A stretch of DNA of 64,000 bases. Origin: Gordonia hongkongensis (lineage in GTDB: Bacteria > Actinomycetota > Actinomycetes > Mycobacteriales > Mycobacteriaceae). Shown in pieces: positions 1 through 64,000 of the stretch. Below the pieces are notes generated by a model. The model did no database searches, was not told where the DNA came from, and saw only the letters and a list, made by a program, of their open reading frames with translations. The DNA lies in assembly GCF_023078355.1 (NCBI RefSeq), contig NZ_CP095552.1:62001-126000 (forward strand), read 5' to 3'. The translations under genes were made by a program, and so were the position numbers. Each line of letters starts with the position of its first letter. Position 1 is the first letter of the stretch.

Positions 1-606
1 GCGACTATCGGCATCAAACCATATCCGAGCTGCCAGCTCATGCACGCCACGCTCGACGCCGTCTCCGCGGCGCTCGACGCCGCAGGTGCGCAGGGACTCG
101 ATGTCACTCCGGCGCGCATCGCCGCGATCACCGCCGACGTCCATCCGGACAGCCTGGAAATCGTGTGCGGGCCGGGGACCGGCACCCGGGCGCCGCGCAG
201 CGTCTACGACGCGAAGTTCGACCTGCCCTGGAGCGTCGCCGCGCTCGTCCATGACGGAGCGGTGACCGTGGACACCTACACCGAGAGCTCGATCGCGCGT
301 GCCGAGGTAGCCACGACCGCCGGCCTCGTCGAGGTCGTTTCCGTACCCGATGACCGCCCGGCCGCCGATGCTGCCGGCCGGGCGGTCATCACCTTCGACG
401 ACGGCAGTCGGATCGTCGGCGAGGTGCCGTGCAGCCGCGGGACGTCGGGACAGCCCATGGACGACGCCGCGGTCGCCGAGAAGTTCCGGGGCAACACCGG
501 TGGGGGCGACGATACGGAAGCCCTCGTGCACGCGGTGTTCGCTCTGGGCGACGCACCGTCCGTCCGGCCGATCCTGACGCTCGCGGCGACCGTCGTCGCC
601 GGCTGA
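1..606 (+). CDS. MmgE/PrpD family protein, C-terminal part
   Basis: The reading frame is open from the first base of the window, so the gene starts upstream and about 201 C-terminal residues are visible. The stretch KPYPSCQLMHATLDA is the conserved Lys-Pro-Tyr-Pro-x-Cys...His signature of the MmgE/PrpD (2-methylcitrate dehydratase / cis-aconitate decarboxylase-like) family. These cytoplasmic lyases act on tricarboxylic-acid-type substrates. An acyl-CoA dehydrogenase and a CoA-ester lyase follow on the same strand, so a role in dicarboxylate or branched-acid CoA catabolism is inferred. The actual substrate cannot be read from this fragment. Confidence 0.8.
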   Translation, partial: ATIGIKPYPSCQLMHATLDAVSAALDAAGAQGLDVTPARIAAITADVHPDSLEIVCGPGTGTRAPRSVYDAKFDLPWSVAALVHDGAVTVDTYTESSIARAEVATTAGLVEVVSVPDDRPAADAAGRAVITFDDGSRIVGEVPCSRGTSGQPMDDAAVAEKFRGNTGGGDDTEALVHAVFALGDAPSVRPILTLAATVVAG

Positions 607-654
607 GCTCGCCCCGCCGCGCACCTTCCTCCCACTCGAATCAAGGATCACACA

Positions 655-1818
655 ATGGATTTCAGCTTCAACGAAGAGCAGCGTGACTTCCGGGCGGCCC
701 TGCGTCAGCTCGTCGACAAGGAGATCATCCCGGTCGCGAACGAATGGGAACGCACCGGCCGGTATCCCACCGAGATCGTCGACCGGTTGCGTGAGATGGG
801 CTTGTTCGGGATCACCACACCGGAGGAGTTCGGCGGGCTCGAACTCGACATGGTGTCGTTCACCCTGGTCTACGAAGAACTCGCGCGCGGGTGGATGGGC
901 ATCGCAGGAATCCTCGGCAGCCACAACCTGGCCTGCTGGATGATCGCTCGCCACGGCACCGATGAGCAGAAGGCGCAGTGGCTGCCCCGGCTGGCGAGCG
1001 GCGAATGCCGCACCGGTATCGGCCTCACCGAACCGGGTGCCGGAACCGATCTGCAGGGCATCAAGACGACCGCCACCAAGGACGGTGACGACTACGTCGT
1101 CCGCGGCACCAAGACCTGGATCACCAATGCACGCCATGCGAACGTGCTTCCGGTACTGGTGAAGACCGATCCGTCGACCACCCCGGCGCACAAGGGGATG
1201 AGCATTCTGCTGGTGGACACGACCACGCCCGGCTTCGAGGTCCAGCGCGACCTGGGCAAGCTCGGATACAAGGGCACCGAGTCGTGCGAGATCTTCCTCG
1301 ACGAGGTGCGTGTCCCACAGTCGACGTTGCTCGGCGGCGTCGAGGGCCGCGGTATGCAGCAGGCGCTGTCGGGCCTCGAGATCGGGCGTCTCAACATCGC
1401 CGGACGCAGTGTCGGCATCGCCCAGGCGTCCTACGATGCGGCGCTGAACTACTCGCGGGAGCGGACCGCGTTCGGCAAACCGATCTCGGACTTCCAGGCA
1501 ATCCAGCTCAAGCTCGCCGACATCGCCACCCAGCTGCAGGCCGCCCGCCTGATGACGTACTGGGCTGCGGCCAAAGCGGATTCGGGTGCCCGTGTCGACG
1601 GCGAGGCCGGGATGGCCAAGTACTTCGCGTCGGAGACCGCGATCACCGCGAGTCTCGAGGCGATGCGCATCCACGGCGGCTACGGCTACTCGACCGAGTT
1701 CAACGTCGAGCGCTACTACCGGGACGCCCCGTTGATGTCGATCGGTGAGGGCACCAACGACATCATGCGGACGGTCATCGCCAAGGCACTGGTCAACGGC
1801 ACCGTCACCGTCGGATGA
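655..1818 (+). CDS. acyl-CoA dehydrogenase
   Basis: 387 residues, the usual length of a soluble FAD acyl-CoA dehydrogenase. Family signatures are visible: LTEPGAGTDL in the middle beta domain, the RIHGGYGYSTE segment, and IGEGTNDIMR near the C-terminus, where many family members carry the catalytic base. It would oxidise an acyl-CoA to the 2,3-enoyl-CoA and pass electrons to ETF. ATG follows AATCAAGGATCACACA, a weak GGA ribosome site. The stop overlaps the start of the next gene by 4 nt, so it is translationally coupled to the CoA-ester lyase. Substrate is unknown; glutaryl-CoA-like, short-chain or branched-chain acyl-CoA are all possible. Confidence 0.9.
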   Translation: MDFSFNEEQRDFRAALRQLVDKEIIPVANEWERTGRYPTEIVDRLREMGLFGITTPEEFGGLELDMVSFTLVYEELARGWMGIAGILGSHNLACWMIARHGTDEQKAQWLPRLASGECRTGIGLTEPGAGTDLQGIKTTATKDGDDYVVRGTKTWITNARHANVLPVLVKTDPSTTPAHKGMSILLVDTTTPGFEVQRDLGKLGYKGTESCEIFLDEVRVPQSTLLGGVEGRGMQQALSGLEIGRLNIAGRSVGIAQASYDAALNYSRERTAFGKPISDFQAIQLKLADIATQLQAARLMTYWAAAKADSGARVDGEAGMAKYFASETAITASLEAMRIHGGYGYSTEFNVERYYRDAPLMSIGEGTNDIMRTVIAKALVNGTVTVG

Positions 1819-2654
1819 GTTCCGAGCTGATCTTCCTGTACGTTCCGGGAGACCGGCCCGAGCGGTTCGACAAGGCGACCGGCTCGGGTGCCGACGCGGT
1901 CGTCCTCGACCTCGAGGACGCGGTTCCGTTGTCGGGCAAGGATACTGCGCGCATCGCGGTGGGCGAGTGGCTGGCGAGCCCGGCTCGCCCGTCCGTTCCT
2001 GCCTGGGTGCGGGTGAACCCGGGCCCTGAACTCCCCGACGACCTGACCATGGCGGTCCGGGCCGGCGCCGACGGGGTCTGGCTGCCCAAGGTCGACGACG
2101 CAGCGATTCTCGACCGTGTGGACGGTCTGCTGACGGAACTGGAGTCCGAGTTCGGCGGCCCGCGAACGCCGGTGTCGCCGCTCATCGAGACCGGTGCCGG
2201 CCTGTGCAACGCGGCGGCGATTGCAGCGGGCCCGCGGGTGGCGTTCGTCCAGATCGGCGAGGTCGACCTTGCTGCGGATCTCGGAGTCTCACCAGTGGTC
2301 GGCAACGAATTACTCTGGGCACGTTCGCAAGTGGTCGCAGCGTCGGCGGCGGCGAAGATCCGCCCGCCCCTGGCGGCGGCGTCGCCCTCGATCGGTGATG
2401 ACGCCGCGTTCGAGGTCGAGACCAGGCAGCTGATCGGTCTCGGGTTCTTCGGACGGGCCTGCATCCATCCGCGTCAGATCGCGCCCGCGCGATCCGGCAT
2501 GGCGCCATCCGAGTCCGAGGTGGCGACGGCCCGCGACATCCTCACCGCGTTCGACGCGGCCGGCGGTGCCGCAGCCACCGACAGCGCCGGGCGACTCATC
2601 GACGAGGCCGTCGCGCGGATCGCCCGGAGAACTCTCGCCCGGCAGCCAACGTAA
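1815..2654 (+). CDS. HpcH/HpaI-type CoA-ester lyase (citrate lyase beta-like)
   Basis: 279 residues with the CitE/HpcH TIM-barrel pattern: YVPGDRPERFDKA at the N-terminus, VVLDLEDAV, the Arg-containing WVRVNPG strand, a Glu in SPLIETGAGL, and CIHPRQIAPA near the end. Members cleave citramalyl-CoA, malyl-CoA or related esters using a divalent metal. ATGA overlap with the acyl-CoA dehydrogenase and co-orientation with MmgE/PrpD indicate one operon. A route such as mesaconate/citramalate-type CoA catabolism would fit. This is inference, since the family is diverse in substrate. Confidence 0.85.
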   Translation: MSSELIFLYVPGDRPERFDKATGSGADAVVLDLEDAVPLSGKDTARIAVGEWLASPARPSVPAWVRVNPGPELPDDLTMAVRAGADGVWLPKVDDAAILDRVDGLLTELESEFGGPRTPVSPLIETGAGLCNAAAIAAGPRVAFVQIGEVDLAADLGVSPVVGNELLWARSQVVAASAAAKIRPPLAAASPSIGDDAAFEVETRQLIGLGFFGRACIHPRQIAPARSGMAPSESEVATARDILTAFDAAGGAAATDSAGRLIDEAVARIARRTLARQPT

Positions 2655-2742
2655 TATCGGTGACGCCGGGTCGGGGGACTCCGCGGTTCCCGCTCGGCGT
2701 GCCGGACCCGACACCTCACGCGACATCGAAACGGAGACAGAC

Positions 2743-2829
2743 ATGGTGGACACCATCTTGTGGCAGGCGATTCAGGACAACGAGCTGGCACTGGCGGTCC
2801 TGCAGTACGTGTTCTCGGGCGTCAAGTAG
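2743..2829 (+). CDS. small ORF, 28 residues, possible membrane peptide
   Basis: An ATG preceded at good distance by ACGGAGACAG (GGAG ribosome site) opens a 28-codon frame that encodes a peptide starting MVDTILW and ending FSGVK. The middle is hydrophobic (ILW...LALAVLQYVF) with few charges, so it could be a single membrane helix or amphipathic helix. It lies 88 nt after the CoA-ester lyase on the same strand. I do not recognise it. A small real gene is suggested only by the ribosome site and composition. Confidence 0.4.
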   Translation: MVDTILWQAIQDNELALAVLQYVFSGVK

Positions 2830-2980
2830 GCCACCTGCGGTCATCCGGGGCAGATTCCGGCGAACTCCGGCGGGCCCGGGGTTGACGCGCAGGGATCACC
2901 GACGAACCCCGGGTGAAGGCTCGGTGAAGTCTGCTCGAGGCGCCTCGTGATGCGCTGACCTTGATCCTAGGGTCGGCATC

Positions 2981-3379
2981 ATGAATCGATCTGTGGTGAA
3001 GAAGATGTCGGTGGTCGCCGCGACGATGGGCGCGGCGTCGGTCCTCAGCGTGGTGGGTTCGCCGGTTGCGTCGGCGAACTCGTTCTCCACCAGCACGCAT
3101 GGTGGAACAGCGAGTTACGACGACGGAGGCGACCGGTTCTGTGCGTTCGCGTGGAACACCGAGGGAGTCCGTACGGTCCGGGTCACCCTGACCGCCATCA
3201 GTCGCCCCGGCCCGAGCCACGACTTCACCGAGCGCAACACCTACGCCGGCGGCACTGCGGGCAACACGTGCCGCAGCCTCGCCACCGCGTACGAGGACAC
3301 CCAGTACCGGGCCGTCATCCGCGGGTACTGGGGTGAGCCCGGGACGACCGAGACCAAGACCGTCACCTTCTACAGCTGA
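2981..3379 (+). CDS. small secreted protein of unknown function
   Basis: 132 residues. The N-terminus has a clear Sec signal peptide: basic MNRSVVKK, a hydrophobic core to about residue 28, then a likely cleavage after SPVASA (about residue 31). The mature protein of about 100 residues is polar, has two cysteines (FCAF and NTCRSL) that could form a disulfide, and reads like a small beta-sandwich. No enzyme motif is seen. It is flanked by a GC-rich hairpin downstream, so it is probably a single-gene transcript. Function unknown. Confidence 0.75.
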   Translation: MNRSVVKKMSVVAATMGAASVLSVVGSPVASANSFSTSTHGGTASYDDGGDRFCAFAWNTEGVRTVRVTLTAISRPGPSHDFTERNTYAGGTAGNTCRSLATAYEDTQYRAVIRGYWGEPGTTETKTVTFYS

Positions 3380-3400
3380 CCCGACCCATCCGGTACCGCG

Positions 3401-3430
3401 CCGCCGGTCGCTCTCCCGAGCGGCCGGCGG
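3401..3430 (+). terminator. GC-rich hairpin after the secreted-protein gene
   Basis: CCGCCGGTCGCTC and GAGCGGCCGGCGG form a nearly perfect 13-bp stem with one mismatch and a 4-nt loop (TCCC), 22 nt after the stop codon. There is no clear T-run, which is common for actinobacterial terminators. Confidence 0.5.
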
Positions 3431-3581
3431 TGTGCTGTGTCGGGAGTCGACCTTTTGTACACACATTCCCGGTGCGATTTCGGAAAGAGCTGAGCGACGA
3501 TTTCGGGACGCATTACCGGAATCATTCCGCGAATTGGTCGACTCATCCGGCGACGCCGGAAATGTCCGCTAACGTTTAGCA

Positions 3582-5150
3582 ATGCTCACTGGCGCACGCG
3601 GAAATCGATGGCAGATCCGACTCGCCGCGGCAGCACTTGTGCTGGTCGTGGCCGCAGGTCTGTCCATCGTCTCGTCCGGCCCGTCCGCGGCGGCGCCGGT
3701 GGTTAACCCTCAGGCCGGAAAGGTCGTCGCGCACGCCGATTTCCAGGTGAAGCGGGACGGTTTCTCCTTCGAGAACTGGGGACCGAATGATGCGCTGCAC
3801 ACCCGCGGCCTGAGCATCGAGGGCATGCGTGCCGTCTTCGGTGACGAGGTCTGCGCCCGTATAGTGCTCGGGGTGTGTTCGCCGACGACGGTGGCCGAAC
3901 TCGTGCAGCAGGAATTCAACGAGTCGATGTCGGGCGGGCACTGCTTCGGAATGGCCGCACTCGCCGGACTGTATGCCACCAAGCGTCTGAACCCGTTCCC
4001 GTTGGCGATGCCGTGGCAGTCCGTCTACAGCATCCGCCCGTCGGCACCGCTCGACGAACTCATCGCCCGGATGTTCATCACCCAGGGGTTCCCGCCCACC
4101 GACCTGGCGCAGTCCGAGGTCACGGTCACCCAGGCACTGTCCCGTCTGCGGTCGGCGTGGGCACGCAACGACAACTACGTCTTGGCGATCTACACCGACG
4201 AGGAACAGAGCGCCGGACACGCCATCAACCCGATCGCGATCCGCGACCTCGGGCAGGGCAAGCGCGGCATCGTCGTGTACGACAACAACTTCCCCGGTGT
4301 CGAGAAGATGATCGTCGCCGACCCCGCCGCGAACAGCTGGTACTACTCGACCGCGACCAATCCGTCGGAGCCGACCCTGCTGTTCCAGGGCTCCCCGCTC
4401 AACAAGATGATGCTGGTCCCGTTGGCGCCGATCCTGGCACGTCATCAGGATCCGGAACTGCGCAGTGACGAGACCGTGGTCATCGTCTCGGACAACAACG
4501 GTGGCGCCCGCGGCTACGGCGACGTCGACTGGGATGTGCGGGTCACCGACCCCGCGGGCCGCGCGATCCCGGGCGTCGACAAAAAGATCCTGTTCAACAA
4601 CGACAACACCGCCACCTTCACGGTGCCCGCCAACCGCACGTTCAAGATCATCGTGGACGGGGTGGAAGCGGGTCGTACCGCGGACATCGACGCCACGGTG
4701 CTCAGCGCCGGCGGTGTGGTGGCGATGGGTGATCTCGAAGTGCCCGCCGGCGCGGTCGCGGCCATCGACGCCGACCCGACCCGGCACGGCATGCGGGTGA
4801 CCTCGTCGGCGCCGTCGACCGCGGAGTTCCAGGTCGCGACCGAGGATTCGCTGCGCTCGTTGTCGACCGAGACCACCCAGCTGGCAGTCGGCCCGGGTTC
4901 GGCGGTGTCGGTCGGAACCGCGAGTACCGGTGTCACCGTCCGGTCCGAGGGACGGGCGCAGCGACTGCGTCTGGAGGTCGAACGAAGTGACACCTTCACC
5001 GATCGGATCGCCGTCAGCCCGACGTCGATCTCGCTGCCCGCGGGCGCGACGGTCACGGTGCCGGTGAACCTGTGGCCCGGTTTCGGACCGGTCCCGGCGA
5101 CCGTTCGTAGCGGTCCGTCGATCACCCCTGTGCCCCTGAGCATGCGGTGA
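3582..5150 (+). CDS. exported papain-like cysteine-enzyme candidate with C-terminal beta domains
   Basis: 522 residues. An N-terminal signal peptide (hydrophobic residues 13-32, cleavage near SAAAP at about 38) predicts export. The order SGGHCFGMA (Cys121), SAGHAINPIAI (His213) and VVYDNNFPG (Asp234/Asn235) resembles the Cys-His-Asp/Asn triad of papain-fold or C39-like enzymes, with the Cys at a helix start after small residues. Residues from about 290 to the end look like beta-sandwich repeats rich in Val, Thr and Gly. The next gene starts inside its stop codon, so the two are coupled. No named family is recognised, and the catalytic assignment is inference from motif order. Confidence 0.7.
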   Translation: MLTGARGNRWQIRLAAAALVLVVAAGLSIVSSGPSAAAPVVNPQAGKVVAHADFQVKRDGFSFENWGPNDALHTRGLSIEGMRAVFGDEVCARIVLGVCSPTTVAELVQQEFNESMSGGHCFGMAALAGLYATKRLNPFPLAMPWQSVYSIRPSAPLDELIARMFITQGFPPTDLAQSEVTVTQALSRLRSAWARNDNYVLAIYTDEEQSAGHAINPIAIRDLGQGKRGIVVYDNNFPGVEKMIVADPAANSWYYSTATNPSEPTLLFQGSPLNKMMLVPLAPILARHQDPELRSDETVVIVSDNNGGARGYGDVDWDVRVTDPAGRAIPGVDKKILFNNDNTATFTVPANRTFKIIVDGVEAGRTADIDATVLSAGGVVAMGDLEVPAGAVAAIDADPTRHGMRVTSSAPSTAEFQVATEDSLRSLSTETTQLAVGPGSAVSVGTASTGVTVRSEGRAQRLRLEVERSDTFTDRIAVSPTSISLPAGATVTVPVNLWPGFGPVPATVRSGPSITPVPLSMR

Positions 5151-6103
5151 GGAATACGTCGGGCGGTGGCCGCCTCGCACTGGCCGTCCTGGCCGCGACT
5201 GTGGTGGCGCTGTCCGCGTGTGCGGACGGAACGACGCCCGTCTCGACCTCGAGCAGCAGCGCCACGGCCGCCCCGGTCGAGTACCTCGACGAGGTGACGG
5301 TTCAGCGGGTGCGGTACCCGACCCCGGATGACGGTGACACAGACCAGAATTGGGCCGAGCTGTATCTACCCGCGGGTGAGCAGCGGGTCGATTCGATACC
5401 GCTCGTGGTCCTCGTCCACGGTGGTGCATGGCAAAGCGCCCTGGGCGCCGATGTCTTCGAGCCGCTCGCGCGCGACCTCGCCGGCCGCGGGATGGCCGTC
5501 TACAACATCGAATACCGCCGTGTCGGCTCGGGCGGCGGATGGCCGACGACGTTCCGCGACGTCGCGAGCGCCCTCGATCACGTCGTCGTCGTGGACCGGC
5601 AGTTCCCGCAGATCGACACCGACGACGAGCTGATCGTCGGGCACAGCGCGGGTGCACAACTCGCGGTGTGGGGCGGCACCCGGCACAAGCTGGAGGACGA
5701 CGAGGTCGGTGCCCGACCATTGTTCCGCCCGACGCGCGTCGTCTCCCTCGCCGGTCCGCTCGACATGACCTACGCCGCAACGCACGGCGACGACCGCATC
5801 GTGACCGCCCTCGGCGGCACCCCGGCGCAGGTTCCGCAGCGGTACACGATGGTCGATCCCATCCAGAACATCGATCCCGACACCCCGGTGGTCGCCGTCC
5901 ACGGCACCGCCGACCGAATGGTCTCCCCGGCGAACTCACAGCGGTACGCCGCCGCCGTCGTGAAGGCCGGCGGCGACGCGGAGGCCGTACTGATCCCAGG
6001 CGGCAACCACGGTTCGGTGGTCACCTCGAACGCGCCCGAGTACCCCCGTGTCCTCGACATCATCACCGGCGCGTCGGCCGCCGACGTGCAGGACGTGGCC
6101 TGA
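5147..6103 (+). CDS. alpha/beta-hydrolase lipoprotein (esterase-like)
   Basis: 318 residues from a GTG that overlaps the previous stop by 4 nt. A lipoprotein signal ends in LSAC (Cys about residue 25), so the enzyme is predicted to be anchored outside the membrane. The hydrolase fold shows the HGGAW oxyanion-hole motif, nucleophile GHSAGAQ, then HGTADRMV (acid region) and GGNHGS (catalytic His). This is typical of the BD-FAE / carboxylesterase group. It is coupled to the papain-like exported protein, so the two may process the same extracellular substrate. Confidence 0.85.
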   Translation: MRNTSGGGRLALAVLAATVVALSACADGTTPVSTSSSSATAAPVEYLDEVTVQRVRYPTPDDGDTDQNWAELYLPAGEQRVDSIPLVVLVHGGAWQSALGADVFEPLARDLAGRGMAVYNIEYRRVGSGGGWPTTFRDVASALDHVVVVDRQFPQIDTDDELIVGHSAGAQLAVWGGTRHKLEDDEVGARPLFRPTRVVSLAGPLDMTYAATHGDDRIVTALGGTPAQVPQRYTMVDPIQNIDPDTPVVAVHGTADRMVSPANSQRYAAAVVKAGGDAEAVLIPGGNHGSVVTSNAPEYPRVLDIITGASAADVQDVA

Positions 6104-6146
6104 GCCGGTCCTCGGCCACTGGGACCGACGCGACTGCCGGGCCGCC

Positions 6147-7190
6147 TCAGAGCGTCACGAGACTCGCTGCGGGCGTGTACTTCTCCCGACTGATCCGGCG
6201 CGGGGGCATCCGTCGCCGCTTGAGTGCCCGGACCCCCGCCTCGACCATCGCGGGCGGGCCGCAGAGATACGCGGCGTAACTGCGGCAGGAGTCGAAGTCC
6301 GTCATCATCGCGTCGCCGACGTAACCGGTGCGGCCGCACCACTGTTGGCGACTGAGGCAGGGCGTGTACCGGATGTTCGGGTGGTCGGTTGCGAGTGTGC
6401 GCCAGAAGTCGACGTCGTACAGTTCGGCCTCGGTGCGGACGCCGTGGTAGACGTGGATCTCGCGATCGGGGTCGGTTTCCAGCGCGGCTCTTGCGATCGC
6501 CTTCAGCGGCGCGAGGCCCGTACCCCCGGCGAGCAGGATGAGTCCGACTCCCGGCTCGTCCTCTCGATGACAGAAGTCACCCCAGGGCCCCGTCATCGAC
6601 ACCGACGATCCGACGGTCAGCGAATCGAAGATCCACCCGTCGGTGGCCAGACCGTCGGGTTGCCGGCGGATGTGGAACTCGAGGGTGCGGGATTCGCTGG
6701 GCGGGTTGGCCATCGAGTACGGACGTGTCTGGTCCGTGCCCGGGATCGACAACCCGACGTACTGGCCCGCGGTGAACTCGAACGGGTCGTCGAGCGACAC
6801 CGTCACGGAGACCGTGTCGTCGGCGACCGTGGTGAGGGAGCTGACGGTTCCGGCGAGATCGCGCAACGCGTGGTGGTGCGCGCCGGACTCGTCCGCGGGT
6901 GGTTCGACGACGATGTCGGTGGTGGGCGTCGACTGACACGACAGCACGTATCCCTGGTCCCGCTCGCCGTCGGACAGCACGGTGTCGGGGGTCGGCGGCG
7001 CGTCCACCATTCCGCCGGTGACGCGTACCTTGCAGGTACCGCAGGTTCCCTGGTTGCAGGAGTTGGGAATCCACACACCCTGACGTAGCAGGGCATCGAG
7101 AACCCGCTGCCCGGATCCGCAGGTCACCGAGGTCGTAGGCGTGTCGATGCGGAAGGTCGTCGGGTCGGACCGGGTCGTCGGGTCGGACAT
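6147..7190 (-). CDS. gcoB: GcoB-like P450 reductase (2Fe-2S, FAD, NADH)
   Basis: 347 residues starting at MSDPTTRSD; the frame is open further upstream but there it overlaps the P450 coding sequence. An N-terminal plant-type ferredoxin domain has Cys45, Cys50, Cys53 and Cys85. It is followed by an FAD-binding barrel (RPYSMAN) and an NAD-binding domain (GGTGLAPL, CGPPAMVEAG). This N-terminal-ferredoxin order is that of GcoB, the single-protein reductase of the GcoA aromatic O-demethylase. The start codon lies 2 nt after the P450 stop, so they are one operon. It carries electrons from NADH to the heme protein. Confidence 0.88.
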   Translation of the reverse strand: MSDPTTRSDPTTFRIDTPTTSVTCGSGQRVLDALLRQGVWIPNSCNQGTCGTCKVRVTGGMVDAPPTPDTVLSDGERDQGYVLSCQSTPTTDIVVEPPADESGAHHHALRDLAGTVSSLTTVADDTVSVTVSLDDPFEFTAGQYVGLSIPGTDQTRPYSMANPPSESRTLEFHIRRQPDGLATDGWIFDSLTVGSSVSMTGPWGDFCHREDEPGVGLILLAGGTGLAPLKAIARAALETDPDREIHVYHGVRTEAELYDVDFWRTLATDHPNIRYTPCLSRQQWCGRTGYVGDAMMTDFDSCRSYAAYLCGPPAMVEAGVRALKRRRMPPRRISREKYTPAASLVTL

Positions 7191-7192
7191 CG

Positions 7193-8404
7193 TCACACCT
7201 CCCAGACCGTATGCAACGACGTCGGGCCACGGAAACCCCAACCCCAGAACTCGACGTCGCTGCTGTCGTCGCGCTCGAGGTTCGGGATCGACTCGAACAG
7301 CTCCTCGAGTCCGATTCGGCACACGTGGTTGGCGAAGTAGATGCCGGCACACGCGTGGTTGCCGGCACCGAATGCCAGGTGAGGCAGGGGCGGTCGCGTG
7401 ATGTCGTACTCCGACGGCGCCTCGTAGACCGAGTGGTCGTGGTTGGCCGATCCGTACGACATCAGGACCACCGAGCCCGCCGGCAGGTCGACGCCGGCGA
7501 CCTCGGTGTCCGTCGTGCTGATCCGGGCGGTCGCCGACCAGATCGGCGACGTCCACCGCATGCCCTCGGAGATCGCGCGCGGGATGAGACCCGGCTCGTC
7601 GACGACTTGCTCGAACTGATCCGGGCGACTGAACAGACCGACGAGTGTCGACGCCATGGCGTGACCCGGCTCCTGCATCGCTCCGAGGAGGTAGACGTAC
7701 AGCGTCGGATAGATGTAGTCGCGGTCGCGGGTCTGCCCGTCGGGCATCCCGTCGTGCAGCCAGTGCGAGATCGCGCTGTCGTCGGGATTCTCGATCCAGT
7801 TGTCGATCAGCGGATCGACGATCGACTGGATCTCCAGCTTCGCGGCGTCGGCCTCGGCGAAGCCGTCCGGGTTGGTGAACTCGCCGTTCTCGTCGACTCC
7901 CGCATTGGTGAACGACACCGACAGTTTGTGGAACCATTCACGCAACTTGTCGGAACTCACCGACTGGAGGCCGAGAAGGTCGCCGAGCGCGCGCACACTG
8001 ACGGGTTCGCAATACTGGGCGACGAGTTCGGCGCGCCCCACGTCCTCGAAGTCGCTCAGGTACCGGCGGGCGATCGGCCGGACGAGGTCGTCGATCCACC
8101 GGTCGACCTCCTGGGGTTGCAGGGCAGGATCGACCATCGACCGTAGGTCGTCGTGGATCGCACCGTTCACCCCGATCACTGCCGGGTGTCCGAAGGTACG
8201 GCCGCCGGCCTTGGTGATCACCGCCTCGAAGTCGGGGCTGGTGGCGATCGACCGGCAGATGTCCGCCGTCGTCGCGACATACGACCCGAGAACCGGGACA
8301 TAGGCGAGCGGCGCCTCGGCGCGAAGCCGTTCGTAGACGGGGTAGGGGTTGCGTTCGAGCTCGGTCATCGTGATGTCGTCGATCCACGACATGGTGCTGG
8401 TCAT
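7193..8404 (-). CDS. gcoA: GcoA-like cytochrome P450 (CYP255A), aromatic O-demethylase
   Basis: 403 residues. Start chosen at ATG 8404, preceded by GCGGAGGAACCC. Heme loop [13 protein letters not shown] has Cys352. The I-helix segment [10 protein letters not shown] lacks the usual acid-Thr pair, as in GcoA. Numbered four lower than the Amycolatopsis enzyme as I recall it, the aromatic pocket residues Phe71, Phe165 and Phe391 and small residues Val237 and Gly241 match GcoA Phe75, Phe169, Phe395, Val241 and Gly245. GcoA demethylates guaiacol and related methoxy/ethoxy arenes, releasing formaldehyde. The next gene is its reductase and an AraC regulator is divergent, the usual arrangement. Guaiacol is the best substrate guess. 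Confidence 0.92.
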
Positions 8405-8642
8405 GGGTTCCTCCGCTGTGTTCGTCTCGAGGCCGGGGGTCTGCGCCGGCAGGCTGTCGGCGACCCGGTGCGAGGTGACACTAGGGACCGCCGGACCGGC
8501 GGTCGATACGGTTCGCGCGCCGGCGGCACCGATCGCGCGACGATGTGATCGCAGTCTCTGAGGAGGGTGGCGAGTGTGACCGGTCACCGGGTTGAATCGA
8601 GACGCGGGACCCTTGCGTGACCGGAGTACGAGGAAGACATCC
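8405..8642. promoter_or_regulatory. gcoA / AraC divergent control region with two palindromes
   Basis: This 238-bp gap must hold both promoters. Two symmetric sites are visible. GACCGCCG-GAC-CGGCGGTC at 8486-8504 has 8-bp arms, and GTGACCGGTCAC at 8576-8587 is a perfect 12-bp palindrome close to the AraC gene. Either could bind the regulator or another factor. AraC proteins more often use direct repeats, so the assignment is uncertain. Confidence 0.45.
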
Positions 8643-9575
8643 ATGCGGAGCACCACATCCACCAGTGACTGGGAGACGGCGCATCGTGCCGTCGAAGAGG
8701 TGTACTTCCCGCATGAGCTGACCGCGCTGTCGTCGCCGGATCAGCTGAATCTGAACCTGCAGACCGTCGAGCTGGGACCGGTCACGATCGGCAAGCTCAA
8801 CTGGGGGACCGATGTCTCCATCTCCTGCGACTATCCGGGCGCCTACGAGATCAACATCCCGGTCCGCGGCGTCCTGGACTCGCGCGCCGGATCGGTGCAG
8901 ACGACGTCCGAGGAGGGGACGGCCACGGTCTTCACCGCGGACCGCCCGTCGACGATCACCCGGTGGTCGGCGGACTGCGTCGTGGTCGGGGTGAAGTTCG
9001 ACGCCGAGTACCTCGAACGTGAGGCCGACCGGGTCCGGGCGTCGGCGCTGCGTTCACAGTTGCGGCTGCCGGATCAGCTGGATCTCGCCGGACCCGACCA
9101 ACAGGCATGGTTCGGGCTCGTGCGTGCATTGTCGGCTCAGGTGCGCGAACCCGCCGACCTCCTGTCGAACCCGCTGGTCGGACCGCAGCTGGCGAGCGCG
9201 ATCAGCAGCGCGTTCCTCCTCGCTGTCTCTCCGGAAGAGGCGGGTACCGGTCTGCGCCCGCGGATGGTCAAGCGCGTGCTCGACGCGTTGCACGACGATC
9301 CCGGACGCGACTGGCGTCTGGCGGACATGGCCGAACTGAGCGGCTCGAGCCTCCGACGACTGCAGGAGGGCTTCGCCGAACACGTCGGTGCGAGTCCGAC
9401 CCAGACGCTGCGGGACATCCGACTCGACCGGGCTCACCACGACCTCACCGAACCGGACAACACCGACACGGTGGCCGAAGTTGCTGCGCGATGGGGCTTT
9501 TCGAGCCCCAGTCGGCTGGCGGCCGCGTACAAGAAGCGCTACGGCATCCCGCCGTCGGAACACCGTCGGCGGTAG
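8643..9575 (+). CDS. AraC-family regulator of the gcoAB operon
   Basis: 310 residues from ATG 8643, preceded by CGAGGAAGAC; an earlier in-frame ATG at 8592 lacks a ribosome site. Residues 1 to about 200 are an AraC-type ligand-binding region. The C-terminal 100 residues hold two helix-turn-helix units ([21 protein letters not shown] and [25 protein letters not shown]). The ThcR-like layout divergent from a P450 matches regulators of thcB/gcoA-type P450 operons, which respond to the aromatic substrate. Activation of gcoAB is inferred from position. Confidence 0.85.
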
Positions 9576-9695
9576 CCCTTTGGGACGTCCGGTCGAATCT
9601 GAGTCGGACCTTTGCAGTTCAGGCCCCATCGTGTCGTCGATCGGTTAGTTTCCGCACTGCGTGACCTCCGGACGTACCCATCGAAAGGCGCGGCC

Positions 9696-10409
9696 ATGAA
9701 ACGTCGCCATGCTCTGCTCGCCATCTTCTTCAGTCTTGCGCTGGCGGTGTCCGGGGGAGGGGTCGCGGCGGCCGCACCGAATCCCCTGAGATCGTTGGAC
9801 TTCGGATCGCTGGGCGGGCCGGAGGCGGGTGGATGTTCCGCACAGTTGTTGTACAACGACGAACTGTTCGGTCCGAAGATTCTGGCGACCGATGCCCCGG
9901 TGGGTCCGCAGTTGAGGGGTTACGACCGGCTCGCGGGTCTGAGTCCGAGCGAGTTCCTGCAGACGTATCGGAAAGGGGACAAGTGGGACTATCCGGACCA
10001 CGACGGATACACGCTGAACCCCGACGGGTCCGCCAAGAAGTCGGTGACCACCCTCAACCCGAACAAGCGGATAGATCGCTATGGTCCCGCCAATGGTCGC
10101 TTCCTGGCCCCCGCGGGCACGCACTACAAGAGGCGGGCGCTTCCGCCGGAGAACCTCGTCGACAAAGACAACCCTCAGTTCTGCAACTATCACGTGTACG
10201 TGGTCATGCGCCCGGTGAAGGTGTGGATCGGACGTATCGCCAAGGGCTTCGGTCAGCCGGGCGGCGGCATTCAATATCAGATCGACCAGCAGCTCCTCGA
10301 TCCCGGGTTGATCGAGGACCATCGCGGATGTTTCAACGAGACAAGCGGTTTCGTCAACACCCAGTGGTTGCTGTGTTCGGGTGTGCTCGAGAGCGTCTTC
10401 CCCGGATGA
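9696..10409 (+). CDS. secreted TNT-domain NAD glycohydrolase toxin
   Basis: 237 residues from ATG 9696 (AAAGG ribosome site). A Sec signal peptide covers residues 1 to about 26 (cleavage near VAAAA-P). Residues 95-207 match the TNT (tuberculosis necrotizing toxin) domain: WDYPDHDGY, RIDRYGPANGRFLAPAGT, LPPENL, YHVYVV, and the hallmark FGQPGGGIQY with Gln187. TNT enzymes hydrolyse NAD+ and NADP+. Four cysteines (47, 163, 212, 227) could form disulfides after export. Unlike CpnT there is no channel domain, so this is a free secreted NADase. The downstream gene overlaps by 4 nt and looks like its immunity factor. Confidence 0.85.
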   Translation: MKRRHALLAIFFSLALAVSGGGVAAAAPNPLRSLDFGSLGGPEAGGCSAQLLYNDELFGPKILATDAPVGPQLRGYDRLAGLSPSEFLQTYRKGDKWDYPDHDGYTLNPDGSAKKSVTTLNPNKRIDRYGPANGRFLAPAGTHYKRRALPPENLVDKDNPQFCNYHVYVVMRPVKVWIGRIAKGFGQPGGGIQYQIDQQLLDPGLIEDHRGCFNETSGFVNTQWLLCSGVLESVFPG

Positions 10410-10855
10410 CGTCGGGCGCCGACGACCAGCTCGACCCCGAGATGCGCAGCCGGATAGCCGATCTCGCGGCGACGATGTCGGCGGAGCCGTCCGATGTGCC
10501 TCGCCTGGGTCACATCCCCGACGACGCGACGCCCTCGTGCGTGCGTGACTCGGACGGTGTGTGGCACTTGATCATCCGCGAACGCGGCACGGTGATGTTC
10601 GACCGGCAGTCCAGCGATCCAGAGGAGTTCCTGAGCTGGGTTGCGGTGGCGATCGCCGAAGCGGCGTCGTATCGGCTGCACTCGCCCGGCGCGCCCGACT
10701 ATCTGCGCCGCATATGGGCAGAACAGTATCGGATGCTGACCGCGGCCGACCCGGAGTGGGCCCGTGCGTGGTTGGAGCGGACCCGGACAAGGTTGGTCGA
10801 CCAGGGAGCCGACGATCGTGAACTGGCGCAACTGCCGGGCCGGCATCCCGGCTGA
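10406..10855 (+). CDS. Imm61-like immunity candidate for the TNT toxin
   Basis: 149 residues, with ATG inside the toxin stop codon (ATGA), so translation is coupled. There is no signal peptide, as expected for a cytoplasmic inhibitor. The pattern GVWHLIIRERG, a mid-protein FLSWVAVAIAEAASYRL helix, then YLRRIWAEQYRML and DPEWARAWLERTR resembles my recollection of the Imm61 family, to which the M. tuberculosis TNT immunity factor (Rv3902c) belongs. Position directly after a TNT gene is the usual toxin-immunity order. Family membership is recalled from pattern, not from a search. Confidence 0.65.
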   Translation: MTSGADDQLDPEMRSRIADLAATMSAEPSDVPRLGHIPDDATPSCVRDSDGVWHLIIRERGTVMFDRQSSDPEEFLSWVAVAIAEAASYRLHSPGAPDYLRRIWAEQYRMLTAADPEWARAWLERTRTRLVDQGADDRELAQLPGRHPG

Positions 10856-11036
10856 GACGAGGTTGGGAATCGGCGTCCACCGGTGTGGGCGGCGTAGCGG
10901 TGCAGGTTCGCTATCCCGAACTTGAAGACGATCGTAGGACCACCACGGTTGGTCGAGCTATCCTCATGCTCGTTCGACGATGCGGCACAGCCTGTTTCAG
11001 GCCGGTTATGTGGAGTCCACTCGAGTCCGAAGAGGG
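10856..11036. other. intergenic region, nothing recognised
   Basis: 181 bases between the immunity candidate and the convergent RES gene. Short frames here have no ribosome site and no family likeness. I see no strong hairpin. Confidence 0.4.
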
Positions 11037-11757
11037 TCAGGGCGCGGGCCAGTTGTGGATCCGCGGCGTCAATGGGGGAGTGGTCGAGAACGCCGGAGTG
11101 GGGCTGATGTCGGGGTCGGCGGCGCGTTCATAGAGCGCCCACATGCGCAGCTGGTCGCCGTGTCGGGAGTCGAACTCGATCCCGTCGACCGCTGCATGGC
11201 CGTGGTCGGTGAGGGCGTAAATCCAGCGGGAGATGGCCTGGGTGAGCCCGCGGGGCCGGCCGTCCCGCAACGCGGCGGTGTCGAGGTCATCGAGCCCGTA
11301 GCGGATCGCGAGCGGCCGAAACACCGTCCGGAGGGTGGCGAGGCTGTCCGGGTCGGCGGGCACCGCGAACCGTCCGGTCAGGGTGCCGTGACCGATCATC
11401 CGTAGATCGCACCACGATCGCGGAACGTGGCCGGGCGGCAGCGCGGGGTAGTCCTGCTCGTCTTCCTCGTCGACGACGATGTCGTCGAGCTCGGCGATCA
11501 GTTGTGGGCTGGGTCGGGCGAAGGCGAGGACTTCGAGGTAGCAGGCCAGGGGAGTGTCGGCGCAGTACAAGGTGCGCCACACCCCCGTCGGGGTCGTCCC
11601 AGCGGCCGGCGAAGCGGTCGTCGGTGGCGTACTCCCATGGTGTCCACTCCCACGGGCTGGGCGCGTATCCGACTCGATATATGGGCGTGGCAGTCCGGAT
11701 GCTGGTGGTGATCGGGCCGTGCGGGGTGCTGATCGTCGAAGGCTGTGGTTGGTTCAT
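11037..11757 (-). pseudogene. RES-domain toxin, broken by a 1-nt frameshift
   Basis: Two overlapping frames give one RES protein of about 240 residues. The N-terminal part (from 11757) has IYRVGYAPSPWEW and DDRFAGRWDDPDG; the C-terminal part has TLYCADTPLACYLEVLAFARP and later IEFDSRHGDQLRMWALYE. RES toxins (MbcT type) degrade NAD+ by phosphorolysis. The frames join correctly if one base is removed from the C5 run at 11582-11586 (G5 in the coding strand, four expected), restoring DPDGVWRTLYCAD. It overlaps the Xre antitoxin gene by 4 nt. This is either a real null mutation, making the pair harmless, or a homopolymer sequencing error. Confidence 0.8.
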
Positions 11758-12092
11758 CCCACCGCGGCGAATTGGCGGGCGGCGGCGAGTACTTGCGGTC
11801 CGACGTCGGCGAGCTCGCCGTCGCGCAACAGCAATGCCGGCGCCCGGTCGTCGAGGACCGGGTTGAGGCCCTGGAACCAGGCTTGTGCGACGGCGGGGGT
11901 GTCGCGTTCGGTGATCAGGCGGGCGGCGCGGTAGGCGATCCGGAGCCGTTCGACGTCCTCGGGGTTGGCGATGGTGCGGGTGCCGTCAGCCCATTGCCGC
12001 ACCGCCCGGGTCTCGCTCACCCGACCCAGGTAGGCGACCAGCCGCGCGCCGAGCAGATCTCGCAACGCAGCCACCAGTTCGGGCTGCGACAT
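11754..12092 (-). CDS. Xre/MbcA-type antitoxin of the RES system
   Basis: 112 residues of the antitoxin Xre/MbcA/ParS (DUF2384-like) type: a short N-terminal helical region (ELVAALRDLLGARLVAYLGRV), then WADGTRTIANPEDVERLRIAYRAARLI and the toxin-binding end AQAWFQGLNPVLDDRAPALLLRDG. The NP.LDDRAP stretch is typical of these partners. It precedes and overlaps the RES gene by 4 nt. It would neutralise the toxin and repress the pair. The IS630 insertion lies 26 bp upstream of the start and probably displaced the native promoter. Confidence 0.88.
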   Translation of the reverse strand: MSQPELVAALRDLLGARLVAYLGRVSETRAVRQWADGTRTIANPEDVERLRIAYRAARLITERDTPAVAQAWFQGLNPVLDDRAPALLLRDGELADVGPQVLAAARQFAAVG

Positions 12093-12115
12093 ACGAGCCG
12101 CCTCGGCGTAGGCAG

Positions 12116-13207
12116 CTAGTGTTCTGAGTCATTAATTCGTGTGCAGTAGTGGGCGATGGAGTCGAGGATCTGGTCAGCGGTCTTGACCCACACGTAGGGG
12201 CGGGGGTTGTCGTTCCAGGTCTCGATCCATGCTCTGATGTCGGCGTTGAGCGCTCTCACGGTGCGGTGGGGGGAGCGTTGGAGCTTCTTGGTGGTCAGTT
12301 CGGCGAACCAGCGTTCGACGAGGTTCATCCAGGATGAGCTCGTCGGGGTGAAGTGGACAACGAATCGTGGGTGCGAGGTCAGCCATCGTTTGACCGCGGG
12401 CGTCTTGTGGGTAGAGGCGTTGTCCATGACCAGGTGGACGTCGAGCTCGTCGGGCACCTCGGCGTCGATCTTGCGGAGAAACCCGATGAATTCTGTTGCC
12501 CGATGCCGTGAGTGAAGCGAACCGATCACTTTTCCCGACGCGATGTCCAACGCCGCGTACAGACTGGAGGTGCCGTTGCGCACATAGTCGTGGCTGGCCC
12601 GTTGCGGGGTGCCCGGGAGCATGGGAAAGATCGGCTGGGTGCGATCGAGAGCTTGGATCTGGGTCTTCTCGTCAACGCAAAGCACCAGGGCACGTTCGGG
12701 TGGGTTCATATAGAGCCCGACGACATCGCGGACCTTCTCGGTGAACAAGGGATCTCTCGACAGCTTCCACGAATCCTGTTTGTGCGGAGCCAATCCGAAC
12801 GCCCGCCACACACGCGACACGGTTGACTGTGACATGTCGAGATGCTCGGCCATCGCCCGCGTCGACCAGTGTGTCGCATTCTTCGGAGTGGTCTCGAGAG
12901 TCGCGGTGATCAAGTTTTTGATCTGCTCGTCGTCGACGGTGCGAGGTCGCCCAGGCCGGGGTTCGTCGAGCAACCCCTCGCAGCGGTGCTCGACGAACCG
13001 GCCTCGCCAGCGCCGCACGGTACTGCGATTGAGGCCGAGTCGTTGTGCCACTTCAGTATTCGAACCGCCATCAGCGGCGGCGAGAACGATTCGTGAGCGC
13101 ATCGCCAAACCCGAGGCCGTCGTTCGCCGACGCGCCCACCCTTCGAGCTCACGGCGCTCGTCATCAGTCAGAACAATATCCACTGCTCGCGGACCCCGGG
13201 TTGCCAT
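12116..13207 (-). CDS. IS630-family transposase
   Basis: 363 residues. N-terminal winged/HTH region ([23 protein letters not shown]) and linker EPRPGRPRTV, then a DDE domain: LCVDEKTQIQAL (first Asp), VHLVMDNASTHKTP (second Asp), SSWMNLVERWFAELT (Glu). This is the intact copy; a truncated identical copy lies at 61889-62410. The stop codon TAG is completed by the TA target duplication and the flanking G, outside the element proper. Confidence 0.93.
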   Translation of the reverse strand: MATRGPRAVDIVLTDDERRELEGWARRRTTASGLAMRSRIVLAAADGGSNTEVAQRLGLNRSTVRRWRGRFVEHRCEGLLDEPRPGRPRTVDDEQIKNLITATLETTPKNATHWSTRAMAEHLDMSQSTVSRVWRAFGLAPHKQDSWKLSRDPLFTEKVRDVVGLYMNPPERALVLCVDEKTQIQALDRTQPIFPMLPGTPQRASHDYVRNGTSSLYAALDIASGKVIGSLHSRHRATEFIGFLRKIDAEVPDELDVHLVMDNASTHKTPAVKRWLTSHPRFVVHFTPTSSSWMNLVERWFAELTTKKLQRSPHRTVRALNADIRAWIETWNDNPRPYVWVKTADQILDSIAHYCTRINDSEH

Positions 13208-13250
13208 TCCCTAGCCTAACAACCGAACGGAAATTAATGACTCAGGACAC
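12119..13250. mobile_element. IS630-family element, complete, 1132 bp
   Basis: Ends are imperfect inverted repeats (GTGTTCTGAGTCATTAATTC at the left, GTGTCCTGAGTCATTAATTT read inward from the right). They are flanked by TA at 12117-12118 and 13251-13252, the TA duplication expected of this family. It separates the RES/Xre pair from a helicase fragment. Confidence 0.9.
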
Positions 13251-13342
13251 TAGGTGGGGTTCGCCGCGCTACATTCCAGTGATGACCGCACTTGAGCGCG
13301 GTCTTCCCGTTACGGCAACGTCGAACACACTCGTGAGCTGTC

Positions 13343-13606
13343 GTGGCTGAATCTATTGGCGATGGGCGGTTCGAGGCCGGGCTCGAGCACCTGCACCGCT
13401 ACGTCGCGGTGTACGGCACCAGCAACGCCCGCCGGCGCGATGTCATTGACGGATTCGCGATCGGCACCTGGGTGCAGAGCCGCAGCGCTGACTACCGCAA
13501 GGGCCGGTTGTCGGCCGAGCGGATCGAACGGCTCGAGACCGAGTTCCCGGACTGGCGGTGGACCATCCGGACTAATCAGGGATGCGTCAATGCATCGCGA
13601 CCGTAA
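13343..13606 (+). pseudogene. helicase-associated (HA) domain fragment
   Basis: About 80 residues. The segment FEAGLEHLHRYVAVYGTSN...GFAIGTWVQSRSADYRKGRLSAERIERLETEFPDWRW has the spacing of the helicase-associated repeat (Gly-x-Trp-Val...Arg...Tyr-Lys-x-Gly-x-Leu...Arg-Ile...Leu...Phe...Trp). Such repeats occur in tandem at the C-terminus of large actinobacterial helicases. Only one repeat is left, and IS630 lies just upstream and IS3 just downstream. It is therefore a remnant of a larger gene. Confidence 0.6.
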
Positions 13607-13739
13607 GATGGCGAGCAGCCACCGCTCACGGAAGCGGAGCTTGAGAAACTGTTCCTCGCACTGGCCTAAACAGTCGGCCAACCTAGTACTACCGCGAGTC
13701 GTAGCGACTTGAATCGCCCCGGGTTTGCTGGAGGCTCGG

Positions 13740-14701
<962 letters not shown>

Positions 14702-14703
14702 GA

Positions 14704-15030
14704 TCAGCGCTGTGGGCGGTCGATCTCCGCCGCAAAGAAAGCCGAAGCCTGCTTCAAGATCGTGTTCGCTCGCCGCAGTTCACGGTTCTCCCGCTCCAAC
14801 GCCGCGATGCGGTCAGCGTCCTCACTCGTGGTGCCCGGGCGGACCCCGCCGTCGATCTCGGCCTGACGAACCCAATTGCGCAACGCCTCGGGATGGACTC
14901 CGAGCTGATCGGCGATCCGCTTGATCGCACCTCTCGACGAATCGGGATCTCGTCGCGCTTCACATGCCATCCGGGTGGCCCGGTCCTTGAGTTCCTCACT
15001 GTACTTGCGTGGTGCTGCCATGCTCTCCAT
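14704..15030 (-). CDS. IS3 copy A1 orfA (HTH protein)
   Basis: 108 residues, MAAPRKYSEELKDRATRMA..., with an HTH (IKRIADQLGVHPEALRNWVRQAE) and a C-terminal leucine-zipper-like coiled coil (IAALERENRELRRANTILKQ). In IS3 elements OrfA binds the ends and is fused with OrfB by -1 frameshifting. Here orfB starts 2 nt after the stop. Confidence 0.88.
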   Translation of the reverse strand: MESMAAPRKYSEELKDRATRMACEARRDPDSSRGAIKRIADQLGVHPEALRNWVRQAEIDGGVRPGTTSEDADRIAALERENRELRRANTILKQASAFFAAEIDRPQR

Positions 15031-15150
15031 CCTTCACAGGTTCGAGAGCCTCCGACAGACCCGGGGCGGTTCAACTGTAGCCAGGACGGAAGGAAGAGAG
15101 CTGCACATTCGAGGGAGCTCGCCGCCCTCCCCTCCAATCCTGTGAGAACA

Positions 15151-15335
15151 GTGCTGCCGGTGACCGTTATGGTTCAGCCGCTGTGTACGAGCCTGATGCT
15201 GCAGCGCCGCGACTGGTGGGCGGGCAATCCGCTCGGCCTGACCCTCGCGGTCAAGCCGGTCCTTGCGGTGTTGTTTTCCTGTCGCTACTGAACCGGCAGT
15301 GGAAGGCCGAGCGTTTGCAGTTCCAGCCCTGTTGA
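15151..15335 (+). pseudogene. possible AftC-like membrane glycosyltransferase fragment
   Basis: The frame VQPLCTSLMLQRRDWWAGNPLG continued by LTLAVKPVLAVLF, and then in the next frame LSLLNRQWKAE, resembles one transmembrane loop of GT-C polyprenyl-linked arabinofuranosyltransferases (RxWWAxxxxGLxLxxKPVL...LLNRQW). One frameshift near 15279 joins the parts. Start and end are missing, next to the IS3 copy. The family call is from memory of the motif and weak. Confidence 0.35.
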
Positions 15336-15426
15336 CCGTCGCAGCCTGACCGCTGGCGGTGGATCGCCGAACGTGGTCGCGTACCTCGCAGAGTTGGCGG
15401 CGCGCAGAACGGAGACGCGTGCGGCG

Positions 15427-15903
15427 TCAGTCTGACCGCGTGAAGTTGGCGAAGAAGTCATCGATTGTTGATACGTCGGCATAACGTCGAAAGTGAGCAA
15501 CGTCGACCTTGACGAAAACACCGCTAGAGGTGAAGTACGTTTGCTCATCGAACGATCCGGCGGCCGCGATGTGCAGTAGGCGATCCGACTCGTGGTCAAT
15601 CCAGGCAGTGAGACGTATGGGAGTGTGCAGCGGGACCGGCCGGCGGTATTCGACGGTCAGGGTGCGGGTCACCGCGGGGGTCCGCGCGATCCACAGGGTG
15701 AAACCCATGATGTCGTCGCAGGCGGCCGAGATCGCGCCACCGTGCGCCAACCCGGGCGCGCCGAGGTGTTTCTCGTCGAAGGTGTGATCGGCGTACACCC
15801 GCTCGCCGCTCCGGTAGACCTCAAGTTGAAGTCCGTGGGGGTTGCTGCTTCCGCAGCCCATGCACTGGGACGAGTGTGCCGGCAGTCTTGCTTCGGGGGT
15901 CAT
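15427..15903 (-). CDS. PaaI-type hotdog thioesterase
   Basis: 158 residues with the hotdog thioesterase pattern GAPGLAHGGAISAACDDIMGF (Asp in the usual active-site helix) and VEYRRPVPLHTPIRL. An N-terminal HSSQCMGCGSSNPHG, with a Cys pair, is typical of this actinobacterial subgroup. It would hydrolyse an acyl-CoA in the cytoplasm. It is transcribed divergently from the mce operon across a 155-bp region with a palindromic operator, so co-regulation is likely. A close paralogue lies at 54414-54893. Confidence 0.85.
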   Translation of the reverse strand: MTPEARLPAHSSQCMGCGSSNPHGLQLEVYRSGERVYADHTFDEKHLGAPGLAHGGAISAACDDIMGFTLWIARTPAVTRTLTVEYRRPVPLHTPIRLTAWIDHESDRLLHIAAAGSFDEQTYFTSSGVFVKVDVAHFRRYADVSTIDDFFANFTRSD

Positions 15904-16009
15904 CTCTGATCGTTGTCCTTAACTCAGCCCGCCACCTACGCAACAGGGTGCGGGGGGATCGATGAGGTGTGGGAACCGGTCCCGAACACGGTCTGTGCTC
16001 ACCACTATA

Positions 16010-16035
16010 GGTAATACTGCCAGTACCTGATACTG
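16010..16035. promoter_or_regulatory. palindromic operator between thioesterase and mce operon
   Basis: TACTG-C-CAGTA at 16015-16025 is an 11-bp palindrome, followed by CCTGA and another TACTG at 16031-16035. The block CAGTACCTGATACTG matches the 32864-32878 site (CAGTACCAGATACTG) at 14 of 15 bases. Its position 24-44 bp before the yrbEA start suits a repressor operator, probably for one of the TetR proteins at 38.6 or 39.6 kb. Confidence 0.65.
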
Positions 16036-16058
16036 TCCATTACGCACACGCGAATGGA

Positions 16059-16895
16059 GTGGCGCACACCACGCGCACTAGGGGGGAGATGGCCATCACC
16101 ACCGGCACAGGCGTCAACCGTCTGCTAGACGGCGCTGCCACTTTTGGTAACACCGTCGGCTTGGCTGGTCAGGCCCTGCGGTGGGTAGCAGTAGACATTG
16201 CTACAGGACGATTTCCGTTTCGCGAAGCCGTATCGCAGACCTGGTTCGTCATCGTCGTGACAACTCTGCCGGCGATTCTCGTAGCTGTGCCATTCGGTGT
16301 CATCGTGTCAGTACAGGTGGGTAGCCTCACTCAGCAAGTTGGGGCCACGTCAATAGCTGGCGCCGCTGGTGGCCTCGGGATTATTCAACAGGGAGCGCCC
16401 ATCGTTACCGCCCTCCTACTCGGGGGCGCGGCCGGATCAGCGATTGCCTCTGATTTGGGTGCTCGAACGATTCGCGAAGAAATTGCTGCCATGGAGACAC
16501 TCGGACTCAATCCGATCAGGCGAGTCGTAGCGCCCCGGTTCGTATCTGTGTTGATCACCGCGCCGCTGCTCTGCATGCTAATCGTCTTCACCGGGCTGCT
16601 GGCGGGCTACGCCATCAGCGTCGACGTCCAAGGCATCACACCAGGCAGCTACGTCGCCTCGTTCGCTTCGTTCGCATCGATAACAGACATCGTTGTCGCT
16701 CTATGCAAATCGCTTGTGTTCGGACTTGTAGTGGTGACGATTGCTTGTCACCGCGGCCTGTCGACGAAAGGCGGCCCTAAAGGCGTCGCAACCTCAGTAA
16801 ATGCCACCGTAGTACTGGGCGTCGTCGCATGCTTCGTGATCAATGTCTTTATCACGCAATTAACAACCATGTTCGTCCCCCAAACTATTGGATGA
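16059..16895 (+). CDS. yrbEA: YrbEA-type permease of the mce locus
   Basis: 278 residues from GTG 16059 (an ATG at 16089 is an alternative). Polytopic membrane protein of the MlaE/YrbE family: FREAVSQTWFVIVVTTLPAILVAVPFGVIVSVQVG, then GAAGSAIASDLGARTIREEIAAMETLGLNPIRRVVAPR, the EExxAMxxLGxNP loop that contacts the ATPase. It forms the membrane channel of the Mce lipid importer with YrbEB. The ATPase (MceG/Mkl) is not in this window, as is usual. Confidence 0.92.
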   Translation: MAHTTRTRGEMAITTGTGVNRLLDGAATFGNTVGLAGQALRWVAVDIATGRFPFREAVSQTWFVIVVTTLPAILVAVPFGVIVSVQVGSLTQQVGATSIAGAAGGLGIIQQGAPIVTALLLGGAAGSAIASDLGARTIREEIAAMETLGLNPIRRVVAPRFVSVLITAPLLCMLIVFTGLLAGYAISVDVQGITPGSYVASFASFASITDIVVALCKSLVFGLVVVTIACHRGLSTKGGPKGVATSVNATVVLGVVACFVINVFITQLTTMFVPQTIG

Positions 16896-16905
16896 GAAAC
16901 GCCTC

Positions 16906-17769
16906 GTGACCACCGTTCCCTCCCGGAGGTTCTCCGCCGCCACCCGCCCTGTCGAAGCCGTGATCGCGCCAGTTGTACACGTACCTGAACGCTTGGGGCA
17001 CGTCGCGACCTTTGTGATCGCCGCGGTCCTCGGCATCCGCCATGTGATCACCACCTACCGACGCCAAACCCTGCTCTAGATACAAGAATTCGCCTGGGGT
17101 AGAGGTGCAGTCTTGGTCGGTGGTGGAACGGCCATCGTCCTCGCCATCCTCGGCATCGCCGTCGGCGCCTCAATCGGTATCCAGGGTTACGCCTCTCTGG
17201 ACCTCGTAGGGATGGGTTCACTGACGGGGTTCATCTCTTCCTATGCCAACACCCGAGAGCTTGCGCCAATGATCGCGGCGATCGGGTTCGCAGCACAAGC
17301 CGGCTGCCGGTTGACAGCTGAGATCGGCTCGATGCGCATTTCCGAGGAGATCGACGCTCTCGAGGCTATGGCGGTACGTCCTATTCCATTCGTCGTCAGC
17401 ACTCGCGTAGTTGCGTCGATCACGACCGTGATTCCTTTGTACATCGTCGCGCTTATTCTCGGATTCGGGGCCGCCAAACTCGTCGTCACACAAGTTCACG
17501 GCCAATCCGGCGGCACTTACGATTTCTATTTCGACCAGTTCCTCAAACCTCAGGATCTTGCCTTCTCGCTTATCAAAGTTCTTGTATTTGTCATTTCTGT
17601 AGTGATTATCCATAGCTATCAGGGCTACTTCGCCACAGGCGGAGCTGAGGGGGTGGGTCGAGCGTCCGGTCGAGCGATCCGCACGAGCCTCATAGTCATC
17701 GTCGTGGAGGACATGATCTTGACCCTTCTGATGTGGGGATTCGATTCCGGCGTACGGATTTCAGGGTAG
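16906..17769 (+). pseudogene. yrbEB: YrbEB-type permease with an in-frame amber codon
   Basis: Start GTG 16906 (TTG 16888 possible). The frame is homologous throughout to YrbEB (RHVITTYRRQTLL, then after the stop IQEFAWGRGAVLVGGGTAIVLA and RISEEIDALEAMAVRPIPFVVSTR), but TAG at 17077-17079 interrupts it after about 57 residues. There is no frame change, so a single base substitution explains it. A restart at 17113 would lack the N-terminal amphipathic region. Unless suppressed or miscalled, this disables the permease pair and therefore the importer. Confidence 0.82.
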
Positions 17770-17777
17770 GGGGTTCA

Positions 17778-18815
17778 GTGGCTGTCTTTCATGATCCGTC
17801 CGGACGCGAGCCGTCGCACGGGAACCTGGCCCTTCGGGGGGTCGCCCTATTGATCCTCGGCGCGATAGCTGCCTACTTACTGATAAGTGACGCTAACGGC
17901 GACTTCAGCGATCACACGTCGTTGACCATCAACACCGACGCGATAGGCGACGGATTGAAGGGGGGATCGGATGTGAAGTACCTTGGGTTCACCGTGGGGG
18001 AGGTCTCGAGCATCGCGGTTCGAGACCGTGGCGCGGCGGTCAAAATCAACCTCACCGGTTCCGGTAACGACCTAGTTCTCCGGCAGGGCATGACGGTGAA
18101 CTACACCTCGTCAAACGCATTGGGACCAACTGCACTGGAGATCGTAGATCCTGGACAAGGACCACCCATCGGTTCCGGCGGGAGTGTCTACGTGAGCAGG
18201 TTGCAATCTGAACAGACCTCGGTGTCAACGCTTGTTCGCAAGATCTCCACGCTGGTCGAGGCACTGGACCAGCCCTCATTTGAAGCGGTAGTGAGGTTCA
18301 TCGTTGAGGACTCGCAGGCAATGGCTGATAGCGGAAGACTCGTTCTCCAGATTGCGCAACTCACGCGAGATGTCCAGAAACGGCCGGTCGGGGAGGACCT
18401 AGGAATTGCGGCTAACCTGTCCACCGGAGTCGCCGACTTCATGACGCCGTTTGTCCCTGGCGTCTTGAAGAACGTCGATATCGCTGACTTTTTCGCCACC
18501 CAACAAAACATCGACCGCACGAAGAGTAATCTCGGCGACACGGGAAAGGTTCTTTTCGGTGGGCTCGGCGGCCTGCTCGATAAGAATTACCCAGCCCTGA
18601 GTTCGCTGTTAGACGTCGGCCTTGACCTAGCGCGGCCCGTCGCCAGATCCGCCTCGGGGCTAGTTCGCACGGTGTACACGATCCCGCAGATCCTCGATGG
18701 CATCGACAAAGCCTTGCCGAAATTCAACGAACGGGTCCAGCTCCAGCTAGCACTGGTGGTCCAGACGTCGCCTGCCCTACAAGGCGCATTGAGAATGGGG
18801 GGTGCCACGCGATGA
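17778..18815 (+). CDS. mceA: MceA-type MCE-domain protein
   Basis: 345 residues from GTG 17778, 8 nt after the yrbEB stop. One N-terminal membrane helix (LALRGVALLILGAIAAYLLI), then the MCE domain at about 45-130 (KGGSDVKYLGFTVGEVSSI, NALGPTALEIVDPG), then a long helical region. MCE proteins A-F form a hexameric periplasmic tunnel that passes lipids or steroids to YrbE. Overlaps mceB by 4 nt. Confidence 0.88.
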   Translation: MAVFHDPSGREPSHGNLALRGVALLILGAIAAYLLISDANGDFSDHTSLTINTDAIGDGLKGGSDVKYLGFTVGEVSSIAVRDRGAAVKINLTGSGNDLVLRQGMTVNYTSSNALGPTALEIVDPGQGPPIGSGGSVYVSRLQSEQTSVSTLVRKISTLVEALDQPSFEAVVRFIVEDSQAMADSGRLVLQIAQLTRDVQKRPVGEDLGIAANLSTGVADFMTPFVPGVLKNVDIADFFATQQNIDRTKSNLGDTGKVLFGGLGGLLDKNYPALSSLLDVGLDLARPVARSASGLVRTVYTIPQILDGIDKALPKFNERVQLQLALVVQTSPALQGALRMGGATR

Positions 18816-19825
18816 CTCTGAGGTCGCTAACACCCACAATCATTAAAATCGTCGCTTTCATCGCTCTCATCGGAGTCCTTTCATATGTCATCATCGCGAT
18901 TCTGCAGCCGACCAACGAAGGGTCACCCAGTTCGCAGCGTTCCGCGGTGTTTGCCGACGCTTCCGGACTCAAGCCCCGCGACGGGGTACGACTCGCTGGA
19001 GTGAAAGTGGGATATGTAACGGCTGTCGATCTCGAGGGCTCAACAGCGATCGTCCGTTTCCAACTGGATGACGGTGTCGCGATTACCCCCGCGACGACTG
19101 CCGCTGTGCGTTACCAAAATCTGCTGGGGCAGCGGTATGTGGAACTCATCAATGCCGGACAAGGCGCCGACCAGGACTCGATCACACAGGTGGCACTCGA
19201 GAAGACCGTCCCGTCCTTCGACGTATCGACACTATTCAACAGTTTCAAACCAGTATTCGATACATTGAATACTGCGGAAATCAACGAGCTTCAGTCGAAC
19301 CTTCTACGGGTTGCCCAGGGAGACGGTCGAGGTATCGCACCAGTCATGAAGCAAGTCGCGAACATCACTGATTACGGGAACCAGCGTTCAGAGATCATCA
19401 CCAATATTGTGACGAGCCTGGGGCAGGTGTCCGACCAGTTGATGGGGCGCTCCGCTGAACTGGTTGAGTTGATAGACAAATTGGGGTCAATCGTCGATGC
19501 GTTCAGCCGCGTGAGCGATCGACTGCGGGCCTCGCTGCGAGAGGTCAACCGTTCGATGGCAAAGACTGTACTCGCCGGTGAGCAGATCGAGTCGACCTAC
19601 GACACCAGCTTCGCGGCTATCTTTCAGAGATTAGTGCGGGAGCCAGGGGATACAGAAGGCCTACTGAATGGTGCCGTTCTCCTGAAGCCGCTCCTGGACG
19701 CCCTGGCCGCAACATCCAACGCGACTCCCCCGCCCTCGGCGGCAGGGTGTGCCCGAGGGGTGCTCGACCTACCGAGAACAGTGCAGATCGCCCTGATGGG
19801 TCAACGACTGGTGGTGTGCCAGTGA
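18812..19825 (+). CDS. mceB: MceB-type MCE-domain protein
   Basis: 337 residues: N-terminal membrane anchor (IIKIVAFIALIGVLSYVIIAIL), MCE domain (ADASGLKPRDGVRLAGVKVGYVTAVDLEG, RYQNLLGQRYVELINAG), then a coiled-coil-rich tail and a C-terminal Cys pair (AAGCARGV...VVCQ). Overlaps its neighbours by 4 nt on both sides, so it is one polycistronic unit. Confidence 0.9.
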   Translation: MTLRSLTPTIIKIVAFIALIGVLSYVIIAILQPTNEGSPSSQRSAVFADASGLKPRDGVRLAGVKVGYVTAVDLEGSTAIVRFQLDDGVAITPATTAAVRYQNLLGQRYVELINAGQGADQDSITQVALEKTVPSFDVSTLFNSFKPVFDTLNTAEINELQSNLLRVAQGDGRGIAPVMKQVANITDYGNQRSEIITNIVTSLGQVSDQLMGRSAELVELIDKLGSIVDAFSRVSDRLRASLREVNRSMAKTVLAGEQIESTYDTSFAAIFQRLVREPGDTEGLLNGAVLLKPLLDALAATSNATPPPSAAGCARGVLDLPRTVQIALMGQRLVVCQ

Positions 19826-20817
19826 CCCGTTTCTTCGGCAAGCGTCCGCATCACCGCCCGCAGCGTCGGCGGGACCTCATCCTGGCGGGGGTCGTAACGA
19901 TGGTCACGGTGGCCGGTCTCGTCGCCGCCGGAGCTGTGTATATCTCGCCGCCCGGACAAACTATCTACAGCGCGGAGTTAGTCAATACCGGCGGATTGGA
20001 AGCTGGCGACCAGGTACGTATCGCCGGGATCAGGAAAGGCAAGGTAGCGTCGGTCGACCTGACCGGAACGTTCATCACCGTGCGGTTCCGGCTGGATGAC
20101 TCGATTGCCGTTCGGTCGGACGCGACGGCGAACGTCCGTCTCCTCACCCCTATCGGTGGACGTGTATTGGACCTCGACCCAGGTTCAGGCCCGTCGGCCA
20201 TTGACGGCGCGATCCCACTGGTGCAGACAGGCAGCACCTATGATATTTCCAGCACCCTGGAGACATCTACACCGGTGTTCCGTGACGTGCGTGGTGTTGA
20301 TCTACGGCGCACGGCGGCGTTGCTACAGGATGCCTTTTCCGACGGAAACACCAATATCCCTGATGCCCTGCAAAACGCGAGCAGCCTGATGGACTTGCTG
20401 GAGCGTCAGTACGCACAACTCGACAAGACGGTGGCTTTGTCCGACGAGTATGTCGCTGCCCTCGCAAACCGCAAGCAGGTACTCGTGGACTTCCTACGCC
20501 AGCTCAGCTTCCTTGCCCGCACCCTTGGACCAGACATCGCCAACGTCCAGAGCGGGTTCGATTATCTACGTCGTCTTTTTAAGTTGCTGACCCGGCCGCT
20601 TGTCGCGTACCGCGACGGTATAGAACCATCGGTACAGCAGTTTAAGATCCTTCTAAACAAGGTGTCGGCCCAGATGCCCGCCTACCAAGACGCGCTGGCC
20701 CAGGTCGATCAGATCACCAGAAGACTGAGCATTCTCCTCAATGCTCCGCAGGTCGGACCTGCGAGTCCTGAACCGACCGTCCGCGTCTGTATCCCGATTG
20801 GTGATAACAAATGTTGA
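19822..20817 (+). CDS. mceC: MceC-type MCE-domain protein
   Basis: 331 residues from the GTG that overlaps the mceB stop (GTGA); the frame is open earlier but that would lie inside mceB. Anchor helix at LILAGVVTMVTVAGLVAAGAVY, MCE domain (NTGGLEAGDQVRIAGIRKGKVASVDL, LLTPIGGRVLDLDPG), long helical C-terminal region ending in VCIPIGDNKC. Same tunnel role as the other Mce proteins. Confidence 0.9.
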   Translation: MTRFFGKRPHHRPQRRRDLILAGVVTMVTVAGLVAAGAVYISPPGQTIYSAELVNTGGLEAGDQVRIAGIRKGKVASVDLTGTFITVRFRLDDSIAVRSDATANVRLLTPIGGRVLDLDPGSGPSAIDGAIPLVQTGSTYDISSTLETSTPVFRDVRGVDLRRTAALLQDAFSDGNTNIPDALQNASSLMDLLERQYAQLDKTVALSDEYVAALANRKQVLVDFLRQLSFLARTLGPDIANVQSGFDYLRRLFKLLTRPLVAYRDGIEPSVQQFKILLNKVSAQMPAYQDALAQVDQITRRLSILLNAPQVGPASPEPTVRVCIPIGDNKC

Positions 20818-21872
20818 CGGAGCGGATGCGTCGGCATCTGATCCCGATCGCCACCATTGTCACACTGGCAGTAGTGATCGGCGGCGTCGGAATCGACTAT
20901 GCGACAGCCGACGACGACACGCGATCACTATGTGCGGAGTTTTCTGACGCATCAGGTCTGTACGAAGGCAATTCCGTCGCGATGCTCGGCAAGAAGGTGG
21001 GCAGGGTCGTAGGCATTCACGAGGAGGGACAGAAAGGTGTGCGTGTCGATATGCGGATCGACAAGACCGTGCCGCTTCCCGCAGATGTGGGTGCGACCCT
21101 GGTGTCCACCTCGATTGTCACCGAAAGACAAATCGAGTTCACCCATCCCTATCGTGGCGGAGAATATTACAAGTCGGCTGAGTGTATCCCACTGGAAAAG
21201 ACCAGGACTCCACTGGGGATTAGTCAAACGCTCGACGCGATCAGCACTCTTTCAGACGAACTCGTCAAGGACGACGGACGTAACACGGATGCGATTCTTC
21301 AGGCACTTACACTCGTCTCGAAAAACATGGAAGGGACCCAGGGTGATATATCCGGCATTCTCCAGGACTCGGCCACGCTAATCAACGATCCGACCCGGCG
21401 TGATAGCCAGATACGCAGGATTGTAGCCAATCTCGCCACCTTAACCGGTGTTGCCACCGAAAACAGTACTGAGGTGACCCAGCTATTCGACAACTTCGTA
21501 GGCGCAATTGAGGTGATTGTTGCTTTCGGTCAAACATTCGGCGCCGCAACAGAGTACGCAGGCACCTTCGTCCCTATCCTGTCGCGCCTATCGTCTGACT
21601 TCGGGCCACCTATTTTCTCACTTGGAGATGCTGCGGTTCCCCTCCTCTCGCAAGCGGGCAAGCAAGAAAACATACTTGCGTCCGTCGCCGCTCGAACAGC
21701 TGACCTCATCGTTGAGCATCCAGATGCGAAGTCGATCCTGCGGGCATTCGCAATATCTGTACCACTGCAGGCCCTCAAGAACGCGTGCGCTCCTCCTTCC
21801 GTCAAGGACGTTTGCGCGACGGGTAACGAAGCGGCGACGATCGCCAACTTGATCGGAGGGCAACCTCGATGA
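20811..21872 (+). CDS. mceD: MceD-type MCE-domain protein
   Basis: 353 residues; ATG overlaps mceC by 7 nt. Anchor IPIATIVTLAVVIGGVGIDYA, MCE domain (SDASGLYEGNSVAMLGKKVGRVVGIHEEG, STSIVTERQIEFTHPYRGG), then a helical region and conserved Cys near the end (ACAPPSVKDVCATG). Confidence 0.9.
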   Translation: MLTERMRRHLIPIATIVTLAVVIGGVGIDYATADDDTRSLCAEFSDASGLYEGNSVAMLGKKVGRVVGIHEEGQKGVRVDMRIDKTVPLPADVGATLVSTSIVTERQIEFTHPYRGGEYYKSAECIPLEKTRTPLGISQTLDAISTLSDELVKDDGRNTDAILQALTLVSKNMEGTQGDISGILQDSATLINDPTRRDSQIRRIVANLATLTGVATENSTEVTQLFDNFVGAIEVIVAFGQTFGAATEYAGTFVPILSRLSSDFGPPIFSLGDAAVPLLSQAGKQENILASVAARTADLIVEHPDAKSILRAFAISVPLQALKNACAPPSVKDVCATGNEAATIANLIGGQPR

Positions 21873-22911
21873 TGATCTACGGCTACCTTCGTCGTGTCAC
21901 GGCCGCGATCGTGACGCTGTTCGTAGCGACTATCGCCCTCGCCGCCTGCAGCATCAGTGCTGACAACCCGCCGACCATCGGTGGATCATCCGCCCGAGAC
22001 GGCTACGACATCGAGATCGAGTTCACGAGTGCTCTGAACTTGCCTGCCCGTGCCAAAGTCCTCTCTCGAGGGATTGACGTCGGTGCCGTCACCAGCGTCG
22101 CTTACGACGGAGGCCACGCGCTGGTTGCTGCCCGAATTGATAAAGACGCCCAGCTGCCGGAAGATTCGCGCGCGGAACTCCGCCAAGACACTCTCCTGGG
22201 CGAGATTTATGTGGCCATCCTTCCCCCTGCACAGCAGTCCACCCAAGGCTTGCTGCGCGCGGGATCGGTAATACCTCTCTCACGCACCGAACCGGCTGCC
22301 AACGTCGAGGACGTGATGCGGGGTATGGCTAACGTATTGGGCGGGGGTGAACTCGATAAAATCCATACCGCGATATCGACGCTGAACTCGACTTTTCCGA
22401 GTGACCCCGCCCAGTTCGATGCGCTCTACCGCACGACCTTGCGCACCGTGTCTGAGGTGTCTGCCAACACCGACAAACTCGACGTAATCCTGCAGTCAGC
22501 CGATCGCACACTCAAAGTGATCCTGGCCGACCCGTCAGGTACAGACCGAATGTTGACCAAGGGGGAGTGAACTTTTATGGTCTGGGCTACTCGCTAATTG
22601 ACGTAGCGCTACTCATCGCTAATCTGCGCGACTTCGCGGTATCCGCAGGCCGTATCGTCGACCCTGAGTATTCCCGCATCAAGGAAACGGTGGGCGCGAT
22701 CGCGCCAGTGGTCGCGTCCATCGCGTACTCGGACATCTACTCCAAGGATGTTTCCGACAAGGCGGCTCGTGTAATACGCGAAAGGCTCATCCCATTCGTC
22801 AGCTCGCCAGATATCAACGTCTCCGATGTGTCTATCGATGGCCGAGAACTGGCGCGGCGTGATGCCGAGTCGTTCATAACCGTCTTGCGAGCGATCGGAA
22901 TGATGCCATGA
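21869..22911 (+). pseudogene. mceE: MceE-type lipoprotein, split by a 1-nt frameshift
   Basis: Lipoprotein signal with lipobox IALAAC (LAAC) and an MCE domain (FTSALNLPARAKVLSRGIDVGAVTSVAYDG). The first frame stops at 22570 after 233 residues. The family's usual 340 or more residues are recovered by shifting into the frame opening at 22567 (NFYGLGYSLIDVALLIANLRDFA...), which runs to 22911. The break sits at a G5 run (22561-22565); six G would restore KGGVNFYG. It could be a real null mutation, a -1 slip site, or a sequencing error. Overlaps mceD and mceF by 4 nt. Confidence 0.85.
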
Positions 22912-23864
22912 TCCGCAGCACCCTCGTATCGCTGGTTGCCCTTGTCCTCGTTCTCCTCGTCGGAGCGACATACTTGATCATCGACGTGGCACGGGTAAAC
23001 CCGTTCCGCACCGACTACGCGATCTCGGCCATACTCGAGAGCTCGGGCGGCCTTCTAGACACATCACCGGTAATGTTAGAGGGGGTGCCGGTGGGAAAAG
23101 TGACATCTATTCGCGTCACAGGTAATCAGCTCGCCGTCGACATGTCCATCGACTCCGACTATAAGATTCCTCGCGGCAGTGTCATGACGATTCAGAACCT
23201 CTCGGTCGCGGGAGAACAATACATCAATTTCATCCCACCGGGCACAACCACCAGTGAGTACTTGCGTAGTGGGGACCTAGTGCCCGCCGGCGCCATCCGC
23301 GTGTCGCAATCCGTTCCCCAGGTGCTCCCGAAAATGTCGGCAGTGGCGGACGCGCTCGATCCAGCATCGATTCAGTCCATCAACGAAACGATCTCGGCGG
23401 CAGTCGACGGCCGGCAAAAGGACCTCGACACGATCGGAGACATGATGCACCGCCTCGTGGACTTCGTCGGTGACGACGGTGCCGTCCGTACCACTGCGGA
23501 CAATGCCGAGTTCCTCCTGGGCCTTATGTCGAACGTGGGCGGTGTGCTCAGCACCGCGTCGGTCCGGACCCCGGATGCCGTCGACGGTTTGGCGAGGATC
23601 CAACGTGCGTTCATCGTTTTCACTTCTACGTCCTACGACAAATGGCCACCGATCCTGAAGCTAGTGGAAAAGCTCAGCGGCTACATCCAGATACTCCAGC
23701 CCGATATTGTCGCCATTACCCGCGCGGTGAAGCCGGCGACGGCGAAAGTCGCAGACACATACATCGACTTCGGATCGATCGGTGATCTTCTGGCTCGAAC
23801 ATTCCCAGCGTCACATCGGGGGCAGGCGCAGATTCCGATCGCCGTCACGCCATCACCTCGCTGA
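22908..23864 (+). CDS. mceF: MceF-type MCE-domain protein
   Basis: 318 residues; ATG overlaps the end of mceE by 4 nt. Anchor TLVSLVALVLVLLVGATYLIID, MCE domain (SSGGLLDTSPVMLEGVPVGKVTSIRV, IQNLSVAGEQYINFIPPG), then the helical tail. It is the last MCE-domain protein of the set of six and somewhat short for MceF. Confidence 0.88.
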   Translation: MIRSTLVSLVALVLVLLVGATYLIIDVARVNPFRTDYAISAILESSGGLLDTSPVMLEGVPVGKVTSIRVTGNQLAVDMSIDSDYKIPRGSVMTIQNLSVAGEQYINFIPPGTTTSEYLRSGDLVPAGAIRVSQSVPQVLPKMSAVADALDPASIQSINETISAAVDGRQKDLDTIGDMMHRLVDFVGDDGAVRTTADNAEFLLGLMSNVGGVLSTASVRTPDAVDGLARIQRAFIVFTSTSYDKWPPILKLVEKLSGYIQILQPDIVAITRAVKPATAKVADTYIDFGSIGDLLARTFPASHRGQAQIPIAVTPSPR

Positions 23865-23909
23865 CGCCCGATGGATACCTCCTACACCAGCATTCACAGA
23901 AGGCAGCAA

Positions 23910-24599
23910 ATGACGGCACAAGACAACGGACCAGAATCCAAGGACAGCAGCGCTGAGGATAAGCTGACTGCGGCTTCCGACAAAGCAGATCGCAGCGACG
24001 CCACTGGTGCTACAGAATCTGCGACGTCCCAAGACGGTCCCGCCCCGGACGAGGCAAGCCCCCCGACGTCCGATGCCAGGCACCGATGGAGATCAGCACG
24101 CGTCCAGGCGGTGGCCGCCGGCGCTTTCGTGGTGGCACTCGCGGTGCTGGCCGGCCTCTTTGCTTACCTCTACATTGACATGAGGGAAGCAAAGACGTCC
24201 GCGGAGAACGCTGCCACACAACGAGCGCAGGCAGCGCAGGCAGCATCGGACTACACCACAAAGTCGCTCACCTACAGCTACCAAAACACCGGCGCATTCT
24301 TTACCGAAGTGAAAGAGAATGCCAGCGATGCGTTGGTCAAGCGATACGACGATGTCGAACCCACCCTGACCCAAATCATGGAACAGGCCAAGGTCCAAGC
24401 GTCGGGACGCGTACTGGCGACCAGTGTCACCGGCAGCGCCAGCGAGAACCGGGGGGAATACACGGTGCTGGTCTTCGCCACCCAGAAGACCCAGAATGTT
24501 CAGAACCCTCAGCCGAGCGAACTCCCCACACTGTTGAAAGTAGTCGTGCTGAAGACCGAGAACGGCTGGCAGATCCAGGATTACGGACCTGCCGAATGA
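23910..24599 (+). CDS. Mce-associated membrane (Mas) protein
   Basis: 229 residues from ATG 23910, chosen because AGAAGG lies 8 nt upstream; an earlier ATG at 23871 has no ribosome site. A polar, acidic, low-complexity N-terminus of about 60 residues precedes one membrane helix (AVAAGAFVVALAVLAGLFAYLYI) and an external NTF2-like domain (DYTTKSLTYSYQNTGAFFTEVKENASDALVKRYDDV...). This is the layout of Mas proteins, which follow mce genes and stabilise Mce complexes. Confidence 0.85.
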   Translation: MTAQDNGPESKDSSAEDKLTAASDKADRSDATGATESATSQDGPAPDEASPPTSDARHRWRSARVQAVAAGAFVVALAVLAGLFAYLYIDMREAKTSAENAATQRAQAAQAASDYTTKSLTYSYQNTGAFFTEVKENASDALVKRYDDVEPTLTQIMEQAKVQASGRVLATSVTGSASENRGEYTVLVFATQKTQNVQNPQPSELPTLLKVVVLKTENGWQIQDYGPAE

Positions 24600-24628
24600 T
24601 CCAGCGTCCGCCGCGAAAGGAGAATTTG

Positions 24629-26269
24629 ATGAAAAGCACCATGCAGGAGGTGCCGATGACAGTGTCATCGATACTGCGTCACGTCGCAACCAATCATACT
24701 GATAGGCAGGTGATTACTTATTCCGCGAGCGACTCTGCCCGGTACGCAACCTACGGCGATCTCGAAGAGCGATGCGCACGTCTGGCGAATGCTCTGCGCC
24801 GGGTCGGCGTGGTCGGCGACGACCGCGTGGCAACCATGCTGTGGAACAACCAGGAGCACCTCGAAGCGTACGCTGCGGTACCCGCGATGGGCGCGGTGCT
24901 GCATACGCTGAACATCCGGTTGTCACCGGCTCAGCTGCAGTTCATCGCGAACCACGCCGAAGACAAGGTCATCATTGTGGACGGGTCGCTGGTGCCGTTG
25001 TTGGCGGCGGTCTTACCGGGCTTGGCGACGGTTCGGGTTGTGTTCGTTACCGGCGACGGCGACACCTCCCCGCTCGACGGCCACGGCGTGACCGTGATGC
25101 GATACCATGACGCGCTCGCAGCAGAATCACCAATGTTCTCTTGGGTCGATCCCGACGAGCGGTCGGCTGCGGGTATGTGTTACACGAGCGGCACTACAGG
25201 CGATCCCAAGGGGGTCGTCTACAGTCATCGCTCGGTGTTTCTGCACTCCATTGCAGCGTGTACTGGTAACGCTCTGGCGATCGCAGAAGCCGATCGTGTA
25301 CTTCCCGTCGTGCCGATGTTTCATGCCAGCGCCTGGGGTCTGCCCTACGCGTCGCTGATGGCCGGCGCGGACTTGCTCATGCCTGATCGATACCTTCAAG
25401 CGGCGCCGCTCGCCGACTTGATCCAACAGCATCGCCCCACGAAGGCAGGAGCAGTACCGACAATCTGGAACGATCTTCTTCAGTACGGTATCGCGAATCC
25501 GGGTGTCGACTTGTCATCAATCGACCTTGTCGCCTGTGGTGGAGCTCCTGTCCCGCAGTCGTTGATCGAAGGGTTTGCGGACCGCTTCGGCGTACAGATT
25601 ATCCAGGCGTGGGGCATGACTGAGACGTCCCCGCTTGCAGCGGTAAGTCGGCCTCCCGCCGGGATCAGCCCCACAAAGGAAATGTCGTACCGCAAGCGAC
25701 AGGGACGGGCAATTTGCGGGGTGGAGATGCGCCTCATCGACGAGGGCGGCCTGCCGGTTCCCCGTGACGACAAGTCCGTCGGCGAACTCGAAGTGCGGGG
25801 TCCGTGGGTCACAGGCAGCTACTACCGGCTCGAGGACGCCGAGAGGTTTCGGGATGGCTGGTTGCGGACCGGAGACGTGGGACACATCAGCCCGGACGGG
25901 TACCTGACGCTGACCGACAGGTCCAAGGACGTCATCAAGTCAGGGGGCGAATGGATCTCGTCAGTGGAGCTCGAGAACTGGATCATGTCGCACCCAGATG
26001 TCGCCGAGGCCGCGGTTGTCGCGATGCCCGACCCCCGGTGGCAGGAAACAGCTCTCGCCGTGGTGGTTCCGGTACCGGGTCGCAAGGTGTCGGCTGACAC
26101 GCTTCACGAGTGGTGCCTAAGAAATTGCCCGGAGGAGATCCCACACTGGTGGATCCCGAAGAACTGGACGTTCGTGGAGCAGGTACCGCGTACGAGCGTG
26201 GGCAAGTTCGATAAGAAGGTGTTACGCGCGAAGCATGAGCAGGGCGAGCTGCCGGTTGTATCGAATTAG
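24629..26269 (+). CDS. acyl-CoA synthetase (FadD-like)
   Basis: 546 residues from ATG 24629 with a strong AAAGGAGA site; ATG 24656 is an alternative. Adenylate-forming motifs in order: YTSGTTGDPKGVVYSHR (ATP loop), AWGMTETSP, GWLRTGDVGHISPDGYL, DRSKDVIKSGGEWISSVELEN, and the catalytic Lys in TSVGKFDKKVLRAK. It activates a carboxylic acid, likely medium- or long-chain or a cyclic acid, to its CoA thioester. As the last gene of the mce operon it probably traps the imported substrate by vectorial acylation. Confidence 0.92.
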   Translation: MKSTMQEVPMTVSSILRHVATNHTDRQVITYSASDSARYATYGDLEERCARLANALRRVGVVGDDRVATMLWNNQEHLEAYAAVPAMGAVLHTLNIRLSPAQLQFIANHAEDKVIIVDGSLVPLLAAVLPGLATVRVVFVTGDGDTSPLDGHGVTVMRYHDALAAESPMFSWVDPDERSAAGMCYTSGTTGDPKGVVYSHRSVFLHSIAACTGNALAIAEADRVLPVVPMFHASAWGLPYASLMAGADLLMPDRYLQAAPLADLIQQHRPTKAGAVPTIWNDLLQYGIANPGVDLSSIDLVACGGAPVPQSLIEGFADRFGVQIIQAWGMTETSPLAAVSRPPAGISPTKEMSYRKRQGRAICGVEMRLIDEGGLPVPRDDKSVGELEVRGPWVTGSYYRLEDAERFRDGWLRTGDVGHISPDGYLTLTDRSKDVIKSGGEWISSVELENWIMSHPDVAEAAVVAMPDPRWQETALAVVVPVPGRKVSADTLHEWCLRNCPEEIPHWWIPKNWTFVEQVPRTSVGKFDKKVLRAKHEQGELPVVSN

Positions 26270-26285
26270 CGCCGCTATAGGGCGC

Positions 26286-26328
26286 AAGTGTGCCCACCGA
26301 ACGTCGTCAGCGTTCGGTGGGCACACTT
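26286..26328 (+). terminator. strong intrinsic terminator after the mce-fadD operon
   Basis: A perfect 18-bp stem (AAGTGTGCCCACCGAACG and its complement) with a 7-nt loop, followed by TCTATAG, lies 17 nt after the fadD stop. This is one of the clearest terminators in the window and marks the end of the mce transcript. Confidence 0.88.
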
Positions 26329-26388
26329 CTATAGAAGCAATGCATTTGCCGATGGGGACTGCTGCACGGATAGGTGACAGTTTGGGTG

Positions 26389-26676
26389 TCATGCCGCGGC
26401 AGCGGCGGTGTTGATCATTGCTTCGAACTCGACAGGCGTCAACCGACCGAGGCGGGCTTGCCGGCGCCGGCGGCGGTAGGTCCGTTCGATCCAGGTGACG
26501 ATCGCGATCCGAAGCTGCTCGCGGGTGTCCCAGCGTTGGCGGTCGAGCACGTTGCGTTGCAGGAGTGCGAAGAAACTCTCCATCGCTGCGTTGTCCCCGC
26601 ACGCTCCGACTTTGCCCATCGACCCCGTGAGTCCATGAGTGTTCAAGGCGTGTACGAATTTTCGCGATCGGAATTG
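26389..26676 (-). pseudogene. IS3-family orfB C-terminal fragment (element B)
   Basis: About 95 C-terminal residues of an IS3 transposase different from copy A: FRSRKFVHALNTHGLTGSMG followed by KVGACGDNAAMESFFALLQ, which carries the final catalytic Glu, and WIERTYRRRRRQARLGRLTPVEFE. The fragment begins exactly after a CAA Gln codon where IS30 sits, so the upstream half of this IS3 is missing here. Confidence 0.85.
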
Positions 26677-28172
26677 GGCGCGTTCAATCGGTCGATGCAA
26701 CACTGGGTTGTTGTAGCGAGTGTAGTTGTTCGCCAAAGACTTCGGCGGGAGTTTTCCATCCAAGGACTTTTCTAGGACGGTTGTTGAGGGTGTAGGCGAT
26801 GGCCTCGAGGTCCTCAGCTGACCACCGCGACAGATCAGTTCCCTTAGGAAAATATTGGCGCAGAACACCATTGGTGTTCTCGTTGGATGGTCGCTGCCAC
26901 GGTGAGTGCGGATCGGCGAAGAACACCTGCGTTCCGGTGTCCATCGCGAACTGGGCGTGAGCGGACAGTTCCTTGCCGCGATCCCACGTCAACGTTTTGC
27001 GCAACTGCTGCGGCAGCGCGGCGATCGACGCTGTCAGTCCTGCATTCATCGCGATGGCACCGTAGCCACCGAGTGCGGGCCCGTTCTTCACAGGCGGCTG
27101 CTCACCCCAGCCCTGCTGGCGTGGCAGATGCACCAGAAGTGTTGCACGACTACGACGTTCAACGATCGTGCCGATCGCCGATCTCCCAGTTCCGATAATC
27201 AGATCACCCTCCCAGTGCCCGGGGACGGCACGGTCCTCGGCCTCGGCAGGGCGCTGACTGAACACGACATCGGAGGTGACGTGACCCTGCGGCTTGTTGC
27301 GCGAGCGGGCCCGCGGCTCCCTCAGTGCACGTCCGGTGCGCAGGCACGCGACCAGCTCACGTTTGAGCGCGCCGCGGCCCTCGATGAACAGGGACTGGTA
27401 GATCGCCTCGTGACTGATACGCATGGATTCATCATCGGGGAAGTCGACCTTCAAACGCTGGGAGATCTGCTCTGGACTCCACGCCAGCGACCACCGCCGG
27501 TTGGCCCGGTGCGGTTTGTTAAGCCCCTTCCATGGCGGTGGCGTGGGGCCCGCAGCGATCGTGCCATCGGGACGGCGGACAACGCCGGCCAGGCGGTCCT
27601 GTACGTACTCCCGCAACTCGACGTGGGCCACGAGCTTCGCTGTTTTCGGGCGCTTGGCGGCCTGCTGGGCTTTCCACTGCGCCACCAACGCCCGATACTC
27701 GAGCTTCCCGCTCCTGGTTGCGGCGTTGCGCCGTAGCTCACGCGAGATCGTGGCCGGACTCCGCCCGATCCACCGTGCGATCTCACGCACCCCACGATCC
27801 TGGGCGCGTAGCAGCGCGATCTCTTCCCGTTCGGCGAAGGATAGATAGCGGCCCGAAGGCTCATCCAGACTCAGCGGCCTCATGCCGCCAGCGTGGCGGA
27901 ACCAGCGTGTACCCACCGGCACCGACACACCGACAGCGATCGATGCCTGTGCCGTGCTCACCCCCGTCGCGACCACCCGCCAAAACTCACGTTGCACCTG
28001 CCGCGACGGCTCCGGCCGCCCCGGCGATCGCATCGCCGGCCGAAGTGCACGATCAGCACGCCACTGCCGACGAACACCTACCGCCACATCGCTGGTCCTC
28101 CGACTCCAGTCCGCCGTAGCCACCGCAAACACCTCCATGATCATGGTGTTGCGACGACCAGTTGAATCCGCC
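26677..28172. mobile_element. IS30-family element copy 1, 1496 bp
   Basis: Ends GGCGCGTTCAATCGGTCGAT and GGCGGATTCAACTGGTCGTC (read inward) form imperfect inverted repeats of about 27 bp. The left flank is IS3 element B and the right flank is IS3 element A, so this copy is a recombination product rather than a simple insertion. Identical to the copy at 56807-58302. Confidence 0.9.
26684..28144 (-). CDS. IS30-family transposase (copy 1)
   Basis: 486 residues. HTH (VREIARWIGRSPATISRELRRNA), then the IS30 DDE core: GHWEGDLIIG (first Asp), LTWDRGKELSAHAQF (second Asp), FADPHSPWQRPSNENTNGVL (Glu), and the C-terminal LNNRPRKVLGWKTPAEVF. An N-terminal extension of about 110 residues includes a second HTH-like region (ATGVSTAQASIAVGVSVPVGTRWFRHAGG), as in the longer actinobacterial IS30 members. 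It appears intact. Confidence 0.93.
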   Translation of the reverse strand: MIMEVFAVATADWSRRTSDVAVGVRRQWRADRALRPAMRSPGRPEPSRQVQREFWRVVATGVSTAQASIAVGVSVPVGTRWFRHAGGMRPLSLDEPSGRYLSFAEREEIALLRAQDRGVREIARWIGRSPATISRELRRNAATRSGKLEYRALVAQWKAQQAAKRPKTAKLVAHVELREYVQDRLAGVVRRPDGTIAAGPTPPPWKGLNKPHRANRRWSLAWSPEQISQRLKVDFPDDESMRISHEAIYQSLFIEGRGALKRELVACLRTGRALREPRARSRNKPQGHVTSDVVFSQRPAEAEDRAVPGHWEGDLIIGTGRSAIGTIVERRSRATLLVHLPRQQGWGEQPPVKNGPALGGYGAIAMNAGLTASIAALPQQLRKTLTWDRGKELSAHAQFAMDTGTQVFFADPHSPWQRPSNENTNGVLRQYFPKGTDLSRWSAEDLEAIAYTLNNRPRKVLGWKTPAEVFGEQLHSLQQPSVASTD

Positions 28173-28793
28173 TTGCACTCCGCGGTCGGAGTGGTGGATC
28201 AGCCCGGCCACGTCGTGGCCGGCACGCGACCGTGCCCACAATCCCATGTTCAGGGCGTCGAGGGCGAGGTCGGTGTGCATGGTGGTCGAGACCTGCCAGC
28301 CGACGACCATCCGCGAGAACACGTCCAGGACGAACGCCGCGTACACCCAGCCCGAGTGGGTGCGGATGTAGGTCAGGTCCGCCACCCACAACGCGTTCGG
28401 TGCCGCCGCGGTGAACTGACGGTTGACCCGGTCAGCCGGCCGGGGTGTTTCAGCTCCCTCGCTGCGCGTGGTCTTGCGTGTCTTGAGTCTCGCTATCCCT
28501 TGCAGCCCATCGGCTTTCATCAATCGCTCGACGGTGCAGCGGGCAGCACTATGGCCCTGTCTGCGCAATTGGGCATGCACCTTGCGGGCACCGTAGACGC
28601 CGAGGTTGTCGGCATGCACCGCGCGGACCTGGGTAAGGAGCTCCCGGTCACGCACCACACGAGGCGCCTCGGTCTTCTGGGGGCTCAGGTGGGCTCGTAC
28701 CGTGGACGGAGCGATCTGGGCGGACGTATCGCGCAATGCCGCACAGATCGGATCGACTCCGTGTTCATCGCGGTGAGCCGCGACGAACTCCAC
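28173..28793 (-). pseudogene. IS3 copy A2 orfB, N-terminal 207 residues
   Basis: The frame starts MEFVAAHRDEHGVDPICAAL (GTG start) and includes [19 protein letters not shown] with the first two catalytic Asp, but is cut after [10 protein letters not shown] by IS30. The final Glu region is missing, so the product is inactive. The frame around [15 protein letters not shown] is intact here, unlike copy A1. Confidence 0.88.
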
Positions 28794-28795
28794 GA

Positions 28796-29122
28796 TCAGC
28801 GCTGTGGGCGGTCGATCTCCGCCGCAAAGAAAGCCGAAGCCTGCTTCAAGATCGTGTTCGCTCGCCGCAGTTCACGGTTCTCCCGCTCCAACGCCGCGAT
28901 GCGGTCAGCGTCCTCACTCGTGGTGCCCGGGCGGACCCCGCCGTCGATCTCGGCCTGACGAACCCAATTGCGCAACGCCTCGGGATGGACTCCGAGCTGA
29001 TCGGCGATCCGCTTGATCGCACCTCTCGACGAATCGGGATCTCGTCGCGCTTCACATGCCATCCGGGTGGCCCGGTCCTTGAGTTCCTCACTGTACTTGC
29101 GTGGTGCTGCCATGCTCTCCAT
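28796..29122 (-). CDS. IS3 copy A2 orfA
   Basis: 108 residues identical to the OrfA of copies A1, A3 and A4, with the HTH and C-terminal leucine zipper. It may still make an OrfA protein, which in IS3 elements can inhibit transposition. Confidence 0.85.
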   Translation of the reverse strand: MESMAAPRKYSEELKDRATRMACEARRDPDSSRGAIKRIADQLGVHPEALRNWVRQAEIDGGVRPGTTSEDADRIAALERENRELRRANTILKQASAFFAAEIDRPQR

Positions 29123-29165
29123 CCTTCACAGGTTCGAGAGCCTCCGACAGACCCGGGGCGGTTCA

Positions 29166-29352
29166 ACCACCAGCCAGCCGCGTACCAAGGTCAGTGCAGC
29201 TAGCGTTTGAATTAGGACGCAACTCATCTATCACGGGCGACGGTGCTGCGTCATGCTTATGCCCCTCCTACCTGTTGACGGAATGGTCGGGATATTCAGC
29301 GACCGACGCTTGTCAGATCCCCATGGGTCCGTCCGCGTGACTTTTGCGATGG
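29166..29352. other. intergenic region between IS3 A2 and MmpL, nothing recognised
   Basis: 187 bases downstream of the MmpL gene. No open frame with family likeness and no convincing hairpin are seen. Confidence 0.4.
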
Positions 29353-32300
29353 TCAAGGGGCGAGCCGGAAACGGTCGATGTCACCCGGCCACCAGCTCGC
29401 AGTGCCCAGCAGCACCGCTAGCGCCGGGACTACTAAGGTCCGCACCAGGAACGTGTCGAGCAGCAAACCGACACCGATGATGAACCCGATTTGCACCATC
29501 ACATCGATGGACCCGACCATCAGCCCAAACATGCTGGCCGCGAATATCAACCCAGCCGAGGTGATGACCGACCCGGTGTAAGCGACGGTACGCATTACGC
29601 CGACCCGCACGCTCCACCTCGTTTCCTCTCTCAGCCGTGACACCAGCAGCATGTTGTAGTCGGCGCCCACCGCCACCAAGACAATGAACGACACCAGTGG
29701 CACGGGCCAGGCGATCCCGGCACCGAGGATGTGTTGAAGTACGAGCACACCAATACCGAGAGCCGCCATGTAGTTCAAGACGACGGTTGCAAGGAGATAG
29801 ACAGGTGCAACGACGGCCCGCAACAGCAGCATCAGGATCAGACCCACGATGAGAAGGGTGGCTATGCCGAGCAGTTTGAAATCGTACGACAACAGTCGCT
29901 GGACGTCGGCATTGATCGCAGGAAAGCCCGCAACAGAAGCACGTCCGCCCTCCAGAGTGGTGTTCGGCATCGCGTTCTCGGCGACGCTGGACAGCTCGTT
30001 CGCCAGCGTCATTGCATCGGCAGAGTATGGGTCGTAGGCGGTCTGTACCGCATAGCGCACGGTTTTCCCGTCGGACGAGATGAACTGTCGAGCGACCTGA
30101 CTGAACTGCTGGTCCTTGAACGCATCCGCGGGGAGATAGAAGCCGGTTGCCGAGTCAGAATCGCCGACCTCCCGTGCGGGAGCCCGAAGCTGTGCGGCGA
30201 CCTGTGCCAGTCCACTGAGTAGCTGAAGGTTGCTGTCCACCAGAGCACCGACTCCGTTCGACAACTGACGCGCGCCGTCGGCAAGTGCGCCGACGCCGGA
30301 TTCGAGTTGCGAGAGCCTGTTCCCGAGGTCCTGTCCGCCGATGGCTTGTAGTGCAGAATCCAGCGTTTGAAGAGAACGCTGCAGCTGTGCAATGTTGGTC
30401 GAGCCTGGCGCACTCACGCGGCCGAGCTGCGCGGCAAAGTCAGCCACCCTCCCAAGCGACTGATCATCCGCGAGTGCCCGGATGTCGGCCATTTGCGCGC
30501 GCAGTGCCGAGCACTGCGCGATCTGCTGGCACCACGGATTGTCTAACGCGGACAACGCCGGCGCGACCGCATCTGCCGCAGACTGGGCCCGACGTGCGAG
30601 TTGAGACAGCTCGGGCGCTTGCTTGGAAAACTGTCTAAGCCTTGGGGCAGCGTTCGCCAGTTGGTTCACAAGCGGCCGATACTCGTCGAGCTGCGGGCCA
30701 AATGACGACACCTCGTCGAGCAACCCCGACAGCGGAGCGAGGTTGGAGGATATCTGGTCTTCTAACAGTGCCAGGCCTCCGGCGAGCTGCTCTGACCCCG
30801 TCTTCAGGACGGCCAGATCACCCTTGCGGGCCTGTCCATCACCGGTCTCCTCGGTGATCTTGGTACCGATCTGATCATTCTGCCAAGATAATTGCGCCTG
30901 CTCTAGCTTCTCACCGGTCGGCCGCGTCACGCCAATGACCCTGGTCACGCCGGGAATCTGCGCGACGCGGGAGGCTAGCTGGTCGAGGTCGGCAAGGCCT
31001 TGAGCCGTGCGCATGTCGTTCTCGGACTCCACCACCAAGAATTCTGAGATGATGATGTCTTTCGGGAAGTGGCGGTTGAGAAGCGCGTATCCTTCGTTGC
31101 TCCCTGTGTCAGGTGGCTGCCCCTCGCGATCGTCGTAGGTGATCTGAATTGTTGCGGCGACCATGGCGAGGCCGATCAACACGACCACACTGATCGCGAG
31201 CAGAGGGACCGGCCGCCGGATAACCATGACTCCGACTCTTCTCCAGTAATCCCGCGTCAGGTCACGGCGGGGAAGGCCGGCGCCTTTCTTGGCAGCGAAA
31301 GAGAGTACGAGGGGCAGCAATGTCACCGTCGCCAAGAATGCGAAAGCTATGGCGATTGCGCAGGCCGGACCCAAAGTGTTAAACACACTGAGCTTGGCGA
31401 AGGCCATAGCCAGGAACGCTAGGGCCACAGTGCCCGCCGACGCTAGAACCACGCGGCCGATAGTTGCATTCGCGTGGGCGATAGCGACATCAGGAGAGTA
31501 ACCCGCTCGAATACCTTCATGATAGCGGCTGATGAGGAACACCGAATAGTCAACTCCGGCACCAAAGATGATGACGGTCATGAACATTGACGTGAACTGG
31601 GATACCGGCATGCCCAGCTCGCCCAGTCCAGATAGAACTCCGCGACCCACAGCCAAGCTCATGCCCACGACAAGCAGCGGCATCAGCGCGGTGAAGACCG
31701 AACGATAGACGATCAGGAGGATCACGGCGATCAGCAGCACGGTGGCAACAGTGATCAGGACCAGATCCGACTCGCCCACGGCGAGTTGGTCGCTAAAGGT
31801 CGCGGGCGGGCCTGTCACACGGACTGTCGTCCCACTGTCACGAAAGATACTCTCAGCGATCTCACGCACCGCTGCGACCGCCTCCGCGGTATCGGGTCCC
31901 CCGAGTGTGCCGGCCACTCCCACGGGCAGATACCAGGCTTGCTTGTCTTTGCTGAGAGCCTGACTTGCGGTGAGGGGATCGCTCAGCAGGTCCCGGACAG
32001 CGATGACGTGCCTGTCGTCCGCCCGCAGGGTGTCGACAAGCACGTGATATCGATCGCGGGTGTTGTCGGACAGGCCTGCACTGTTCTCCATCACAACGAA
32101 TACTGTGGTCTTGGCGCCGCGCTCGTCGAAAGCGGCGCCCATACGGTCCAAGGTCTGAAAAGACGGGACTCCGGCCGGGATCGGATCCACAGATTGTTCC
32201 CGTATCACTGACTCCAGTTGAGGAAAGAGAAGGCCTAAGCCGATGGCGGCGCCGAGCCAGACCAGCGTCACAATCCCTTTGCGGCGGAGGGTAAACCATG

Positions 32301-32385
32301 CAACCCGCTCAAGGGTCGGACTGTATTCGCCGAGTTTCTCGCCCCCTCTCGACGGGCGGGTTCGAATGGGAGACGAACTCACCAT
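29353..32385 (-). CDS. MmpL-type RND transporter (first copy)
   Basis: 1010 residues from ATG 32385 (AGAGGAAA ribosome site); the frame is open further upstream but without a ribosome site. Twelve membrane helices in the RND pattern: helix 1 (GIVTLVWLGAAIGLGLLF), a first porter loop with QSVDPIPAGVPSFQ, helices with FGAGVDYSVFLISRYHE, then a second half with VAVGADYNMLLVSRLREE. The second porter loop contains long coiled-coil stretches (LAGGLALLEDQISSNLAPLSG). MmpL proteins export or move lipids and hydrophobic compounds. Co-transcribed with DUF4873. Confidence 0.9.
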   Translation of the reverse strand: MVSSSPIRTRPSRGGEKLGEYSPTLERVAWFTLRRKGIVTLVWLGAAIGLGLLFPQLESVIREQSVDPIPAGVPSFQTLDRMGAAFDERGAKTTVFVVMENSAGLSDNTRDRYHVLVDTLRADDRHVIAVRDLLSDPLTASQALSKDKQAWYLPVGVAGTLGGPDTAEAVAAVREIAESIFRDSGTTVRVTGPPATFSDQLAVGESDLVLITVATVLLIAVILLIVYRSVFTALMPLLVVGMSLAVGRGVLSGLGELGMPVSQFTSMFMTVIIFGAGVDYSVFLISRYHEGIRAGYSPDVAIAHANATIGRVVLASAGTVALAFLAMAFAKLSVFNTLGPACAIAIAFAFLATVTLLPLVLSFAAKKGAGLPRRDLTRDYWRRVGVMVIRRPVPLLAISVVVLIGLAMVAATIQITYDDREGQPPDTGSNEGYALLNRHFPKDIIISEFLVVESENDMRTAQGLADLDQLASRVAQIPGVTRVIGVTRPTGEKLEQAQLSWQNDQIGTKITEETGDGQARKGDLAVLKTGSEQLAGGLALLEDQISSNLAPLSGLLDEVSSFGPQLDEYRPLVNQLANAAPRLRQFSKQAPELSQLARRAQSAADAVAPALSALDNPWCQQIAQCSALRAQMADIRALADDQSLGRVADFAAQLGRVSAPGSTNIAQLQRSLQTLDSALQAIGGQDLGNRLSQLESGVGALADGARQLSNGVGALVDSNLQLLSGLAQVAAQLRAPAREVGDSDSATGFYLPADAFKDQQFSQVARQFISSDGKTVRYAVQTAYDPYSADAMTLANELSSVAENAMPNTTLEGGRASVAGFPAINADVQRLLSYDFKLLGIATLLIVGLILMLLLRAVVAPVYLLATVVLNYMAALGIGVLVLQHILGAGIAWPVPLVSFIVLVAVGADYNMLLVSRLREETRWSVRVGVMRTVAYTGSVITSAGLIFAASMFGLMVGSIDVMVQIGFIIGVGLLLDTFLVRTLVVPALAVLLGTASWWPGDIDRFRLAP

Positions 32386-32467
32386 GTGAAATTTCCTCTC
32401 GACCTGAAGTGGGCGACCCAATCGTGCGCACCCGTTATGCGAACGTCCGTGCGGCGGTGGATGGTTG

Positions 32468-32806
32468 TCACTTGCGGTGGTGCTCGGCCATGTCTTCGAC
32501 CTCCTCGAGAGTGGTGGGCAGGTGGTATGGGGGGGTGCTCTTACCTGAGATGCGGTATCGGCCCCAGAAGTCGGGATCCCCGACGACACACTCCGCTCGG
32601 CCCTCGGGGGTCGTAAATACAGCGATCGCGCGGGCGCCCTTCAGGAGCTCGTCGAGCTCATCATTCTTCTGAATCCGGCCATACCAGGTGTAGAGGCCGT
32701 TCAGCGGCTGGAAATAGCCTTTGATCTTCGCTTCGACATGGATCTCCGTCCCGCGGCACACCAGGGTTCCTTCGCCGGAGTAGTCGAGGTCATGGTCGTC
32801 AGACAT
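32468..32806 (-). CDS. DUF4873 domain protein
   Basis: 112 residues: DYSGEGTLVCRGTEIHVEAKIKGYFQPLNGLYTWYGRIQKND...GRAECVVGDPDFWGRYRISGKSTPPY. This is the pattern of DUF4873, a small beta-rich domain often found in mycolate actinobacteria either alone or fused to FAD monooxygenases. It lies 82 nt upstream of MmpL on the same strand and is divergent from the AurF-like oxygenase. It may be an accessory protein of the monooxygenase pathway; no activity is known to me. Confidence 0.8.
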   Translation of the reverse strand: MSDDHDLDYSGEGTLVCRGTEIHVEAKIKGYFQPLNGLYTWYGRIQKNDELDELLKGARAIAVFTTPEGRAECVVGDPDFWGRYRISGKSTPPYHLPTTLEEVEDMAEHHRK

Positions 32807-32855
32807 GCAGCCCTACCTTCTTCGCATTGAGCGTTGACAAATAACGCGGTTCGTG

Positions 32856-32884
32856 GATACTAGCAGTACCAGATACTGCGAGTA
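32856..32884. promoter_or_regulatory. palindromic operator between the DUF4873-MmpL and AurF-like operons
   Basis: TACTA-G-CAGTA at 32858-32868 followed by CCAGA, then TACTG at 32874-32878 and CGAGTA. The core is the exact reverse complement of TACTGCTAGTA at 40254-40264, and the block CAGTACCAGATACTG matches the mce site at 14 of 15 bases. It lies in the 133-bp gap and can control both divergent operons. Confidence 0.7.
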
Positions 32885-32939
32885 ATGGGTACTGGGCGCC
32901 AGGCCCCGACTCCCAGCCTTGAACGACCGAGGAGAAGAC

Positions 32940-33908
32940 ATGACCGTGCAGGATGCCCATATCAAGCCCGACTTTTCACAGGAGGGCATGGCCCGGGTGA
33001 ACGGGCGCAAGCCCGTCGACATGGAACGATCTGCAGGTCGTCTGTTGCGGTCTTCCGCGGAGAAGTTCTACGACGCGGAGATCGACATCGACTGGGAGTC
33101 GCCCTGGGAGGAAGGCAAGTACTTTCTGCCAGAGCACCGGGTGTCGCTATACGGCACCAAACTATGGAACAAGATGACCGAGGAGCAGCGTCGCGAGCTG
33201 GGACGCCACGAGATCGTGAGCATCCTCAGTTTCGGCATCTACGCAGAGAACCTCTTGAGTTCGGCGCTCCTGCGCATGTCGGCAAAGGGGGCCCTAACCG
33301 ATCAGAAGTCCCTATACGCGCTAACAGAAATCGGCGATGAGTCCCGCCATTCCACTATGTTCGCGCGCCTCATTAACAAAACAGGCGTGCCCCCTTACAA
33401 GCTCCCTAAGGGCTTCTTGAGCTTCGCAAAGATCCTGCATTTCGTCCCGCTCGGACCGTCGGTGTCCGGAGCCACGCTGCTGATCGAGGAAATCCTGGAC
33501 CGCGCCCAGCGCGAGGCGATGAACGACCCCAGTATGCAGCCTCAGCTTCGCCAGCTCATGAAGATCCATGTCCTCGAGGAAGCCCGTCACATTACCTTTG
33601 CGCGACTGGAGATGATCGAAGGCATGCAGCGTCGACGTAAGGCGACGCGCGCTTGGCACCGAGGGGTGCTTGCCGTCATCGCGAACCTGGCGTACCCGCT
33701 GCTCATTAATCCGAAAGTGTACCCCGCAGTGGGAATTAGCCGCTGGCGTGGCGTATGGGCACAACAAACCAGCCCAAACTATCGGACCAACCTGCAGTTC
33801 ATGTCGGAGCCCATGATTCGGTTCTTCCATGAGGCGGGAATGCTGGGAGGCAAGTTCACAATGGCCATGTGGCGCGCGACGCGGAGCCTTCCCGACGATC
33901 TCCGCTGA
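32940..33908 (+). CDS. AurF-like diiron oxygenase
   Basis: 322 residues from ATG 32940 (GAGGAGAAGAC upstream). Four-helix-bundle iron ligands are visible: FGIYAENLLSSAL (Glu), EIGDESRHSTMFARL (Glu and His), LLIEEILDRAQ (Glu) and HVLEEARHITFARLEM (Glu and His). The ExxxH motifs and overall order match the AurF/CmlI family, which oxidise aryl-amines to nitro groups; many actinobacterial members have unknown substrates. It opens an operon with a BVMO, SDR, reductase and hydrolase, so C-H hydroxylation of a hydrophobic substrate is equally possible. Confidence 0.85.
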   Translation: MTVQDAHIKPDFSQEGMARVNGRKPVDMERSAGRLLRSSAEKFYDAEIDIDWESPWEEGKYFLPEHRVSLYGTKLWNKMTEEQRRELGRHEIVSILSFGIYAENLLSSALLRMSAKGALTDQKSLYALTEIGDESRHSTMFARLINKTGVPPYKLPKGFLSFAKILHFVPLGPSVSGATLLIEEILDRAQREAMNDPSMQPQLRQLMKIHVLEEARHITFARLEMIEGMQRRRKATRAWHRGVLAVIANLAYPLLINPKVYPAVGISRWRGVWAQQTSPNYRTNLQFMSEPMIRFFHEAGMLGGKFTMAMWRATRSLPDDLR

Positions 33909-34069
33909 TCTCCGTTCACGCGGCCGAGCCGTCACGGTCGACATCAGTTAGACCTGTGCGGAGCATTCTCGATGGCTTCGCGATCACTTCCGCCTCAACA
34001 GATCACCCGCTGCCACTGTGCGCAGGTGATGTGTTGTGCCAACGAACCCACGAGGGAGAAAGCATAAAC

Positions 34070-35590
34070 ATGGCATCTTCAACTACCCGGCGCGCCTCGC
34101 GCGCCGCCGCCAAAACCGACTCAACCGACGACCCGATTTCGACCAAGATTCTGATCATCGGAAGCGGGTTCTCTGGTCTCGGGATGGCCGCACAGCTAAG
34201 ACGTCGCGGGTACAGCGACTTTCTAATCCTGGAGAAGGCAAGCTCCGTCGGTGGAACCTGGCGCGACAATACCTATCCGGGCTGTGCATGTGACGTCCCG
34301 TCGCTGATGTACTCGTACTCATTCGAAAGTCGAGGTAGCTGGTCGAAGGTGTGGTCGTCACAACCAGAAATTGAGCGGTATCTACAAGACGTCGCGGACA
34401 AGCGCGGCGTGACACAAAAGATTCATTTCGGTCAGAAGTTGGTTTCCGGATACTGGAGCGAGTCAGAGTCGCGGTGGCACCTGCGTACTGAGTCCGGACG
34501 TGAGTACATTGCTCAGTTCGTAGTTTCAGGAGTCGGTGCGCTGCATATCCCCAATTTTCCCGAAATTTCGGGGATTGAGGACTTTAAAGGCGAAGCGTTT
34601 CACTCCGCACAGTGGGATCATTCGGTGGATCTGGAGGGCAAGCGTGTCGCCGTGATCGGCACTGGTGCCAGCGCTATCCAGTTTGTGCCGTTCGTACAGA
34701 AGGAGGCCATGTCCCTCAAGGTCTTCCAGCGAACCCCTGCCTGGGTCCTACCCCGCAAGAATTTCACCGTTCCGCCGGCCCTGCGGACTCTTCTGAGCAG
34801 ACTCCCGATTGCACGTCGTATCGCCAGGTGGTCGGTGTACTGGGGTGCGGAGAGCCTAGCCTTCGGCCTCAACGGTCACTCCAACCTTATGCGGCCAATC
34901 GAACGGGTCGCTCGGTGGAACATTGAACGCTCCATCTCTGATCCGGCACTACGCAAGAAACTGACCCCGTCATATCGCATCGGCTGTAAGCGAATTCTGG
35001 GGTCAAACGACTATTACCCTGCACTTGCGGCGCCCAACACCACCGTCATCAGCGATCGGATTGAGAGGGTCACCGCTGATTCCATCATCACCTCAGACGG
35101 CGTCGAGCACCTCATCGACGTAATTATTTATGCGACCGGTTTTCACGTGACTGATGGTTTCGATCAGCTCGCCCTGAAAGGTGCCACTGGCGAGGATCTC
35201 CCGTCCCACTGGCATCAGACGGGGATTAACACGCACCTGGGCATCACGACCGAGGGTTTTCCCAACCTGTTTTTCCTCCTCGGACCCAACACGGGCCTCG
35301 GCCACAACTCAGTGGTGTTCATGATCGAGCAACAGATCAAATACATCATGAAGGCCATCGACACAGTAGAAAGCCGAGGCGCTGAGAAGGTTGACGTACG
35401 CCCGTCCGTGCAAGAACAGTTCAACACCGACATCCAGCGGAAGCTGGCCAAGGGAGTGTGGACCAACGGCGGCTGCACGAGTTGGTATCTCGACTCGCAG
35501 GGCGTCAACCGGACCGTGTGGCCGGGCTTCACATGGCAGTACTGGCGCGCCACAAAAGATTTCGACCCCGCCGAGTACGACATCGCCTGA
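34070..35590 (+). CDS. Baeyer-Villiger-type flavin monooxygenase
   Basis: 506 residues from ATG 34070 (GAGGGAGAAAGC upstream). First Rossmann motif GSGFSGLG (31-38), the BVMO fingerprint FKGEAFHSAQWD (172-183, FxGxxxHxxxW-D), second Rossmann motif GTGAS (197-201), then the late ATGFHVTDGF motif. Type I enzymes use FAD and NADPH to insert oxygen next to a carbonyl, giving an ester or lactone. Similar to MymA/EthA-like actinobacterial enzymes. A ketone made by the diiron oxygenase and SDR would be a natural substrate, and the hydrolase at 37.6 kb could open the ester. Confidence 0.92.
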   Translation: MASSTTRRASRAAAKTDSTDDPISTKILIIGSGFSGLGMAAQLRRRGYSDFLILEKASSVGGTWRDNTYPGCACDVPSLMYSYSFESRGSWSKVWSSQPEIERYLQDVADKRGVTQKIHFGQKLVSGYWSESESRWHLRTESGREYIAQFVVSGVGALHIPNFPEISGIEDFKGEAFHSAQWDHSVDLEGKRVAVIGTGASAIQFVPFVQKEAMSLKVFQRTPAWVLPRKNFTVPPALRTLLSRLPIARRIARWSVYWGAESLAFGLNGHSNLMRPIERVARWNIERSISDPALRKKLTPSYRIGCKRILGSNDYYPALAAPNTTVISDRIERVTADSIITSDGVEHLIDVIIYATGFHVTDGFDQLALKGATGEDLPSHWHQTGINTHLGITTEGFPNLFFLLGPNTGLGHNSVVFMIEQQIKYIMKAIDTVESRGAEKVDVRPSVQEQFNTDIQRKLAKGVWTNGGCTSWYLDSQGVNRTVWPGFTWQYWRATKDFDPAEYDIA

Positions 35591-35637
35591 GCCCGAACGC
35601 ACGGAGAGACACGATTCGTAGAAATGGTGAGACGACA

Positions 35638-36507
35638 GTGAGCAATTCTGACCGGCATGATTACACAGGCAAGGTGGCAGTGATCACCGGTGCCGCGTCA
35701 GGGATCGGTCGGTCTCTGGCACTCCAGTTGGCGGAGCGAGGTGCCGCACTGGCACTGTCCGACATTGATGAGATGCACTTGAAGGAGACTGCAGAACTTT
35801 GCCGCACCACGTATGCGGCGACGGTAACCGCCGCCGTACTAGACGTTGCGGACCGCAGTGCGTTTCAGGACTATGCCGACGGAGTGCGGTCAGAGTCGGG
35901 CCACGTCGACATGGTGTTCAACAACGCCGGCGTGGCCTTGGGCGTCGACGTGGTCGACATGACCTGGGAAGACTTCGACTGGCTCATGGGCATCAACTTT
36001 GGCGGAGTCGTTAACGGGTCGAAGGCGTTTCTGCCTCACCTGATCGCGTCCGGGGACGGACATCTCATTAACACGTCGAGCGTCTTCGGCTTGATCGGAA
36101 TCCCCAGCCAGAGCGCATACAATGCCGCGAAATTCGGCGTCAGAGGCTTCACCGAGGCGCTCCGACAGGAGATGAAAATCAGTCGATACCCGGTCACAGT
36201 GACATGTGTGCACCCGGGGGGTGTAAAAACCAACATCGTCAACAATGCCCGAGGCGTTTCCGCCATGGGGGCAGACACCGCGACTGTCGCCTCGCTGTTC
36301 GACAGGATCGCACGAAGCACCCCGGATAAAGCAGCGGCGACAATCCTCAAAGGTATGGACAAGAAGAAGGCACGAGTGTTGATCGGTGCGGACGCCCGCG
36401 GTTTCGACTTCGTGGCACGGGTGATCGGTCCCCGCTACCAGGACATCGCGGCGCCACTGACACGGGCGGGTTACGCGGTCGCACGTAGACAGGGGATCCT
36501 CAAGTGA
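35638..36507 (+). CDS. short-chain dehydrogenase/reductase
   Basis: 289 residues from GTG 35638; the frame is open before but overlaps the BVMO. Cofactor motif TGAASGIG (17-24), DVAD, NNAG, the catalytic Ser in INTSSVFG and YNAAKFG (Tyr-x-x-x-Lys). The C-terminal part KKKARVLIGADARGFDFVARVIGPRYQ is typical of the SadH/mymA-operon SDR group. It would interconvert an alcohol and ketone. Overlaps the reductase gene by 4 nt (GTGA). Confidence 0.9.
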   Translation: MSNSDRHDYTGKVAVITGAASGIGRSLALQLAERGAALALSDIDEMHLKETAELCRTTYAATVTAAVLDVADRSAFQDYADGVRSESGHVDMVFNNAGVALGVDVVDMTWEDFDWLMGINFGGVVNGSKAFLPHLIASGDGHLINTSSVFGLIGIPSQSAYNAAKFGVRGFTEALRQEMKISRYPVTVTCVHPGGVKTNIVNNARGVSAMGADTATVASLFDRIARSTPDKAAATILKGMDKKKARVLIGADARGFDFVARVIGPRYQDIAAPLTRAGYAVARRQGILK

Positions 36508-37574
36508 CCGTCGAACCCGATGCACGTCCGGCTGCCGCAGCCCGCTCACGCACCTTGCGCGTCTCAGAAGTGACCCAGGAAACGAAAGACTCCGTCACCA
36601 TTTCGTTCGAGATCCCCGATGCCATGGTCGAGGAGTTCAAGCATGTCCCAGGGCAATTCATCACCGTGAAGATCCCATCTGATCGGACCGGTCATGTCGC
36701 ACGATGCTACTCGTTGAGCAGCTCGCCTCACGTCGAGGACTTCCGTCTCGAGATCGGGATCAAGCGGACGGAGAACGGTTACGCATCGAACTGGCTGTGC
36801 GACAACGCGATGACGGGAATGGAGTTGACCGTCCTCCCGCCGTCGGGGCACTTCACGGCTAAGAATCTCGACGTCGATTTTCTATTCTTTGCAGGAGGAA
36901 GTGGGATCACTCCGGTCTTGTCGCTGATTAAGTCGGCGCTTGTGTGCGGCGGGGGCGAAGTCACACTGTTCTACGCGAATCGCGATGCCGAGTCGATCAT
37001 GTACGAGGGCCAACTGGCGCAGATCGCCTCCGAGTTCCCCGAGCGTTTCACGGTCTTCCACTGGTTGGAGTCGGCTATGGGGATTCCGGCACCTGAGGAT
37101 GTCGAATCCGCCATACGTGAGCACCGCGGTGCACAGATCTACACCTGTGGTCCGGCGCCGTTCATGGATCTGGTTCAGAAGTCGGCGGAGGCCTGCGGTG
37201 TCGAGCACGCCTCGGTACATCGAGAAGTCTTTCAGTCACTGACCGGAGATCCATTCGAGACAGCCACGATGCGTCAGCTCAGTGACGACGATGGTGTGGC
37301 GACCGCCACGGTCTATCTGAATGGGCAGTCCATCACGACTGAGTGGCCGCGCAACACTCCGTTGCTCGACGTGCTATTGGCCCAAGGTCACAATGCCCCG
37401 TACTCCTGCCGAGAAGGGGCCTGCAGCGCGTGCGTATGCAAGCTGGTTGAGGGTGATGTAGAAATGGCACAAAACCACATCCTCGTTGAAGATGACATTG
37501 CCGACGGTGAACGGCTTGCGTGTCAGGCACTTCCGCTGACGGATTCTGTCACGGTGAGCTTCGATGACCTCTGA
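36504..37574 (+). CDS. iron-sulfur flavoprotein reductase (KshB-like, C-terminal ferredoxin)
   Basis: 356 residues from GTG 36504. FAD barrel (ARCYSLSSSP), NAD(P) domain (FFAGGSGITPVLSLIKSAL, YTCGPAPFMDLV), then a C-terminal plant-type 2Fe-2S domain with CREGACSACVC and a last Cys in RLACQA. This domain order is that of KshB / PaaE-type reductases, which feed oxygenases. Here the likely partner is the AurF-like diiron enzyme of the same operon, which needs an electron donor. Confidence 0.9.
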   Translation: MTVEPDARPAAAARSRTLRVSEVTQETKDSVTISFEIPDAMVEEFKHVPGQFITVKIPSDRTGHVARCYSLSSSPHVEDFRLEIGIKRTENGYASNWLCDNAMTGMELTVLPPSGHFTAKNLDVDFLFFAGGSGITPVLSLIKSALVCGGGEVTLFYANRDAESIMYEGQLAQIASEFPERFTVFHWLESAMGIPAPEDVESAIREHRGAQIYTCGPAPFMDLVQKSAEACGVEHASVHREVFQSLTGDPFETATMRQLSDDDGVATATVYLNGQSITTEWPRNTPLLDVLLAQGHNAPYSCREGACSACVCKLVEGDVEMAQNHILVEDDIADGERLACQALPLTDSVTVSFDDL

Positions 37575-38469
37575 GTTTGCGAGTGCGTCGCGAGGATCGC
37601 GTGACCTCGAGGTCCTTTCCTCCGACGGAACCAGGTTGTTCGCTCAGGAATTCGGTCCGGGCCGGGATGCTCCACTTCTAGTCTTTAGTCACGGCTGGGC
37701 CTGTCAGGGGCGTTTCTGGCGTCCGCAGGTCGAGCAGTTCGCGGCGACGCATCGGGTGGTGGTCTACGACCAACGCGGACACGGGTGGAGCGACCGGGGC
37801 CGGGTACCGTTCTCGGCGAGACTTCTGGCCGATGACTTGGAGGCCGTAGTTCGGGCGGTAGCGACTCCCGCCGACAAGGCTGTCGTGGTCGGACACAGCA
37901 TGGGAGGTATGTCCATCATGAGCTGGGCGGCTGAGTACCCCGCCTCGGTGTCGGAGCTGGCCCGCGGAGTAGTACTGGCAAGCACCGGGCCATCACAGTT
38001 GGTGGATCGGTCAACGTTACTCAAGGTTCCCCGACAGCTACGACCGAGACTTGAGCGGGCCTTCGCGGCTAGTCTTGCGGTCGCGGGACCCGAGATGCAG
38101 GGGACGCGTTTGTCTCGCCGCCTGATTCGTTACGGAACCCTGGGCCCGGGCGCGACTGTCGAGGTAATCGATGAGTGCGCCGACATCGTGTTGCGATGCC
38201 CACCACAGGTGCGGGGGATGTGGGGTTCAGTGTTGGCGACAATCGACGTCAGCAGGGGTGTTGACTCGCTGACAGTGCCGGCGGCGGTCATCGTGGGCGA
38301 TGCCGACAGACTGACCCCGGCGGCCCATTCGGTGGATCTCGCAGCGCGCCTGGGTCGGCAGGGCGTTCTATTTGAATTCACTCTTCTCGACAAGGTCGGT
38401 CACATGTCCAACCTAGAGGCCGTCGAAGACTTCAATTCAGCCGTGGCCAGATTAGACAAATCCGCCTGA
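37564..38469 (+). CDS. alpha/beta hydrolase
   Basis: 301 residues; start overlaps the reductase by 11 nt. Motifs: FSHGWACQGRFW (oxyanion region), YDQRGHGWSD, nucleophile elbow GHSMGG, acid region VGDADRLTP, and catalytic His in KVGHMSN. Cytoplasmic esterase/lactonase type. In the operon it could hydrolyse the ester or lactone made by the BVMO. Confidence 0.88.
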   Translation: MTSEFASASRGSRDLEVLSSDGTRLFAQEFGPGRDAPLLVFSHGWACQGRFWRPQVEQFAATHRVVVYDQRGHGWSDRGRVPFSARLLADDLEAVVRAVATPADKAVVVGHSMGGMSIMSWAAEYPASVSELARGVVLASTGPSQLVDRSTLLKVPRQLRPRLERAFAASLAVAGPEMQGTRLSRRLIRYGTLGPGATVEVIDECADIVLRCPPQVRGMWGSVLATIDVSRGVDSLTVPAAVIVGDADRLTPAAHSVDLAARLGRQGVLFEFTLLDKVGHMSNLEAVEDFNSAVARLDKSA

Positions 38470-38554
38470 CGCGGGTCTCGTCGACCCAACCCATGTTCAC
38501 TGGCTAGTGCGTCACTGGCGCGACAAGTCAGCCATCCTGATAACGTAGGAGGTC

Positions 38555-39307
38555 ATGTCTGTAGTCCGTCGCATCTCCGCGGCCCCGGTGAAAGTGCAGC
38601 GACGTGTGCGCGACGCTCGAAGCACGCGCTGGGACGACCACCGCGCCGTCGTCAAAGCTGAACTCGTCGATGCAGCGATACGCGCGATCGAAAAGTTCGG
38701 CGATGCCGTGAGCATGGACGATTTTGCGGAAGAGGCTGGTGCGTCGAAGCCTAAGCTCTACCGCCATTTCGGTGACAGGGCTGGGCTCTACTCCGCCGTG
38801 GCAGCCCGTCTGGGTTCTATGATGTGGGAGTCAGCGCAGTCAACTCTGCTCTCCGGACAGGCAGACAGCACCGTCGACGAACTTTTCCGTTCAGCGGTGT
38901 CCGCATACGTATCCTTGGTTGATGAACATCCAGCGGTCGTCCGTTTCCTCATGACGAACCACATGTTCCAGTACTCTGAGTCCGGCGAGGGTGGGGCCGC
39001 AGATCAGCTGAGATCGGCAATGGAGATTATTTCCGACGAGTTCGCTCGTGGCCTCCGAGAGGTCGATGCCGAGGAGTCCCCCGTCGCCGTAGCAGTAGCC
39101 TCCATTCTGGGGGCTGGCCTATCAGCGACCCAGTGGTGGATCGATCACGGTCGGCAGAATGGAATGAGCAGGGACATGTTTGCCGCGCACCTGTGCCAGA
39201 CCTCGTGGGGGATCATAGACGGCGCTGCAGCCACAGTAGGCGTTCGATTCCATAGGGACAGGCCCTTAGGCGACCCTGGATTCGCCACTCGCCTCGACGC
39301 CGTCTGA
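38555..39307 (+). CDS. TetR-family regulator (first)
   Basis: 250 residues; ATG with TAGGAGGTC directly upstream. The HTH is displaced from the N-terminus by about 25 residues: AAIRAIEKFGDAVSMDDFAEEAGASKPKLYRHFGDRAGLYSAV. The C-terminal ligand domain (FLMTNHMFQYSESGEGG...) matches KstR2/SczA-like actinobacterial TetR proteins in general form only. The 85-nt gap before it carries CACTGGCTAGTG (38498-38509), a possible own operator. It is a candidate repressor of the oxygenase operon. Confidence 0.85.
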   Translation: MSVVRRISAAPVKVQRRVRDARSTRWDDHRAVVKAELVDAAIRAIEKFGDAVSMDDFAEEAGASKPKLYRHFGDRAGLYSAVAARLGSMMWESAQSTLLSGQADSTVDELFRSAVSAYVSLVDEHPAVVRFLMTNHMFQYSESGEGGAADQLRSAMEIISDEFARGLREVDAEESPVAVAVASILGAGLSATQWWIDHGRQNGMSRDMFAAHLCQTSWGIIDGAAATVGVRFHRDRPLGDPGFATRLDAV

Positions 39308-39453
39308 TCCCCTTCGTACGGGTGGTCCGCCCTGTGTCACGCACGCGGCAGAACTGCTCACACAAACGGAGCGCATTTCACAATCCTGACTGCTGGCTGT
39401 CATGGGGGATCATCCTTGGTCGCCGCTCATCTTAGTAGCGGAGCGCTACAGAC

Positions 39454-39560
39454 GGTACTGTTGACGACAGTGCCACAGTCGTGGCGGCACTCATAAGGCC
39501 CCCCTCGAGCCTTCCATCGGTACCGCCACTGGCAGTTTCGTTCTGTTACCGACGGTATTG
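39454..39560. promoter_or_regulatory. operator-like repeats upstream of the second TetR gene
   Basis: The 291-bp gap (39308-39598) has no gene. It holds GGTACTGT-N5-ACAGTGCC (39454-39474, one mismatch) and TACCGACGGTA with the wider motif ACCGACGGTATTGGT (39548-39562). The second motif recurs, in reverse complement, at 40270-40283 and in variant form at 54932-54949. Likely binding sites of the TetR encoded at 39599. Confidence 0.6.
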
Positions 39561-39598
39561 GTGTGCAGTCAGAGGTTCTTGATTTGGTTTCGTAGGGA

Positions 39599-40234
39599 GT
39601 GGCCAGGGTGGAAACCATCGATTTCGACGATGTTGACCCGAGGCGGGTTCGGTCGCGTCAGCGTTTGTTGGATGCTGCGGTGACCTTGCTGAACAGTGGC
39701 GGGGTCGAAGCCGTTACCGTGGAGGCGGTCACTCGACTGTCTCGTGTTGCTCGCACCACCTTGTATCGTCACTTCGAGAGCTCCACAGATCTGGTGGCGG
39801 CTGCCTTCGAGCGATTGTTGCCTCAGGCCGAGACCCCCGAGACGACGACGTCGATCCGTGATGACCTGCTGAAGCTGATGCAGCGGCAGGCTGAGCTTAT
39901 TGAGCATGCACCGCTGCAGTTGACGACGCTGGCATGGTTGGCAATGCTTCCCGAGCAGCCCCGGCAATCCGGGCAATCCGACGGGGATCAGAACGCGCTC
40001 GCGCCACTGCGTCGTCGAGTCGTCGAGCAGTATCGAGAACCATTCGATCGAGTTTTGACGAGTGACGTGGCCACGGCTGAGCTCGACAACTTCGATTTGA
40101 CCATGGCTGTCACCCAGCTCGCGGGCCCGCTGATCTTTGCCAAGCTCACGGGCATTCGGTCGATGACCGTTGGCGATCTCGAACAGCTTGTCGACGATTT
40201 CCTCATGGCCCACCGGCGACACCAAACCTCCTGA
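39599..40234 (+). CDS. TetR-family regulator (second), next to MmpL
   Basis: 211 residues from GTG 39599 (GTG 39608 is an alternative). HTH GGVEAVTVEAVTRLSRVARTTLYRHFESSTDLVAAAFERL. The N-terminus (DDVDPRRVRSRQRLLDAA) is nearly the same as that of the TetR remnant at 54993, and each is followed by MmpL sequence, so this is a regulator dedicated to an MmpL exporter. It probably represses itself and the MmpL gene through the ACCGACGGTAT sites on both sides. Confidence 0.87.
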   Translation: MARVETIDFDDVDPRRVRSRQRLLDAAVTLLNSGGVEAVTVEAVTRLSRVARTTLYRHFESSTDLVAAAFERLLPQAETPETTTSIRDDLLKLMQRQAELIEHAPLQLTTLAWLAMLPEQPRQSGQSDGDQNALAPLRRRVVEQYREPFDRVLTSDVATAELDNFDLTMAVTQLAGPLIFAKLTGIRSMTVGDLEQLVDDFLMAHRRHQTS

Positions 40235-40248
40235 CCTCCTTCCCCATC

Positions 40249-40283
40249 TACGGTACTGCTAGTACCGTAACGATACCGTCGGT
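40249..40283. promoter_or_regulatory. operators upstream of the second MmpL gene
   Basis: A perfect palindrome with 9-bp arms (TACGGTACT and AGTACCGTA, spacer GCT) spans 40249-40269. Its core TACTGCTAGTA is the reverse complement of the 32858 site. It is directly followed by ACGATACCGTCGGT (40270-40283), the reverse complement of the motif at 39548. Two regulators, or one with a composite site, could act here. Confidence 0.7.
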
Positions 40284-40311
40284 TTCGTAGACGGGCTGGG
40301 TCGAGGGTGAG

Positions 40312-43300
40312 GTGCTGCATATGGTGGTCCAACGTCCAAGTGGTGGGCGCTTGGCGGCGCGCCGGTTGGCGGAACGCAGCGAGTACAGCACGACATTGGG
40401 GCGGTTGGCACGGTTCACCTTGGCGCACAGATTCCTCGTCATCGGGGCGTGGGTGGCTGTGGGTATCGTCTTGGCGATTCTGTTTCCCCAGCTGGAGACG
40501 GTGGTGCGGCAGCAGTCTGTTGATCCGATCCCTGCTGGGGTTCCATCGTTTCAAGCACTCGATCAGATGGGTGGTGCGTTCGGTGAGAAGGGCGCCAAGA
40601 CCACTGTTTTCGTGACCATGGAGAACCCGAACGGGTTCACCGACGTGGCGCGGGAACGCTACGACATGCTCGTTCTGCAGCTGCGCGAAAATTTCGACGA
40701 TGTGCAGTCAGTGCGGGATTTGCTTTCCGATCCGACGACGGCCGGCCAAGCCTTGAGTGAGGACGGGCAAGCCTGGTACCTGCCTGTCGGGGTCACCGGA
40801 ACATTGGGAGGGCCAACGGCCACGCATGCTGTGGAGACCGTGCGCCAAACCGCGCAGCGCGTGTTTGACGGTACGGGCACCACTGTCCATGTCACCGGGC
40901 CGACAGCCACTTTCAGTGACCAGATCGTCAGTGCTGAAAGCGATTTAGTCGTGATCACTCTGGCGACGGTGGCGCTTATCGCGATCATTCTGTTGATCGT
41001 TTACCGATCGCTGTTCACCGCGCTGGTGCCGTTGTTGGTGATCGGTGTCAGCCTCGGCGTGGGCCGTGGCATCTTGTCCGCACTCGGCGAACTCGGTATG
41101 CCGGTATCGCAGTTCACCGTCGCGTTCATGACCGTCATCCTGCTCGGAGCCGGGGTCGACTACTCAGTCTTCTTCATCAGTCGCTATCACGAACGGCTAC
41201 GCCAGGACGCCACCACCGAGGTTGCGCTCGTGGACGCGACAGCAACTATCGGACGGGTCATCCTGGCTTCAGCTGCCACGGTGGCGCTGGCCTTTTTGGC
41301 GATGGTCTTTGGTCAGCTGAGCGTGTTCTCCACCTTGGGTCCGGCATGCGCGATCGCCATCCTCATCGGATTCCTCGCCACGGTCACCCTGCTACCACCG
41401 GTGTTGCTGTGGGCGGCACGATTCGGCTGGGGCGCACCCAGGCGAGATCTGACCCGAAAGTACTGGAATCGCGTCGCCGTGCTCGTCGTGCGGCGTCCTG
41501 TGCCGCTGCTGGCACTAACCCTGGTCGGGCTAATCGTGCTTAGCGTCTTCGCGACGGGCATCCAGATCACCTTCGACGATCGTGAGGGGCAACCCGCGAC
41601 AACCGACAGCAACGAAGGCTACGCGTTGCTCGACCGTCATTTCCCTCAAGACGTCACTATCACCGAGTTCCTCGTCGTAGATGCACCGATCGATCTCCGT
41701 ACTGCCAGCGGGCTGGCCGATCTTGAGCAAATGGCCTCACGTGTATCCCAGATCCCCGGAGTGACTCGAGTCATCGGCGTTACCCGTCCCACCGGGGACA
41801 AGCTCGAGCAAGCCGAGCTGTCCTGGCAGAACGGCCAGATCGGGAACCGGCTGGCGGGTGCGGTCGACGATGGCCAGAACCGCCGCGGTGACCTCGAACA
41901 GCTCCGTACAGGCGCATTCCAACTCGCCGACGGGCTTACTCAGCTCGACACCCAGGTACGCACCAACTTGGCCCCCCTGGCCGGCATCCTCGATCAGGCA
42001 AGCACAGCCGGGCAGCAAATTCAGCAGTACCAGCCACTACTACGCCAACTCGCCGCATCTGCACCAGCGCTCGATCGCGCTTCTCAGAATGCCCCACAGC
42101 TGGCCGCGCTCACCCGCCAAACATCTGCAGCCCTGGCAACAGTGACCTCGATCCTGCCCATCCTCGATAATGCGCCCTGGTGCACCCAAGTCCCGCAGTG
42201 CGCAGCTCTGCGCGCGCAGACCCGCAATCTCGACGCCCTACTGAGCAACGGGACCCTCGACCAGATCGCCACGCTGTCAACACAACTCGCGCAGCTGGAT
42301 ACACCGATCTCAACAGTCACCGACCAACTCACTTCCACCGTCAACTCACTGGGCTCCACGCTGGGAAGCATCAGCAGCCAAGACCTTCCCGGCAAGCTCA
42401 CCCAACTGCAAACAGGTATCAGTCAACTCGCGGCGGGATCACGCCAACTCGCCGCCGGTGTATCCGCGCTGATCGACAGCAACCTTCAACAACTCGCCGG
42501 GATGGCCGCGCTAGCCACACAACTACAAACCTCCGCCCGCGAGACCGCCGGAACAAACTCAGCAACCGGCTTCTACCTCCCACCTCAGGCCAACGCAGAC
42601 CGCCGTTTCGTCGACGTCGCTCGCCAGTTCGTCTCGCCCGACGGCCATACCGTGCGCTACGCAATACAAACCAGCTTCGACCCCTACAGCACCGAGGCCA
42701 TGCAACTGGCCGACACAATCACCGATGTCGCACTCGCCGCCAGACCGAACACAACCCTGCAGGACTCCAACATCGCGACAGCCGGGTTCCCCGCCATCAA
42801 CGCCGATCTGCAACGTCTACTCACCGAAGACTTCCGACTCCTAGCGTTGGCCACCCTCACCATCGTCGGCCTGATCCTGATACTCCTACTCCGAGCACTC
42901 ATCGCGCCGCTATACCTTCTGGGCACCGTCATACTCAACTACACCGCGGCACTGGGTATCGGCGTCCTGATCTTTCAACACATCCTCAAAACCGACATCG
43001 CCTGGCCCGTACCACTACTGGCCTTCATAGTCCTCGTCGCGGTCGGCGCCGACTACAACATGCTTCTCATCTCTCGCCTACGCGAAGAATCCCAAAACAA
43101 CATCCGCATCGGCGTCCTGAGAACCGTCACCAACACCGGATCAGTCATCACCTCGGCCGGCCTCATCTTCGCTGCCAGCATGTTCGGACTCATGGCCGGA
43201 TCCATCTCGATCATGACCCAGGTCGGACTCATCATCGGCATCGGCCTGCTGCTCGACACCTTCATCGTCCGCACCATCGTCGTGCCGACCATCGCCACAC

Positions 43301-43362
43301 TTGTCGGCAGAGCAAGCTGGTGGCCGAGTACCCGAACCGACACGCATCCAGCGTCCCGCTAG
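40312..43362 (+). CDS. MmpL-type RND transporter (second copy)
   Basis: 1016 residues from GTG 40312; ATG 40321 is an alternative. Same architecture as the 29353 copy: helix 1 (FLVIGAWVAVGIVLAILF), FPQLETVVRQQSVDPIPAG in the first loop, LGAGVDYSVFFISRYHE, coiled-coil second loop (LTQLDTQVRTNLAPLAGIL) and VAVGADYNMLLISRLREE. The two are close paralogues along their whole length. Probably exports a hydrophobic intermediate or lipid. Preceded by TetR and a double operator. Confidence 0.9.
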   Translation: MLHMVVQRPSGGRLAARRLAERSEYSTTLGRLARFTLAHRFLVIGAWVAVGIVLAILFPQLETVVRQQSVDPIPAGVPSFQALDQMGGAFGEKGAKTTVFVTMENPNGFTDVARERYDMLVLQLRENFDDVQSVRDLLSDPTTAGQALSEDGQAWYLPVGVTGTLGGPTATHAVETVRQTAQRVFDGTGTTVHVTGPTATFSDQIVSAESDLVVITLATVALIAIILLIVYRSLFTALVPLLVIGVSLGVGRGILSALGELGMPVSQFTVAFMTVILLGAGVDYSVFFISRYHERLRQDATTEVALVDATATIGRVILASAATVALAFLAMVFGQLSVFSTLGPACAIAILIGFLATVTLLPPVLLWAARFGWGAPRRDLTRKYWNRVAVLVVRRPVPLLALTLVGLIVLSVFATGIQITFDDREGQPATTDSNEGYALLDRHFPQDVTITEFLVVDAPIDLRTASGLADLEQMASRVSQIPGVTRVIGVTRPTGDKLEQAELSWQNGQIGNRLAGAVDDGQNRRGDLEQLRTGAFQLADGLTQLDTQVRTNLAPLAGILDQASTAGQQIQQYQPLLRQLAASAPALDRASQNAPQLAALTRQTSAALATVTSILPILDNAPWCTQVPQCAALRAQTRNLDALLSNGTLDQIATLSTQLAQLDTPISTVTDQLTSTVNSLGSTLGSISSQDLPGKLTQLQTGISQLAAGSRQLAAGVSALIDSNLQQLAGMAALATQLQTSARETAGTNSATGFYLPPQANADRRFVDVARQFVSPDGHTVRYAIQTSFDPYSTEAMQLADTITDVALAARPNTTLQDSNIATAGFPAINADLQRLLTEDFRLLALATLTIVGLILILLLRALIAPLYLLGTVILNYTAALGIGVLIFQHILKTDIAWPVPLLAFIVLVAVGADYNMLLISRLREESQNNIRIGVLRTVTNTGSVITSAGLIFAASMFGLMAGSISIMTQVGLIIGIGLLLDTFIVRTIVVPTIATLVGRASWWPSTRTDTHPASR

Positions 43363-43537
43363 TACGCACGCACGTGCCGAGATCTGACCGGCCCCGCCAG
43401 TCATCCAGCCATCGCGCCCACCTCATCGACTGACACCCGCTCGACGGTCGGCCGCGGCACCACACCCGACCCACGTGCGAGCGCCCCTCGCGTCGTTGAC
43501 GCTGGTAGAACTCGCAGGAGGGCCCGTCGCGGCGTTG
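43363..43537. other. short region between MmpL and IS256, nothing recognised
   Basis: 175 bases with no family-like frame and no clear terminator. Confidence 0.35.
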
Positions 43538-43605
43538 GGGACTGTCGCTGATTCGGTGTAAGTGGTTTTGATCGCCCCCGGCGTGGGGCAGGAGGAATCA
43601 CGACG

Positions 43606-44105
43606 ATGACCGACACAATCGGGGGCGTGGATGCCCCGGTGGCAGGGCCGGTTCAGACCGGTCAGGAACACGATGTCACCACCGCGGATGCGGTGCGTGA
43701 GCTCTCGAAGGCCGAGCAGGCTTTGGTGAGCGATCTGGTACGTAGCTCACGCGCTCAGGGAGTGGCTCTGACCGGTCCTGACGGGCTGCTCAAAGCGCTG
43801 ACCAAGAGCGTGCTCGAAGCCGCGCTCGATGAAGAGATGACCGAACATCTTGGCTATGACAAACATGACGTGGCCGGCCGCAACACCGGCAATTCACGCA
43901 ACGGCACGCGCACGAAACGGGTCCTGACCGACGCGTGCGGGCAGGTGCCCATCGAGGTGCCCCGCGACCGCAACGCCACCTTCGACCCGGTAATTGTCGG
44001 TAAGAGCAAACGTCGCGTCACCGATGTGGATCGGGTAGTGCTGTCGCTGTATGCCAAAGGCCTCACAACCGGCGAGATCTCAGCGCATTTCGCCGATGTC
44101 TACGG
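43606..44105 (+). pseudogene. IS256 transposase, N-terminal part
   Basis: About 166 residues of a Mutator-type transposase: LLKALTKSVLEAALDEEMTEHLGYDKHD, RNGTRTKRVLTDACGQVPIEVPRDRNATFDP, LYAKGLTTGEISAHFADVYG. The frame runs from there into IS21 end sequence and stops. The catalytic domain continues at 46946. Confidence 0.88.
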
Positions 44106-44168
44106 TGTCAACGGCGGCTGAAAACTGACCCCTTATCGACGGTTGAATTTTGACCCCCTTTGGTGTGG

Positions 44169-44932
44169 TTACTGGTCGGTGTTGACGAGTTCTCGTCGGG
44201 CTTTGGTGCGGTAGGAGTCGCCGTCGATAGCGATGACCTCGGCGTGATGGACGAGGCGGTCGATGAGTGCGGCGGCGACGACGTCGTCGGCGAAGACTTC
44301 GCCCCAACGGCCGAATGGCATGTTCGAGGTGATCAGAATCGAGCCTTGTTCGTAGCGACTGGCAATGAGTTGGAAGAACAGGTTGGCGGTGTCGGAGTCG
44401 AATGGGAGGTAGCCGATCTCGTCGATGATGATCAGTCGGTAGCGGCGGAGCCGTTTGAGTTCGGCGGCCAGGCGGCCGGTGGTGTGTGCCTCGGTCAGGC
44501 GGGTGGCCCATCCGGTGGCGGTGTCGAAGAGCACGGGGTAGGCGTTGTGTGCGGCTTTGATCCCGAGCGCGATCGCGAGGTGGGTTTTTCCACCCCGGGT
44601 GGTCCGAGAAGGATCACGTTGTCGCTCTTGGCGATCCAGGTGCTGGTGGCCAGGTGGGCGATCACATCACGACGCAGTCCTGGAAGGTGGTCGAAGTTGA
44701 AGTCCTCGAGTGTTTTGACCGCAGGGAAGCGCGCGCCGCTGATCCGCAGCATGGTGCCGTTGGCTTCGCGTTCGCTGACCTGGCGGTCAAGAATCGCTGC
44801 GAGGTACTGCTCGTGGGTCCAGTTGTCGGTGCGGGCCCGCTCGGCCAATTCCGCCCAGCATCGGCGGATCGCTGGCATCTTCAACGCCCGCGCCGCGAAC
44901 TCGATCTGTTTACCTGTTTGATTGTCGGACAC
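44169..44932 (-). pseudogene. istB: IS21 istB (helper ATPase), frameshifted in the Walker A motif
   Basis: The N-terminal frame (44495-44932) reads AARALKMPAIRRCWAELAERAR...NVILLGPPGVEKPTSRS. It should read GPPGVGKTHLAIALG and continue in the frame 44169-44534 (FDTATGWATRLTEAHTTGRLAAELKRLRRYRLIIIDEIGYLPFD, Walker B, then LITSNMPFGRWGEVF). One base is missing near 44590, within the P-loop codons. IstB loads the IstA transposase on target DNA; this copy is dead if the sequence is right. Confidence 0.85.
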
Positions 44933-44938
44933 AGTCTT

Positions 44939-45580
44939 TCACCTTTCAATGCTGGTGGATGTGGTGGGCGGGTGAGCTTGGGGCGGGGTGGCAAAGTTCA
45001 CCCCGAACAGCTCGTCGTAGTCCGGTAACGCCCGGATCGGCACCTCGTGGCCATCAGGGTGGGCGCGGATGCGGGCGGCGTTTCGGGCCCGGTTGGCGAG
45101 GTCTTGGCGGCGGTAATCGCGGCGCAGTTCTTTGGCTGCTCGCACGTGCTGAGGGTCGGCGATGGTGACGTGGTTGGCCCAGCTGCGCGCGTGGTCGGCG
45201 ACGGTGACCTCGCCGCAGAGGATGCGCACCTGCTGCAGGTCGGCAGTGATGTCGACGAACCGACCGATCACCGACGGGTGCACCGAATAGTCATTGCCGG
45301 CTACACGTACGTAGTAGTCGCGACCGAGTCGCACCCGGCTACTCAAGCCGATATGCGGTGCGGTCGGAGGTAGGCCGGTCATCTGCTCGAGGTCCTCGGC
45401 GAACACGTCACACGGGCGTCGATCACCGATCGCGCGCACCACTCGGGTGTTGGCATGATCGGCCAGCCACCGATCGAACTGGGCGGTGAAATCGGCCGGT
45501 GAGCTGAACTGGCGGCCCGGCAGGAACGAGCTCTCGAAGAACCGGTTGTTGCGTTCGACCATGCCCTTGTACTCGGGGTC
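44939..45580 (-). pseudogene. istA: IS21 istA (transposase), C-terminal part
   Basis: About 214 C-terminal residues: PEYKGMVERNNRFFESSFLPGRQF (end of the DDE core with Glu), RPCDVFAEDLEQM, then the Mu-type beta-barrel DYYVRVAGNDYSVHPSVIGRFVDI and ELRRDYRRQDL. The N-terminal HTH and first Asp residues are lost at the IS3 junction. Confidence 0.87.
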
Positions 45581-45623
45581 TGAACCGCCCCGGGTCTGTC
45601 GGAGGCTCTCGAACCTGTGAAGG

Positions 45624-45950
45624 ATGGAGAGCATGGCAGCACCACGCAAGTACAGTGAGGAACTCAAGGACCGGGCCACCCGGATGGCATGTGAAGCGCG
45701 ACGAGATCCCGATTCGTCGAGAGGTGCGATCAAGCGGATCGCCGATCAGCTCGGAGTCCATCCCGAGGCGTTGCGCAATTGGGTTCGTCAGGCCGAGATC
45801 GACGGCGGGGTCCGCCCGGGCACCACGAGTGAGGACGCTGACCGCATCGCGGCGTTGGAGCGGGAGAACCGTGAACTGCGGCGAGCGAACACGATCTTGA
45901 AGCAGGCTTCGGCTTTCTTTGCGGCGGAGATCGACCGCCCACAGCGCTGA
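45624..45950 (+). CDS. IS3 copy A3 orfA
   Basis: 108 residues identical to the other OrfA copies. HTH IKRIADQLGVHPEALRNWVRQ plus a C-terminal zipper. Followed after 2 nt by an intact orfB. Confidence 0.9.
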   Translation: MESMAAPRKYSEELKDRATRMACEARRDPDSSRGAIKRIADQLGVHPEALRNWVRQAEIDGGVRPGTTSEDADRIAALERENRELRRANTILKQASAFFAAEIDRPQR

Positions 45951-45952
45951 TC

Positions 45953-46915
45953 GTGGAGTTCGTCGCGGCTCACCGCGATGAACACGGAGTCGATCCGATC
46001 TGTGCGGCATTGCGCGATACGTCCGCCCAGATCGCTCCGTCCACGGTACGAGCCCACCTGAGCCCCCAGAAGACCGAGGCGCCTCGTGTGGTGCGTGACC
46101 GGGAGCTCCTTACCCAGGTCCGCGCGGTGCATGCCGACAACCTCGGCGTCTACGGTGCCCGCAAGGTGCATGCCCAATTGCGCAGACAGGGCCATAGTGC
46201 TGCCCGCTGCACCGTCGAGCGATTGATGAAAGCCGATGGGCTGCAAGGGATAGCGAGACTCAAGACACGCAAGACCACGCGCAGCGAGGGAGCTGAAACA
46301 CCCCGGCCGGCTGACCGGGTCAACCGTCAGTTCACCGCGGCGGCACCGAACGCGTTGTGGGTGGCGGACCTGACCTACATCCGCACCCACTCGGGCTGGG
46401 TGTACGCGGCGTTCGTCCTGGACGTGTTCTCGCGGATGGTCGTCGGCTGGCAGGTCTCGACCACCATGCACACCGACCTCGCCCTCGACGCCCTGAACAT
46501 GGGATTGTGGGCACGGTCGCGTGCCGGCCACGACGTGGCCGGGCTGATCCACCACTCCGACCGCGGAGTGCAATACCGAGCCATCCGCTACACCGAACGA
46601 CTGGCCGAAGCCGAAGCGGTGACATCTGTTGGCTCCAAAGGGGATTCATACGACAACGCGATGGCTGAGGCGTTCAACTCGCTGTTCAAAGCCGAATGCA
46701 TCCGTAACCCCGTGATGCGCCCGCGAGGCGGCTGGGCAGGTGTGGGCGAGGTCGAGATCGCCGTCGCTGAGTACGTCGAATGGTTCAACCACCGCCGCCT
46801 GCACGGCGAGATCGGACACGTCCCACCCGTCGAGTACGAGAGCGCCTACTGGTCGACCCAAACCGTCACCAGCTACCGTGAGAACCCGGTCCCCGCAAAC
46901 GCTGGAACCAACTAA
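45953..46915 (+). CDS. IS3 copy A3 orfB, intact DDE transposase
   Basis: 320 residues from GTG 45953, the only full-length OrfB of element A in the window. rve core: [32 protein letters not shown], then [21 protein letters not shown] and [19 protein letters not shown] with the last Glu, and [21 protein letters not shown]. It probably supplies transposition function for all element A copies. Confidence 0.93.
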   Translation: MEFVAAHRDEHGVDPICAALRDTSAQIAPSTVRAHLSPQKTEAPRVVRDRELLTQVRAVHADNLGVYGARKVHAQLRRQGHSAARCTVERLMKADGLQGIARLKTRKTTRSEGAETPRPADRVNRQFTAAAPNALWVADLTYIRTHSGWVYAAFVLDVFSRMVVGWQVSTTMHTDLALDALNMGLWARSRAGHDVAGLIHHSDRGVQYRAIRYTERLAEAEAVTSVGSKGDSYDNAMAEAFNSLFKAECIRNPVMRPRGGWAGVGEVEIAVAEYVEWFNHRRLHGEIGHVPPVEYESAYWSTQTVTSYRENPVPANAGTN

Positions 46916-46945
46916 CCGAGCCTCCAGCAAACCCGGGGCGATTCA

Positions 46946-47768
46946 CACCGTCTCCCGAATCACGGATCGGGTCATCGAAGAGATGGTGTCGTGGTGGGCA
47001 CGCCCGCTGGAGAAAGTGTACGCGGCGGTGTTCATCGACGCGATCATGGTCAAGATCCGGGATGGGCAGGTGCGTAACCGGCCCATCTACGCCGCGATCG
47101 GGGTGGATCTCGACGGGCACAAAGACATCCTCGGCATGTGGGCCGGCGACGGCGACGGCGAGTCGGCCAGGTTCTGGCTGGCGGTGCTCACCGACCTCAA
47201 GAACAGGGGTGTCCGCGACATCTTCTTCGTTGTGTGTGACGGATTGAAAGGGTTGCCCGACAGTGTATCTGCCGCGTTCCCGTTGGCCACGGTACAGACG
47301 TGCATCATCCATCTGATCCGCAACACCTTCAAGTACGCCTCCCGCAAGTATTGGGACACGATCAGCGCCGATCTCAAACCGATCTACACCGCGCCGACCG
47401 CCGCTGACGCCCGGGCGCGGTGGGAGGAATTCGCCGAGAAATGGGGCACGCCGTACCCGGCGATCGTGACCCTGTGGGAGAGCGCGTGGGAGGAGTTCAT
47501 CCCGTTCCTTGACTACGACGTCGAGATACGGCGAGTGTTGTGCTCCACCAACGCGATCGAAAGTCTCAACGCCCGCTACCGGCGTGCGGTGCGCGCTCGA
47601 GGACACTTCCCGAACGAGCAGTCCGCACTCAAAACGCTCTACCTGGTCACCCGGTCGCTGGACCCGAAGGGTACCGGTCAGACGAAGTGGGCCGTACGCT
47701 GGAAGCCAGCGCTCAACGCCCCGGCCATCACGTTCGCCGATCGTATGCCCGCAGCCGAAGAACGCTGA
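46946..47768 (+). pseudogene. IS256 transposase, C-terminal catalytic part
   Basis: About 273 residues beginning TVSRITDRVIEEM at the IS3 end. Mutator catalytic motifs: YAAVFIDAIMVKIRDGQV (first Asp), FFVVCDGLKGLPDSV (second Asp), CIIHLIRNTFKYA (C-x-x-H region) and STNAIESLNARYRRAVRARGHFP (Glu). Only a few codons between this and the N-terminal part at 44105 seem lost, so an intact IS256 was split fairly recently. Confidence 0.88.
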
Positions 47769-47910
47769 CCCGCCGAGCAATCGGAAAACCGCCGCTTACA
47801 CCGAATATCGGACAGACCCGTCGGGGCCCGATTCCCGCCGAGCTCGTGGTGAGCGTGCGTGAGACGCTGGGTGGGGGTCGTCCAGAACGGGGGGTGTCCC
47901 TATGGGTTTG

Positions 47911-48255
47911 TCAAGCAGCGGAAGCGATTGGGGTTCGGTAGGGCTCGCTGTGCTTGAGCATCGCGTAGAGGACGTCGCATCGTCGGCGTGCCAGGCAGAT
48001 GAGGGCGGCGTTGTGTTTCTTTCCTTCGGCGCGTTTGCGGTCGTAGTAGGCGCGGCTGGTGGGGTCGTGCAGTGCGGCGAACGCGGAGAGGAAGAAGGCT
48101 CGTTTGAGTTTGCGGTTTCCGAATCGGGCGGGGTGCTCGCCACGGATGGAGGTGCCGGATCGGTGGGTGACTGGTGCGATGCCGGCGTAGGCGGCCAGGT
48201 GGCCTGCGGTGGCGAATGCTGAACCGTCGCCGACTTCGAGGAGGATGCGGGCTGC
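47911..48255 (-). pseudogene. IS110-family transposase, C-terminal fragment
   Basis: About 113 residues: LLEVGDGSAFATAGHLAAYAGIAPVTHRSG, HPARFGNRKLKRAFFLSAFAALHDPTSRAYYDRKRAEGKKHNAALICLARRRCDVLYAMLKH. This is the transposase_20 domain end of IS110 proteins with its conserved Ser region. The upstream part is replaced in frame by a transglutaminase-like sequence, so the open frame is a chance fusion. Confidence 0.85.
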
Positions 48256-48405
48256 TGTGTAGGGGTCGTAGCGGATCTGGTTTCGCACCGCGGCAAAGTG
48301 GCTCCGCGCCATGTCTCGATCGTTGTCCGCGTCGCCGGTAGCATCACGGGTGGACGCCTGCACGGTGGCGTGGTCGAAGGCCAGGATACGTGACGCTGCG
48401 AGAAG
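48256..48405 (-). pseudogene. transglutaminase-like gene, N-terminal remnant
   Basis: Residues FDHATVQASTRDATGDADNDRDMARSHFAAVRNQIRYDPYT align with IEHATVATFTREAVGNATTDKDKAGRLFTAVRDAIRYDPYT of the complete gene at 49684-50355. The remnant ends where IS110 sequence begins. It is a second copy of the transglutaminase-like gene, truncated by IS110. Confidence 0.75.
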
Positions 48406-48558
48406 AACTGCAGGCTTCCCGGTTGCCTCCTGTCGATGTCACAGGACCCGGGTCAGCGGGAACCGGCGTCCTGCTGATGGTAATGCTCCTGCGTGCGTTT
48501 GTGTGAACGCGGCGGCCCTGCTTAGCGTCCTCCTCGCGGACTTGCCGCGACAGGCCGG
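48406..48558. other. short intergenic stretch, nothing recognised
   Basis: 153 bases between the transglutaminase remnant and the BtrH-like gene. The upstream part may be decayed 5' sequence of the remnant. Confidence 0.3.
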
Positions 48559-49617
48559 TTAGCCTGACAAGGATGCTGCGGCCTTTCGTAGTGACGCCTC
48601 CAGGGTCGTTTCCGCCTCGGGTAGAGCCGCCGCGAGGGTTGTGACGGATCGGAGCCGCTCGGATGGGGCGTGATCCTTCTGTACTGCTGCGCGTGCGACT
48701 GCAGTCCAGGATGTCGCCGCATGGTGGGCGTTGGCTGCAAGGATGGCGGTGGCGTGATCGCCGGTGAGGCGCGCGATTTCGTCGCAGCCCTGTGCCAGCA
48801 GTCGGCGGAACAGGCCGCCGCCGGTCCCCGCTTTCTCGATGAAGGCGCCGAGGCTGAATAAATGCATCTCGAGGTCGTCGGTCGACAGGGCTCCCCAGCT
48901 GCAGACGTCGGATGCGAGCGCGCTGGCAGCGTCGAGGCCGTGTGACCCGTGTTCTGCGGGCCCGGCGATCGTCGATGCGCCTGGGGTGCTCAGGCTCGCT
49001 GCGGATTGTGCGAATGCCTGTGCGGCCACCTCGAGAATCGAAGGTGGCGTCTGTGGCCAATTGATACGAAACAGCGTGTGTCGGGTTGGCTCCGGGAAGG
49101 AGGTCGAGCGGCGCGCGCGTGCGAGTGCGTCCAGTGGGACGCGTTGAAGGTCTTCGCGATCGTTGTCGGCGATGTACGCGACGCCTTGCGTCTCGTCGTA
49201 GCCGACTACAACGATGTCGTGGCGGCTCATGCGCAACTGGACCCGCAGGTAGGGGAGTTCTGCGATCTCCGCCCAGACCAGTGCAGGGCGTCCCTGATCG
49301 ATCTCGCCACGAAGGTTCTCCCAACCCTCGGCCGGGTCGTCTGTGGCAAGCACCTCGACGGTGCCGCCCAGACGGCGGGGGAGGTCGATCTCAAAATCAG
49401 GTCCTCGTCCGACTAAGTACACGGGTGGCATCAGCGCTTTTGATCGAATGTAGGTGAGGGAGAGGGCTCCGCCGAGGGCAAAGACGAGGCCCTCGTCGGG
49501 TGGGCCGTCGTAACCGAGCCCGGTCCACTCCATGAGGTCTCGCATCGCACCGGACCCACAGTGGCCACCCATTCGGTGCGGGTAGGGGTCGATCATCGAG
49601 GGGCCGGACACTGACAC
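48559..49617 (-). CDS. BtrH N-terminal / DUF4872 protein
   Basis: 352 residues from GTG 49617. GGHCGSGAMRDLMEWTGLGYDGPPDEGLVFALGGALSLTY with Cys near residue 20 is the BtrH_N papain-like signature; BtrH transfers a gamma-Glu acyl chain in butirosin synthesis. MSRHDIVVVGYDETQGVAYIADNDRE supplies the His and Asp/Asn region. The C-terminal half is helical, as in DUF4872. It lies 66 nt after the transglutaminase-like gene on the same strand, so the CYP153 operon ends with two papain-superfamily proteins. Acyltransferase or amidase activity is inferred. Confidence 0.8.
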   Translation of the reverse strand: MSVSGPSMIDPYPHRMGGHCGSGAMRDLMEWTGLGYDGPPDEGLVFALGGALSLTYIRSKALMPPVYLVGRGPDFEIDLPRRLGGTVEVLATDDPAEGWENLRGEIDQGRPALVWAEIAELPYLRVQLRMSRHDIVVVGYDETQGVAYIADNDREDLQRVPLDALARARRSTSFPEPTRHTLFRINWPQTPPSILEVAAQAFAQSAASLSTPGASTIAGPAEHGSHGLDAASALASDVCSWGALSTDDLEMHLFSLGAFIEKAGTGGGLFRRLLAQGCDEIARLTGDHATAILAANAHHAATSWTAVARAAVQKDHAPSERLRSVTTLAAALPEAETTLEASLRKAAASLSG

Positions 49618-49683
49618 GATCCTCCTGTGTTGAGGCGGTACGAAAATTGTCGATTGCCGGGCCGACGACTGAGGCAGACCGGG

Positions 49684-50355
49684 TTAGGCGTGGAATGCAT
49701 CTAGTGACGTCGCACGCTGCGTGAGTATAAGAGGGCCATAGGCCTCTTTGAGAGCCACCAGGATGTTGTCGAGAGGCAGGTCGTTGTACACACCTCTTTC
49801 GCGGACGTACTCCATGTGTGTTGAGCCGTCCGCGGAGTGAGCGTGGAGCAACGCGTCGCTGTCGCCGGTGAAGTCGATCGGGGCGACTCCGAACCGCGCG
49901 CACAGTTCCGAGTTGAACGCGGGTGTCGCCTTGAGCCACCGTCCGTCTATGTAGACGTGGCTGTACCCGTGATAGACGAAGACGTCGGTTCCCATCAGCT
50001 CACGTAGGGCGCCCGTTTGGAGGTGATTACGGACGTCGGCGAAGCCTAGCCGCGCTGGGATCCCGGCGGCGCGGAATGCGGCGGTAAGCACGACGGCCTT
50101 GGGGACGCAGTATCCACGCCCGGATTCGATTACATGGCTGGCCCGGTAGTGCTCTGGGTCGTTGGAGACGGTGTACGGGTCGTAGCGGATGGCGTCGCGC
50201 ACCGCGGTGAACAGGCGGCCGGCTTTGTCTTTGTCGGTGGTCGCGTTGCCGACGGCTTCGCGTGTGAAGGTTGCGACGGTGGCGTGCTCGATGTCGAGGA
50301 AGCGTGAACCCGTCAGCGCCGCCGGGCTGACCGCATTTGTCGGTGATGTGGTCAT
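49684..50355 (-). CDS. transglutaminase-like cysteine enzyme
   Basis: 223 residues. ESGRGYCVPKAVVLTAAFRAAGIPARLGFADV has the catalytic Cys83 in the classic transglutaminase-core setting, and YHGYSHVYIDGRWLKATPAFN gives His133. The Asp position is less clear. There is no signal peptide, so it is cytoplasmic. Its start overlaps the ferredoxin reductase stop by 4 nt, so it is translationally coupled to the CYP153 system, which is unusual. A truncated second copy lies at 48256-48405. Confidence 0.85.
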   Translation of the reverse strand: MTTSPTNAVSPAALTGSRFLDIEHATVATFTREAVGNATTDKDKAGRLFTAVRDAIRYDPYTVSNDPEHYRASHVIESGRGYCVPKAVVLTAAFRAAGIPARLGFADVRNHLQTGALRELMGTDVFVYHGYSHVYIDGRWLKATPAFNSELCARFGVAPIDFTGDSDALLHAHSADGSTHMEYVRERGVYNDLPLDNILVALKEAYGPLILTQRATSLDAFHA

Positions 50356-51548
50356 GGGGCCGCTCCGATCAATTCGGACCTGACGATCGGCGCTCGTTGT
50401 GCAATGGCGCGCTTGGCGGTCACGAAGTCAGCGGGTCTGTTGACGCAGTCAGCTGCAATCAGTTCTCCGGCGGTTAAGTAGTAGCAGGTGAAGTCGCGGC
50501 CATGGGCGGGGTTGCCGCTGACCAGCACCTCGTCGTATCCGGTGTTGAGCCCGGCGATCTGGAGTTTGAGGTCGTATTGGTCGGACCAGAACCATGGCAG
50601 TGCGGCGCGACCGGTTGTGTTGTCGCAGATTGTGGCCGCCGCGATCTTGGCGTGCTCGGTTGTTGCGGACACGCACTCGAGACGAACACGTCGCCCGTAC
50701 CGCTCGATTCGGTGGTTGGCGCAGTCGCCGGCTGCGACGATGTCAGGATCGCTGGTACGAGCGCGGTCGTCGACGAGGATGCCGTTTTCGACGTCGATGC
50801 CCGCAGCTGCTGCGAGCTCCGTGTTCGGAATGACGCCGACGCCGACGATGACCAGGTCAGCGGCCAGCGTCTCCCCGGACAGGACAACGCCGTCGACTCG
50901 TTCGTCGCCGCGGAACCCTTCGACCATTGCGTCGGTCCGTACCTCGACACCCTTCTCGCGGTGAATTCGATCGAAGAATTCCGACACGACGGGCGCCGTG
51001 ACACGTTCGAGTACGCGTCCTGCCGCCTCCAGGACGGTGACCTCGACACCCAGGGTTCGAAGCGAGGCCGCTGTCTCCAGGCCGATGTACCCGCCGCCGA
51101 CAATGACGACCCGCGAACCCGGGACCGCGGCGGCGCGGATGGCCTCGACATCGGTGGCGGTGCGCAGATAGTGCACGCCCGGCAGGTCGGCGCCGGGGAC
51201 CGGCAGTGCGCGAGCTCGAGCGCCGGTGCACAGGGCCAACTTCGAGTAGGACACCGCGTCGTTGTTGCCAAGAGTGACGGTTCGTTCGGCACGGTCGATC
51301 GAGGTCACGGTCCCGTCGACGAGCTCGATCCGTTGCTTGTCGTAGAACTGGCGGCTCCGAATCGCGACATCGTCGAGATGGCAATCGCCAGCCAGGTATG
51401 CCTTGGACAGCGGCGGCCGCTGATACGGCAGGCGGCCCTCGTCGCCGATCAGCAGGATGGCCCCAGCCCACTTCTCCTTGCGCAAATTGGCCGCCAGCTG
51501 TGCGCCCGCGTGGCTTGCGCCGACGATCACGACCCGATCAGTACTCAC
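50352..51548 (-). CDS. ferredoxin reductase of the CYP153 system
   Basis: 398 residues: FAD motif VVIVGASHAGAQLAANLR, LPYQRPPLSKAYL, NAD motif VVIVGGGYIGLETAASLRTLG, and DPDIVAAGDCANH near the end. This is the putidaredoxin-reductase type that passes electrons from NADH to a 2Fe-2S ferredoxin. Its ATG overlaps the P450 stop by 4 nt. Confidence 0.92.
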   Translation of the reverse strand: MSTDRVVIVGASHAGAQLAANLRKEKWAGAILLIGDEGRLPYQRPPLSKAYLAGDCHLDDVAIRSRQFYDKQRIELVDGTVTSIDRAERTVTLGNNDAVSYSKLALCTGARARALPVPGADLPGVHYLRTATDVEAIRAAAVPGSRVVIVGGGYIGLETAASLRTLGVEVTVLEAAGRVLERVTAPVVSEFFDRIHREKGVEVRTDAMVEGFRGDERVDGVVLSGETLAADLVIVGVGVIPNTELAAAAGIDVENGILVDDRARTSDPDIVAAGDCANHRIERYGRRVRLECVSATTEHAKIAAATICDNTTGRAALPWFWSDQYDLKLQIAGLNTGYDEVLVSGNPAHGRDFTCYYLTAGELIAADCVNRPADFVTAKRAIAQRAPIVRSELIGAAP

Positions 51549-52936
51549 GTCTCCGGCTTGGGAGTCAGACGGACCATCATCTTGCTGATCCCACGAACGA
51601 AGTTGGACTGCACGTACTCCGGATCACCGACCACCTCGATGTCGTCGAAGCGCTCGAGAAGTTCTTCCCAGAGAATGCGCAACTGCAATTCGGCCAAACG
51701 GTTTCCCATGCAACGGTGCACACCGAAACCGAACGCGATGTGGTTGCGAGCGTTGGACCGATCGATGATGAGCTCGTCCGGGCGGTCGAACACTCGCTCG
51801 TCGCGGTTGCCGGAGGCATACCACATGACGACTTTGTCACCTGCGCGGATGAACTGACCGTTGAGCATCACGTCCTTCTTGGCGACCCGACGCATGTATG
51901 CCAGCGGGGTTTGCCACCGGATAATCTCCGACACCGCATTGGGAATCAGATCCGGATTGGCTTTGAGTTTCTCGAACTGCTCGGGAAACTCGTTGAGAGC
52001 CAGCACTCCGCCGCTCATCGAGTTGCGGGTGGTGTCGTTGCCGCCGACGATCAGCAGCACGAGGTTCCCGAGGAACTCCATCGGGCTATTGTCGAGAAGG
52101 TTCTTGGTGTCCTCGTTGCTCTGCAGCATGGTGATGAGGTCGAATCCGGTCTCCTCGCCTGCCGCGGTCCGCGCGGCCTTGTCTCGCCACAGCGCACTCA
52201 AGCCCTGTGCCATCGCGACCATCTCGCGGAAAACTTTGTCGTTGTCCGATGGTCCGCCGTTGGCCTGCTCCATCGACGTGGCCAAATCCGACCACTGGAC
52301 GAGTTTGTGGCGCTGCTCGTAGGGGTAGTCGAGCAATGTCGCGAGCATCCGCGCGGTCAGTTCGACCGACACGGTCTGGACCCAGTCGAACGGTTCGTCG
52401 AGCGGTAGCTCCTCGACGACTTCCCGGACGCGAGACCGGATGAGGCCCTCCATCTCGCGCAGGTTCTTCGGTGCGACGACTCCCTGGACGGCGGCGCGCT
52501 GCTTGTCGTGCCGCGGCGGGTCCATGGCGATGAACATCGCGATATCCATGAAACGCGGGGGCCGACCGATGATGATGAACGGTTCGGCGGAGAACGCTTC
52601 ATGGTTTTTGTCGACAGCGATGATGTCGGCATGTCGAGTGACCGACCAGAACGGCCCGAAGGGACTGCGGGGCTGGAAGTGAACGGGCGCCTCATTGCGC
52701 ACACGCTCGAAGTAGGACCGCCACATGCCCTGTCGGTAGAGAAATGGGTTGCTCAGATCGATGTCAGTGAGTTCGACGTCCTCGACCGGCGGGATGGGGG
52801 TCTCGGTGAAGATTTTCTTGCCGTCGGTTCGGGTGACGATCCGGCGGGTCTTGTCATAGACGTGAGCGCCACGGATCTGCAGATCGATCGGGATCATGGA
52901 CTGCGCCTTCTCGGCGATCGCGGTGGTAATGCTCAT
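51545..52936 (-). CDS. CYP153-family alkane hydroxylase P450
   Basis: 463 residues. Oxygen-activation helix LIVGGNDTTRNSMSGGVLALNEFP (Gly298-Thr303), ExxR (Glu337-Arg340), WQTPLAYMRR, and heme loop AFGFGVHRCMGNRLAELQL with Cys409. The NDTTRNSM...NEFP and FGFGVHRCMGNRLAE segments match CYP153A enzymes, which hydroxylate the terminal carbon of medium-chain alkanes. The N-terminus is about 40 residues longer than the short CYP153 forms I recall. Ferredoxin lies 26 nt upstream and the reductase overlaps downstream, giving a complete three-component system. Confidence 0.93.
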   Translation of the reverse strand: MSITTAIAEKAQSMIPIDLQIRGAHVYDKTRRIVTRTDGKKIFTETPIPPVEDVELTDIDLSNPFLYRQGMWRSYFERVRNEAPVHFQPRSPFGPFWSVTRHADIIAVDKNHEAFSAEPFIIIGRPPRFMDIAMFIAMDPPRHDKQRAAVQGVVAPKNLREMEGLIRSRVREVVEELPLDEPFDWVQTVSVELTARMLATLLDYPYEQRHKLVQWSDLATSMEQANGGPSDNDKVFREMVAMAQGLSALWRDKAARTAAGEETGFDLITMLQSNEDTKNLLDNSPMEFLGNLVLLIVGGNDTTRNSMSGGVLALNEFPEQFEKLKANPDLIPNAVSEIIRWQTPLAYMRRVAKKDVMLNGQFIRAGDKVVMWYASGNRDERVFDRPDELIIDRSNARNHIAFGFGVHRCMGNRLAELQLRILWEELLERFDDIEVVGDPEYVQSNFVRGISKMMVRLTPKPET

Positions 52937-52962
52937 CTGAAAGTCGCTCTCATTCTCTCACT

Positions 52963-53283
52963 TCACAACTGGAACTCGGGGAGGTGAACGGTCAACCCGT
53001 CCCACTCTTCGCGCGCGGTCATCTGACACGACAGCCGCGAGTTGGCCTCACGCTCGGGGTGCATGCTCAACATGCCTTCTTCGACGTCTGTGCTGTGGCC
53101 GACGGTGTCGATCCACGCGCTGTCGACGACGACGTGGCAGGTTCCGCATGCCGCCTCACCGCCACAGTCGCCATCAATGCCCGGTATCGCCTGGTCGACC
53201 GCGGTCTGCATCAGTGACCTGCCGGGCATCACCGGCGCGGGGTAGTCCTCGCCGTCGTGGGTCACGTAGGTGATCGTGGCCAT
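52963..53283 (-). CDS. 2Fe-2S ferredoxin of the CYP153 system
   Basis: 106 residues from ATG 53283 (AGGAGGTGGCC upstream); the much longer open frame above is a shadow of the AraC gene. Adrenodoxin-type cluster motif DCGGEAACGTCHVVV (C-x5-C-x2-C) and the last Cys in RLSCQMT. First gene of the operon, handing electrons to CYP153. Confidence 0.93.
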   Translation of the reverse strand: MATITYVTHDGEDYPAPVMPGRSLMQTAVDQAIPGIDGDCGGEAACGTCHVVVDSAWIDTVGHSTDVEEGMLSMHPEREANSRLSCQMTAREEWDGLTVHLPEFQL

Positions 53284-53382
53284 GGCCACCTCCTTGTTCC
53301 TGGGTCGTAGAGATGAGTGTGCGCGCGGCGAATGTGGTCGATCCAGGTTCGGACGTCGCGATGTCTTGTTAACTTGGCTCAT

Positions 53383-54408
53383 ATGAGCCTTGTCGAGTCG
53401 GGGATGCCGCCGCTGGCGTTCGCCCAGCTCCTCGACAGCGGCGCCTTGGGCGCGGCGGAGACCCGAGCGTTCGAACGCATCATGGCCCGCGAGGGCGTCG
53501 ATCTCGCGGTCGTCATTGCGCGACAGGGCCAAGTGCCTGTCCGGTGGTTTCACGAGGTGTATCCGGCGATGGATTCCCAGCAGGGATTCCGGTTGGGCGT
53601 AGCGTTCGCCGAGCACGCTCAGCTCACCTCGTTCGGCCCCATCAGTTTGCCGCTGGTCAGTGCGGGTTCCGTCGTCGAAGTTGTTCAACTGCTTCAGTTC
53701 TTGCCCCTGATATCGACCGCGCTGAGCACCGAGTTCCAGCACGGAGATTCTGGACTGACGATCGCTCTGGCCGGGCGCACCGACAGCGCCGGCACCGATT
53801 GTTTCGCCGTCACCTACGGTGGTCTGGCTGTCCTGCGGTTGGTGGACATGCTCGCCGGTGCCGTCCCCTCCGTGGAGCTTCATCTGACATGCCAGGCGCC
53901 GGCAGACCTGATCGCCGTGGGTGAGATCGGCCATCGGATCGTTTTCAACGCGCCCGCGGCGTTCGTGCACATACCGGCTGCCGTGCTCTACGACGTGTGC
54001 CGTTTCTCCGACCCCGTGGCCTACCGGATCGGTATTGCCGAGCTTCGACGCGTCTACGAACAGCGTAGGCCCAGTTCCTACACGCAGCTGGTCCGCGCAC
54101 AGTTCGATGCCGACCCTGCCCGCGCTGACGGTGCTCGTATCGCGGCGGAGCTGTCGATATCGGTGAGCACACTCAAGCGACGCCTGAACGCCGAGGGCAC
54201 CACCCTGCGTCGCCTGCGGCAGCAGTTCGTCCAAGAACGGGCCACCGCGCGACTGCTGGATCCGGGCATCGGTGTCGGCGAGATAGCCGCAGAACTGGGG
54301 TACTCCGACGCCGCCAGCTTCTCTCATGCGTTCACACGGTGGGTCGGATGCTCCCCGACGCGGTTTCGCCGCGCACCGGCGAATCGGCAGGCAGCGCCGG
54401 GCATCTGA
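53383..54408 (+). CDS. AraC-family regulator divergent from the CYP153 operon
   Basis: 341 residues from ATG 53383. N-terminal arabinose-binding-like domain of about 200 residues (FGPISLPLVSAGSVVEVVQLLQFLPLIS), C-terminal HTH pair (RIAAELSISVSTLKRRLNAEGTTLRRLRQQF and VGEIAAELGYSDAASFSHAFTRWVGCSPTRFR). This OruR/VirS-like subgroup often controls P450 or lipid operons. The 99-bp gap to the ferredoxin gene would hold both promoters. It likely activates the alkane hydroxylase operon in response to the alkane or its product. Confidence 0.88.
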   Translation: MSLVESGMPPLAFAQLLDSGALGAAETRAFERIMAREGVDLAVVIARQGQVPVRWFHEVYPAMDSQQGFRLGVAFAEHAQLTSFGPISLPLVSAGSVVEVVQLLQFLPLISTALSTEFQHGDSGLTIALAGRTDSAGTDCFAVTYGGLAVLRLVDMLAGAVPSVELHLTCQAPADLIAVGEIGHRIVFNAPAAFVHIPAAVLYDVCRFSDPVAYRIGIAELRRVYEQRRPSSYTQLVRAQFDADPARADGARIAAELSISVSTLKRRLNAEGTTLRRLRQQFVQERATARLLDPGIGVGEIAAELGYSDAASFSHAFTRWVGCSPTRFRRAPANRQAAPGI

Positions 54409-54413
54409 GCAGG

Positions 54414-54893
54414 TCAGTCCGCGCGAAGAAGATTGACGAAAAAGCTGTCTACCGTGGAGGTGTCGGCGTAGCGCGCGAAGTGCATGAGATCGACTTTCAC
54501 GAACTCGCCGGTGGCGGAAAAGTAGGTCTCGCCGTCCACAGTCCCGCTCGCCCCGATGTGCAGGATGTGATCGGCGTCCTCGTCGATGCACGCCGTAAGA
54601 CGTACTGGTACGTGGAGGGGTACCGGTCGGCGGTACTTGACGGTCAACGTGCGCGTGACGGCCGGGGTGCCGGCGATCCACAGCGTGAATCCCATGATGT
54701 CGTCGCACGCGGCCGAGATAGCGCCTCCGTGCGCCAAACCTGGTCCACCGGAATGCTTGGTGGTGAAAGAGTGATCGGCAAAAACGCGGTCGCCGTCGCG
54801 GTACACCTCGAGCTGCAGGCCGCTGGCATTCTCCGGCCCGCAGCCCATGCACGATGGGGAGTGTGCGGGCAGTTTGGTGGGTGCTGACATCAC
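54414..54893 (-). CDS. PaaI-type hotdog thioesterase (second copy)
   Basis: 159 residues, paralogous along its length to the gene at 15427: SPSCMGCGPENASGLQLEVYRDGDRVFADHSF, GGPGLAHGGAISAACDDIMGFTLWIAGTPAVTRTLTVKYRRPVPLH. Convergent with AraC (5-nt gap) and divergent from a TetR remnant, with a strong palindrome between them. The same thioesterase type next to two separate operator-controlled loci suggests an acyl-CoA recycling role in both. Confidence 0.85.
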   Translation of the reverse strand: MMSAPTKLPAHSPSCMGCGPENASGLQLEVYRDGDRVFADHSFTTKHSGGPGLAHGGAISAACDDIMGFTLWIAGTPAVTRTLTVKYRRPVPLHVPVRLTACIDEDADHILHIGASGTVDGETYFSATGEFVKVDLMHFARYADTSTVDSFFVNLLRAD

Positions 54894-54930
54894 AGTCCTC
54901 GAATCGATGCTCGTGCCGGTAGCAGACCAC

Positions 54931-54950
54931 TACCAACGGTATCGTTGGTA
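54931..54950. promoter_or_regulatory. 20-bp palindromic operator upstream of thioesterase and TetR remnant
   Basis: TACCAACGGTATCGTTGGTA has perfect 8-bp arms (TACCAACG and CGTTGGTA). It resembles the ACCGACGGTATTG site at 39548 and its reverse complement at 40270. The corresponding TetR gene here is truncated, so the site may now be free or be read by the paralogue at 39599. Confidence 0.7.
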
Positions 54951-54992
54951 GAATGCCACATCCACGCTGGACCAACAGCGTGAGGAGACCTG

Positions 54993-55128
54993 GTGGCGGT
55001 GAGCATCAATGGCCTCGACGACGTCGATCCGCGGCGGGTTCGTTCCCGGAACCGTCTGCTCGACGCCACGGCGGTGTTGCTGCGCAGCGGGGGAGTGGAG
55101 GCTGTCACCGTCGAGGCGGTCACGAGCG
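54993..55128 (+). pseudogene. TetR regulator remnant (second TetR-MmpL locus)
   Basis: GTG start, then GLDDVDPRRVRSRNRLLDATAVLLRSGGVEAVTVEAVT, nearly the same as residues 7-46 of the TetR at 39599. It stops abruptly in the first HTH helix at about 55128, where MmpL sequence starts in another frame. A deletion removed the rest of tetR and the start of mmpL. Confidence 0.88.
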
Positions 55129-55371
55129 TTCCCGCAGCTGGAGACAGTCGTGCGGCAGCAGTCGGTCGACCCGATCCCTGCGGGAGTGCCGTCGTTTCAG
55201 TCATTCGACCGGATGGGCACGGCGTTCGGGGAGAAAGGCGCCAAGACAACGGCGTTTATCGCCATGGAGAACCGTGGCGGCCTCACCCCGACGGTGCGTG
55301 CACGCTACGACGAGCTTGTCCAGGAACTTCGTGGCACCACCGCCGATGTCGCTTCCGCCCGCGACCTGGTG
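55129..55371 (+). pseudogene. MmpL remnant (second TetR-MmpL locus)
   Basis: FPQLETVVRQQSVDPIPAGVPSFQSFDRMGTAFGEKGAKTT... about 81 residues of the first external loop, aligned to residues 57-136 of the MmpL at 40312. It ends at ARDLV, where sequence leads into the dszC end. It is a closer relative of the 40312 than of the 29353 protein (FPQLETVVRQQ). Confidence 0.85.
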
Positions 55372-56461
55372 GGGGGATCGCCGATGTGTGTTGTCGAACT
55401 TGTCAGGATGTAAAGCCTGGGACGGGATCACGGTCGTTCTAGAAGTACTGGCCGACGTCGGCAATCTTGTAGGCCACCGGGTCATGCAGGCTGTGCGTCC
55501 GGATGTTGCGCCAGAACCGGTCCAGCCCCAAACGCGGGTGTGTCCCACGCGCCCCGATGACCTCGAAGATCCGGCTGCCTATAGACAGACCCGCCTCGGT
55601 GGCCAAGACCTTCACCCCCGACACCTGAACCATCAGCGAGGCCCGATCGGCGGGTGCCAAAGCATCACCCTTCTCCCAGATCCGCTGCACCGCGTGCGAC
55701 GCATCGCGGGCCGCCGCGTCAGCGCCTTGTAGTTTAATCGCAAGCTCTCCAAAGGTCCGAACTACGTATGGATCCTGCGTGGCCTCAGAAACCCCCGCAG
55801 GGGTCCATGGCCGTGCGTGCTCCAGCGTGTATTCGCGAGCGGAGTCCAGCGCTTCGGCGGCAATTCCTATGTAGACGTGCGAGAAGATCAGTTGCACCAA
55901 CGGGCCGAATAGGCTGGCGCGCCTATAGCCGAAAAAGTCGGTGATCACGCTGTTCGGAGCCCCCAACACCTCGTGCGGAAGCACTTGAACATCTTTGAAG
56001 TCCGTTGTACCGCTGTCGGTCCGCCGCATCCCCAGGGCTTTCCAGTCATTGTTGGGACGCACTCCCCCTCGGTCGGTGGGTATGACCGCTGTGATAATTC
56101 CCGACCGCTCGGGTGAGTCATCATCCTGCGCCACGCCAAACACCAGAAGCAGATCGGATCCGAGCGCCCCGCTACAGAAATGCTTGGTCCCGTTCAGCAC
56201 GTAACCACCGTCGTCGCGTGGGGTTGCACGCACCTTCCAGTCGAGAATGTGACTGTTGTTCTCGCTCAACGCGTTCCCCGTCCAGGAACCCTGCGCCACG
56301 CGGCGGTAAGTGGCGTCGCGCTGCTCCGGCGAGCCGAGGAGTTCGATGAAGGCTGCACACACGAGGTGGTATCCGTAGAGGTGGCCAAGCGAGCCGTCGA
56401 CCTTGGCAATCTCGCGGATTACTGCGAAGACTGAATCGCCCCGGGTTTGCTGGAGGCTCGG

Positions 56462-56806
56462 TTAGTTGGTTCCAGCGTTTGCGGGGACCGGGTTCTCACG
56501 GTAGCTGGTGACGGTGTGGGTCGACCAGTAGGCGCTCTCGTACTCGACGGGTGGGACGTGTCCGATCTCGCCGTGCAGGCGGCGGTGGTTGAACCATTCG
56601 ACGTACTCAGCGACGGCGATCTCGACCTCGCCCACACCTGCCCAGCCGCCTCGCGGGCGCATCACGGGGTTACGGATGCATTCGGCTTTGAACAGCGAGT
56701 TGAACGCCTCAGCCATCGCGTTGTCGTATGAATCCCCTTTGGAGCCAACAGATGTCACCGCTTCGGCTTCGGCCAGTCGTTCGGTGTAGCGGATGGCTCG
56801 GTATTG
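56462..56806 (-). pseudogene. IS3 copy A4 orfB, C-terminal part
   Basis: [48 protein letters not shown]... to the normal C-terminus. It is separated from its N-terminal part (58303-58923) by IS30, exactly after the Gln codon of HHSDRGVQ. One residue differs from copy A3 near the end (THTV for TQTV). Confidence 0.88.
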
Positions 56807-58302
56807 GGCGCGTTCAATCGGTCGATGCAACACTGGGTTGTTGTAGCGAGTGTAGTTGTTCGCCAAAGACTTCGGCGGGAGTTTTCCATCCAAGGACTTT
56901 TCTAGGACGGTTGTTGAGGGTGTAGGCGATGGCCTCGAGGTCCTCAGCTGACCACCGCGACAGATCAGTTCCCTTAGGAAAATATTGGCGCAGAACACCA
57001 TTGGTGTTCTCGTTGGATGGTCGCTGCCACGGTGAGTGCGGATCGGCGAAGAACACCTGCGTTCCGGTGTCCATCGCGAACTGGGCGTGAGCGGACAGTT
57101 CCTTGCCGCGATCCCACGTCAACGTTTTGCGCAACTGCTGCGGCAGCGCGGCGATCGACGCTGTCAGTCCTGCATTCATCGCGATGGCACCGTAGCCACC
57201 GAGTGCGGGCCCGTTCTTCACAGGCGGCTGCTCACCCCAGCCCTGCTGGCGTGGCAGATGCACCAGAAGTGTTGCACGACTACGACGTTCAACGATCGTG
57301 CCGATCGCCGATCTCCCAGTTCCGATAATCAGATCACCCTCCCAGTGCCCGGGGACGGCACGGTCCTCGGCCTCGGCAGGGCGCTGACTGAACACGACAT
57401 CGGAGGTGACGTGACCCTGCGGCTTGTTGCGCGAGCGGGCCCGCGGCTCCCTCAGTGCACGTCCGGTGCGCAGGCACGCGACCAGCTCACGTTTGAGCGC
57501 GCCGCGGCCCTCGATGAACAGGGACTGGTAGATCGCCTCGTGACTGATACGCATGGATTCATCATCGGGGAAGTCGACCTTCAAACGCTGGGAGATCTGC
57601 TCTGGACTCCACGCCAGCGACCACCGCCGGTTGGCCCGGTGCGGTTTGTTAAGCCCCTTCCATGGCGGTGGCGTGGGGCCCGCAGCGATCGTGCCATCGG
57701 GACGGCGGACAACGCCGGCCAGGCGGTCCTGTACGTACTCCCGCAACTCGACGTGGGCCACGAGCTTCGCTGTTTTCGGGCGCTTGGCGGCCTGCTGGGC
57801 TTTCCACTGCGCCACCAACGCCCGATACTCGAGCTTCCCGCTCCTGGTTGCGGCGTTGCGCCGTAGCTCACGCGAGATCGTGGCCGGACTCCGCCCGATC
57901 CACCGTGCGATCTCACGCACCCCACGATCCTGGGCGCGTAGCAGCGCGATCTCTTCCCGTTCGGCGAAGGATAGATAGCGGCCCGAAGGCTCATCCAGAC
58001 TCAGCGGCCTCATGCCGCCAGCGTGGCGGAACCAGCGTGTACCCACCGGCACCGACACACCGACAGCGATCGATGCCTGTGCCGTGCTCACCCCCGTCGC
58101 GACCACCCGCCAAAACTCACGTTGCACCTGCCGCGACGGCTCCGGCCGCCCCGGCGATCGCATCGCCGGCCGAAGTGCACGATCAGCACGCCACTGCCGA
58201 CGAACACCTACCGCCACATCGCTGGTCCTCCGACTCCAGTCCGCCGTAGCCACCGCAAACACCTCCATGATCATGGTGTTGCGACGACCAGTTGAATCCG
58301 CC
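56807..58302. mobile_element. IS30-family element copy 2, 1496 bp
   Basis: Inverted-repeat ends GGCGCGTTCAAT and GGCGGATTCAAC, with a 3-bp duplication TTG (56804-56806 and 58303-58305), which is the CAA Gln codon on the coding strand of IS3 orfB. Clean insertion, identical to copy 1. Confidence 0.93.
56814..58274 (-). CDS. IS30-family transposase (copy 2)
   Basis: 486 residues, identical in sequence to the product of 26684-28144, with intact HTH and DDE motifs (GHWEGDLIIG, TWDRGKEL, RPSNENTNG). The start codon lies 28 bp inside the element end, so the terminal repeat probably carries the promoter. Confidence 0.93.
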   Translation of the reverse strand: MIMEVFAVATADWSRRTSDVAVGVRRQWRADRALRPAMRSPGRPEPSRQVQREFWRVVATGVSTAQASIAVGVSVPVGTRWFRHAGGMRPLSLDEPSGRYLSFAEREEIALLRAQDRGVREIARWIGRSPATISRELRRNAATRSGKLEYRALVAQWKAQQAAKRPKTAKLVAHVELREYVQDRLAGVVRRPDGTIAAGPTPPPWKGLNKPHRANRRWSLAWSPEQISQRLKVDFPDDESMRISHEAIYQSLFIEGRGALKRELVACLRTGRALREPRARSRNKPQGHVTSDVVFSQRPAEAEDRAVPGHWEGDLIIGTGRSAIGTIVERRSRATLLVHLPRQQGWGEQPPVKNGPALGGYGAIAMNAGLTASIAALPQQLRKTLTWDRGKELSAHAQFAMDTGTQVFFADPHSPWQRPSNENTNGVLRQYFPKGTDLSRWSAEDLEAIAYTLNNRPRKVLGWKTPAEVFGEQLHSLQQPSVASTD

Positions 58303-58923
58303 TTGCACTCCGCGGTCGGAGTGGTGGATCAGCCCGGCCACGTCGTGGCCGGCACGCGACCGTGCCCACAATCCCATGTTCAGGGCGTCGAGGGCGAGGT
58401 CGGTGTGCATGGTGGTCGAGACCTGCCAGCCGACGACCATCCGCGAGAACACGTCCAGGACGAACGCCGCGTACACCCAGCCCGAGTGGGTGCGGATGTA
58501 GGTCAGGTCCGCCACCCACAACGCGTTCGGTGCCGCCGCGGTGAACTGACGGTTGACCCGGTCAGCCGGCCGGGGTGTTTCAGCTCCCTCGCTGCGCGTG
58601 GTCTTGCGTGTCTTGAGTCTCGCTATCCCTTGCAGCCCATCGGCTTTCATCAATCGCTCGACGGTGCAGCGGGCAGCACTATGGCCCTGTCTGCGCAATT
58701 GGGCATGCACCTTGCGGGCACCGTAGACGCCGAGGTTGTCGGCATGCACCGCGCGGACCTGGGTAAGGAGCTCCCGGTCACGCACCACACGAGGCGCCTC
58801 GGTCTTCTGGGGGCTCAGGTGGGCTCGTACCGTGGACGGAGCGATCTGGGCGGACGTATCGCGCAATGCCGCACAGATCGGATCGACTCCGTGTTCATCG
58901 CGGTGAGCCGCGACGAACTCCAC
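58303..58923 (-). pseudogene. IS3 copy A4 orfB, N-terminal part
   Basis: Identical to 28173-28793: residues 1-207 of OrfB up to HHSDRGVQ, followed by IS30 sequence. The frame runs on into IS30 as GGFNWSSQHHDHGG, a chance fusion. Confidence 0.88.
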
Positions 58924-58925
58924 GA

Positions 58926-59252
58926 TCAGCGCTGTGGGCGGTCGATCTCCGCCGCAAAGAAAGCCGAAGCCTGCTTCAAGATCGTGTTCGCTCGCCGCAG
59001 TTCACGGTTCTCCCGCTCCAACGCCGCGATGCGGTCAGCGTCCTCACTCGTGGTGCCCGGGCGGACCCCGCCGTCGATCTCGGCCTGACGAACCCAATTG
59101 CGCAACGCCTCGGGATGGACTCCGAGCTGATCGGCGATCCGCTTGATCGCACCTCTCGACGAATCGGGATCTCGTCGCGCTTCACATGCCATCCGGGTGG
59201 CCCGGTCCTTGAGTTCCTCACTGTACTTGCGTGGTGCTGCCATGCTCTCCAT
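58926..59252 (-). CDS. IS3 copy A4 orfA
   Basis: 108 residues identical to the other OrfA copies; intact HTH and leucine zipper. It lies within the IS that disrupts dszC. Confidence 0.87.
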   Translation of the reverse strand: MESMAAPRKYSEELKDRATRMACEARRDPDSSRGAIKRIADQLGVHPEALRNWVRQAEIDGGVRPGTTSEDADRIAALERENRELRRANTILKQASAFFAAEIDRPQR

Positions 59253-59513
59253 CCTTCACAGGTTCGAGAGCCTCCGACAGACCCGGGGCGGTTCAGACCG
59301 TCGGCCAATCTGCGCCCCAACCACCGTGCTCCTCGGGTACCGCGAGCGCCAGCAGACCACTTAGGCGTAAGTCCTCTTTCTCACGGGTGGCTGGCCCCCC
59401 ATCGCGATCCCGTTCGACGATTCCCTCCCGCCAGCTTGCAGCAAGGTCTCGAGCCACCGCGAGAGGATCGCCCGCCCGCCGGTCGGTGGCCGCCGCCGTG
59501 TCGTCGGTGACTG

Positions 59514-60608
59514 TCATTCGTATTCTCCAATCGCTGATGTGCCGGCCGCGCATGTACGCAGGCTCGTCTGCAGAAATTCCGGGGCCGACCAATCAGTCAG
59601 GTCGATCGCCTTATCCACCAGATCGTGGTCGACCAGGTACCGCTGTGTCGCAGCAAGGACAGTGAGCGCATCGTGGTCGAGGGTGGGTACTAAGTTGTCG
59701 GTGAAGTGCTCGCCGAAACCGCGTGTCACCGCAGTCTCGCTAACACCGAGGTTGCGGGCATGAATCGCGACTGTCTCGGTCAGATGATCGCGCGCCCAGG
59801 AGCCTGCCCGGACCACCGTATCCACCAGATGCTGCACGAGTGACGGGTTCTTATCGACGAGTTGCGCGCTGATTGTCCAAACGCTGGCGTAGTGGCTTGT
59901 CCTGTCCAAGCTCAGGTCACGCAGCGGTCTAACACCGGTGAGGTCTTCGAACTCCGCGGACCACGGAAGCCAGCTGAATAGCGCATCGACCGTCCCCCCG
60001 GCAAAGACTTGTGCCTGATGGGCCCCGACGGCGGGAAAGAGGTCCGAACCGTTCACTGATGCCGATGCGCTGAGTCGGTCCTGCGGTAAGTCGACTCCCG
60101 CCGTCTCAATGGGTACGAGCTCGATATCGTTTACTGTTACGCCGGAGTGACGAAGGGTGTGCTGCAGGGCTCGCGCCTCCCAAGTGCCCAGTGCGACGAG
60201 AGTCTGGCGCCACGGGTCGAGCTGTCGGTAGTCACCAAGGTCGCCGCGCAGGATCCGGATTGCCGATGCGGATACGCCGACACGATGCCCCGCCAGTTGC
60301 TCCGGTGCGGTCAGGGTGGGGTCGGCCGCGTAAAAGCCCAGCTTTCCCTCGAACAGGGTGACGCCCAGGAGGCGTGTGCGACCCGGTGCACGCAGGCCCT
60401 CACTCACCAACGGCGGGATCTCTCCGCCGAATCGGGTGTAAGCGGGATGATCGTAGGTGAAGTGCAAGGAGCCCAGCGGCCCTCCCAGCACGTCCAGATT
60501 GATGCCAGCCTCGGCGAGCAACTGCGACTCGCGGCCAACCAGCAGGGCGTTGGGAACAGGGCAGTTGCTGTACGCGAGGGTGTGGACCGCTGAGCTGGTG
60601 TCGGTCAC
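59514..60608 (-). CDS. dszB: DszB-like 2'-hydroxybiphenyl-2-sulfinate desulfinase
   Basis: 364 residues from GTG 60608, which overlaps dszA by 4 nt; canonical DszB has 365. The nucleophile is Cys16 in [13 protein letters not shown], with His49 in [21 protein letters not shown], Arg59 and Gly62. These lie exactly 11 below the known Cys27, His60, Arg70 and Gly73, so the active site is complete. Other strong matches to remembered DszB are [42 protein letters not shown] and NLGVS. DszB releases sulfite from the sulfinate, the last 4S step. It is the only dsz gene left whole here. Many positions differ from the Rhodococcus protein, so it is a divergent orthologue. Confidence 0.93.
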
Positions 60609-61886
60609 AGCGCCGCCGCCCCGCTTGGCAGTTCCAGGCCGAGGTGGTCGCGCAGCGTTGATCCCTCATACTCGTCGCGGAATACCCCACGTTCTTGCAA
60701 CAGCGGCACCACCTGGTCGACAAAGTCCTCGTAAACGCCGGGCAGATAGGCGGCGGAGATGATGAACCCATCAGCCGCTCTCGCATCGAAGTACTCGACC
60801 AGTCTGTCGGCGATCTGGGTGGGCGTTCCTCCCCACTGCGGGACAAAACCCACGTTCGTGCCATAACGCTTTCCAAGGTCGGCCAGTGTCAGATCCTCGC
60901 CGTCGCTCGCAACCGTGGAGAACATGTGGAGCATGGTGGGGATGTGCGCGTCCCCCAAGCTCGCGACGATGTCGGAGTACTTCGCGTCTAGGGGGAAGGC
61001 GGACAAGTCGATTCCACTATGACTCGACAACGTCGACAGACCGACCTCGGGGTGGACGAGACCGTTGATGTATTCGAGGCGATCGCGTGCGATCGCCTCG
61101 GTCTCCCCAAGTATGGGCATGACAGCTGTGAAAACCTTCGTGGCGTCGGGGTTGCGACCCGCGGCACTCACTTGCCCCTTGATGTCCTGGTACGTGCGCT
61201 GCATCATCTCCAGCGTCGGCGAGATGCTGAACACGGCGTCGGCCCACTGGCCCGCGAAACGTCTACCGCGAGGCGACAATCCGGCCTGGAGGAGTACTGG
61301 CTCGCGCTGACTTGAAGGGGGATTTGCAGGGGGCCGCGCACGTCGAACCAGTCACCACGGTGATCGACGTAATGAACTTTCTTAGGATCAGCGAACCGGC
61401 CGCAGATCTTGTCCAACAGCAGCGCATCATCGTCCCACGAGTTCCACAGCTTACGTACGACCTCGACGAACTCGTCCGCGCGGTCGTAACGGGTGTCGTG
61501 TTCAAGATGAGCATCGATTCCGAAGTTCTTTGCCTCTGAATCGTTCAGCGATGTCACGATGTTCCACGACACCCGCCCGTCGGACAGGTTATCCAGCGTT
61601 GCCAGGATACGGGCGACGTGAAACGGCGGGTAATACGTGGTGGAGATGGTGGCTCCAAGTCCCAACCGGTCGGTCACGGCGGCCATCGTCGCCACCACCG
61701 TGGCGGGCTCGAGTGCGATCGCGCCCTGGCCGCCCAGTCCGACGCCTGTTTGCAGATCATGGCCGTAGCTGTCCTCGACTGCGAGAGCATCCGGAAGGAA
61801 AAGAAGATCAAACTTTCCGCGTTCAAGGGTCTGAGCGATCTTCTTATAGTATGCACCGGAAAGAAAATCGTTAGTTGCTGCGGATC
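60605..61886 (-). pseudogene. dszA: dszA (DBT-sulfone monooxygenase), 5'-truncated and frameshifted
   Basis: DszA-like sequence in two frames: [20 protein letters not shown], then [17 protein letters not shown] and [13 protein letters not shown] down to [17 protein letters not shown], then after a shift [17 protein letters not shown]...[16 protein letters not shown]...[14 protein letters not shown]...HLGLELPSG. One C is missing from the run at 61317-61321 (five, six expected). About 25-30 N-terminal residues are replaced by the IS630 end at 61889. DszA is the FMNH2-dependent enzyme that opens the sulfone ring. With truncation plus frameshift the gene is not functional. Confidence 0.92.
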
Positions 61887-61888
61887 TA

Positions 61889-62410
61889 GTGTCCTGAGTC
61901 ATTAATTTCCGTTCGGTTGTTAGGCTAGGGAATGGCAACCCGGGGTCCGCGAGCAGTGGATATTGTTCTGACTGATGACGAGCGCCGTGAGCTCGAAGGG
62001 TGGGCGCGTCGGCGAACGACGGCCTCGGGTTTGGCGATGCGCTCACGAATCGTTCTCGCCGCCGCTGATGGCGGTTCGAATACTGAAGTGGCACAACGAC
62101 TCGGCCTCAATCGCAGTACCGTGCGGCGCTGGCGAGGCCGGTTCGTCGAGCACCGCTGCGAGGGGTTGCTCGACGAACCCCGGCCTGGGCGACCTCGCAC
62201 CGTCGACGACGAGCAGATCAAAAACTTGATCACCGCGACTCTCGAGACCACTCCGAAGAATGCGACACACTGGTCGACGCGGGCGATGGCCGAGCATCTC
62301 GACATGTCACAGTCAACCGTGTCGCGTGTGTGGCGGGCGTTCGGATTGGCTCCGCACAAACAGGATTCGTGGAAGCTGTCGAGAGATCCCTTGTTCACCG
62401 AGAAGGTCCG
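61889..62410. mobile_element. IS630-family element, truncated second copy
   Basis: Same end as the 12119-13250 element (GTGTCCTGAGTCATTAATTT) after TA at 61887-61888, running 522 bp, then cut after AAGGTCCG by IS3 element C. Opposite orientation to the first copy. It has removed the promoter and 5' end of dszA. Confidence 0.9.
61932..62410 (+). pseudogene. IS630 transposase, N-terminal fragment
   Basis: The first 159 residues are identical to the 363-residue transposase at 12116-13207 (through LSRDPLFTEKVR), then the frame enters IS3 element C. The HTH region is kept and the DDE catalytic domain is lost. Confidence 0.9.
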
Positions 62411-62463
62411 TGAATCACCCCTGGTTTGATGCCGCTTCCTTCTGAGTCAGGAAGGATGAGCAC

Positions 62464-62775
62464 ATGCCTAAGAAGATCGATCCGGAGGTCCGTTCGAGGG
62501 CCTTGCGTTTGCTGGAGGCGCACGGCGGCGAGTACACGTCGTTGACTGCCGCGGCAGAGGCGATCGCCAAGCAGGTCGGTGTCGGTGGGGAGACGGTACG
62601 TCGGTGGGCCGTGCAGGCCCAGGTCGATGCCGGCGCCCGGTCGGGGACCACGTCGAAGGAGTCCGCTGAGATCAAGCGACTCAAGGCGGAGAACAAGCAA
62701 TTGCGAGAGGACGTTGCCATTTTGAAAGCGGCGACGACTTTCTTCGCGGGGGAACTCGACCGCCGCAACCGATGA
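62464..62775 (+). CDS. IS3 element C orfA
   Basis: 103 residues: MPKKIDPEVRSRALRLLEAH with an HTH (TAAAEAIAKQVGVGGETVRRWAVQAQV) and a zipper (IKRLKAENKQLREDVAILKAAT). ATG has AGGAAGGATGAGC upstream. Overlaps orfB by 4 nt. Confidence 0.9.
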   Translation: MPKKIDPEVRSRALRLLEAHGGEYTSLTAAAEAIAKQVGVGGETVRRWAVQAQVDAGARSGTTSKESAEIKRLKAENKQLREDVAILKAATTFFAGELDRRNR

Positions 62776-63431
62776 TCGTGGCGTTCATAGATCAGATGCG
62801 CGCCAACGGTTTTGCGGTCGAGTCGATCTGTCGGGTCTTGCGTGAGCAGGGCTGCATGATTGCCGCACGAACCTACCGGGCATCGCGAACACGCACGCCT
62901 GCCGCTCGGACCGTCTCCGATGCCCACGTCGTCGATGCGGTGCGCACCGTGGTCTGGCGCACCGATGACGACGGCCGGCGGAAGATGACTCCGGAGGGCC
63001 TCTACGGGCGGGTGAAGATGCGCGCCCATCTGCATCGGACAACACTGCCCGGGGTGTCCTATGGCGCCGTTGATCGAGCGATGAAAGTGCTAGGCCACAA
63101 CGGGATTCGAAGGTCCAAGGGAGTCCGTACGACCGTGCGGTCCGCTGATGGTGTACGTGCGGAGGATCTGGTGAATCGACAGTTCAGTGCCGTCGAGCCG
63201 AACCGGGTGTGGGTGACCGATTTCACCTACTGCCGGACGTGGGCGGGGTGGGTGTACGTGGTGTTCATCATCGACGTGTTCTCACGTCGGATCGTGGCGT
63301 GGCACGCCTCGACGTCGAAGACGGTGGAGCTGGTGACGGTCCCGCTTCGGATGGCGCTGTGGCAGCGGAAACGAGAGGGTCATCCGGTGAAAGCTGCTGA
63401 GCTGATTCATCATTCGGATGCTGGAAGTCAG
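62772..63431 (+). pseudogene. IS3 element C orfB, truncated by IS30
   Basis: 220 residues: IVAFIDQMRANGFAVESICRVL, LVNRQFSAVEPNRVWVTDFTY, VYVVFIIDVFSRRIVAWHAST, ending at AELIHHSDAGSQ, then IS30. The last catalytic Glu region is absent from the window. Confidence 0.9.
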
Positions 63432-64000
63432 GGCGGATTCAACTGGTCGTCGCAACACCATGATCATGGAGGTGTTTGCGGTGGCTACGGCGGACTGGAG
63501 TCGGAGGACCAGCGATGTGGCGGTAGGTGTTCGTCGGCAGTGGCGTGCTGATCGTGCACTTCGGCCGGCGATGCGATCGCCGGGGCGGCCGGAGCCGTCG
63601 CGGCAGGTGCAACGTGAGTTTTGGCGGGTGGTCGCGACGGGGGTGAGCACGGCACAGGCATCGATCGCTGTCGGTGTGTCGGTGCCGGTGGGTACACGCT
63701 GGTTCCGCCACGCTGGCGGCATGAGGCCGCTGAGTCTGGATGAGCCTTCGGGCCGCTATCTATCCTTCGCCGAACGGGAAGAGATCGCGCTGCTACGCGC
63801 CCAGGATCGTGGGGTGCGTGAGATCGCACGGTGGATCGGGCGGAGTCCGGCCACGATCTCGCGTGAGCTACGGCGCAACGCCGCAACCAGGAGCGGGAAG
63901 CTCGAGTATCGGGCGTTGGTGGCGCAGTGGAAAGCCCAGCAGGCCGCCAAGCGCCCGAAAACAGCGAAGCTCGTGGCCCACGTCGAGTTGCGGGAGTACG
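63432..64000. mobile_element. IS30-family element copy 3, partial at the window edge
   Basis: Starts GGCGGATTCAACTGGTCGTC after the CAG Gln codon of HHSDAGSQ in IS3 element C. Opposite orientation to copies 1 and 2. Runs off the window after 569 bp. Confidence 0.9.
63460..64000 (+). CDS. IS30-family transposase (copy 3), N-terminal part
   Basis: 180 residues visible, identical to copies 1 and 2 in the N-terminal extension and HTH (VREIARWIGRSPATISRELRRN). Starts 28 bp inside the element end, as in the other copies. The DDE domain lies beyond the window. Confidence 0.9.
   Translation, partial: MIMEVFAVATADWSRRTSDVAVGVRRQWRADRALRPAMRSPGRPEPSRQVQREFWRVVATGVSTAQASIAVGVSVPVGTRWFRHAGGMRPLSLDEPSGRYLSFAEREEIALLRAQDRGVREIARWIGRSPATISRELRRNAATRSGKLEYRALVAQWKAQQAAKRPKTAKLVAHVELREY

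Follow-up and report, generated by a model that had tools for sequence, protein, structure and literature searches.

The window, a stretch of 64,000 nucleotides from Gordonia hongkongensis (NZ_CP095552.1, positions 62,001 to 126,000), contains a divergent, broken dszABC operon. The operon is most probably (with a probability of about 90%) a non-functional remnant of a complete operon of the 4S desulfurization pathway, belonging to an actinobacterial lineage distinct from that of Rhodococcus IGTS8. It is an added member of the known dsz family and no new system. In the portions of the literature on dsz genes and Gordonia desulfurization that were accessible, no published description of this operon was found. 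The features of the region are collected in Table 1.

Table 1. Features of the dsz region and its surroundings (positions within the window).
Feature	Position	Strand	Basis or remark
dszA remnant-dszB-dszC (two parts)	55404-61886	minus	ORFs and junctions
dszA remnant without its start, cut at the IS630 boundary; reading frame changes near 61316	60605-61886	minus	ORFs, PDB match, relatives
dszB, whole, 364 aa, GTG start	59514-60608	minus	ORF; equivalents of catalytic residues at 16/49/59
dszC 5' part, roughly codons 1-73, ending with the target duplication	59296-59517	minus	NF043015 match, 104.8 bits
dszC 3' part	55404-56431	minus	in-frame stop 55439-55441, second stop 55404-55406
IS3-family element split by an IS30-family element into 56432-56806 and about 58303-59295	56432-59295		ORFs, repeats, junctions
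IS630-family element, left part (N-terminal portion of the transposase at 61932-62429; right end approximate)	61886-62432	plus	ORFs, repeat
Second IS3-type element inside IS630 (ORFs 62464-62775 and from 62772 on; left limit approximate)	62433-64000	plus	ORFs
MmpL/RND transporter fragment joined to a cut TetR gene	55126-55379, within 54953-55410	plus	comparison with a Tsukamurella plasmid
Laterally shared island, part in the window	3559-64000, continuing to about 69065		identity to a second Gordonia genome (G055)

Gene Order and Family Identity

The genes follow the order dszA-dszB-dszC with 4-nt overlaps, as a preliminary description of this DNA had stated: the dszA stop and the dszB start share GTGA (60605-60608), and the dszB stop and the dszC start share ATGA (59514-59517). 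The same description took the genes for a decaying 4S-pathway operon, and this identification is upheld by PDB and NCBIfam matches, together with the lesions in dszA and dszC. In a PDB sequence search, the best match of DszB was the solved DszB structure 2de2 (E 2.4e-134, residues 6-351 of 364), the 3' part of dszC matched the solved DszC (E 1.3e-141), and the 3' part of dszA matched 5tlc, "dibenzothiophene desulfurization enzyme A" (E 3.3e-111). Such E-values exclude chance. The best NCBIfam model of both dszC pieces was the DszC equivalog NF043015, with 581.8 bits for the 3' piece and 104.8 for the 5' piece, each below the cut-off of 850 bits that applies to the whole protein. No DszB model was listed by NCBIfam for the DszB of the window, which scored 52.3 bits with the SsuA model (cut-off 163.5).

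A functional 4S operon would contain three intact genes in A-B-C order; here the order is kept and dszB alone is intact, so the operon does not qualify as functional. A search of the whole genome, as had been suggested earlier, revealed no second intact dsz copy. DszB had a single match there, and beyond the operon itself the nearest DszC-like proteins were 36% and 35% identical and the nearest DszA-like protein 47%.

Lesions in dszA and dszC

The remaining dszA starts right at the outer margin of the IS630 terminal repeat, with an apparent ATG at 61902 that falls inside the repeat, so that the loss of the 5' end to IS630, recognized in the preliminary description, is evident from the truncated gene abutting the outer end of the inverted repeat. 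The missing stretch corresponds to residues 1-28 of BdsA: the DszA of G055, which has the same start as the window gene, aligns to BdsA (5tlc) from residue 29, and the alignment of the Williamsia DszA starts at residue 3 and includes both F12 and H20. This N-terminal stretch is present in the DszA of eight of nine relatives, the ninth (L035) having no readable start. For the BdsA of B. subtilis, the accessible part of the published study gives a loss of more than 90% of activity for H20F and of about 80% for F12A (PMC5819316). The stretch with F12 and H20 is lacking in the window DszA, as judged from the G055 copy with the same start.

At about 61316 the window and G055 differ in length by one base. 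The dszA of G055 is uninterrupted: starting at an ATG that lies in the IS630 repeat, its frame runs through 432 codons, and a protein could be made from it. The frameshift reported earlier is present in the window but absent from the near-identical G055 copy, and it does not belong to a common decay. Because G055 is without it, the frameshift is a mutation confined to this strain or a mistake in the assembly. Even without the frameshift, dszA is predicted to be broken in G055 too, its start being lost. In the search with the G055 protein, DszA entries were clustered at 90% identity, a level at which the frameshifted and open versions of dszA are not told apart.

IS630 continues past the edge of the window, where its right part contains an ORF (L030:1286-1792), and the two 22-bp inverted repeats of the element (61886-61907 and L030:1771-1792) are 95% alike. 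The second IS3-type element, located inside IS630, is not a copy of the IS3 in dszC; another copy of the IS30 element has inserted into it. A simple insertion of IS630 into dszA was considered and rejected, as the missing dszA start does not lie at the far flank of the element. When the N terminus of the Williamsia DszA was searched by tblastn in the 14 kb that follow the window on its right, no hit had an E-value below 0.26, and the far flank contains an NCS1-type transporter gene and a phosphotriesterase-like gene (names read from translations). Given the absence of the dszA start beyond IS630, a deletion or a recombination between IS elements would be needed.

The splitting of dszC by an IS3 element that itself holds an IS30 element, proposed at the outset, is corroborated by a 3-bp target duplication, GAC, flanking IS3 within dszC (56429-56431 and 59296-59298). 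The gene had also been described as shortened at its C-terminus; it does end early, but the terminal sequence is not lost. Past the in-frame stop at 55439-55441, the same frame reads NDRDPVPGFTS (11 residues) followed by a stop, like the DszC C terminus of all seven relatives read. With the IS3::IS30 insertion and the in-frame stop, DszC is not encoded by an uninterrupted gene.

Copies on a Shared Island

Comparison with G055 and with plasmid pGKT3 shows that the operon lies on an IS-rich island of about 65 kb that was recently shared between two species and occurs on chromosomes and on a plasmid. The genome of the window (G000) and G055 are 97.5% identical over 3559-45581 and 99.6% identical over 45580-69065, whereas aligned blocks longer than 1500 bp outside the island are 83-92% identical and a distant locus 88-89%; this difference points to recent sharing. 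The island starts at about the same distance from the contig start in both genomes (66-67 kb). Over 47782-64000 the window differs from G055 at seven alignment positions (99.96% identity over 16 kb), and the frameshift site is the only one of these that falls in the dsz genes. Both genomes have lost the dszA start at IS630.

Plasmid pGKT3 of Gordonia sp. KTR9 (NC_018583) carries window positions 28173-56806 at 98.2-99.8% identity, with no differences over 55391-56440, the dszC 3' part including its stop, where the plasmid annotation gives a 307-aa DszC fragment. The junction of IS3 with the dszC 3' part and the dszC stop are thus common to G000, G055 and pGKT3; the IS30 within that IS3 occurs only in G000 and G055. 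Within pGKT3 75000-124000, a search for dszA, dszB and the start of dszC found none of the three. The base triplet beyond the pGKT3 IS3 differs from the target duplication, as would be expected if a deletion or rearrangement had begun at the IS. Among all plasmid records, pMyong1 was the only plasmid matching DszB above 60%, and dszA DNA had no match above 80%.

At the other side of the operon, the end of dszC directly adjoins the fused TetR-MmpL/RND fragment, where the dsz operon meets a P450 cluster. In the Tsukamurella plasmid (L053) the P450 cluster runs on into the TetR-RND transporter pair, both genes are whole, and the compared stretch has no dsz annotation. The fusion in the window appears to have arisen by deletion. 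Window positions 48442-55127 contain the P450/ferredoxin/FAD-reductase cluster and an AraC-type regulator; this segment shares 99.9% identity with pGKT3 and 94.8% with a plasmid of Tsukamurella tyrosinosolvens.

The Intact dszB Gene

As first described, dszB is whole and has kept its active-site residues. C16, H49 and R59 of the window protein align with C27, H60 and R70 of the Rhodococcus-type enzyme, the catalytic residues of DszB. At canonical position 65 the window protein has His, in contrast to Gln in the Rhodococcus-type enzyme. The gene is open and identical in G000 and G055, and DszB is at least widespread, because its 90% cluster (P0001) stands for 48 public contigs. To judge from the sequence, dszB is most likely a leftover gene that has not yet been hit by damage; its retention under selection is an improbable alternative.

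Selection could have kept dszB as a stand-alone aromatic-sulfinate desulfinase, expressed from the IS630 side and fed by intermediates of neighbours or of other monooxygenases. This would agree with the intact catalytic residues, with the identity of the gene in two genomes of the genus, with the size of its cluster and with the presence of DszC-like and DszA-like proteins elsewhere in the genome. However, the sharing between the two genomes is so recent that identity is uninformative on selection, and in pGKT3 part of dszC remains but dszB is not seen; this explanation is improbable. It is likewise quite improbable that DszB, after the loss of its partners, persists across Gordonia by scavenging sulfite from intermediates of other enzymes or organisms, although, if true, this would mean that a fragment of a pathway can remain useful.

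The operon might also still work in some cells, if the IS elements excise or if its lesions are mere errors of assembly, as the one-base frameshift in dszA, absent from G055, could be. Nevertheless, the IS3 junction and the dszC stop recur in separate genome records, the dszA start is lost in both chromosomes, and IS3 and IS630 seldom excise precisely, making a still-working operon very improbable.

Lineage and Distribution

In a tree built from 59 DszB rows, the protein of the window grouped with those of Williamsia serinedens and of a G. polyisoprenivorans MAG (support 100/99), and this group fell within a 12-row clade with mycobacterial operons from which the canonical Rhodococcus type was excluded; some long branches of the tree may be misplaced, and the window row was not among the long rows listed. 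A lineage separate from IGTS8, as claimed initially, is supported by this placement, the identity of DszB to the canonical Rhodococcus type being 60%. The accompanying statement, that near-identity to IGTS8 is the rule among known dsz operons, fits the cultured strains of earlier publications but not present databases, in which many DszB lineages occur. A DszB protein search, with the best 7998 candidates scored, yielded 69 hits (90% clusters), most of them 36-65% identical to the window DszB. In the DszA and DszB searches the candidates having the largest number of words in common with the query were scored, and two of the protein searches, that for DszA among them, listed the best 120 matches. 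In the accessible parts of published studies, dszC is given as identical in Acidovorax, Agrobacterium, Brevibacillus and a Rhodococcus (PMC3366232), and three DBT-desulfurizing Gordonia strains are stated not to use the dszABC-encoded 4S pathway (PMC9861168).

Within a sample of 59 genomes of the genus, nine (its own included) had a DszB match at E 0.001 or better, and DszB proper occurred only in G000 and G055 (100% identical), the remaining matches being 25-39% identical. At E 1e-60 or better, matches were present in 5 of 401 genomes of the family sample, again including its own. The distant DszB-like proteins of the genus (G055:C1:4789035-4790024, that is L027, together with L020-L026 and L028) are possibly of the benzothiophene type found in the bds genes of strain C-6; none was found in the genome of the window.

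That the genes would form a sulfur-acquisition operon of the SfnB/SfnG type or of the benzothiophene type (G. terrae C-6 bds) is hardly credible, since distant homology to SfnB, SfnG and SsuA is outweighed by the far higher score of the dszC 3' part with the DszC model than with SfnB (581.8 against 223.6 bits), by the low identity of the other DszB-type matches in the genus, and by the organization of C-6 bdsABC, for which the accessible part of the description gives another gene order, with the desulfinase gene first, and low homology to 4S enzymes (PMC3868597). Closer relation to SfnB/SfnC-type enzymes and near-identity to IGTS8 were the two objections foreseen in the preliminary description, and neither was encountered.

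Among the loci compared, L013 has a dszA split by extra DNA, L035 is without most of the dszA 5' half, and L018 holds only part of dszB, with a masked stretch there. A 3-kb contig with a mycobacterial-type dszA and part of dszB (L017, JAHFGT010000078.1) belongs to a MAG labelled Candidatus Omnitrophota, likely owing to a binning error.

A Proposed Course of Decay

In the ancestral operon, DszC would have oxidised dibenzothiophene or a similar thiophene, DszA would have opened the sulfone, and DszB would have released sulfite from the sulfinate. The IS3 insertion into dszC and the dszC stop probably preceded the split of the G000, G055 and pGKT3 lineages, because junction and stop are common to all three. 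IS30 would have entered IS3 in the chromosomal lineage (G000, G055), and dszAB would have been lost separately in pGKT3. The dszA start, including residues needed for substrate binding, was lost at the IS630 end. With DszA and DszC dead the pathway would be unable to run, and dszB was presumably carried along on the IS-rich island as it moved between Gordonia chromosomes and plasmids.

The locus thus appears to offer a snapshot of the death of a catabolic operon on a mobile island, with insertion and stop first and further IS damage later; the broken copy spread between species, and a plasmid relative is without most of the operon. Decay of dsz operons may be common, and a dszB match alone is no proof that a strain desulfurizes. 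The Gordonia-Williamsia operons represent a dsz branch away from IGTS8, and the window DszB and the intact Williamsia relative are candidate biodesulfurization enzymes.

Comparison with Known dsz Operons

The nearest intact operon seen is dszABC of Williamsia serinedens DSM 45037 (L010, NZ_JAMTCG010000005.1), which has the same gene order but, unlike the window, three open frames without IS damage. A gene for an MmpL-type transporter (read from its translation) ends at position 6467 of that locus, just upstream of dszABC and in the same direction. Identity to the window is 90-94% for DszA and 89% for the DszC 3' part, but only 72-73% for DszB and the DszC start. When the protein distance between window and Williamsia was scaled to three outgroups, the ratio was 0.29 for dszA and the dszC 3' part (bootstrap 0.23-0.37) and 0.67 for dszB and the dszC 5' part (bootstrap 0.57-0.78). 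Both operons are similarly distant from the outgroups, which makes a one-sided speed-up unlikely. The simplest reading, somewhat favoured by these distances, is that dszB and the dszC start were replaced by recombination. This reading is weakened by the M. peregrinum-M. palustre pair, in which identity likewise varies from piece to piece (A 88%, B 74%, C 5' 62%, C 3' 72%), and by the saturation of synonymous distances; rate differences or several exchanges are possible. As a test of recombination, dS was set aside, being near saturation between window and Williamsia in every piece (1.0-2.05).

The pGKT3 relative resembles the window in its IS3/dszC 3' junction, its 307-aa DszC fragment and the high identity of the shared segment, but differs in the absence of IS30 and of recognizable dszA, dszB and dszC start within the stretch searched. 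The dszABC operons of pMyong1 (M. intracellulare subsp. yongonense) and of M. peregrinum have their frames open and share with the window both gene order and the 12-row DszB clade, at identities of 63-64% for DszB, 77-83% for DszA and 67% for the DszC 3' part. The canonical Rhodococcus-type dszABC (IGTS8-like; L036 from G130; PDB 2de2 and 3x0x) has the same gene order and catalytic residues as the window, whereas its DszB is 60% identical (213 of 353 aligned residues) and falls on another branch of the tree.
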